The notes beneath the pieces are model-generated. The model had not been told where the DNA came from. It did no database searches and worked only from the letters and a program-made list of their open reading frames with translations. This document shows positions 1 through 64,000 of a stretch of 64,000 bases of DNA, piece after piece. The DNA comes from Bolinopsis microptera. Its lineage: Eukaryota; Ctenophora; Tentaculata; Lobata; Bolinopsidae. How positions within the stretch are numbered: the stretch's first letter is position 1; the number at the start of each line of letters is the position of its first letter. The DNA lies in NCBI RefSeq assembly GCF_026151205.1, contig NC_087084.1:2944845-3008844 (forward strand), read 5' to 3'. The position numbers were made by a program, and so were the translations under genes.

Positions 1-355
1 ATATACAGGGTGGGCCAAAAGTCAGTACCCATACATTGGGTCTTATACCTCAGCTCCGCCGTGTTTTATCATTTATATTTGTTTCTTTGCAGTAAAATTT
101 ACTCCTTATCACACGTAATCATGAATAAACTTGTAATGCTTCATATCTCGGTTATCTGTTGCTACACTGTACACGTTGTATAACTCTCGTGAACGCCGGC
201 CACGCGCGATCAAAAAATTTTGCAACGTGTATCAAGTTATTTGAATTTTTTTAGAACAAATGTAATTCGAAATATGGCCAAACTGCAAACACAATCCAAT
301 AAAATTTAGCTCGAATCTCGATCCGATTTGCTACACGTTGTATATTTGTAGTGCG
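1..355. mobile_element. MITE-like element, CAGGGTGGGCC terminus (left end)
   Basis: After a TA dinucleotide, CAGGGTGGGCCAAAAGTCAG opens a segment that reappears in reverse orientation at about 28,655-29,115, where it ends ...GGCCCACCCTG followed by TA. TA flanks and CAGGGTG ends fit a Tc1/mariner-type non-autonomous element. This copy lacks the 93-bp insertion found in the other one. Its far end is not resolved. Confidence 0.6.
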
Positions 356-1300
356 ATGCATTACTGGTCCGCGCCGCACATCAAATAATTATTTTACTAG
401 CAACCACAGTAGATCGGCAAAATGTTAAATGCACCACTGGGCCTCGCCGAGCTGCGAAGGATTGACAATTGACATTGTAAATCAAGTAATTGTATATCCT
501 CTCTCGTGTTAACGGGTGATACTCGTAAAATATCTGTTCCATATATTGGACCGTCGACGAGTCCAACTCGGCCCGGCGCGCGTCCTGGTAGGTTGTAAAC
601 TTGAAACTTGTACATTGTAGCGCGATGCACTACTGGGTCGCGCGCGCATCAAATAATGCTTCTCGCAACCACATGCAGATCGGCGAGATGCGAAGGATTG
701 ACATCGTGAATCAAGTTGTAAACCTACAACTCTCGTGTTCTAGGTTTATAACCTACCATGACCAAAACGCGCGCCGAGTTCGACTCGTCGGTCCTCCCGT
801 AATATTTGGAACAAATATTTTACGAGTATCACCCGTTAACTGATCATGATCTCACAAAGCGTGCACTGATCCGGCCAGCCGGCCCCGGATCAAAAGCAAA
901 AAAGGAATTGCAGCGTGTGCGTGTCAAGATTCGATTATCCAAACTTGTATCACGTGGTGACCCCCACGGTCGCTTCACTGTAGAGTTTCGACGATACAGG
1001 GGGAGCCGCGCACTCGTGCGCGGCGGGTCATACATTACCTGGGGACCTCAGGCTATTATGTTCATAAACAATAGCTAGATTCGGCGGAATGACAGGCTGA
1101 GCGCGGCCCAGTAAGTATACACAGGGCTATGTTGTATGTGAAGACTTTTAGACTTGTATCCAGTATCTAATCATGTCGTGACTTCCATGATCGTCGTTTC
1201 ACTATACTATACTACGTCGTTTATACGATACAGGGGGAGCCGCGCACTCGTGCGCGGCGGTTGAGTCGGGTCATCTTACTATATATAAAGCGAGACGATA
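340..1300. repeat. GC-richer dispersed repeat cluster
   Basis: Composite of short recurrent modules: GCGATGCACTACTGGGTCGC...GCGAAGGATTGACATCG (around 350-480, 620-720, and again at 1,870-1,960, 31,835-31,880 and 39,736-39,790), GGAACAAATATTTTACGAGT (around 520, 806, 24,980 and 29,030) and a GC-rich hairpin CCGCGCACTCGTGCGCGG (1,007 and 1,242). Short ORFs here show no recognisable domain, so I treat them as chance. Confidence 0.65.
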
Positions 1301-2238
1301 TATATATATATATATATATATTTTGTAGCTGTACTCCTACACATTAAAAGTCGGTGTTGATTAGATCTTCGAAATAAGTCTTTGCATCATTTTATTAAAC
1401 ATCGTTATCTGAGATAAAATTGTTCTAAAAGCAACTGGAATATTCACAAATCTTTAAAATAACTTACAAACTAGGAAAGGAAAACAAGTCTTAGGAAGAC
1501 GTACAAAACTATGTGACTTAAAACGGTACAAAACTAAAATATACTGAGTAATAATCAAACGAAAATAATATATATATATATGGATCCGTGCCATTTTACT
1601 GACACCACTGCATCAACTTTAACGCGACTTTCCGCAAAAACCGTAAAAGATATACAACTGAAACTTTTTTGACTGGGTCAAATGCTTTATTGGCCTTCAA
1701 ATCAGCATGAAAAAATAAAAAATTGGCCAAGGAAAAGGAGTTTTAGAGCCCAAAATTTGGACCCCCAAGTGGTGTCAAAAACACAAATTAAATAGGTAAT
1801 AATTATTTTAGTCTCTTGAGTCTTGTCACCATTTTAGGGTTATACGGGTTCCTGCTAGTATTGATTCACGATGTCAATCCTTCGCATCTCGCCGATCTGC
1901 TGTGGTTGCGAGAAGCATTATTGGATGCGCGCGCGCGACCCAGTAGTGCATCGCGCTACAACTGCTAGTACAATTAACGTATGACAATATTAGACAAGTT
2001 TGACATTTGGAGGACTTCGCCGCCTCGGCGCGCCTTCGACGCGCTTCGCAGAGCAACGATTTCGATGGGTTGACATCGTCAATCAAGTTTGACATCTACT
2101 CTCACAGAAGCTCGAAAAGAGCGCCGCACATTAACATTGGGAATGGCGTGCATTGTCTCACGTCGTGACCCTCATTTCTCAGATCGTCCGATCCTGATTG
2201 TTATTCCATTTAATAATGGCATGGCAAAAGCCACGATA
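1301..2238. other. Non-coding region with repeat remnants
   Basis: AT-rich sequence with (AT)n runs near 1,300 and 1,570, an inverted copy of the dispersed module at 1,870-1,960 and another GC-rich hairpin at about 2,239-2,262. No gene is visible. Confidence 0.6.
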
Positions 2239-2399
2239 CAGCCGCTCACTCGCATGCGCGGCGGGCCTACAATGTGAGGCAAGGCGTGCCAGTATAGGTA
2301 ACATCGCCCTTAGCATATAATTACAGCATACAGGCAATTTTCGCATCGCATGTAATAAATGCTGCATTTTACTTGAAAGTTTCAATCGAAAGGTAATTT

Positions 2400-3640
2400 C
2401 AGTATTATCTTAATATCTTAACATGTAATTGAAATTGTGTTATCAGTTTGAGTTATGAACTTTAAGAGACTTTGTTTCTTCTTCAGAAGTTAGAACGGGT
2501 CAATCATAATACAAAGCGTAAAACAACAATAAAATACCATATTTTATCAATCAATATGTCACACGATTCCGTCCGTTCGAATAGGGGAAATACTGCAGCT
2601 TCATGTTTTAAAGAAAGACTGGCCTAATTTTTCTGATTAATTGGGCGGCATATTTGCATCAAATAATATAAAATTGATCATTGTGGAAATGGAATCATCA
2701 TTGTGGAATTTAACACTGGAATTTAGCACGTAAACATCAGAAATCATACTACTTTAACGCTTGAAATAATAACTGATTAATAATACTGCAGATTTCATTT
2801 TACTGTTTCGATTCATACTTTCAGTTAACTTTATTGTTTATGATGTTAAAGAAATAAAAACATTACTTATCAGTCATACCCCAGAAAAAATAGCACTTAA
2901 AACCTAAGAAAAATTGTGTTAAGTTTTCATGTATTGTGCATGACTACATGACTACATGACGTACGTATGTACATATTATTATAAATTTACTTTTACCAAT
3001 AATTGAATAGTTGTAAATGATGCAGGTATTCAAATGGAGGAAAGTAACAGTACAAAACTGATAAACCTCCCGAGTCCCGTATACTGCATGCCATCAATGC
3101 TATCCAATCATAATTAGGATGTATATATTAGAGTTTAAGTTCTACAAAATGTTGCACATGACTAGTATTATAACACACTTCAGCCTAAACTTCCAAACAG
3201 AACGTCAAATCTAACCAAGATAAAAATGTGTAGATAAAAATGTAAAAGCTGATCAAGTTTAATTTTTCACTGTGAAAATTAAAAGATAAATGTTTAAACA
3301 TTTTCGATAATCTGCAACGGAAAATGTAAACTAAAAGGACAATTAAAAGGTATTAAAAAATTAAGAATAATACAATAAATTAGATGCAGACTTTCAAATC
3401 AAACCCAAGATTTGTTATAAAACTCAAACGAATCTAGTTATGTCCGAAAATGTCTAGATATCAAATTAAAAGTTCAAATATGTCCGTTTACAGTCAGAAA
3501 AAATACTGCCCGCAAGGTATTATGAGTGCAACCCTGAAAAGAGAAAAAACGTACTCTAAGAAAATCAGAAACTACCAGGAGGGACTGAATTGTTATTTTG
3601 TGCTAAGTGAATCATACAGGTGGATCATACAGTGTCCAAA
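2400..3640. other. 3' flank of the integrin gene, no gene seen
   Basis: AT-rich sequence conserved in the opposite arm (51,850-53,050). Both arms show scattered substitutions and short indels, and no ORF is conserved between them, which argues against coding function. Confidence 0.6.
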
Positions 3641-3650
3641 GTGGGAATAA

Positions 3651-3775
3651 CAGTCTCAATTTAGACAGTCTCAATTTAGACAGTCTCACTTAAGACAGTC
3701 TCACTTAAGAAAGTCTCACTTTAGACAGTCTCACTTTAGACAGTCTCACTTTAGACAGTCTAACTTTAGACTGCA
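3651..3775. repeat. 15-bp tandem repeat, short allele (about 8 units)
   Basis: Units of CAGTCTCACTTAAGA or CAGTCTCACTTTAGA. The same locus in the other arm (50,995-51,792) has about 53 units. Confidence 0.95.
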
Positions 3776-4288
3776 GTATTGAAGCTTTGGTTTTCAGGCG
3801 CTTACAATTCACATTCCCTCAAGGTAACTTGCCTCATTTTCGAAATCTTCGAAATAGAGCCAGCTGCAGCAGCAACCAATGGATCATTTCTAACTTTTAA
3901 TGATATTCTTTAATAATATTCTTTAATAATACTGTAAATATTAAGTAAAATTGTACAAAATTCAAACAACATGACTCGTATCCTACAATGGTCGTATTTA
4001 CAATGTCTTTCTGTAGGATCTTTCTCTCGGCAGTATCGTATTTACATGGTACAACAGTGCGGGACACTCTTTTCTTCGTCGTATTTACTTGCTTTACTTT
4101 GATAATAATAGATTCTGTGGGAAATCTTTAATTAATATAATTATAAGGAAAATAAATATTGTTAATAATAGCGATAAACATATATGTTTTTTGTTATTTC
4201 TCTTATTAAACAATGTCTGAATGTTTAAGTAAAGTAAGTATCAATTTACAATTAATAAATTTAATAATTATTTATAAATTTACCTATA

Positions 4289-26114
<21,826 letters not shown>

Positions 26115-26689
26115 GCCTAAATTAAGTGTTATAAGGTACAAAAGAGTTCTAATGAGATCACAGTACAGCTAAATACCTTTTGTGTTAAGGATACACAAGT
26201 AGGAAAACCAAGATTTTTAATTAAAAAGATAATTTGGTTATGATTAAACGGCCTAAGGATGGTGAAAATCACGATTAGAGAAAATACCTAGATGCTATCA
26301 GTGATTTTATCTTTCATCGTAGCCATTTGTAATTTATATTTTGTTGCAATATAGTTTCCCTCTGGGTGATTGATTTGGGAATGGCCTGTAAAGCCAGTCA
26401 ATATTTACTCAAATAATGTATAATTATAATAATATGAAATCCACACACAAATACGCAAATATGTATATGATTGGTATTATAATTTAACTCAAAAATCAAT
26501 TTCGGATATTAAAATAATTTAAAGGCGCTGATCTGCAATCAGCACATTTATTAGGCCAAGAAATTGAATCATTCATGCTTCATCCTAGATGATTCATATT
26601 ATTATTTATTAAGTCTCAATTGTGTTCAGATGTGTAAAATTTGATCACATGACTTCATGTGCAAATACCTTCATGTCTGGTACAGTAAA

Positions 26690-27110
26690 TGGAAGTTAAT
26701 CCCAAACTGTGATAAAAACAAGACTGAATGTATTATGATTGCACCAATACTCATAGGTCGACACCAACAATCGACCCATAACATATACATATAAATCAAC
26801 TGTTCTTGGACTAAGCATCGACAACAAGCTTACCTGCAAGGGTCACACAAAGTTAAAACTCAAACAATGCTGGTTTGATTGGCACAGGATCACCCGCCAC
26901 AGAGGTCTGAATGCAAGTTCGCTCAGAATGCTCTTCAGAACAGTAGTTCTCACAAAACTTCTATATGCTGCTCCTATATGGCTAAAAGATTACCTAGATA
27001 ACATTGATGAAAGGAGCAAAAAGGACGAAAAGTTCTTTCCTCGCTACTCAAGTAGAAGCACAGACACCAAAGTTATGTCTCTCTTATATTACACTCTTAT
27101 ATTACACAGC
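26690..27110 (+). pseudogene. Jockey-superfamily LINE reverse transcriptase fragment
   Basis: Broken frames read KWKLIPNCDKNKTECIMIAP, then TVLGLSIDNKLTCKGHTKLK, then LRMLFRTVVLTKLLYAAPIW. These match the W-L-iN-KTe, vLGl-iD and Y-aapiW blocks at the 3' part of LINE reverse transcriptases. No intact domain. Confidence 0.65.
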
Positions 27111-27199
27111 CATGACATCACCTTTGCAGTATTTCTGGCAAGGGTGGCCAGCAACTGCGACCCTCAATGTCCAACTTGCCACTGGCAAGTCTAATACCT

Positions 27200-28550
27200 G
27201 GCAAGTTGCCAGGTATTAGACAACAGCTACAACAGAATTTTCTCCTGTCCACTGTACAGCTGCTCCTACAGAGAAACCCAATAAGAGCATTCCACTAGTG
27301 CATCATTGCCTTCCGCTCTCTAGCACAAATTGAACTATCATAAATATGAGTATTATAGAGCTCTCCTTGCCCATTTCCTTGTGACATTACTTTCCCTTCA
27401 GCCTCTACAACTCGCTCTGCTGCCTCATATTATAATGCGGAGGTTGGCTGGCTCTTTTATAATAAATACGACACTCCAATTTACAGAATGCTTGTTATAG
27501 AATAAAACAAATAAATATTATCAGACTATACATGCAGCATGATTAACTGGTGGATAAGCCCTCGGTAAAAACGGATCCGGAAAAGTCATTGTGGCACTCG
27601 GGTCCTTGGTATTGTCGTCGGTATATTGTCCATTACCTACGTTCTGCTTTCATAGTTTAAACAATAGTGAGTTCTAAACATAAATATAACAGCTTTAAAC
27701 CGACTAAGTATGAATGAATGAAATACCTGACAATCTACACTCCTATAAAAATTAAAAAAGCATGAGTAACTCGTAGTGATGTATGATTTCTAAAAACTTT
27801 AAATTAAATTTGGCACTCACAGGTCCTCATGATCATGTGATCGCCGCATGAGGTTCTGTAAATGCGCAGGGCACCTTCGAGCTTATATTATTCACCTTAC
27901 TGAGGCAGTCAACCAACGCGCGGCTTTATTTTTATGATATGATATGTTTTGATTGTTATTAATAAATACCAAAATTTAAATTTGTTTTCCTTGTTTTCCT
28001 ATTCTGGACCTTATTATCTTTAGTTTAGTTGAGAATTCTCAACACTCACTTCCAAGTCGAGTACTCTCAACCCACTTAGTCCACATACCTCACAAACTTA
28101 AAGCACAGTATTTTAGTGGTCTAAACTCATAATACTCGTCAAAGATGGTACCTCTCTACTCAATCGTAGGAGAAGACAACAACAATTTAGGTGGCTGCAT
28201 TTTATTTTGATATTAGTAGGTCCTAGTAATTATCCTTATTGTCTTAAAGTTTTAAGAGAACTATCCTTAAACTATTTTAATGCAGTCACTCAGATGAGTT
28301 ATATGCCAGAACACTTCAACATAGACGCATATTCTGCCCACAATAATGGTCTATAGTTGTATTTATGAAAATTACTGAGTGGTGCTTAGCTTGTCATTCC
28401 GCCATATCTCCAATTGGTGTGTCTACAAACATAACAATAACACAAAGCCTTGGGTCCCCAAGTAAAATCTAAAATAATGAGAAGCAATTTAATAAATATG
28501 AAAGTATAATAAAAATGAAAAACAATAGATTAAACGCAGCCGGTCATTTA
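27200..28550. other. Intergenic region, nothing recognised
   Basis: AT-rich sequence without a supported ORF; remnants of LINE-like text stop near 27,450. Confidence 0.5.
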
Positions 28551-28569
28551 TGTAGCGCTCGATTTTCAT

Positions 28570-29115
28570 TACCTAGGGACCCCAGGCTATTATGTTCATA
28601 AACGAATAAAGATTTGGCGGAATGACAGGCTGAGCGCGGCCCAGTAACACTACAAATATACAACATGTAGCAAATCGGATCGAGATTCGAGCTAAATTTT
28701 ATTGGATTGTGTTTTCAGTTGAGCCATATTTCGAATTACATTTATTCTAAAAAAATTGGAGTTGTAGCTTCTCAGATGACTTGATACACGTTGCAAACTT
28801 TTTGATCGCGCGCGGCCGGCGTTCACGAGAGTTATACAACGTGTACAGTGTGGCAACAGATAACCTAGATATGAAGCATAACGAGTTTATTCATTACGTG
28901 TGATCAGGAGTAAATTTTACTGCAAAGCAACAACTCTAAAATATAAATGATAAAACACGGCGGAGCTTTGTAGGTTTACAACCTACCAGGATGCGCGCCG
29001 AGTTGGACTCGTCGACGGTCCAATACATGGAACAGATATTTTACGAGTATCACCCATTAAGGCGGAGCTGAGGTATAAGATCCAATGTATGGGTACTGAC
29101 TTTTGGCCCACCCTG
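28570..29115. mobile_element. MITE-like element, CAGGGTGGGCC family (second copy)
   Basis: 28,655-29,115 is the reverse complement of 6 to about 345, ending GGCCCACCCTG before TA. The left part (28,570-28,650, GGCTATTATGTTCATAAAC...GGCGGAATGACAGGCTGAGC) repeats 1,048-1,112. It contains a nested 93-bp insertion. Confidence 0.65.
28968..29060. mobile_element. 93-bp mini-insertion with 9-bp target duplication
   Basis: Flanked by perfect GGCGGAGCT copies (28,959-28,967 and 29,061-29,069). The homologous element at the start of the window has a single copy (AGCTCCGCC at 52-60) and no insertion, which is an empty site. The insert starts TTGTAGGTTTACAACCTACC and ends TATCACCCATTAA. It has no ORF and no obvious terminal inverted repeats. 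Related copies at about 484-600, 704-842 and 24,933-25,012. Confidence 0.75.
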
Positions 29116-29650
29116 TATATATTTAGTATATACGGGTGCTCTCCTTGTTATTAATTATTCAGTTTTTATTATTCAGTTAAACTGTGATTAAACTTGTTAG
29201 CCCAAGCGTTTTGGTCCGTCATTCCTGCCACTCATCATTGCCTACTGCAAAGTAGAAATTTTTCTGAGACAATAGAGAAACTGACCTTGTCTCACTAAAT
29301 TCAACCACTTTCCATAATAAAATACTAACAAATAAAGTTTTAAAAATAATTATATTCAACCACTATACTAAAAAATATTTCCTCAAGTTTACTTCTAGTT
29401 GACTAATTCGTGGTTTAAGCTCTTATTTTATCTATGAAAGGAATGTAAAATAAAACTCATTGTTTCATTGAAAGCCTTTTGATTTTCAAACAAAAAAATA
29501 TGAAACACTAATACAAAGTTACTGAGTTTAAATCAGCTGAACGGTGCTCAAAATTAAAGGATGATATATGATATATATAATGCCTACTGGTGAGACTAGT
29601 AGGCATTAGGTGAGACCAGTGCGTGGCATTAGGTGAGACCAGTGCACATC
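29116..29650. other. AT-rich spacer with GTGAGACCAGTGC duplications
   Basis: No gene seen. 29,582-29,645 carries two to three copies of GGCATTAGGTGAGACCAGTG next to the LINE fragment. Confidence 0.5.
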
Positions 29651-29654
29651 TTAT

Positions 29655-31066
29655 AAGTTATCTTTCAATAAGTGATCAGATTACGTCAGTGGTTCAAGCA
29701 TGTAATATTCAGATCAGAACTTTGTGGTTTATTGCATCAAAACTGTCTTTTAACCTTTAGATTCAGCTTGTTCATGCTCTAGTACTCTCTAGAATTGATT
29801 ATTGCAATAGCGTATATTTTGGACTGAGCTCTTATGATTTAAGTCGTTTACAGAAGGTGCAAAATTCTGCTGTAAGATTTATTTTCGGGAGAGGAAGAAA
29901 GGCACACACTACTCCACTACTTAAGAAAGTTCATTTTCTACCAGTTAGATTTAGAATAGATTTTAAGATTGCCCTACTTGCCTACTAGCGTTTAAATAAT
30001 ATAGCTCCTCCTTACTTAAAAGAGTTGATATCTCCTAGGCAGCAAAGTTTTAAAAATGTACGTCTTGATAATGATTATTTTTACCTTAGTTTTCCGCCCT
30101 CTCCTAACTACCTTAATTCCCAAAAATTTGGGCGACAAAAAATTTGAGCGGGCCTCTCGCCCAAATTTTTTGCAGACCAAATTAATTGCATAAATCTTTT
30201 CCGTCTGCTAAATTTTTTGCTAACCAAACTTTTGGCATTTGGCCTGTGGCCCTGAAATCTATAGAAAGATGGCTTTTTCTTCATATCCAAGTGAAATAAT
30301 ATTTGAAATTTTAGTTTTCTAATCTGTCATTCATGGCTTGACCAAGTAAAAAGGCTTATATTTTAAATGAATAGAAATAGCTGGAATAGCTAACAGCTAC
30401 TAATAAAACAAATGGCTAGAGGTACGGATAGCTAGAGATTTAAACAAGATCTGCAAATGGATTATCGTCGACCGTAAAATCTGGGCAGATCGTAAATTTC
30501 ATAATGTGAAACAACTCAGACTACCACCTACATGCTTAAAATTTAAAGCAAAATGACTGGAATAATAAGGAATAATAATGAACTAAGGCAAATATCTAAC
30601 TGAAATTTTAGTGGAAAATCGTTCATTTTTCGAAGAATTTGTGCCCAAATTTTCGGTCGCCGAAATGAATTCAAATTTCCTGCCCAAATTTTTCGGGCTC
30701 AAATAAATTGTGCTCAATATAATGGCACACAAATTTTTGGGAACTAAGGTATGTAAACACAGAGAAAGCTTTTAGTCACTGTGCAGTTAAAGTATTTAAT
30801 TCCTTGCCATACGACATAAGATCAGCTGAGTCAGTTACATCTTTCAAGACCAAACTTAAAACATACTTCTTTTCTCTAGCATTTGATTGATTTTGCATTT
30901 ACATAGGTGAAATGAACTTGTCATGTCTAATTTTCAATTAAACTAAGCTCAGTTAATGTAAGAGCCGCTTTAGAAAGCACTGGAGTTTATCTCCAGGATT
31001 AAATTATATCGAGTTATATGATTTAGCTATAAGGCGGTTTATAAATGTTGTATTTATTATTATTAT
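29655..31066 (+). pseudogene. 3' end of an L2/Rex-like LINE, split by a MITE
   Basis: Reads ...LVHALVLSRIDYCNSVYFGL, LQKVQNSAVRFIF and VHFLPVRFRIDFKIALLAY up to about 30,100. After a MITE (30,116-30,750) it resumes TEKAFSHCAVKVFNSLPYDI then RSAESVTSFKTKLKTYFFSL AFD and a stop. The order matches the thumb and C-terminus of LINE RTs. The 3' UTR ends TATAAATGTTGTATTTATTA TTATTATAA, the usual microsatellite tail. One in-frame stop lies near 29,988. Confidence 0.8.
30116..30750. mobile_element. MITE nested in the LINE fragment
   Basis: Ends TTCCCAAAAATTTG... and ...CAAATTTTTGGGAA are inverted repeats, and the interior is full of CAAATTTTT motifs. It interrupts the LINE C-terminal frame. The flanks ACCTTAA/CTAAGGT are not a clean duplication. 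Confidence 0.7.
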
Positions 31067-31354
31067 AAAGGGTCTCAATAAGAGGTCTCGACTGCCTAGG
31101 CGTCAAACCTTGGCAGTCGGTAGTTTTCCTCTGGCCCGGGATCAGCTGACCCTAGGGACCAGAGGGTAAAGGTGTAGAGACTATGTGTATCTACAAATCT
31201 TTCGAGGTTGTTTTTACAAGAGACAGGGCTTGCTACGCAAGGGAAGAAAACCGGGAGAAACAATCACAAATTATACAAATAAATATTATAAAACCTAGCA
31301 AAAAGAAATTCAAACAATCCTACACTACTACAAATGTTTATTACATACTACATG
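31062..31354 (-). mobile_element. 5'-truncated copy of the AlkB-LINE 3' end
   Basis: Nearly identical to 32,322-32,612: it holds the CTCTGGTCCCTAGGG...CCAGAGG and GACTGCC...GGCAGTC hairpins and the TTATAATAATA tail, read on the minus strand. No coding sequence. Confidence 0.75.
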
Positions 31355-31363
31355 TAATTATTA

Positions 31364-31425
31364 TAAAGGGTCTCAATAAGAGGTCTCGACTGCCTAGGCG
31401 TCAAACCTTGGCAGTCGGTAATTAT
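31364..31425 (-). mobile_element. Shorter copy of the same LINE 3' terminus
   Basis: Only the last 60 or so bases (GACTGCC...GGCAGTC hairpin, GAGACCTCTTATTGAGACCC) remain, beside an (ATT)n run. Confidence 0.7.
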
Positions 31426-31439
31426 TATTATTATTATTG

Positions 31440-32310
31440 CGTGAAAATTATAGCAGAGCGTAAAGATGCGTTTCTGTGCTGTGTGACGAGGTCTTTAGGT
31501 AAGTAAAAATTGTATGAACCACTCCTTAACCTATAAAACTGGTGGTTATATCATATTCAGAAATCAGACTTAACATATCAAGAGACGCAGTTACTGAAAT
31601 CCTGTTGGAAACCTGCTGGACGCCGATACAAAGTCGAACCCAATTCTAATTGACTCTGACTTCTAAATCAATCCACCAGGAAACATAGCAGAAAAGGCTC
31701 GAATTGATGTCTTCACTCTCCAGTGTTATAGGATTGTAAAGTCCTTTGCAGAGAAAACTTATGAATCATTAAAAAAACGTAGTTAAAAGCATCTCCACTC
31801 CAATGGTATTCTGCTTATTGAATATGTCAATCCTTTGCAGCTCGGAGTGGCCCAGTGGTGCATTTTTGACATGACTGTATTGGATTTTCTGTAACGTCAG
31901 TTACTGTTCTGCAGTAAGCTTTTTTAATAATTTTGTATCGTATATTGAAGTATTCAGATTGTTTGTATATTTGGAGTTCTATATATTCTTAAAGAAATTT
32001 TAATATTTTATGATTTTTCATCTTTATTATCTTGTATATCATTTTGTTAGTCTGTTGAGTCTCATACATAGATTTCTTGTGGTCACCATCTATGTTTTGT
32101 TAGAAAACCTGCTAACCTTTCTGGGATATCTTCTTGTTAGGTGTATCTGCCTTATTTAGTCAGGATTTTACTTGCAGCTATAAACTTCCGTTTTTACTCC
32201 TGTCCAAGGCGAGATGCACGATCTCTACTGTCATTTAGGTATCATTTACAGCTGAGCATAAGGGTTAAATTTAAATTATTTAACCTTTTGGTGCTGTATA
32301 AAAATAACAT
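31440..32310. other. Spacer between retrotransposon copies
   Basis: No ORF with recognisable domains. 31,835-31,880 is another inverted copy of the GTCAATCCTTTGCAGCTC...CCCAGTGGTGCAT dispersed module. Confidence 0.5.
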
Positions 32311-32439
32311 TTATTTATTATTATAAAGGGTCTCAATAAGAGGTCTCGACTGCCTAGGCGTCAAACCTTGGCAGTCGGTAGTTTTCCTCTGGCCCGGGAT
32401 CAGCTGACCCTAGGGACCAGAGGGTAAAGGTGTAGAGAC

Positions 32440-32835
32440 TATGTGTATCTACAAATCTTTCGAGGTTGTTTTTACAAGAGACAGGGCTTGCTACGCAAGG
32501 GAAGAAAACCGGGAGAAACAATCACAAATTATACAAATAAATATTATAAAACCTAGCAAAAAGAAATTCAAACAATCCTACACTAGACTACAAAAGTTTA
32601 TTACATACTACAGTGTAATACACGATAAATAAATGCTGTATAATCAAGAAACAGGGCTTGCAGGGCAAGGGACGGAACACAGGGACTGGTTACAGAGTGT
32701 ATAAAACAGTGATTCAGCAAGTACCCATTGGGTATTGCTGAATCTGACCCACAAAATACCACAATCAATACAAGAATATACAATATAACTAACATCATGT
32801 TTATACAAGAATCAGGGCATGCAGAGCAAGAGAAG
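32440..32835 (-). repeat. Repeated hairpin motif in the LINE 3' UTR
   Basis: Three copies about 160-170 bp apart (32,474-32,502; 32,644-32,672; 32,805-32,833) of ACAAGAnACAGGGCTTGCnnn followed by GCAAGGGA (plus-strand writing). CTTGC and GCAAG can pair around a 3-base loop. The loop varies (TAC, AGG, AGA) while the stem is mostly kept. The motif also occurs at 31,216 and at 38,520. Confidence 0.75.
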
Positions 32836-33421
32836 AAAAATAAGAGAAAAACTCCAACACATGTATACCCCTTTGTCCAGTAAATAACAATAATTACTTG
32901 TACACAAAGCTGTATAATATAAAATACATAACAAATACACACTACACAGTCTACCCAATACACGAGTTAAAAATTAGAATTAGAATTAGAATCAAATTTA
33001 CACAGCAATACAATAAGAATAAAAATAATTTAAGAGGCTTCAATCTGCTGTGCAGGACATTCAAGTCAGTCGAAAACTGTTAGCAGAACACCCTTCTAGG
33101 GAAATAAGGATATAGTTTGTAAAACATAATGAGTAATAAAATAATGAGTGATAAAATAAGATATGATTTAACAGTGAACTGTGGGCATGAAGGTAACAAT
33201 TAAGATTACATAGATGCCCACTTTGGGATTACGTTAGTAATGTTATTTACAGTTATATACAGAGAAGTATAGAACAATAATAGATTGGCAATGATAAAAA
33301 ATGGGAACGAATAAAGGAGATGTTTAAAGTTCTATACTTCTGGAAATACCTAGGTCATATATAACTCAGGGGGCCTTTCCACCCGACAAAAACTCCAGCC
33401 CCATAAAATTTGTTTCAGTTG

Positions 33422-36418
33422 TCACATAGCTAGAGTGTAGAAATAGTCGAAACTATTGTTTATTTCATAGGATGAGACTCCTTGAATTACATCTGACATA
33501 AATTTAGATTTCATACATTGTGAGAATTTTACACTACATTCTATAGTCCTTATGTTCTCTGGAATTGTATTCCAACATTTTGCACCTAAATATGTAAAGG
33601 TTTTGTGTGTTCTGGATTTGTGAATATAAAGGTTGCACCTCTCAGCATCACGTGATCCTCCGGATACATAAGAAAATTTATCTGTGAATGATGATGGTGC
33701 AGCCTCATTAAGAATTTTATACATATACGTTGACAGATGGAGTTGTCTTCTTAAGTGTAAGGGTAACCACTTCATATTTCGATATACATTTACTGATGGT
33801 TCCTGCCAATGAACATCCAGAGCAATTTTTGCTACTTTCTTGTATAATATATCAAGAGAATTAAGTTTGGTTTTGGCAGCCCTGCACCATATTATATCCA
33901 GGTAGTCAAATTGGGGGAGCATAAGAGCATTTACAAACATTTTTCTATATTTCAGTGGAAGAAGATTTTTCGACCTGTATAATGCCCCTATTCTTTTAGC
34001 AATTTTTGATTTCACATAATCAATATGGTCATGAAAGTTCAATAAATTGTCTATCATGAGACCTAAATATTTTTGAGATTTAGTTTCTTCTATAAATAGG
34101 CATTCTTTTTCCAAATCCAGAGGGATTGACAACGTGTCCAGATTAGGTGATCTATCAAATACAATGAATGAAGATTTTGCAGCATTTAGTCTCAGCTTGT
34201 TGATTCTAAGCCATTCATACACAATTTTCATATCCTTAATTACATTCTCATATATGCCTCGGGAAATGTTATCAAAATATAGTGCACTGTCATCTGCAAA
34301 TAAGTAAACAGTAGATTGTGTGCAATTTCTACTGAGATCATTTATGAATAAACTAAATAGAATTGGTCCTAATATGCTACCCTGTGGCACACCTGTTTTA
34401 ACAGGGAGTGATGTGCTTACATTACCACGTATTTTGGTGTGTTGCTTTCTGTCCCCCAGGTAGCTTTTGAACCACTTTATGACAAAGCCATCAACTCCAT
34501 AATACTTAAGTTTTTTTAATAAAATATTATGGCTTACTGTGTCAAAGGCCTTTTTGATATCTAAGAATACAATTGCAGGTTTCTTCTGTGATTCCTTAGA
34601 CGTAAATATTTTATCAAATAGATTAAGCATTAGAAAAGTGGTGGAATGATCTTTTCTAAAACCATACTGATGGTTGGTAAGCAGTTTATTTGTTTCAACA
34701 TACTCTGTAAGCTGTTGGTTAACAAAATATTCTATGCATTTTCCAAGTAGGGGGAGTATGGATATTGGCCGGTAGTTATTTGGATCATTAGGGTCACCAG
34801 TTTTAAGAATTGGAGTGACTGATGCAATTTTACATGCCAACGGCATTGTTCCACTTTTCATACTAAGGTTTATAATATGAGCTACTGGATCGATGATTTG
34901 GGGAATAATATACTTATATATTTTAATGGGCATGATATCGTTAATCGATTTATCTGATGGTATACTGAGTATATATTCTTTTACTTGTTCAACAGTCACC
35001 TCTTCGAATACAGAGAGTTTACACTCTGTTGGAGGCGGCATATATTCTAGGAAGTCGTCTGAATCCTTTTCCTTAATCGATTCTTGTATTATTGTACCAA
35101 CTGTGGCAAAATGCAGGTTAACTCCGTTAACATTTAAGTTGCTTGGGGAAGAGCTACTTATTTTTCCAGGTAAGTTTGAAGCATGTTTGATAGTTTTCCA
35201 AATGCCTTTTAAATCGTTTTTTGCACTTTTCACAGTAAGGTCCTGAACAATATTTGTACGTCTGTTTTCTTTGGATAATTTTGTCACATAGTTTCTTTGG
35301 GGACGATAGTTGTCCCACGAAGTAGAGCATTTCTTATGTAGTTCACTTTTTCTGCATTTACATATTCCATTAATACAATTACACTTGAATTTGTTTAATT
35401 GTCCTAAGCACTTTTTATACTTTCTGAAAAGCATCTTCTTCTTCCGTATTTCTGCCAACAGTTCTTTAGAGGGATTACAGAGAAAGTTACTATTACATTT
35501 TATCTGTTTAGGTGGACAGTAATTATCATACGATTCCTGGATGTGATGATTAAGTCCATCTAGGGCATGGTCTACATTAGTACAGCTTAGAATATTACTG
35601 TAGTTGCTGCAGGATCCCAGAAAATAGCTTAAGGCTTTCAGATTGTTTAAGGAGTGGTCTCTGATAAGAACCTTCTGGAATTTACTAGCTTTACTTACTT
35701 TAAAGTCGAGAACACATTTGAGAGCTTGGTGATCTCCTATTCTATCATCAAGTACTTTACACTCTATGAAATTAGAGTAACAGTTAGTCATGACAACATC
35801 TATTGTGCTCTGCGTTATCCTACCATCTAAGTTTGCAACTCTAGTAATTCCTGTAACAGTCTGTATCATTCCAAAGAGCTTCATTGTTATATCTAACTTT
35901 TTATAATCTAGATCAGATAAAGAGTTTTGGTTAACATTAACATCGCCAATCCATATTACTTTCTTACCTTGAAGTTTCATCATACATTCAGTCATATAAT
36001 CAAGGAAAGTATCTAGGTGACAAAAGTTTTGTGATCTGTAGAAGCAGCAAATGTAAAGATTGGCATCCTTGAGTTGTATCCATATAGCTTCGATTTTAGA
36101 AATATCAGAGTAAGTTATATCTAAATTGAGTAATTTGTGGTTTACATTTTGGTTGATCAATATACCACACCCTCCTCTTCCTCTATCGTTAGGTCTATCA
36201 CACCTTATAAAATCAAAGTTTAAGGGGAAGTTAAGTGTACTAGTGTCTATATCAGATTTAAGGTTTGTCTCATTAATTCCAATTATGTCAAGCTTTTCGC
36301 GAAATATTAGCTCCTGTAGTTCAAGAGTTTTTGCCAGATTAGTCAGGCCACCCTGTATATTACATAGACCAAGAGAGAGATTATCGTTTATTGAGGTACG
36401 AATGTGGTAATAATAAAG
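33422..36418 (-). CDS. LINE ORF2: EEP endonuclease + reverse transcriptase
   Basis: Target-primed retrotransposition enzyme. The open frame runs from after a TAA at 36,421 to the stop at 33,422, about 998 codons. The first 86 codons contain no ATG yet encode endonuclease blocks (SLGLCNIQGGL, DIIGINETNL), so translation may start on a non-ATG codon, by reinitiation after ORF1, or from a lost ATG. Endonuclease motifs: NIQG, GINET, WIGDVNVNQ, STIDVV, GDHQAL. RT motifs: YRPISILPLLGK, GFRKDHSTT, FLDIKKAFDTVSH, TGVPQGSILGPILF and the catalytic FADDSALYF, then thumb/connection to the end. The VPQGSILGP form fits the CR1/L2/Jockey group. Confidence 0.92.
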   Translation of the reverse strand, partial: LYYYHIRTSINDNLSLGLCNIQGGLTNLAKTLELQELIFREKLDIIGINETNLKSDIDTSTLNFPLNFDFIRCDRPNDRGRGGCGILINQNVNHKLLNLDITYSDISKIEAIWIQLKDANLYICCFYRSQNFCHLDTFLDYMTECMMKLQGKKVIWIGDVNVNQNSLSDLDYKKLDITMKLFGMIQTVTGITRVANLDGRITQSTIDVVMTNCYSNFIECKVLDDRIGDHQALKCVLDFKVSKASKFQKVLIRDHSLNNLKALSYFLGSCSNYSNILSCTNVDHALDGLNHHIQESYDNYCPPKQIKCNSNFLCNPSKELLAEIRKKKMLFRKYKKCLGQLNKFKCNCINGICKCRKSELHKKCSTSWDNYRPQRNYVTKLSKENRRTNIVQDLTVKSAKNDLKGIWKTIKHASNLPGKISSSSPSNLNVNGVNLHFATVGTIIQESIKEKDSDDFLEYMPPPTECKLSVFEEVTVEQVKEYILSIPSDKSINDIMPIKIYKYIIPQIIDPVAHIINLSMKSGTMPLACKIASVTPILKTGDPNDPNNYRPISILPLLGKCIEYFVNQQLTEYVETNKLLTNHQYGFRKDHSTTFLMLNLFDKIFTSKESQKKPAIVFLDIKKAFDTVSHNILLKKLKYYGVDGFVIKWFKSYLGDRKQHTKIRGNVSTSLPVKTGVPQGSILGPILFSLFINDLSRNCTQSTVYLFADDSALYFDNISRGIYENVIKDMKIVYEWLRINKLRLNAAKSSFIVFDRSPNLDTLSIPLDLEKECLFIEETKSQKYLGLMIDNLLNFHDHIDYVKSKIAKRIGALYRSKNLLPLKYRKMFVNALMLPQFDYLDIIWCRAAKTKLNSLDILYKKVAKIALDVHWQEPSVNVYRNMKWLPLHLRRQLHLSTYMYKILNEAAPSSFTDKFSYVSGGSRDAERCNLYIHKSRTHKTFTYLGAKCWNTIPENIRTIECSVKFSQCMKSKFMSDVIQGVSSYEINNSFDYFYTLAM

Positions 36419-36594
36419 TTAAAAGGAGGACAAATCTATACGTTTCTTCTTCAAGCAATTTAAATAAAATTCATGACATTTAGTTTTATGTCATGCTGAT
36501 TTATTTGTGACTTAATAATTTAAAATGTGATTCTTTGATAAAAGTATCAAATACTCATTTAACTACAGAACTTTCTACAATCTGAATGGAGAGA

Positions 36595-38331
36595 CTAAGT
36601 TTGCTCATTGTGGGATAAATATTTTAAATGTTTCGCCAACCTGGCGATTCCCTTGATATTAAGGTGAACATTATCTATTCCCTTTTTGAAAAATACCTGT
36701 TTCCTTACTCCAGTAACTCGGCTGGTAAATAGTCTATTATTACGTTCTAAATCTATATAATTTAACCCATGGCTAGAGCAGGTGTTAGAAATAAACCTAT
36801 TTAATTCGTTGATAACTTCATTTTTGTTATAACTGTTCCTAGGTAAAATATTTATAACTGAAATTCTTGCTCCAATAAACATTCCCCAAAGTATACTAAG
36901 TATTTGATCAATTCCTTCTGTTGCATTTTTCATAGAAATATAATTGTTACAGACAGAATCTACGTAGTTTGTACCTGTTAGTATGAAAACACGCTTTACA
37001 TCCTTTTTGTCCAGTTTTTTGAACTCCTCATCATGTAACAGCCTATTTAACATTTGAGCAGAGTTCGCTCCAGGGTAGAAGAACACCATAGCTTTCTGCT
37101 TCCTCAAACTTAGTAGAGTTCCGTTGAGGTCCCTGAACATACTGCTGCTGATGTAGATGGTATCAATTGGCAGGTCACTTGGGATCTGTTCAGGTGAAGG
37201 AGGCGCTGCAGTTGACTTGGCTGAACTCTTAACTCTGGAATGGTGGACTTCAAATTCACTTTCGTTGTAGGGTACATATCCACTAGCTGGAGAAGGTGAT
37301 TTTCTTGGTTGACTGCAGACAACTGGTTTGATAAGTCTAAAAGTTAAACTGATCCTTTTGTCTGTGCATAGTGGATCGGGACATAGTTCATGGTTGAATT
37401 GATGTTGGGACTTTTTGGACATAAGACATACATCTCCATTTTCTAAAATTAGGGAAGTCACCACTTGTCCTGTTTTGATTTCAGTCAACTGCATCATCCT
37501 GGAAGCACCAAGGGACACTGTTACAATGTACGAATTTTCTTCAATAAATTCTTCATTGTCACTATGAGCAGGCATATGTTCCTCTCCAGATTCATAGAGA
37601 TTGACCAGAACACTGTTGTAGTTGTATTCTGGGAATAGCTCATCTAGAAAGGAACATATACTTGCCATGTAAGATCCCTGGGGGATCTTCTTTGGGTCAT
37701 GCATTCCTCCACTGTACACGTAAGGATGTTTCCCAAAGTAGACTGATTTCCTGTTATGGAAGTGGTGGCTGAACTTTAATTCCTCAAATAAGATTTCAAC
37801 AGAAAATTTGCTGAATGGTGCCTGTTCAATAAGTTCAACAGGTGTGATGGCGATATCAGGGATTTCATAGTCTGTAGTAAGGTCTGAACTTGACACAGGT
37901 GTTAAATCTAATCCTGCATAATATTCACCACTTCTTGGAATAACTGAGCCAGTGTCTGTAATCTCGCTGGTTGAAATGTCTATGTTGTTAGAAATAATTG
38001 ATAGAGGTGCTTCTACATAGCCATCATCATCAATCAACAAAAATGATTCTGGTACCTCACATTCATTGTCATACTGAATGTTATTGTTGCTGGAGTCCGT
38101 TTGCACTGATACATCGAAACACTTGTATTGAGCAATTGATTGGTTTCCACTTTGAGGCGAAATAGTTTCATTAATCTCTGCTATTGTTTGTGAGGTTTGA
38201 ACAATCTCCTCTAAAATGAACACTTTACGCTCCAGAAACTTCACGCGAGTTTCAAGATCTGAACAGTTTGTACATTTTGTATCACATTCCATCAATAATT
38301 TGCCGAAAAATGTTTCCAATGAATCGTTCAT
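36595..38331 (-). CDS. LINE ORF1: coiled coil, AlkB-like dioxygenase, SGNH hydrolase
   Basis: 578 codons. Residues about 25-60 form a short coiled coil (ETRVKFLERKVFILEEIV). Residues about 185-335 match the AlkB family of 2OG-Fe(II) dioxygenases, which oxidatively demethylate nucleic-acid bases: VYFGKHPYVYSGG, then LVNLYESGEEHMPAHSDNEE (HxD iron ligands), IVTVSLGASR, GDVCLMSKKSQHQFNHE (second histidine) and RISLTFR (2-oxoglutarate arginines). Residues about 390-575 look like an SGNH/GDSL hydrolase: DTIYISSSMFRDL (block I serine), ILTGTNYVD (G and N blocks) and DNVHLNIKGIARLA (D-x-x-H). Esterase-type ORF1 domains are known in CR1-like LINEs; the added AlkB-like domain is the unusual part. Partner ORF2 lies downstream. 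Confidence 0.85.
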   Translation of the reverse strand: MNDSLETFFGKLLMECDTKCTNCSDLETRVKFLERKVFILEEIVQTSQTIAEINETISPQSGNQSIAQYKCFDVSVQTDSSNNNIQYDNECEVPESFLLIDDDGYVEAPLSIISNNIDISTSEITDTGSVIPRSGEYYAGLDLTPVSSSDLTTDYEIPDIAITPVELIEQAPFSKFSVEILFEELKFSHHFHNRKSVYFGKHPYVYSGGMHDPKKIPQGSYMASICSFLDELFPEYNYNSVLVNLYESGEEHMPAHSDNEEFIEENSYIVTVSLGASRMMQLTEIKTGQVVTSLILENGDVCLMSKKSQHQFNHELCPDPLCTDKRISLTFRLIKPVVCSQPRKSPSPASGYVPYNESEFEVHHSRVKSSAKSTAAPPSPEQIPSDLPIDTIYISSSMFRDLNGTLLSLRKQKAMVFFYPGANSAQMLNRLLHDEEFKKLDKKDVKRVFILTGTNYVDSVCNNYISMKNATEGIDQILSILWGMFIGARISVINILPRNSYNKNEVINELNRFISNTCSSHGLNYIDLERNNRLFTSRVTGVRKQVFFKKGIDNVHLNIKGIARLAKHLKYLSHNEQT

Positions 38332-38345
38332 GATGTTGAGTTGGT

Positions 38346-38647
38346 TGAGTTGGTTGTAGATAAATAGATTGATTGAAGTCGATTGAAGTTGATTGAAGTT
38401 GATTGAATAGATTTGATACCTCCAATTACATTACATTTTTGTCATGTTGGTCATTTTGGTCATACCTCAATAAATGTATTTAATTGTAGTTGTGAAAATA
38501 GTTTAAAACTCTTGTATAAACAAGAGACAGGGCTTGCATAGCAAGGGAAGAGATATAAGAGGACCAGGTAAAAAGTGTTTATTACAGTATCCAGTGAAGA
38601 ATAAACTAAATATAGAGTATCTACAGTGTAATATACTCTCAATAATA
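38346..38647 (-). other. 3' UTR of the R2-like fragment
   Basis: Follows the stop of the endonuclease ORF. Contains one copy of the CTTGCnnnGCAAG hairpin motif (38,520-38,548) that is also repeated in the neighbouring LINE, and GTTGATTGAA repeats at 38,370-38,405. Confidence 0.55.
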
Positions 38648-39689
38648 TTATATGTCTAAGACCATCCTGAGAATTCTGGCTGATCCAAGCAAAGCTGTCT
38701 TCTGGAGATTAGAGATGCTCAGATTGCAGTGGACTGCGTCGAGGTGTTTACGAAAGTTAATGGTGATAGTTCCTAATGCGCCTATCACCACAGGGACGAT
38801 TGTGACCTTTCGTAAATTCCAGTTCTTCTTAATTTCTCTTTTTAGGTCTTGATATTTCAGTATCTTTTCTTGTTCTCTATCCAGGATCCGGGTATCTCCT
38901 GGGACTGCAACGTCAATGATGGTTGCTGCGTTGGTTACCTTGTCTACCAGGAGGAGATCTGGTCTGCAGTGTTCGATAACGTGGTCCGACTGGACATGGA
39001 AGTCCCACAATATCTTGACTTTTTCGTTCTCCAGCACCTTCTCTGCCCGGTGTTCGTACCACCTTTTACTGCGTGGGAAGCCGTATTCCTTGCACAGACT
39101 CCAGTGCAATGCGGCAGCTACTTTGTCATGCCGACACTTATATTCTGTCTGTGAAAGTTTTGGGCACCCATTCAGTATGTGGTCTATTGTCTCGTAATGA
39201 TTTCTGCAGAGTCTGCAGAGGGGAGAAGAGCCAGGTGTTTTGTCAATCCTGTGCTTCACATAATTAGTCCTAAGTGCTTGGTCTTGGGCTGCTATCAACA
39301 ATCCTTCTGTCTCCTTCTTCAAGTCTTGTTGAGTGAGCCAGTTCCAAGAGGTTAACGGGTCCGCTATACCCATCATTTGCCTTGGGAACTGTCCGTGCAT
39401 CACTTTAGCAGTCCACTTCTCCTTGCGGATTTCCTCGCGTTGTGTTCGGTCGATATCTTTCTCTATCTCTTCACCCAAGAGTATCTTGTCTTTGACAAAG
39501 TAGTCCTTCAGTGCAATCAGTTCTGGGTCTCTACTTCTCACCACATAGGTGGTGAGTGCATTCTCCTCTCTCTTTACGACTTCCTCTATACTATGTAGCC
39601 CACGGCCACCCAGTTGACGGCTTACGTATAACCGATCAACATCTCCTTGGGGGTGGTGAGCTCCATTTATCCTCATCAGTTTCCTGGTC
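38648..39689 (-). pseudogene. 3' part of an R2-like LINE with restriction-like endonuclease
   Basis: 5'-truncated ORF, 342 codons from the first ATG (39,676), in frame up to about 39,689 (TRKLM RINGAHHPQGDVDRLYV). The middle holds a zinc-binding cluster CRLCRNHYETIDHILNGC (C-x2-C-x7-H-x4-C), then RPDLLLVDK...IIDVAVPGD, the PD...D core of the restriction-like endonuclease used by R2/NeSL-type elements for target cleavage, and ends ALLGSARILRMVLDI. The fingers and palm of the RT are absent. It starts abruptly at a TATTATTATT microsatellite, consistent with 5' truncation. The reading frame itself is uninterrupted. Confidence 0.85.
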
Positions 39690-40136
39690 TATTATTTATT
39701 TATTATTATTATTATTATCTCCTTGATCTAACAAAGGTTGCAAGAAGCATTATTGGATGTGTGGCGCGGACCAGTAGTGCATCGGGCTACAAGGGATTCT
39801 GCATCTTTGGTGGATGGGTATTGAATGTAAGTGCTGGATGCTTAAACTCGAGAGAGTATTGAGATATTTATATTAATTGCTTGATGAAAATATTATTCAC
39901 AATTATTTATATAACTAATTACAACACTACAAATCAATTACATTTATTGAGTATTATGTATCGCGATGGAAATATTTGAAGCAGGTAATTTCCTGTCCAA
40001 ACTCAGGATACATGACATGAAGACTTTGTTGTAACTTGTATGAAAAGCATAATACCGTTCAATTTCATAGCATTTTCTGTTGTAATATACCTAAATACTG
40101 TCTCAACTCCAAACCCTCAGATAGCTAAGTCAATAA
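39690..40136. other. Spacer with dispersed repeat module
   Basis: (ATT)n tract at 39,690-39,718 and an inverted copy of the TTGCAAGAAGCATTATTGGA...CCAGTAGTGCATCG module at 39,736-39,790. No gene seen. Confidence 0.55.
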
Positions 40137-40622
40137 ATGATGCAGGACAATGGATCTCCTCAAGGTAGGGATTTGAACTCAGAAGCCAAAACTAACGCCA
40201 CTTTTAAGAGAAAGGCATTGAAAAGAAGGAGACAGTCTCAGAATAAAAAGCAAAAAACTGAAAACGTGTCTGTTTATGTTCATTCTTTCGACAATAAGGA
40301 AGCGTTAGAACGAAGCAAAGCATGGGATAAAGTAACAGTCGATAAAAAGCTGAATTATGTAGCAATGGAGGGTTGTACGAACCCAGCTGCTGAAGCTGCT
40401 CTTTATAGTGAATCTGATCTCAGTGTTTCTTGTGTCCTGCATGGAATCTTTGCTGATGCATTGGTTCAGATAGCAGAGCTTCTGCAGGATGGTGAGAGAG
40501 CTCCTGAATTCAATGTTGCACTAGGTACTAGTGATTTGGTTGAAAATGTGGATGGTAATGATGTGGAGATGGAATATCCTACCAAAAAACAATTTAAGTG
40601 GTACCACAGGGTTCCAGTTTAA
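40137..40622 (+). CDS. Unidentified 161-codon ORF with basic stretch
   Basis: Not recognised. The N-terminal third carries a lysine/arginine-rich run (FKRKALKRRRQSQNKKQK) that could be a nuclear or nucleic-acid-binding segment. The rest is acidic and hydrophilic with one moderately hydrophobic helix (SCVLHGIFADALVQIAELL). It ends KWYHRVPV. It lies upstream of, and on the same strand as, the tectonin exons, so it could be a 5' exon of that gene, a retrotransposon remnant, or a small gene. Confidence 0.4.
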   Translation: MMQDNGSPQGRDLNSEAKTNATFKRKALKRRRQSQNKKQKTENVSVYVHSFDNKEALERSKAWDKVTVDKKLNYVAMEGCTNPAAEAALYSESDLSVSCVLHGIFADALVQIAELLQDGERAPEFNVALGTSDLVENVDGNDVEMEYPTKKQFKWYHRVPV

Positions 40623-41220
40623 TTGTATAAATGCATGCTCAGATACTTCTGGTCTATTGCTTTTTCAATATACATTTTATTTCTATTTATATTCTATGCC
40701 CTCAAATTACGCTTCGCAGTATTTTGGCTTTGGCTTTGGTCTGATCTCATGATAGAATGACTTTTCAGAAAACATTTAATATTTATCATATTTAGGCTCA
40801 ATTAATTTTTTCTTGCTGCTGAACATTGTGCTGGATGACAAATATGTTTGTTGATACTGGAATTCTATATCATTCCGAAAAATTTTATGCGGCATGAGAG
40901 TTTGTATAAACATAGAAGGGCAATAGTATTGCAGTAAATTACAGTGTGAAGTTTGTGATGCTATACTTTAAAATGGCAAAAATATCGATAAACATAATTC
41001 TATCGTTTATACTTCCGCATGAACACGTTTTGGAATTCGCTGGTAATATTATGAGTAATTTTCATTGTTATTATAATAGAATTTATCATAAAAACTTATT
41101 TAATGGTGAGTTTTATAGCAGACTTTTCATTGCTTTTTTTGACCTTTTTTTACCACAGTAAAATAAACAATTGAATTCCAGCATTTATCAAAAGCTACGA
41201 CATTAAAATATAATACAGGA
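40623..41220. other. AT-rich spacer, no gene seen
   Basis: Short ORFs only, with no recognised domain. Confidence 0.5.
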
Positions 41221-42395
41221 GGGGAGCCAAGTGGATATTTGTAGATATTTGGATAATGTCATCCACTTTTTTCGTGAATTATCCATTACAATAATCTACA
41301 AATATCTACATTTATCTACAAAAAATGTATATCTCAAATACAGGGTGAGTTGAAAATAGTGTGTGGAATGTAAATGGCTCTAATTTTTTTGACAAATGAC
41401 ATTTCCACTTAATTTTTGGATATTTAGGTAATGAAAATATATACATTTTATAATAATACAATAAAAATGCTGAATAATTAATAATTTGCTCAACCCATCG
41501 TCCTTTATTAGCTAGGACATGTTGATAACGTGTAAGACAATTGTCTATAGCCGACTTGACTGTATTAAGGGGGCAGAGGGGGGTCTTCATGGAAATGTTA
41601 TCAAAATCGACTTTTTAGTTGTTTCTGATAGAGGGGAGTAATATCTGTCAGATGCTTTTGATCCAGTGGAAAAATATCGTTCCTAGCCGAAATTATCGCC
41701 GGTCAAAGGTCAGCGCGTGTGTGGTAATTGTATTGCGCGAGCGATTTTTGATCGCGTGCCCTGAAAATCGAGTCTAAAAATCTATCTTCTCCTACATATT
41801 TTGAGCAATCACCCTGAAACTTTCAGGATATGTTCTAGGGATCATTTAGAAGAGATGAGCCTGACAGAATTTTGAGATAGGCCTTTAAAATTTTTTTACT
41901 CGATTTTTAAAATCTTGGACCTCGTTTTTTGATGGTTTTTCGAGGTCCACGATTTTCAAAATCAAATAAAAATCATTTGAGAACCCCATTAGGACGAATT
42001 TACGAATTTTTGGAAAACTGCCAAAAATAATCAAAATTATGAGTTAGAATCGAATGAGATGCAACAATGAAATTTGTAACGTTTATGAACTGATAGCAAT
42101 ACACCTTTCAAAATTAAAAAAAATATTATCGATCTTTACATTCCACACACTATTTTCAACTCACCCTGTATGTGCCCAGAAATTCTACTGAATTTTTGGA
42201 GATAAATGTATAAATTTGTAGAATTTGTAGAATTTACGTGAATTATCCATTGACAATAATCTACAAATATCTACATTTATCTACAAAAAATGTAATCTCA
42301 AATATGTGCCCAGAAATTCTACTGAATTTTTGGAGATAAGTGTATAAATTTGTAGAATGTCATCCACTATTTTCGTGGTCGGCTCCACAGTCCGA
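41221..42395. mobile_element. Element with GGAGCC ends and ATCTACAAATATC repeats
   Basis: Begins GGAGCCAAGTGGAT and ends ...ATCCACTATTTTCGTGGTCG GCTCC, partial inverted repeats. Internally AATCTACAAATATCTACATT occurs at 41,290 and 42,256 and GTGCCCAGAAATTCTACTGA at 42,172 and 42,305. A mariner-like MITE is nested in it. Confidence 0.55.
41341..42168. mobile_element. 828-bp mariner-type MITE, 34-bp perfect TIRs
   Basis: CAGGGTGAGTTGAAAATAGT...GTAAA at the left is the exact complement of the right end over 34 bases, with TA on both sides. The interior encodes nothing recognisable; a GGTCAAAGGTCAGCGCGTGT stretch is the only GC-rich part. Confidence 0.9.
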
Positions 42396-42432
42396 GCAAA
42401 AATTCAACTACTAGCTCAATGTTTCAGGCTAG

Positions 42433-42517
42433 GTGTCAATGTCCCAAAATACGAGGGAGAGTGTTTGGGCTATCAGCAAGGCTAGCATCCCTTTTTATAG
42501 AGATGGCATCACTCCAG
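42433..42517 (+). CDS. Tectonin gene exon A
   Basis: Acceptor GGCTAG, donor GTATGG. Reads [20 protein letters not shown] then FYRDGITP, phase 0 to 1. Confidence 0.8.
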
Positions 42518-45233
42518 GTATGGTCCCCTTAATTGACAAACTAACTAAAGTAATTATAACATCTTCAAAACTCTTATTTTTCTAGATTTTTACTAATTGG
42601 CTCTACAGTAAACCATTACACATGATGATGAGACAGTGTGACTTTAATCTTTGGATTTTCAACTCTTTTTTGGCAATACATCGATGAATAAATGTAAATT
42701 TATTTTTTAAATATTATCATATTATTTATTATTATATTTATTGTACTGCACAGGAAAAGAAGAGGGCTCTAAGTGGGTACAAGTGGAGGGACTGGTGGAT
42801 AAATTGAGTGTGTCAATATCTGGCACTGTGTGGGCTATAATGCATGATAAGGTTAGGTTAAAGAAAAAGACAAATAATAAAATTGTCTTTTCTCAAAAAA
42901 TTGTCTTTTCTCAAAGCTGATCACCAGGGAGAAGCCATTATTCAATGCTAAATAGTTACCTTATTTCCTGAATTGAAAACTAATTTTATTGTTTTAACAT
43001 AATATGTGATAGAGCTGCTCGAGACGAAAAAGTAGGAAAAACTGCATCACATCTGATCTTGTGTTCATGTTCCTGAGATAATCTTCGGCGTGTAATATCT
43101 CAGGGTATCTTAGGAGACAGGAACGCAACGTCAGATTTCAATACTTTTTCGTCTACAGCTATCGCATATAAATTAAAACTAGAAACATCTATCGCATAAA
43201 TTAAAACCACAAACGATTTTGACCCCTGGCCTTAATGATACTAACGGTGACTCATTTCGATTACATCGGCTAATTGATATAAAGATACAGAGTAATATCA
43301 TTAACATTAACCAACCAAAAACAAGTCTAACTATAGACTACTATAACTAATTACTATGACTATGACTATGACTATGACTATGACTATGACTATGACTATG
43401 ACTATGACTATGACTATGACTATGACTATGACTATGACTATGACTATGACTATGACTACGGTCTACGACTACGACTACGACTACGACCACGACCACGACC
43501 ACGACTACGACTACGACTACGACTATGACTATGACTATGACTATGACTATGACTATGACTATGAGTATGACTATGACTATGACTATGAGTATGACTATGA
43601 CTATGACTATGACTACTATAACTACTACTATAACTATAACTATAACTATAACTATAACTATAACTATAACTATAACTATAACTATAACTACAACCACAAC
43701 TACAACTACAACCACAACTACACCTATAACTGCAACTACAACTAAACTACTATAACCACACTATAACCACCCAATAACCACCCCAGTTATTTTACCGGTC
43801 TGGAGTTACACCGAACAGTTACACACTAACGGTGACTCATTTCGATTACATCGGCTAATTGATATAAAGATACAGAGTAATATCATTAACATTAACCAAC
43901 CAAAAACAAGTCTAACTATAGACTACTATAACTAATTACTATGACTATGACTATGACTATGACTATGACTATGACTATGACTATGACTATGACTATGACT
44001 ATGACTATGACTATGACTATGACTATGACTACGGTCTACGACTACGACTACGACTACGACCACGACCACGACCACGACTACGACTACGACTATGAGTATG
44101 ACTATGACTATGACTATGACTACTATAACTACTACTATAACTATAACTATAACTATAACTAAAACTATAACTATAACTATAACTATAACTATAACTATAA
44201 CTACAACCACAACTACAACTACAACCACAACTACACCTATAACTGCAACTACAACTAAACTACTATAACCACACTATAACCACCCAATAACCACCCCAGT
44301 TATTTTACCGGTCTGGAGTTACACCGAACAGTGAGCAAGGTTCCTCCTGGACAGCTGTAGAGCACGACTTTAGTACCGACATGCTGGAGGCAGGGGGGAG
44401 TTGTTTGTGGGTGTATGGTAGGGATAACATGTTACATGTGAGGACTGGTATGGGCTTCCACTCCAGCTCCGCCGGGATTACTAGGATAGGTATGGGGTTA
44501 TTCTTTTTAAGTGGTCTGCTAGATAAAATAGGTTTTTTAAATCTTACGCTTCTTCTACTTCCAACAGCCATATTTGTTGTACACGGGTGTAATCAGCCAA
44601 TTGCAGGAAGCCCATTACCTTTGGAAGCCGAAGGTCGGTTATGTCACAGTTAAAAATGATACCATTCTTTCAATTTGTATAGTGTGCACTATGCAGCTGA
44701 ATACCAACTGATTGCTGTATTTTTGGCGTAAACATTAAGCAGACAATATGTTAAGGCTTTGTTTTTGTTCTCGTTGATTTTTTGTTACGATTATGCGAAA
44801 TCAAAATGAGCCTAGTTGGTTGAAATTGAAAACAAAAGAGCCATAACATTGGACATAATTTATTCAACCATATTTTTATGGTGAATCATTGGCCGTGAAA
44901 CTAAAGGTCAAGAAATGCTTACAATTATTGTTTTGCCCCGTGTACATGACCCTGGCAAAGGACACTTTAAAACTTATTGAATAAGTTACATAATATAGCG
45001 AATCCTATTTTCTTATCTCTCAACTCACCCCATAACCTTATCTCTCAACTTAGGTTCAGGCTGGACGTCCACTCCTAGCCCTACCTCCCCCTCTGGGGTC
45101 ACTGACATGGCCATCACGTCACAGGACGATCTGTTCGTCCTGACAGATGACAACAAGTTGTTCAAGAGAGACGGGTGTACCCAGAGTTGTCCTGAAGGTG
45201 TTAGTTGGGCCAAGTGCGCCCTACCAAGATTAG
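42433..45233 (+). CDS. Tectonin beta-propeller protein (partial), four exons
   Basis: Exons 42,433-42,517, 42,754-42,851, 44,300-44,489 and 45,054-45,233 join with matching phases (1, 0, 1) and give about 184 residues of tectonin repeats: [20 protein letters not shown], then [20 protein letters not shown], then [20 protein letters not shown], then [28 protein letters not shown] and [15 protein letters not shown]. The cycle G-xx-W...S(V/I)S-xx-VWAI...(F/L)xRxGxTP is that of TECPR proteins and tachylectin/fish-egg lectins, which bind sugars or lipids on beta-propellers. 5' and 3' exons were not found; exon 4 ends in phase 1 and the next identified coding sequence is the truncated integrin copy. 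Confidence 0.85.
42754..42851 (+). CDS. Tectonin gene exon B
   Basis: Acceptor CTGCACAG. Reads [20 protein letters not shown] then [12 protein letters not shown], phase 1 to 0. The donor GTTAGG is weak but the join to exon C is exact. Confidence 0.8.
43241..43820. repeat. Tandem duplication, first copy (microsatellite block + exon start)
   Basis: CTAACGGTGACTCATTTCGA...GGAGTTACACCGAACAGT is repeated at 43,826-44,331. It includes (GACTAT)n, (GACTAC)n, (TATAAC)n and the first 34 bases of tectonin exon C with its acceptor. The second copy is about 72 bp shorter in the microsatellites. Confidence 0.92.
43826..44331. repeat. Tandem duplication, second copy
   Basis: Runs into the complete tectonin exon C. 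The long ORFs in this region (VIVIV, MTMTM and similar) are produced by hexanucleotide repeats. Confidence 0.92.
44300..44489 (+). CDS. Tectonin gene exon C
   Basis: Reads [20 protein letters not shown] then [20 protein letters not shown] and [23 protein letters not shown]. Phase 0 to 1. Confidence 0.85.
45054..45233 (+). CDS. Tectonin gene exon D
   Basis: Reads [20 protein letters not shown] then [20 protein letters not shown] and [20 protein letters not shown]. Acceptor CAACTTAG, donor GTAACT, phase 1 to 1. Confidence 0.8.
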
Positions 45234-45239
45234 GTAACT

Positions 45240-46064
45240 TTCTGGTTTGGAGTGAAGATGTTTTTATCATTATTAAATGTTAAATAAAAGTGAGTGTGTT
45301 TGATATAATATGAGGGTTTTAAGAGTTCACAGATTTATTACGCAAGAAATCTGTGGAGATGCTTACCTTAGTTCGTGTATTTATGGCGGGTATTATTGTG
45401 GCGGGTAAAAATAATGGCGGGTATGGCGGTAAGGGCAGCCGTCACTCACCAAACCATAGTGGCTTTCATTAGAGCTGCGAAAATAACACGAGTGTATATA
45501 CCTGGGGTTGCGTCCCGACTGCAGGGAAATCTGTACCGAAAGGACTGTGGCCGCACCACAAAATAAAAGGAGATCGGCCCCTCGTTCCTAGCTTGCTTTG
45601 TTCGCCATTGTTGTTTGTTGTTAATGGCGGATTTTCCAAAAATCCGCCAAATTTAACCTGCCACTTTTTTACCTGAAATATTATAAATAGATTCGTTCAA
45701 GTCATAATTCTTAACCATACATATGTGGACCAGTAAAATAATTTAATTGTCTAAACAACTGGTTAAAATCTCCAAAATAAACTTTATTAACAATATAAAT
45801 TATGCTACAATATAAAAACTGTGTTAGTTGAGTTCAGGTACAGAATTTAACTGTAATAGAACCTTTGCAGTAGTATCCATTGTTGAGATGTACCATTTTT
45901 CGTCCGGTCTTGATAACCTGACTCACGATACATAAGAGCTTCTTCGTCCCAGTCTAACATTGAACCCAAGAGGCCTATAGACTTAGGTAGGTATTTTTTC
46001 TCTTAGGGGTAGATATTAAGATTTGGTAAATTTCTTAATTGTATGACATTTCCATTTATCACGA
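45240..46064. other. Junction region between tectonin exons and integrin arm
   Basis: Contains GGCGGGTA repeats at 45,385-45,430 and a palindrome GGCGGATTTTCCAAAAATCC GCC near 45,634. On the minus strand a short frame LLGSMLDWDEEALMYRESGY ...RFYYS-stop (about 45,977-45,855), followed by AATAAA, could be the last exon of an unidentified gene. Confidence 0.45.
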
Positions 46065-46328
46065 GACGAGCTGAGAGCATTCTTCCCTTACGGTAGTGTG
46101 GGTGAATTGTCTGGTGATTCCTCTAACTTGGTCGATCTTATTGTTTCAGAGTACAGGGTGAGTTTTCTAAAACCATTTTATCCCTGCAAAGTTACTTTTA
46201 CCTTTCTTATCAATAAATTTAATCTGTTCCCGATTCTCAAATGTTTTATCAAGATTGACGATTGTTAACGTGATTGTTAACGTAACGCCTCATTCCTTCA
46301 GTAAAATCGTTAAACACTTGTGTTTCAG

Positions 46329-46407
46329 AATATCAGTTCAAAGATATCCCCCAGACTTACGGAGTCAATCTCTGGTGTTAATGTTGAACATGTCGCTAAA
46401 TGTCCCC
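46329..46407 (+). CDS. Integrin copy, hybrid-domain exon
   Basis: Identical to 8,254-8,332. Confidence 0.8.
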
Positions 46408-46510
46408 GTAAGTGAAGGAACATTTTAATTCATTCAAAGAACTTTTTTATTCATTTTTAATTCAGAGGTGTTGTGTAATTATATAGTTTTTAACTATAAT
46501 AATAATTTTA

Positions 46511-46711
46511 AGAGACAAATTTATTTGAAAAATGAAGATGATTTTACCAACTTAGTGAACTTAGCAAGAGATAGAGTAGGATGGAGGAGTTTATTTACTT
46601 TGAGACATATTGAACGAATGAGTCTTCGTAAGCGTAAATAGGCCAGCACTTTGCTGAGCCTCTTTAGGTGCTCTTTTGTTTATAGATGTTATTATATATA
46701 TAATAATTTTA
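46511..46711 (+). mobile_element. LINE 3' tail insertion specific to this arm
   Basis: Absent from the partner intron. Flanked by AATAATTTTA. Encodes KNEDDFTNLVNLARDRVGWR then SLFTLRHIERMSLRKRK and a stop: the LARDRxGWR motif of LINE ORF2 C-termini, followed by a short AT-rich tail. Confidence 0.65.
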
Positions 46712-46872
46712 ACTAATAAATATAGTTTTTTCACTAATTTTGCGTGTAGATTATTTTGTGTGGATACAAAATATTTATCTTCCGAGGATGGTCTAATCTC
46801 AAAACAGAGAAGGTACACATCATTCCACACAGTCGTCCATTTATTCCGTTAAATAGAACAAATTTTTTTCAG

Positions 46873-46988
46873 GAAATGATTACGAAGGTGTTACTAACGG
46901 TGACTGTGCTGATGTTGGTATTGATGAACATGCTCAATTCGAATTTACTGTAACAGCTGATGAATGTTTTTCTGCGCAGAAGGAATTG
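46873..46988 (+). CDS. Integrin copy, hybrid-domain exon
   Basis: Identical to 7,874-7,989. Confidence 0.8.
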
Positions 46989-47213
46989 GTGAGGAACCAC
47001 GATTTAATTTTCAACGTTCTTACTTTCGTTATGGAGTCGATTCGTGAATTTGATAAATTATAGCGTTTTTTAATTAGATTTGATTACGAGAAAACTCTTT
47101 ACCGATTTTTGCCAGCTGTTCTGATTCACGAATCAAGCTGCTATACAATATACTGTTACATCGATGAATTGATTGATTAATAAAATAACTGGAATAACAG
47201 CTTGATTCTTCAG

Positions 47214-47291
47214 ACGATAGAGTTCACAGGTTTTGGTCGACTTACACTGAACTTAGATACTCTCTGTGAATGTGAATGTGCTTCAACTGAG
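47214..47291 (+). CDS. Integrin copy, hybrid/EGF junction exon
   Basis: Identical to 7,571-7,648. Confidence 0.8.
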
Positions 47292-47568
47292 GTAAATATC
47301 ATACCAGTATTAGTTGTGTTGTTCAACAAAAAGCCACGAATGTTTTGGGTAAAGTTTTTCAGCGGTCGGAAAAGAAGACACAGACTTTGAGACTTGTTCC
47401 ACATTTCTTATTCTGTACAATCAATGGATCACACGACACAAACCTTCGACACAAACCACGACGCAAAACATTTTACGGATTTTTGGCCAGATAATTTAAA
47501 ATCCGCATAACATAGCTCTACTCTGTCAATATGTCCTTTTAACCGTAATCCTATTTTAATTTACCAAG

Positions 47569-47665
47569 GTAACAGAGGATGTATGTTCTGGTAACGGTGT
47601 GGAACAGTGTGGAGCCTGTGTGTGTAATGATGGGTGGAGTGATGATCTTTGTAACTGCCCTGACG
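47569..47665 (+). CDS. Integrin copy, I-EGF1 exon
   Basis: VTEDVCSGNGVEQCGACVCN...; the aspartate replaces glycine of the other arm. Confidence 0.8.
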
Positions 47666-48108
47666 GTAATTACTAATTAGTAATTATATTATTAAATTAT
47701 TACCAATAATAATTACTGATTATATTATTAGATTGCTGAAAATTGTTAGATTGCTGAACCTTTTCCAGTCCTCACTCCTCCTTATATCCCTAGAAATATA
47801 AGTGTTTAGTTTTAAACCTTTTAAACATCTAGATACCTTTACACACAGCATTTAACATTTTTTAAATAACTGTTATCATGTAATTATGAACCTTCTGCAA
47901 ATTTATGAAATACCGATATAATTCCATACTTACTGATGATAAAGCAGTAAAAATCATGATAAAATGTTGAGAATGTTAACTCCACTCTTCTTACTAATGA
48001 TAAAGCAGTAAAAATCATGATAAAATGTTGAGAATGTTGAGAATGTTGAGAATGTTAACTCCACTCATTGTTAAAATTGTTAACCTGTTAACTCCACTCT
48101 TCCCACAG

Positions 48109-48210
48109 GTAACCTCGGTAATCAGACCATGTGTAAGATGACCCCTGACGGTCGAATTTGTGGCGGTCCGTCCAAAGGAAAATGTCGATGTGGCGAGTGT
48201 GACTGTATAC
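48109..48210 (+). CDS. Integrin copy, I-EGF2 exon
   Basis: Identical to 6,668-6,769; its acceptor is CACAG instead of CCTAG. Confidence 0.8.
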
Positions 48211-48353
48211 GTGAGTATTTTATTGAGCTTTGTGAGCTTGGAACGAAATAATGAGTTCCCTTTATCAGAAACTCAACATGGTGAGATGATAATAAAGTAA
48301 ACAGTCACCTCTACATTCTACATTGAATATTCTAAATTGCCTCCCCATTTCAG

Positions 48354-48485
48354 CGCCCAACTACGGCCCGTTCTGTCAGTGTAACAACGAAGCAGAGCGA
48401 CATTGTGATTGCAGTGGTAATGGTAACTGTATGTGTCCAGAGGGTACCGATAAATCCGTGTGTGTATGCGAGGAGGGATGGACAG
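48354..48485 (+). CDS. Integrin copy, I-EGF3 exon
   Basis: One silent difference from 6,393-6,524. Confidence 0.8.
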
Positions 48486-48562
48486 GTAATAGCCCTTATT
48501 TCTTTGTATAATACTCAAAGATTGTACAAGTAGATTGAGAGTCGAATATTTCCTACATGAGT

Positions 48563-48738
48563 CATCATTTCATTTCATTTCATTTCGTTTCATTTCGTTT
48601 CATTTCATTTCATTTCATTTCGTTTCATTTCGTTTTATTTCGTTTCGTTTCGTTTCGTTTCGTTTCATTTCATTTCACTTCATTTCATTTCATTTCGTTT
48701 CATTTCATTTCATTTCATTTTATTTCATTTTATTTCGC
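48563..48738. repeat. (TTTCA)n pentanucleotide microsatellite
   Basis: Homologous to 6,150-6,313 but with many TTTCG variants, in the same intron. Confidence 0.95.
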
Positions 48739-48762
48739 TCACTAAATATTATTTAACTTCAG

Positions 48763-48876
48763 GAGACAAGTGCGAGTGCACAACTAACACGGAGACTTGC
48801 ATGTTTAATGGGTTTGAGTGCGACGGGCATGGTACTTGCAACTGTGGTAAATGCGAGTGCGAGGATAACTACTCTG
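48763..48876 (+). CDS. Integrin copy, I-EGF4 exon
   Basis: Four silent differences from 6,012-6,125. Confidence 0.8.
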
Positions 48877-49044
48877 GTATGTTAAATATTTAACACATTT
48901 GAACACATTTAACACACAAAATTTAACATTTTCTGAACAATTTAAGTCAAGAATTTATCGATCAGTGTACTGCAGGGGAACGTTCATGCCATAATAGACC
49001 ACGACCCTGCTAAACAATAATTTGAAATTGTATTTTCCCTCCAG

Positions 49045-49170
49045 GAAAGTTCTGTCAGCAGTGTGAGTTTTGTGACAAGTGTACGGAATTCGAGGAATGT
49101 GTTCTATGTGTAGTCGGAGACAGCGACACCGCCGGAAAAAACGCCGAGGACTGTGATGCTTGTGATATTG
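49045..49170 (+). CDS. Integrin copy, beta-tail exon
   Basis: One silent difference from 5,710-5,835. Confidence 0.8.
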
Positions 49171-49374
49171 GTGAGTGAGGTATTTTATAGTTGCTAGGGG
49201 TCGGGTAACAGCACACCTTTTGGATTATACGCGACTCCACATTGATAACTAAATTTGGATTTTATCTTATCTGTTACATTATTATCAGCCGCACTAAAAT
49301 CAAATACATTTAATTTTTTTTAAATAAATGAAATAAAACTGAAATACAATTTGATATAATTTGACCTCCTTCAG

Positions 49375-49442
49375 CTCTGAACATTTATTTAACTGATGAG
49401 AGGGAAACGCCGGACAGTGAGGAACAATGGTGTGACTTCGAG
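49375..49442 (+). CDS. Integrin copy, second beta-tail exon
   Basis: Identical to 5,429-5,496. Confidence 0.8.
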
Positions 49443-49674
49443 GTTTGTAATTTCAACTTCACAGATAGGCTATTTTTCTCTCTTTCCCTCGCCCTTTCTT
49501 TTAATTCTTGAACTTGAATCAGCGGAAAATTCATTTATTTTATTTTTTAAAGTTGTAGTTGTCCACGAATAGTGGAAATATGGGACATACTCTCGCGAAG
49601 AATTCGTGCAAATTTATAACTTATATTGAAACTCTAGAAATGATAGATTTGTAGAAATTAATTATTGTTTGCAG

Positions 49675-49828
49675 AAAGATGGGTGTTTGTACGAGTATTA
49701 CTACGCGCAAGCTCCAGAAGAGATACAAACAACTCGTCAACTTCTCTACATCAACAACGATCCTGACTGTGGGCCCATCAACATAATCTGGGTTATTGTG
49801 GGCGTCATGTTAGCTATCATTCTCATGG
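49675..49828 (+). CDS. Integrin copy, transmembrane exon
   Basis: Two silent differences from 4,977-5,130; followed by a G homopolymer. Confidence 0.82.
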
Positions 49829-50056
49829 GTAAGCTTTAATTAAGGGGGGGGGGGGGGGGGGGGGTGGTATTTAATTTTTAATTAATTTCGTGAATTGGAA
49901 TTTGAAATCAAGGGTTGAAAGCTGAAAGTGAAAGGGCATGTTTTTTTAAAGGTCGTGTTCGTGAAACAGAAACGTAAAGCCACATGGTGCATGGTGCTCT
50001 GGTAATTATTACCATTTTTAATCTTCCCTAATTTAAACATATTAACAAATTAACAG

Positions 50057-50157
50057 GTATAATCATTATTTGCTGTTGGAAGTGTGTGGTTATGTACAAA
50101 GACAAACAAGAATACAAGAAATTCATCGAAGACATGGAGAATACCAAATTCGCTTCT
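50057..50157 (+). CDS. Integrin copy, membrane-proximal tail exon
   Basis: Identical to 4,647-4,747. Confidence 0.82.
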
Positions 50158-50416
50158 GTAAGTTTCAAATTTGTGATATTTTGAAAATTACATTATTATT
50201 TTAAAGATATTTTAATAATTCTTTTCGGACTTTCCTCCTTGTTTGAGGACTACGTTATACCAATAAAGTGACTCTCTATAAAACGACTCCTTATGAAATG
50301 ACTTTACTCCAAGAAGCGTTTCACCCAGTCCGAATTAGAGGACAACTTTTAATCCCCTTATCTATGAAAAATAACATATTTAACCGTAACGTTGATTTAA
50401 TGACACTCCGTTTCAG

Positions 50417-50482
50417 ACGCAATCACCGCTGTATAATTCTCCAATAACATACGTTGATAACCCTATAGCAAGAAAGATGTAG
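50417..50482 (+). CDS. Integrin copy, last exon
   Basis: Three silent differences from 4,289-4,354; ends in TAG. Confidence 0.82.
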   Translation, partial: TQSPLYNSPITYVDNPIARKM

Positions 50483-50994
50483 TATAGGTAAATTTATAAA
50501 TAATTATTAAATTTATTAATTGTAAATTAATACTTACTTTACTTGAACATTCAGACATTGTTTAATAAGAGAAATAACAAAAAACATATGTTTATCGCTA
50601 TTATTAAAAATATTTATTTTCCTTATTATTATATTAATTAAAGATTTCCCACAGAATCTATTATTATCAAAGTAAAGCAAGTAAATACGACGAAGAAAAG
50701 AGTGTCCCGCACTGTTGTACCATGTAAATACGATACTGCCGAGAGAAAGATCCTACAGAAAGACATTGTAAATACGACCATTGTAGGATACGAGTCATGT
50801 TGTTTGAATTTTGTACAATTTTACTTAATATTTACAGTATTATTAAAGAATATTATTAAAGAATATCATTAAAAATTAGAAATGATCCATTGGTTGCTGC
50901 TGCAGCTGGCTCTATTTCGAAGATTTCGAAAATGAGGCAAATTACCTTGAGGGAATGTGAATTGTATGCGCCTGAAAACCAAAGCTTCAATACT

Positions 50995-51792
50995 GCCATC
51001 TAAAGTGAGACTGTCTTAAGTGAGACTGTCTTAAGTGAGACTGTCTAAAGTGAGACTGTCTAAAGTGAGACTGTCTAAAGTGAGACTGTCTAAAGTGAGA
51101 CTGTCTAAAGTTAGACTGTCTTAAGTGAGACTGTCTTAAGTGAGACTGTCTTAAGTGAGACTGTCTAAAGTGAGACTGTCTAAAGTGAGACTGTCTTAAG
51201 TGAGACTGTCTAAAGTGAGACTGTCTAAAGTTAGACTGTCTTAAGTGAGACTGTCTTAAGTGAGACTGTCTAAAGTGAGACTGTCTAAAGTGAGACTGTC
51301 TAAAGTTAGACTGTCTAAAGTTAGACTGTCTTAAGTGAGACTGTCTTAAGTGAGACTGTCTAAAGTGAGACTGTCTAAAGTGAGACTGTCTAAAGTGAGA
51401 CTGTCTAAAGTGAGACTGTCTTAAGTGAGACTGTCTAAAGTGAGACTGTCTAAAGTTAGACTGTCTTAAGTGAGACTGTCTAAAGTGAGACTGTCTAAAG
51501 TGAGACTGTCTTAAGTGAGACTGTCTAAAGTGAGACTGTCTAAAGTTAGACTGTCTTAAGTGAGACTGTCTTAAGTGAGACTGTCTTAAGTGAGACTGTC
51601 TTAAGTGAGACTGTCTTAAGTGAGACTGTCTTAAGTGAGACTGTCTTAAGTGAGACTGTCTTAAGTGAGACTGTCTTAAGTGAGACTGTCTTAAGTGAGA
51701 CTGTCTTAAGTGAGACTGTCTTAAGTGAGACTGTCTAAAGTGAGACTGTCTAAAGTGAGACTGTCTTAAGTGAGACTGTCTTAAGTGAGACT
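50995..51792. repeat. 15-bp minisatellite, long allele (about 53 units)
   Basis: Units TGAGACTGTCTTAAG, TGAGACTGTCTAAAG and TTAGACTGTCTTAAG in a partly periodic order. Its unit length is a multiple of three, so it stays open in several frames, giving a 285-codon LRQSH/FRQSH-type ORF that is not a gene. Lies about 510 bp past the integrin stop. Confidence 0.97.
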
Positions 51793-51799
51793 GTTTTTC

Positions 51800-53204
51800 C
51801 CACTTTGGACACTGTACGATCCACCTGTATGATTCACTTAGCACAAAAATAACAATTCAGTCCCTCCCGGTAGTTTCTGATTTTCATAGAGTACGTTTTT
51901 TTTCCTCTTTTCAGGGTTGCACTCATAATACCTTGCGGGCAGTATTTTTCCTGACTGTAAACGGACATATTTGAACTTTTAATTTGATATCTAGACATTT
52001 TCGGACATAACTAGATTCGTTTGAGTTTTATAACAAATCTTGGGTTTGATTTGAAAGTCTGCATCTAATTTATTGTATTATTCTTAATTTTTTAATACCT
52101 TTTAATTGTCCTTTTAGTTTACATTTTCCGTTGCAGATTATCGAAAATGTTTAAACATTTATCTTTTAATTTTCACAGTGAAAAATTAAACTTGATCAGC
52201 TTTTACATTTTTATCTACACATTTTTATCTTGGTTAGATTTGACGTTCTGTTTGGAAGTTTAGGCTGAAGTGTGTTATAATACTAGTCATGTGCAACATT
52301 TTGTAGATCTTAAACTCTGATATATACATCCTAATTATGATTGGATAGCATTGATGGCATGCAGTACGCGGGACTCGGGAGGTTTATCATTTTTGTACTG
52401 ATACTTTCCTCCATTTGAATACCTGCATCATTTACAACTATTCAATTATTGGTGAAAGTAAATTTATAATAATATGTACATACGTACGTCATGTAGTCAT
52501 GTAGTCATGCACAATACATGAAAACTTAACACAATTTTTCTTAGGTTTTAAGTGCTATTCTTTCTGGGGTATGACTGTTAAGTAATGTTTTTATTTCTTT
52601 AACATCATAAACAATAAAGTGATATGAATCGAAACAGTAAAATAAAATCTGCAGTATTATTAATCAGTTATTATTTCAAGCGTTTAAGTAGTATGATTTC
52701 TGAATTCTGATGTTTACGTACTAAATTCCAGTGTTGATTCCATTTCCACAATGATCAATTTTATATTATTTGATGCAAATATGCCGCCCAATTAATCAGA
52801 AAAAATAGGCCAGTCTTTCTTTAAAACATGAAGCTGCAGTATTTCCCCTATTCGAACGGACGGAATCGTGTGACATATTGATTGATAAAATATGGTATTT
52901 TATTGTTGTTTTACGCTTTGTATTATGATTGACCCGTTCTAACTTCGGAAGAAGAAACAAAGTCTCTTAAAGTTCATAACTCAAACTGATAACACTACTT
53001 CAATTACATGTTAAGATATTAAGATAATACTGAAATTACCTTTCGATTGAAACTTTCAAGTAAAATGCAGCATTTATTACATGCGATGCGAAAATTGCCT
53101 GTATGCTGTAATTATATGCTAATAATATAAGGGCGATGTTACCTGTTATACTGGCACGCCTTGCCTCACCTTTGACCTTGTAGGCCCGCCGCGCATGAGT
53201 GAGC
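51800..53204. other. Flank of the right arm, no gene seen
   Basis: Matches 2,239-3,640 in reverse. Ends at the GC-rich hairpin GCCGCGCATGAGTGAGCGGC. Confidence 0.6.
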
Positions 53205-53950
53205 GGCCTTGTAAAAATAACGTTTCCCCCCAGGAGGAAATTTTAAAACAACGTAAATTTTGAATTATCGCGTTGATACATGTTTCGTATCCAAATATCA
53301 GAGATATTATGGATACACCATGAAGGAACATCTCTGCGCGGCGTAAGTAAATTTACAAGTTCGCGCGAAAAATTGTCTTATTTTCCTGGCGCTTTGTTCT
53401 CGCGCCGGGAGTGAATCACTAATTAGCTAACTACTTCACTAGCATAATCTACAATGCGAAGTAAGAGTTACCACGTTACTCTTTTATTTCTCCGTTATTA
53501 TTAAGCCTACAATTCTAATAACTAACAATGGAGTATGAGGTCAATTAAATGTCCATAGATATGGATTATAGAAATTATATAAACACATAATTGAACAGCA
53601 TGAGACAAGTGGAAAACTAACAAACGAATAGATTTCAAGCTCGTAAAGGATCGTTGCTGGATATTGGAGATTTCAAAACTGTAGTCCGACAGTCAAAGTT
53701 CTCTTGTCTAACTTTAGTGCGTATCGAACTTGACTCCAGATAGAGCACTTTAGTTCGACAGAGTCGAACCTCAGGGTTTGTCGAACTACATGGCAAAGGT
53801 TTTGCTCTATTACGGGTAAACCTAGGATGCTGCAGATTCAACTCTGTACATTCAGACCGTCTGTGCGTGGTGAAGAGCCACATCCTGCTCGAGGTGGGGC
53901 TGCATGCAACTCCAGTGATGGAGTTGTAACTGAACACAGCGGATCTAGGG
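53205..53950. other. Region upstream of the RTE-like ORF
   Basis: The later part (about 53,635 on), with repeated TCGAACT(T/C) motifs, is probably the element's 5' UTR, since a TCGAACTTGGGTACGTGT motif also follows the ORF. No independent gene seen. Confidence 0.5.
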
Positions 53951-56900
53951 GTGCACCCCCGAAAAAAAGCCGGGCATCCTCAGAACAAGCCCGTGATGAT
54001 GGTGATGTGGGTTAATCAAGATGTAACAGATTCCGGAACTATGGGAGCACCATCTGTCATCTTACCGTTTTATTTACTGTATGTGGGAACATCTACTGAT
54101 GAAGTAGCTATCAAGAGAGCCATTCCAGTGGCGCAGGTGGCTCACGTGTCACATAGCCAACAGAAAAGAAACATGATGAATAGTTCTTACAGCACTAGGG
54201 TATCAGCCCCTACTTTTGTTTCTGGACGAGAAGGTGGTAATGATTTCACCAACTTAAATCCGAATGGAAGGTTGGTGAATGATGAGCCTAATCAACCTGA
54301 AACACCCAACAGCATAAACGAAAACAACAAAAAAAGTTTATTTTCATGTACCGACATTACCTGGGTAGGCACTCTTAACACTAGAACGATAAGAACTACC
54401 CAGAGGAAACTGGAGATGGTACATCTTTTCGAGAAGAGCGGCGCAGAGATTGTAGGTATCCAAGAGCACAGGATAGTTCATGAAGAGCCTGTCAGAGTAG
54501 AGAGAGTTGGCAAGAGCAGCTATCTAATTACTTCATCAGCTACTAGGAATAGGGCCCAGGCATCAGTGGGCGGAGTGGGATTCATCCTAACAAGCAAGGC
54601 ATTTGACGCAACTACGGAGATAACACCAGTGACGGAGAGAATCCTTAAGATATCTCTCAATGGGAATCCTAAACCAACCTTCGTCTGTGTCTATGGACCT
54701 ACGGAGGCAGATAGTGTAGAAGCAGCAGAAAAGTTTCATAACGATCTAAGGTGTGCAGTCTCGCAGATCCCTGCTCACAACTTCTTGGAGGTGATTGGGG
54801 ATTTTAACGCTCACCTATCAAAGAGGGACGAGAATGACTGTGGTTGGTATTTCCATGAGAGAACCAACAGAAATGGGGAGCTGCTTCGGGATACTGCCCT
54901 GGAATGTAATCTGGAGATTACAAACACCAGGTTCAGAAAGAAGCGGGGTAAGATGTGGACTCACCTATCGGATGGAACCCTGAATAAGTCTCAGATAGAC
55001 TTTATTCTAGTGAGGAAGAAGTGGAGGAACAGTATCAAAGACACTGAAGTCTACAGTTTCTTTAGTACATTGGGTACTGATCATAGATTTGTTTTGTCTA
55101 AGATCAAGCTATCTCTTCGACGAGCAAAAAAGCAACCCAAGAAAACCTGGTATAATTGGGGAGCACTAAAATCGGATGAAGACCTACAGAAGAGATATGC
55201 AGTAGAAGTCAAGAATCGGTACTCTGCTTTATGCGAGCAAACCGATGAAAGTGAGGTTACGGAACTGTATGGGCATTTTGTTGATGCGATTGCTGATACC
55301 AACAAAGCCATACTGCCTAAGAGAGAAAAGAAGAGACGTGACGATTTCGCGGGTGATCAGCGAGTTCAAAACGTGCGTACAGCGTTGCAGCAAGCAGAGA
55401 CTGTCTATCACCGGGATCCTAGTGAAGACAGTCGACTGTCTGTTAACGTACTTAAAACTGAACTGGATCAGGTGTACCAGGACATCTTTGAAGAAGATCT
55501 AGTTGCCAAGGTTAGAAGGGTCGAAATGGCTGCAGACAGATGCAAAAATAAAGAAAGTTGGAATGTCATAAATGAGATTACTGGTAGGAAGGCCAAGGGG
55601 GCAACTCAAATAAGGGGCAACGGAGCCGAAGAGAGGAAGGAAAATTGGCTTAGGCATTTCACGAATCTTTTAGGGAGTACACCTGATGTGGAAAACGAAC
55701 ATCCTAGGATCGAGACTCAATTTGAAGGACTCAACATCAGTACAGAACCTTTTACTCTAGAGGAGCTCAAAGCTGCCAAACTCAGGATTAAAGAAGGTAA
55801 AGCACCAGGTGATGATGGTATACCACCTGAAGTCCTCAAAAGATGCGACCTGGATGAAATCGTGTTGTCCTTCTGCAACAAAGCCCTGACAGATGGTATT
55901 GCGCCAGATCAGTGGAGGATAAGCAACATCATTCCGGTCCCCAAAAAGGGAGACTTGACAAACCCTGGAAACTGGAGGGGGATATCTTTGACTTCACTTG
56001 TAGCAAAGACTCTTAATAGAATGGTGCTTAATAGGATCCAGCCGGCTATAGAAGGGGTACTTAGGGACACTCAGAATGGTTTTCGGGAAGGACGGTCCAC
56101 TACTAGTCATATCTTGGCACTCAGAAGGATACTAGAGGGGGCTAGACAGAGAAATCTACCGGCAGCTATGGTGTTTGTTGACTTTAAGAAGGCCTTTGAT
56201 TCACTTCACCGGGGAATTTTGATGCAAATACTAAAGGCCTATGGGATACCAGACAGTATTGTGGATATCATTAATCTACTCTATGTCAACACGAAGGGCA
56301 AAGTTATTACACCTGATGGGGATACTGAGCTATTTGATATCCTGGCAGGAGTTCTTCAAGGGGATACGTTAGCACCATACTTGTTCATTATAGCCCTTGA
56401 CTATTGCATGAGACAAGCCTTAAGCAAGCACCCTGAAATAGGATTTACCATTAAGCCTTATAGGAGTAGGAGAGTTAAGGCGGAGAAGATATCAGACACT
56501 GGTTTTGCAGATGACATTGCACTGATAGCAGATACTGTAAAGGAGGCAGAGACACTGATGCTAGAGGTAGAAAGGGTTGCTGCTACAGTTGGACTTAGAA
56601 TGAATGAAGGGAAAACCAAATTCATTACTCAGAACATCGAGAACCCTGATACCATCAAGTCCCTGGGTAACAGTACAATAGAGCATGTGGAAGACTTCAC
56701 CTATCTGGGTTCTAGAATCAGAGACAGTGAGAGTGATATCAGGGTTAGGAAAGGAAGAGCATGGGGAGCATGCCACACACTCAAAAAACTTTGGAATTCT
56801 AAGCTTAGAAAGTCTATCAAGATCAGAGTGTTTACAGCACTAGTGGAGTCGGTGCTACTGTACGGTTCCGAGACTTGGACAATGACGAAAAGGCTAGAGA

Positions 56901-57262
56901 AGATGGTTGATGGTTGCTATACACGAATGTTAAGAATGGCCCTTAACATCAATCAATATCGAGACCATGTCAGCAACCACAGCCTGTACGGTGATCTTCC
57001 CAAAGTCAGCTCCAAGATAACCCAACGAAGGCTCAGACTTGCAGGTCATGCTCACCGACATCCGGAGCTGACACTGAACAAACTGATCCTCTGGAAGCCG
57101 AGTCATGGGCATACTAACAGGGGGCGACCTCATTTAACACTACTAGATAACCTAAAAGCAGATACTGGGCTGAAGTCAGTAGATGAGATAGCTAAACTGA
57201 TGGAGGACAGAAAGCTGTGGAGAACTGTTGTCAATGGATCTCGGGAATACCACCCGCCTTAA
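53951..57262 (+). CDS. Intact RTE-like LINE ORF: EEP endonuclease + RT
   Basis: 1,103 codons without interruption, suggesting a young copy. The first 130 residues are low-complexity and may be partly 5' leader. Endonuclease: LNTRTIRTTQRKLEMV, IVGIQEHRI (catalytic E), VYGPTEAD, VIGDFNAHL (D, N), SQIDFILV and GTDHRFV (D, H). RT from about residue 600: KAPGDDGIPPEVLK, NWRGISLTS, GFREGRSTTSHI, FVDFKKAFDSLHRG (about 742), GVLQGDTLAPYLF, FADDIALI (about 850), then FTYLGSRI, SVLLYGSETW, RRLRLAGHAHR and RGRPHLTLLD. It nicks genomic DNA and primes reverse transcription there. Clade RTE or a close relative; exact clade uncertain. Confidence 0.92.
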   Translation: MHPRKKAGHPQNKPVMMVMWVNQDVTDSGTMGAPSVILPFYLLYVGTSTDEVAIKRAIPVAQVAHVSHSQQKRNMMNSSYSTRVSAPTFVSGREGGNDFTNLNPNGRLVNDEPNQPETPNSINENNKKSLFSCTDITWVGTLNTRTIRTTQRKLEMVHLFEKSGAEIVGIQEHRIVHEEPVRVERVGKSSYLITSSATRNRAQASVGGVGFILTSKAFDATTEITPVTERILKISLNGNPKPTFVCVYGPTEADSVEAAEKFHNDLRCAVSQIPAHNFLEVIGDFNAHLSKRDENDCGWYFHERTNRNGELLRDTALECNLEITNTRFRKKRGKMWTHLSDGTLNKSQIDFILVRKKWRNSIKDTEVYSFFSTLGTDHRFVLSKIKLSLRRAKKQPKKTWYNWGALKSDEDLQKRYAVEVKNRYSALCEQTDESEVTELYGHFVDAIADTNKAILPKREKKRRDDFAGDQRVQNVRTALQQAETVYHRDPSEDSRLSVNVLKTELDQVYQDIFEEDLVAKVRRVEMAADRCKNKESWNVINEITGRKAKGATQIRGNGAEERKENWLRHFTNLLGSTPDVENEHPRIETQFEGLNISTEPFTLEELKAAKLRIKEGKAPGDDGIPPEVLKRCDLDEIVLSFCNKALTDGIAPDQWRISNIIPVPKKGDLTNPGNWRGISLTSLVAKTLNRMVLNRIQPAIEGVLRDTQNGFREGRSTTSHILALRRILEGARQRNLPAAMVFVDFKKAFDSLHRGILMQILKAYGIPDSIVDIINLLYVNTKGKVITPDGDTELFDILAGVLQGDTLAPYLFIIALDYCMRQALSKHPEIGFTIKPYRSRRVKAEKISDTGFADDIALIADTVKEAETLMLEVERVAATVGLRMNEGKTKFITQNIENPDTIKSLGNSTIEHVEDFTYLGSRIRDSESDIRVRKGRAWGACHTLKKLWNSKLRKSIKIRVFTALVESVLLYGSETWTMTKRLEKMVDGCYTRMLRMALNINQYRDHVSNHSLYGDLPKVSSKITQRRLRLAGHAHRHPELTLNKLILWKPSHGHTNRGRPHLTLLDNLKADTGLKSVDEIAKLMEDRKLWRTVVNGSREYHPP

Positions 57263-57758
57263 GTCAGTCTAAGTCATGGCATAAGTGACGAACTAGAGTG
57301 CGTGTCGAACTTGGGTACGTGTACCGAATCTACCATGGTAAAAACATCTTCACACCGTAAAATGGGCAAAAGCTACAATAACGGTTCCTCCGACATTGTT
57401 TACAGCGGGCAATATCCTTTATTTCATTCAATTCTTCTGAAGTGTTCATGACCAAATTACGGTCTTTAGGATCGTCCATTAATAATTTAAGGAGGCTTTT
57501 GCCGGGACAACCTATACACCCTTTTAATTTTGACAGGGCAGCTCAGAAGTAGATGGTTCTAAAACAAAACATAAATAAATCTAATCCCTTTAAAATAAAT
57601 ATGCTACCTTCTAGCTTACTCATAGAACACAACTCGGAATGAGCTTTTATACTTCATATTCAAATCAAGCGGTAAGTAAATAGTGATAATATAACTAACT
57701 CTACTGCATTATAATCCACCTTGCGTGGCTGAGAGGACCAATTCGTTCTCTCGACAGT
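57263..57758. other. 3' flank of the RTE-like element
   Basis: Element 3' UTR for perhaps 100 bases, then AT-rich sequence with no supported gene. Confidence 0.45.
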
Positions 57759-57956
57759 TCAGGACTCAGAACCCCTTAAATTTTTTAATGGCAGGTCTAT
57801 CCTGTGAAGGCACCAAATAAATCTTTGCAATTCCCATCCAAAATTCTTCTCTAAGAGGGCTATAATCCCATTGTGACGTCCGGTGTTGACGTTAGTGGCG
57901 TAACAGCCACAAGATCTTAGTGGCGAGTTGTCTAATGTCGATCCTAAGCTCATCAC
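57759..57956 (-). pseudogene. Fragment of a transposon-associated protein
   Basis: Reads CGCYATNVNTGRHNGIIALL then EKNFGWELQRFIWCLHRIDL PLKNLR. It recalls the TNTGW-xG-I...LxRPLQW-xICLLH-xNELPLRHL pattern seen in repetitive ORFs of many invertebrate genomes. It is not obviously part of the hAT gene upstream. Short and without start, so treated as debris. Confidence 0.45.
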
Positions 57957-58372
57957 AATGCTGCATCTTTTCTCCCGTCAAGGTAGAGCGACTCCACTTT
58001 CAGATTCCGAAGGTCTTCTAACTCATTCTCTTTAGATCGCTGCACTATCTTTGGATTTCTTCAGTCTCCTGAAATATATTATGTCACAATAGATCATTAG
58101 ATGATACGTAAAGATACTGTACAGGCAATCCATGATTGTTGATTTGTTTGCATACCCAAAAATATTTCTTTTACATTAATAGCTTATAAAAACCCCAACA
58201 TTAGGATGTATTTGAAAAGTAACTTAAAACGACATGCAGAGCGACCAATAACGCCTGAATCAATGCTTGGTAGCACAAACCGGAGGTTAAAAATGAATAT
58301 TTGACCACATGGTGGACATGGTTGTTGCATGGGTCACTTGCAAGTTCATATATCACATACTTGGTTTTACAT

Positions 58373-60416
58373 TTCGGAAAGCAGCGTGGGTTTCAGAGTT
58401 CCGACTCCACTTGAGGATATGCTCCTGATAGCGTAATCCAGTTTCTTTATATTTGGGATAACCTCCGAAACAGAAACCATGTCCCCCTCCGCCGCTTTTG
58501 TGGTGATGTAGAATGGCTTCAGTACCGCAATAGCTTTGGTCAGAAGATCCCAATCGTGAGGAGTCATCTGCAAAATTCAGTTGATCAATACTTAGCCTGT
58601 ACATTGAGAAGTGAGCTAGGAATTAGGAGGTCCAGCGGACAAGAATTTGTTCCAGTTACATTCCAGGGACATTGATTCTCTAAACTTGATGTTAACTAGT
58701 GCTACTCAGAAAATGAGAGATGAGTCAAAAGAGCTGCATGTAAACTGACCTGTTGAGATGCAGACAACGATAACTCTGCATTTTGAGCGGTGATTGTTAT
58801 TGCATATTTTTTATTCTGAAAGGCCTGAAAGATCATGTAATAACTGTTCCATCTCGTGTCCACTGCAACTGGTCTGATGAGAGTTGCCTCTACTGCTTGA
58901 TTTTCATTCAGTAGACGTTTACCTGCATGGGCGGGATAGTTTAACATATGATAGTTAAGAAATGATAAACGCAAGTCGTAACAATGATAGTTTTGCCAAG
59001 ATTATGTCACTCAACGAACATGTACCTACGGCAACATTTTAATCAAACGTTATTAATGTGTACATTTCAGTAAGAAAATATTTTGAATCAGCCGTTATTA
59101 TCAGATTAAGTATGTGACAATGAAATCATCAAACAGAAAACCTAAGGTAAATGTAGTGATTCTCACCTGCAGGGGTTCTAAACTCCTTGATAAGACTCTT
59201 GATCTTTTTGATAAGCCGGTTAACTCCACTTTGAGAAAAACAGAATTCTTTACGATGAGATTCAGTAGATGGAGAAAACAGGATCCAGGCGGACAAAGCC
59301 TTTTTCATGTTTGAAGCAGTGTCGCTGATAACGCAGTGAAGTTTCTCTTCGGACAGACCCCATGCCTGCAGTACAAATGACACATTGTTCTTTAACGAGT
59401 CACGTAATAATTTGTAATTAGAAACTATGTGGGCAGCTAACGGTTAATATTTTCTACTATCAAAAAGCTAAGCGCACTCTGATGAACTCGAAATGAGCAT
59501 GTATTTCGAATTTTACAATCTATATGGCATTGGCAGTCCTGAGTTCTGAGTTTGAACTTTGATCATGGGGTTAGAAATGACACAAATTAGATATATATAT
59601 ATATGAGCTAAATTATTCAGATTTAACGATAGAACTTACCGGTATGTGCTCGGTTATAGGGAAGGCATCTCAGTACAATAACTTTTCTTTCGAAGTTTGT
59701 AGTTACGAAGTGTATTATGACCCCCAAATAGGAATCCAGCGCTTTTGACAACCAAACATCACAGCTCAGACTGTAATCAGCTCCTTTCAGTCAATAAATT
59801 TCTTCAGTTTAAACTGTACTCTATCATATAATTCAGGAAACAGTTTTGTGCGCACCACCTTCTCTGAGGGTATGTCAAACTTCTTGTTCAAACCTGAATG
59901 AGCCGGAAGTCAGATGATCTTAATTTATCTGTAAATGATTATCCAACAAATGATTGTCAATCTGCTGCTAATTTACTTAATAGCAATCAATTTTATCATC
60001 ACAAAGAACTCAATTGGAATTTTAATCTGGAGTCATCACAGCTCGAGCCTAGAAAAGTTGTTTTTTTATTGAGCTAAGTTATTAAAAACGTCCCAAATCA
60101 ATCTTACCGTCAACAAACTGTTGAAATTGTTCATTCTCAACAGTCGTGTATGGGAGCATCTGATCAATAATCCATTTCAGGAGCAACTTTTTAGATCTTT
60201 TTGACGTTCATCAGTCTAGTAACAGTGGCGCCGCTCCAGACTGCCCCCAGTGTGGGCTGATTAGATGTTGTCAGTTGATACATCGATCTCCGCTCAGCTT
60301 CGACTTCATCAGACTTTTGTCTCTTGAGTCTTGACCCTCTGTGATTCACGTATTGCAGTTGCTTCCTTGTGTTTAGAAGGGTGCTTATGTTTCAAATGAT
60401 CCCATAAAATGGTTAC
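58373..60416 (-). pseudogene. Decayed intron-containing hAT (BED-type) transposase gene
   Basis: Minus-strand pieces in the expected order. BED zinc-finger end at about 60,416-60,300 (TILWDHLKHKHPSKHKEA, then TGA TGA). WIIDQMLPYTTVENEQFQQF ending at 60,108. FDIPSEKVVRTKLFPELYDR then, after a frameshift near 59,795, LSCDVWLSKALDSYLGVIIH FV (59,893-59,640). WGLSEEKLHCVISDTASNMK (59,367-59,166). RPVAVDTRWNSYYMIFQAFQ (58,923-58,750). MTPHDWDLLTKAIAVLKPFY (58,569-58,373). Catalytic-region motifs D-W, D-TASNM and TRWNS are recognisable, as in ZBED/hAT transposases. Stops and a frameshift show it is dead; the C-terminal hAT dimerisation domain was not found. Confidence 0.82.
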
Positions 60417-60419
60417 CTG

Positions 60420-60796
60420 GATATCATCCTAGCCTAAGGCATGTGACGTGACAAGCACCTGCAGCAAAGATTAGATTAGATTAGATTAAGAATAATGACA
60501 TAAACATCATCACTAGTTTTAAACAATCTTTCTGATTTCCTCATTATCAGAACTGTGAACATTTCACAGCCTTCGTCATTAAAAAACAAACAAATTCTAT
60601 AACTAACATAATTGTCATAATTTATTTAGAGAGTTAATACTGAGTGGAAGAGTAGCTACTGAGGGAAATATCGAGTAACACTGATGAATACAGAGAGTTA
60701 ATACTGAGTGGGAGAATAACTACTGAGGGAAATGTAGAGTATCACTGATGAAGACAGAGAATTAATACTGAGTGGGAGAGTAGCTACTGAGGGAAA
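60420..60796. repeat. 63-bp tandem repeat preceding the satellite
   Basis: From 60,629, about three copies of GAGAGTTAATACTGAGTGGG followed by AGTAGCTACTGAGGGAAAT and ATCACTGATGAA. 60,420-60,628 is AT-rich with GATTA repeats. Confidence 0.75.
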
Positions 60797-63700
60797 ATGT
60801 GACCTCCAGATCAGTAAAATTAAGGGTGCTGGAAGAGCTGCATAGAGTCCACTAGTATTTAATATTAGCCTGTACTGGCTCAATAAAATGTGACCTCCAG
60901 ATCTGTAAATTTAGGGGTGCTGGAAGAGCTGCATAGAGTCCACTAGTATTTAATATTAGCCTGTACTGGCTCAATAAAATGTGACCTCCAGATCAGTAAA
61001 ATTAAGGGTGCTGGAAAAGCTGCATAGAGTCCACTAGTATTTAATATTAGCCTGTACTGGCTCAATAAAATGTCACCTCCAGATCAGTTAAATTAGGGGT
61101 GCTGGAAGAGCTGCATAGAGTCCACTAGTATTTAATATTAGCCTGTACTGGCTCAATAAAATGTGACCTCCAGATCAGTCAAATTAAGGGTGCTAGAAGA
61201 GCTGCATAGAGTCCACTAGTATTTAATATTAGCCTGTACTGGCTCAATAAAATGTGACCTCCAGATCAGTAAAATTAAGGGTGCTGGAAGAGCTGCATAG
61301 AGTCCACTAGTATTTAATATTAGCCTGTACTGGCTCAATAAAATGTGACCTCCAGATCAGTAAAATTAAGGGTGCTGGAAGAGCTGCATAGAGTCCACTA
61401 GTATTTAATATTAGCCTGTACTGGCTCAATAAAATGTGACCTCCAGATCAGTAAAAGTAAGGGTGCTGGAAGAGCTGCATAAAAAGTAAAGTAAAGTAAA
61501 GTAAAATTTATGACATCACATCATCACACATGTCTACAAACTATCATCGCACTGTGTGAAAAAATATATAATAAATATTTCCCCACCAACATTAATTAAT
61601 TATCAAATACAATATAGAGTCCACTAGTATTTAATATTAGCCTGTACTGGCTCAATAAAATGTGACCTCCAGATCAGTAAATTTAGGGGTGCTGGAAGAG
61701 CTGCATAGAGTCCACTAGTATTTAATATTAGCCTGTACTGGCTCAATAAAATGTGACCTCCAGATCAGTAAAATTAAGGGTGCTGGAAGAGCTGCATAGA
61801 GTCCACTAGTATTTAATATTAGCCTGTACTGGCTCAATAAAATGTGACCTCCAGATCAGTTAAATTAGGGGTGCTGGGAGAGCTGCATAGAGTCCACTAG
61901 TATTTAATATTAGCCTGTACTGGTTCAATAAAATATGACCTCCAAATCAGTAAAATTAGGGGTGCTGGAAGAGCTGCATAGAGTCCACTAGTAGTATTTA
62001 ATATTAGCCTGTACTGGCTCAATAAAATGTGACCTCCAGATCAGTAAAATTAAGGGTGCTGGAAGAATTTGCATAGAGTCCACTAGTATTTAATATTAGC
62101 CTGTACTGGCTCAATAAAATGTGACCTCCAGATCAGTAAAATTAGGGGTGCTGGGAGAGCTGCATAGATTCCACTAGTATTTAATATTAGCCTGTACTGG
62201 CTCAATAAAATGTGACCTCCAGATCAGTAAAATTAGGGGTGCTGGGAGAGCTGCATAGATTCCACTAGTATTTAATATTAGCCTGTACTGGCTCAATAAA
62301 ATGTGACCTCCAGATCAGTAAAATTAGGGGTGCTGGGAGAGCTGCATAGAGTCCACTAGTATTTAATATTAGCCTGTACTGGCTCAATAAAATGTGACCT
62401 CCAGATCAGTAAAATTAAGGGTGCTGGAAGAGCTGCATAGAGTCCACTAGTATTTAATATTAGCCTGTACTGGCTCAATAAAATGTGACCTCCAGATCAG
62501 TAAAATTAAGGGTGCTGGAAGAACTGCATAGAGTCCACTAGTATTTAATATTAGCCTGTACTGGTTCAATAAAATATGACCTCCAGATCAGTAAAATTAG
62601 GGGTGCTGGAAGAGCTGCATAGAGTCCACTAGTATTTAATATTAGCCTGTACTGGCTCAATAAAATGTGACCTCCAGATCAGTAAAATTAAGGGTGCTGG
62701 AAGAGCTGCATAGAGTCCACTAGTATTTAATATTAGCCTGTACTGGCTCAATAAAATGTGACTTCCAGATCATTAAAATTAAGGGTGCTGGAAGAACTGC
62801 ATAGAGTCCACTAGTATTTAATATTAGCCTGTACTGGCTCAATAGAATGTGACCTCCAGATCAGTAAAATTAAGGGTGCTGGAAGAGCTGCATAGAGTCC
62901 ACTAGTATTTAATATTAGCCTGTACTGGCTCAAAAAAATATGACCTCCAGATCAGTAAAATTAGGGGTGCTGGAAGAGCTGCATAGAGTCCACTAGTATT
63001 TAATATTAGCCTGTACTGGCTCAATAAAATGTGACCTCCAGATCAGTTAAATTAAGGGTGCTGGAAGAATTTGCATAGAGTCCACTAGTATTTAATATTA
63101 GCCTGTAGGTACTGGCTCAATAAAATGTGACCTCCAGATCAGTAAATTTAGGGGTGCTGGAAGAGCTGCATAGAGTCCACTAGTATTTAATATTAGCCTG
63201 TACTGGCTCAATAAAATGTGAACACCAGATCAGTAAATTTAGGGGTGCTGGAAGAGCTGCATAGAGTCCACTAGTATTTAATATTAGCCTGTACTGGCTC
63301 AATAAAATGTGACCTCCAGATCAGTTAAATTAGGGGTGCTGGAAGAGCTGCATAGAGTCCACTAGTAGTATTTAATATTAGCCTGTACTGGCTCAATAAA
63401 ATGTGACCTCCAGATCAGTAAATTTATGGGTGCTGGAAGAATTTGCATAGAGTCCACTAGTATTTAATATTAGCCTGTAGGTACTGGCTCAGTAAAATGT
63501 GACCTCCAGATCAGTAAAATTAAGGGTGCTGGAAGAGCTGCATAGAGTCCACTAGTATTTAATATTAGCCTGTACTGGCTCAATAAAATGTGACCTCCAG
63601 ATCAGTAAAATTAGGGGTGCTGGAAGAGCTGCATAGAGTCCACTAGTATTTAATATTAGCCTGTACTGGCTCAATAAAATGTGACCGCCAGATCAGTAAA

Positions 63701-64000
63701 TTTAGGGGTGCTGGGAGAGCTGCATAGAGTCCACTAGTATTTAATATTAGCCTGTACTGGCTCAATAAAATGTGACCTCCAGATCAGTTAAATTAAGGGT
63801 GCTGGAAGAATTTGCATAGAGTCCACTAGTATTTAATATTAGCCTGTAGGTACTGGCTCAATAAAATGTGACCTCCAGATCAGTAAATTTAGGGGTGCTG
63901 GAAGAGCTGCATAGAGTCCACTAGTATTTAATATTAGCCTGTACTGGCTCAATAAAATATGACCTCCAGATCAGTAAAATTAGGGGTGCTGGAAGAGCTG
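60797..64000. repeat. 91-bp satellite array, runs past the window end
   Basis: About 34 head-to-tail units of TAGAGTCCACTAGTATTTAA TATTAGCCTGTACTGGCTCA ATAAAATGTGACCTCCAGAT CAGTAAAATTAAGGGTGCTG GAAGAGCTGCA. Variation is concentrated at a few sites (AAGGG/AGGGG, GAGCTGCAT/GAATTTGCAT, TGTAC/TGTAGGTAC). It has no coding potential and contains AATAAA in every unit. Confidence 0.97.
61478..61614. other. Foreign 137-bp segment within the satellite
   Basis: (AAAGT)n followed by unique sequence (ATGACATCACATCATCACAC ...), replacing or inserted in a 91-bp unit. Origin unknown; possibly a short retroposed or filler sequence. Confidence 0.8.

Follow-up and report, generated by a model that had tools for sequence, protein, structure and literature searches.

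We analyzed a 64,000-nucleotide stretch of the genome of the ctenophore Bolinopsis microptera (contig NC_087084.1, positions 2,944,845 to 3,008,844), which we call the window; all coordinates are positions within it. On the minus strand lies an open reading frame of 578 codons at 36595-38331, with its ATG at 38331; the frame and its translation bear out the coordinates of the initial annotation and place the gene on the minus strand. The plus strand of this interval yields no coding reading, being full of stops throughout, and a plus-strand reading was rejected. Comparison of copies reveals that the frame is ORF1 of a ~5.5-kb LINE that runs from 38515 to 32972 on the minus strand. The whole element (32972-38515, 5544 bp) is delimited at its 5' end by the alignments of 12 copies of the same family, F1 (L002-L013; L numbers denote loci fetched from the genome), which begin at 38500-38519, and at its 3' end by a limit near 32972 that is common to most of the copies listed. 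The copy alignments and the position of the ORF1 ATG define a 5' UTR of ~184 nt (38332-38515).

Downstream of ORF1 on the same strand, ORF2 (33422-36160) encodes an endonuclease and a reverse transcriptase; its frame is open from 36418, with the first ATG only at codon 142. The reverse transcriptase domain (34055-34798; residues 455-702 of the ORF2 protein) matches RVT_1 at E 2.4e-39, and the endonuclease match is weak (E 0.0054); in a relative, L063, the ORF2 endonuclease is recognized as PF03372 at 2.1e-7. Pfam finds no RNase H match in ORF2. The element closes with a 3' tail of ATTCTA repeats (32972-32993), seen in the sequence and in the 3' ends common to the copies. An endonuclease and reverse transcriptase with no RNase H match, together with short 3' tandem repeats, are features of CR1/L2-type elements. 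The label CR1/L2-like, originally given to this element, fits the repeats and the zinc/zipper and esterase layout of ORF1, and these features are not unique to that clade.

ORF1 (36595-38331) encodes, from sequence, Pfam and a structure model, a zinc/zipper-like coiled coil, a disordered linker, an AlkB domain, a second linker, and an SGNH hydrolase domain. Residues 5-56 (38164-38319) contain a CxxC pair and predicted helices (5-19 and 24-56 in the model, at low pLDDT) and look zinc/leucine-zipper-like by eye. In an AlphaFold2 model built on a 13-row alignment, the protein has two folded parts, AlkB at ~165-335 and SGNH at ~385-575; the mean pLDDT is 67.4, and residues outside these parts are mostly below 50. 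The AlkB part reaches mostly 70-93 over ten-residue blocks, and the SGNH half modeled alone has a mean pLDDT of 91.2.

The AlkB domain, a 2OG-Fe(II) dioxygenase (residues 165-335, 37327-37839), is supported by profile, model confidence, and fold. PF13532 matches residues 202-332 with an E value of 3.9e-20 (73.3 bits against a Pfam cut-off of 31.2). Searching the PDB with the single protein sequence finds ALKBH3 at E 3.5e-7, and a 13-row AlkB profile finds ALKBH3 (1.5e-27), ALKBH2 (5e-25), ALKBH8 (5e-12), and AlkB (3e-8). Foldseek ranks ALKBH2 first (3.2e-14), followed by ALKBH3 (4.1e-13) and E. coli AlkB (8e-11), with TM scores by target of ~0.6-0.77 across the first 24 rows; against viral models, it matches the AlkB domains of plant RNA viruses and giant viruses. 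The order of ALKBH2 and ALKBH3 is reversed between fold and sequence profile, which bears on the question of single-strand preference.

The motif set read by eye in the initial annotation is complete: H256-S-D258-N-E260 (37552-37566) holds two iron ligands and a glutamate equivalent to E175 of ALKBH2, H314 (37390-37392) is the distal iron ligand, and R326-ISLTF-R332 (37336-37356) carries the arginines that bind 2-oxoglutarate. We counted these residues in an HMM alignment that did not require the Asp, the Glu, or both Arg in advance. The His and Asp iron ligands, the following Glu, the distal His, and both arginines are present in 74/74 ungapped rows; the alignment has 76 rows, and the two gapped ones are pieces of a broken copy. 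A tyrosine equivalent to Y122 of ALKBH2 is found in 72/72 rows. With broken copies scored too, 72 of the 77 fetched loci hold the AlkB domain; these loci were taken from the best matches, a sampling that favors intact domains, and they include 14 overlapping pairs, so that they stand for ~58 distinct places (L031, L032, and L033 were not placed in elements). E175 of ALKBH2 makes contact with the base, and the E175A mutation is reported to abolish activity on m1A and m3C (PMC12295762). Because the equivalents of E175 and Y122 are kept, we predict that the element AlkB has an ALKBH2/3-like pocket of the m1A/m3C type, with lesion removal favored. Other positions vary: in the MAFFT alignment, the phosphate contact R110 is Ser in the Helitron rows described below, and the pocket residue S125 is variable.

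ALKBH2 has a VFG finger that serves on duplex DNA, as described in PMC10816986. The MAFFT alignment places a gap at V101 and F102 in 68/68 element rows (~54 places), and we considered a deletion of the duplex finger in the element AlkBs. This idea was dropped, since the gap appears with MAFFT only and ungapped counting from the R110 position finds the place filled. By this count, the VFG triad itself is present in 0/17 element representatives; three Helitron rows have a hydrophobic triad, LFI or IFV, with the Phe matching F102 of ALKBH2, and the window copy has LKF.

The SGNH domain (residues 386-576, 36604-37176) is marked by S397, G453-T-N455, and D553/H556, so the serine, G-N, and DxxH set initially noted is likewise present in the window copy. 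The Pfam scores for the single protein are low: PF13472 (GDSL/SGNH) matches residues 419-561 at E 2.4e-5 with 25.3 bits, below the cut-off of 32.9, and PF00657 matches at 6e-4, also below its cut-off. A 14-row SGNH profile gives clear PDB matches that include 4c1b, an 'ORF1-encoded protein', at E 3e-8 (5e-10 in another profile run); our reading is that this entry is the ZfL2-1 esterase from zebrafish described in PMC3905857. Structure searches with the SGNH model retrieve sialate esterases and PAF acetylhydrolase, which are of the SGNH type. In two alignments, the catalytic Ser, the G.N of block III, and the His of block V are present in 17/17 and 14/14 rows, the serine by selection, as a motif around it was used to cut out the rows. 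The DxxH aspartate is present in the window family and missing from both LC rows. These results with profiles and models establish the joining of AlkB and SGNH in a LINE ORF1 that had been proposed from the letters alone.

To see how widely the fusion occurs, we searched the B. microptera genome (264.65 Mb in 232 contigs; one genome). With ORF1 as query, 821 candidates yielded 75 scored matches. Counting the window copy, 14 of these are stop-free ORFs at 93-100% identity that cover the query in full or fall two residues short of it. Further ORF1 families appear at ~59, 41-44, and 37% identity, with many matches covering both domains; across the alignment, ORF1 proteins with AlkB are 20-59% identical to that of the window and keep the catalytic residues. 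Searching with PF13532 yielded 151 matches, with 150 of 587 candidates scored, and no match listed except the last has an internal stop. Given the strong profile match and the many copies and families, we rejected both a chance match and a single odd copy. A scan of IMG/VR with ORF1 found no relative.

The fetched loci show the pair in several layouts. Like the window copy, L023, L063, L064, and L070 have the order zinc/zipper, AlkB, SGNH. A PHD-AlkB-SGNH layout is found in L066, L067, L068, L072, and L073, by Pfam in L066 alone (PHD 0.007) and by alignment in the others; in L068, the ORF after ORF1 gives another weak PHD match (0.0012). Among the matches listed for a PHD-type query (65 matches; 64 of 1269 candidates scored), none covers both ends without AlkB. 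L069 and L074 have a coiled coil of another kind followed by AlkB and SGNH, with a weak SGNH score in L074 (0.04). In L047 and L057, the coiled coil lies between AlkB and SGNH, the latter assigned by motif with no Pfam match, and these elements have a different ORF2, seen in L062. Finally, SGNH, a Pro-rich stretch, and AlkB open a single frame of 3388 residues that spans L052 and L061; Pfam finds AlkB and SGNH in the L052 part and, further on, the Helitron domains Helitron_like_N (3.3e-22) and PIF1 (6.8e-22) in the L061 part. L035, L045, and L049 have the same SGNH-AlkB start as L052, our reading of them being limited to that start. The AlkB and SGNH pair thus also occurs in LINEs of other types and in one Helitron ORF or more. 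The fusion first described in this LINE is real and is not confined to it.

Of 51 ORF2 matches, 38 have a complete 5' end and the other 13 begin later. In 32/38 complete matches, an AlkB-SGNH ORF1 match lies within 6 kb upstream, most at ~440-660 bases. The remaining 6/38 have no ORF1 match, and one of the six has an SGNH match just upstream; AlkB-less versions of the elements are possible.

Comparing the window family, F1, with a second family, F2, we observed a sharp switch in identity. Over the 5' UTR and ORF1, DNA identity is ~45-78% per 100 bases; from ~36436 on, it is 93-100%, in 3/3 copies profiled. The switch point lies at 36430-36440, where identity to F2 changes from ~55% to 93-100%, and by BLAST the high-identity piece begins at 36436 in 11/12 F2 loci (L029 shows the ORF1 piece only). 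The ORF2 regions of the two families are ~97% identical in DNA and 96-100% identical in protein, compared to ~59% protein identity in ORF1. We conclude that a recent exchange of the 5' module took place near the ORF1/ORF2 boundary; these data show one exchange of a module made up of the 5' UTR and ORF1 between the LINE families F1 and F2. Such exchanges of ORF1 have been inferred from deep trees, and a route proposed, in PMC4120745. An ORF1 swap between elements whose ORF2 DNA is 97% identical is a recent and well-marked case of what the deep trees implied.

In an AlkB tree of 22 rows, the 17 element rows form one clade with support of 85/81 (not starred), adjoining human ALKBH3 and the ALKBH3-like L032 and L033. 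The Helitron rows nest among the LINE rows, and a tree constrained to keep the LINE rows monophyletic is disfavored with an AU p of only 0.036. The element clade, with Helitron rows inside LINE rows, points to a single capture of an ALKBH2/3-type gene and to a passage from LINE to Helitron; a single origin of AlkB followed by transfer is moderately supported by these sequences. The SGNH tree is poorly resolved, with long branches that meet, and it neither confirms nor denies that AlkB and SGNH were transferred together. We also weighed L033 as a source of the module: it is an ALKBH3-like gene, almost single-copy, and an SGNH ORF lies 0.7 kb downstream of it. Its AlkB falls outside the element clade, and inspection by eye of 2.3 kb further on showed no reverse transcriptase.

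Pairwise Nei-Gojobori counts on ten pairs reveal that the enzyme is under constraint. AlkB is the part with the highest amino-acid identity in 9/10 pairs; the exception is L068-L044, where the C-terminal part is at 0.954 and AlkB at 0.947. For the five pairs of moderate synonymous change, AlkB dN/dS is 0.26 (window-L014), 0.06 (L051-L057), 0.15 (L068-L044), 0.19 (L052-L059), and 0.18 (L035-L052). In all five, this is lower than in the N- and C-terminal parts, and in two the margin to the C-terminal part is narrow (0.26 versus 0.28; 0.15 versus 0.20). Amino-acid changes in AlkB fall below the neutral share in 5/5 pairs tested, with p from 0.006 to 4e-20 (one pair, L063-L070, has a dS of 1.3). 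In the Helitron, the region after AlkB is near neutral, with dN/dS of 0.88-0.96 (p 0.25) compared to 0.18-0.19 in AlkB; two N-terminal parts show some weak constraint (p 0.012 and 0.076). The pair window-L013 has three amino-acid and zero synonymous changes in AlkB, too few to judge; in more distant pairs, dS is high or saturated, and decay after insertion raises dN/dS. Purifying selection on the element AlkB enzyme is well supported by these counts.

The element AlkB is closest to human ALKBH3 and ALKBH2, its best profile and fold matches, with which it shares the fold, the residues for iron and 2OG, the HxDxE motif, and the base-contact tyrosine. Unlike them, it sits inside mobile elements, fused to SGNH, and it does not keep the VFG triad of ALKBH2. 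The rest of ORF1 resembles the type IV esterase ORF1s of CR1/L2 LINEs such as ZfL2-1, described with a zinc/zipper-like N-terminus and an SGNH domain (PMC3905857, PMC4120745). PMC4120745 reports esterase ORF1s from two vertebrate groups only, and the term 'AlkB' is absent from the main text of that 448-element study. GDSL ORFs are reported as common to several retroelements (PMC5408684, PMC6431247); in bdelloids, their occurrence in unrelated retroelements is said to point to exchange (PMC5408684), and 'AlkB' is again absent from the main text. An orchid Ty3/gypsy element is described as encoding an AlkB whose cofactor residues are complete (PMC9289625); in contrast to the ctenophore protein, this AlkB belongs to a plant LTR element, is encoded by a separate ORF, and is an ALKBH5-like m6A demethylase. 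Plant RNA viruses offer another selfish RNA replicon with AlkB, for which protection of viral RNA has been proposed (PMC544882), but there the domain is part of viral polyproteins and not of a LINE ORF1. Retrotransposon-encoded AlkB and esterase ORF1s are thus each already known, and what appears to be new is their joining in a LINE ORF1 and a Helitron ORF. The novelty is provisional: the papers listed by our searches of an open-licence full-text library, in several searches the top 12-20 of up to 347, describe no AlkB in a LINE or Helitron.

What might such a protein do for an element? The initial annotation suggested that it could shield the element's RNA or help it elude a defense based on methylation; the pocket residues speak for lesion removal. 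LINE RNA serves as messenger and as template, and Helitron transposition involves a single-stranded DNA stage. On current understanding, ORF1 protein coats, in cis, the RNA that encodes it. Reverse transcription is hindered by Watson-Crick-face modifications, and laboratory protocols use AlkB enzymes to strip m1A and m3C beforehand (PMC11417395). We consider it just on the probable side that ORF1 is an ALKBH2/3-type demethylase joined to SGNH that clears m1A and m3C from the element's own single-stranded nucleic acid, captured once, spread by exchange of 5' modules, and passed to Helitrons; the substrate, the action in cis, and the fitness benefit are the parts that we infer. The AlkB domain would remove the Watson-Crick-face methyls that stop reverse transcription and leave a cleared template, and the SGNH part may handle membrane or lipid contact, in line with the membrane binding proposed for the ORF1 esterase of ZfL2-1 (PMC3905857). 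AlkB would have been taken once from a cellular ALKBH2/3-type gene and then coupled to an SGNH ORF1; the pair would have spread among LINE lineages as whole 5' modules and reached Helitrons from LINEs; the single-stranded DNA intermediate of Helitrons may meet the same lesions that block copying.

Other readings of the enzyme have to be weighed against this one. AlkB might instead target the RNA of the element or the host, erasing regulatory m6A or other marks there and thereby evading epitranscriptomic silencing, a role proposed for the orchid ALKBH5-like protein, which is reported to demethylate m6A in vitro (PMC9289625). We think this unlikely, and the sequence does not favor an ALKBH5/FTO-like eraser: the pocket, with HxDxE and the Y122 equivalent, is ALKBH2/3-like, and neither ALKBH5 nor FTO is among the 51 PDB matches of the AlkB profile. 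Moreover, m6A writing is reported to aid L1 and ALKBH5 to suppress it (PMC7873242); erasing m6A therefore need not benefit a LINE. A different proposal is that the AlkB fold serves mainly to bind nucleic acid, replacing the RRM of other ORF1 types, with catalysis incidental. Seven ORF1s scanned with Pfam contain no RRM or CCHC knuckle match, and another part must therefore bind RNA; set against this is the retention of the iron and 2OG residues in every ungapped row, Helitron rows included, among ORF1s so divergent from that of the window, and we put the probability of a mere binding module rather low.

An enzyme that acts on DNA, repairing cDNA, the target site, or the transposing strand or duplex of the Helitron, or removing DNA marks at insertion sites, seems to us similarly improbable. 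DNA is a substrate of its close relatives ALKBH2 and AlkB, and the fold search ranks ALKBH2 first; the hydrophobic LFI/IFV of the Helitron rows stands at the place of the duplex finger, and one LINE type has added a PHD-like finger. The missing VFG triad argues the other way, as does the best sequence match, ALKBH3, a single-strand enzyme. Helitrons are reported to capture gene fragments (PMC6431247), and the domain could in principle be a host gene carried as a passenger with no benefit to the element; purifying selection in 5/5 pairs and the presence of AlkB in divergent families, intact in many copies, disfavor this, leaving it a very slight chance.

Returning to the clearing of the element's own nucleic acid, we tentatively raise a broader possibility, of which we are more doubtful than persuaded: that the AlkB-SGNH cassette may be a shared, trafficked survival module in the mobile DNA of this lineage, gained once, swapped among LINEs, and handed to rolling-circle transposons, where it would clear polymerase-blocking methylation, natural or host-inflicted, from single-stranded intermediates. 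Of all parts of LINEs, ORF1 proteins are understood least, and a conserved demethylase gives a clear, testable statement on what may block retrotransposition. The same enzyme pair in LINEs and a Helitron, which differ in replication chemistry and share a single-stranded stage, suggests an obstacle common to both, and suggests that mobile DNA may equip itself with an enzyme for keeping its genetic material clean. If host-inflicted, the marks would point to an unknown animal defense that methylates transposon RNA or DNA.

By eye, the flanks on either side of the AlkB-SGNH LINE are similar (window ~38520-38580 and 32820-32870); judging by this similarity, it is as if the element had been placed inside repeated sequence. 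Directly upstream of the LINE there is a 342-aa ORF on the minus strand (window 38648-39676), with a weak match to zf-RVT, that looks like the C-terminal portion of the RT of another retroelement. The window also holds a further LINE ORF of 1103 aa on the plus strand (window 53951-57262), containing an endonuclease and an RT (RVT_1, 3.8e-32) together with DUF6451; there is no AlkB match in this ORF. A long ORF on the minus strand (window 50987-51844) is built from tandemly repeated (L/F)RQS(H/N) units and is probably a repeat array.

L004 and L007, a pair of window-family copies that are nearly identical, lie inverted relative to each other at C10:3978693-3989522, with ~4 kb between them, and the flank of each holds pieces of a second copy. 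This arrangement is a nested or inverted insertion.

The Helitron-type ORF (3388 residues; L052 1-3399 and L061 1-6846, C10:16874382-16884545) begins with SGNH and AlkB domains, followed by DUF6570, Rep-like and PIF1 domains; its C-terminal stretch appears by eye to be cysteine protease-like. The ORF2 of the AlkB-coiled coil-SGNH type of LINE, an endonuclease-RT protein of 1191 residues (L062 105-3677), looks by eye to belong to a different LINE clade from that of the window element.

Loci L033 and L078 (C5:22265392-22271000) carry an ALKBH3-like ORF, which is near single-copy, followed ~0.7 kb further downstream by an SGNH ORF in the same orientation. Elsewhere on C5 there are decayed pieces of the AlkB part. 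These two ORFs may represent a cellular neighbour pair or, possibly, an old element.
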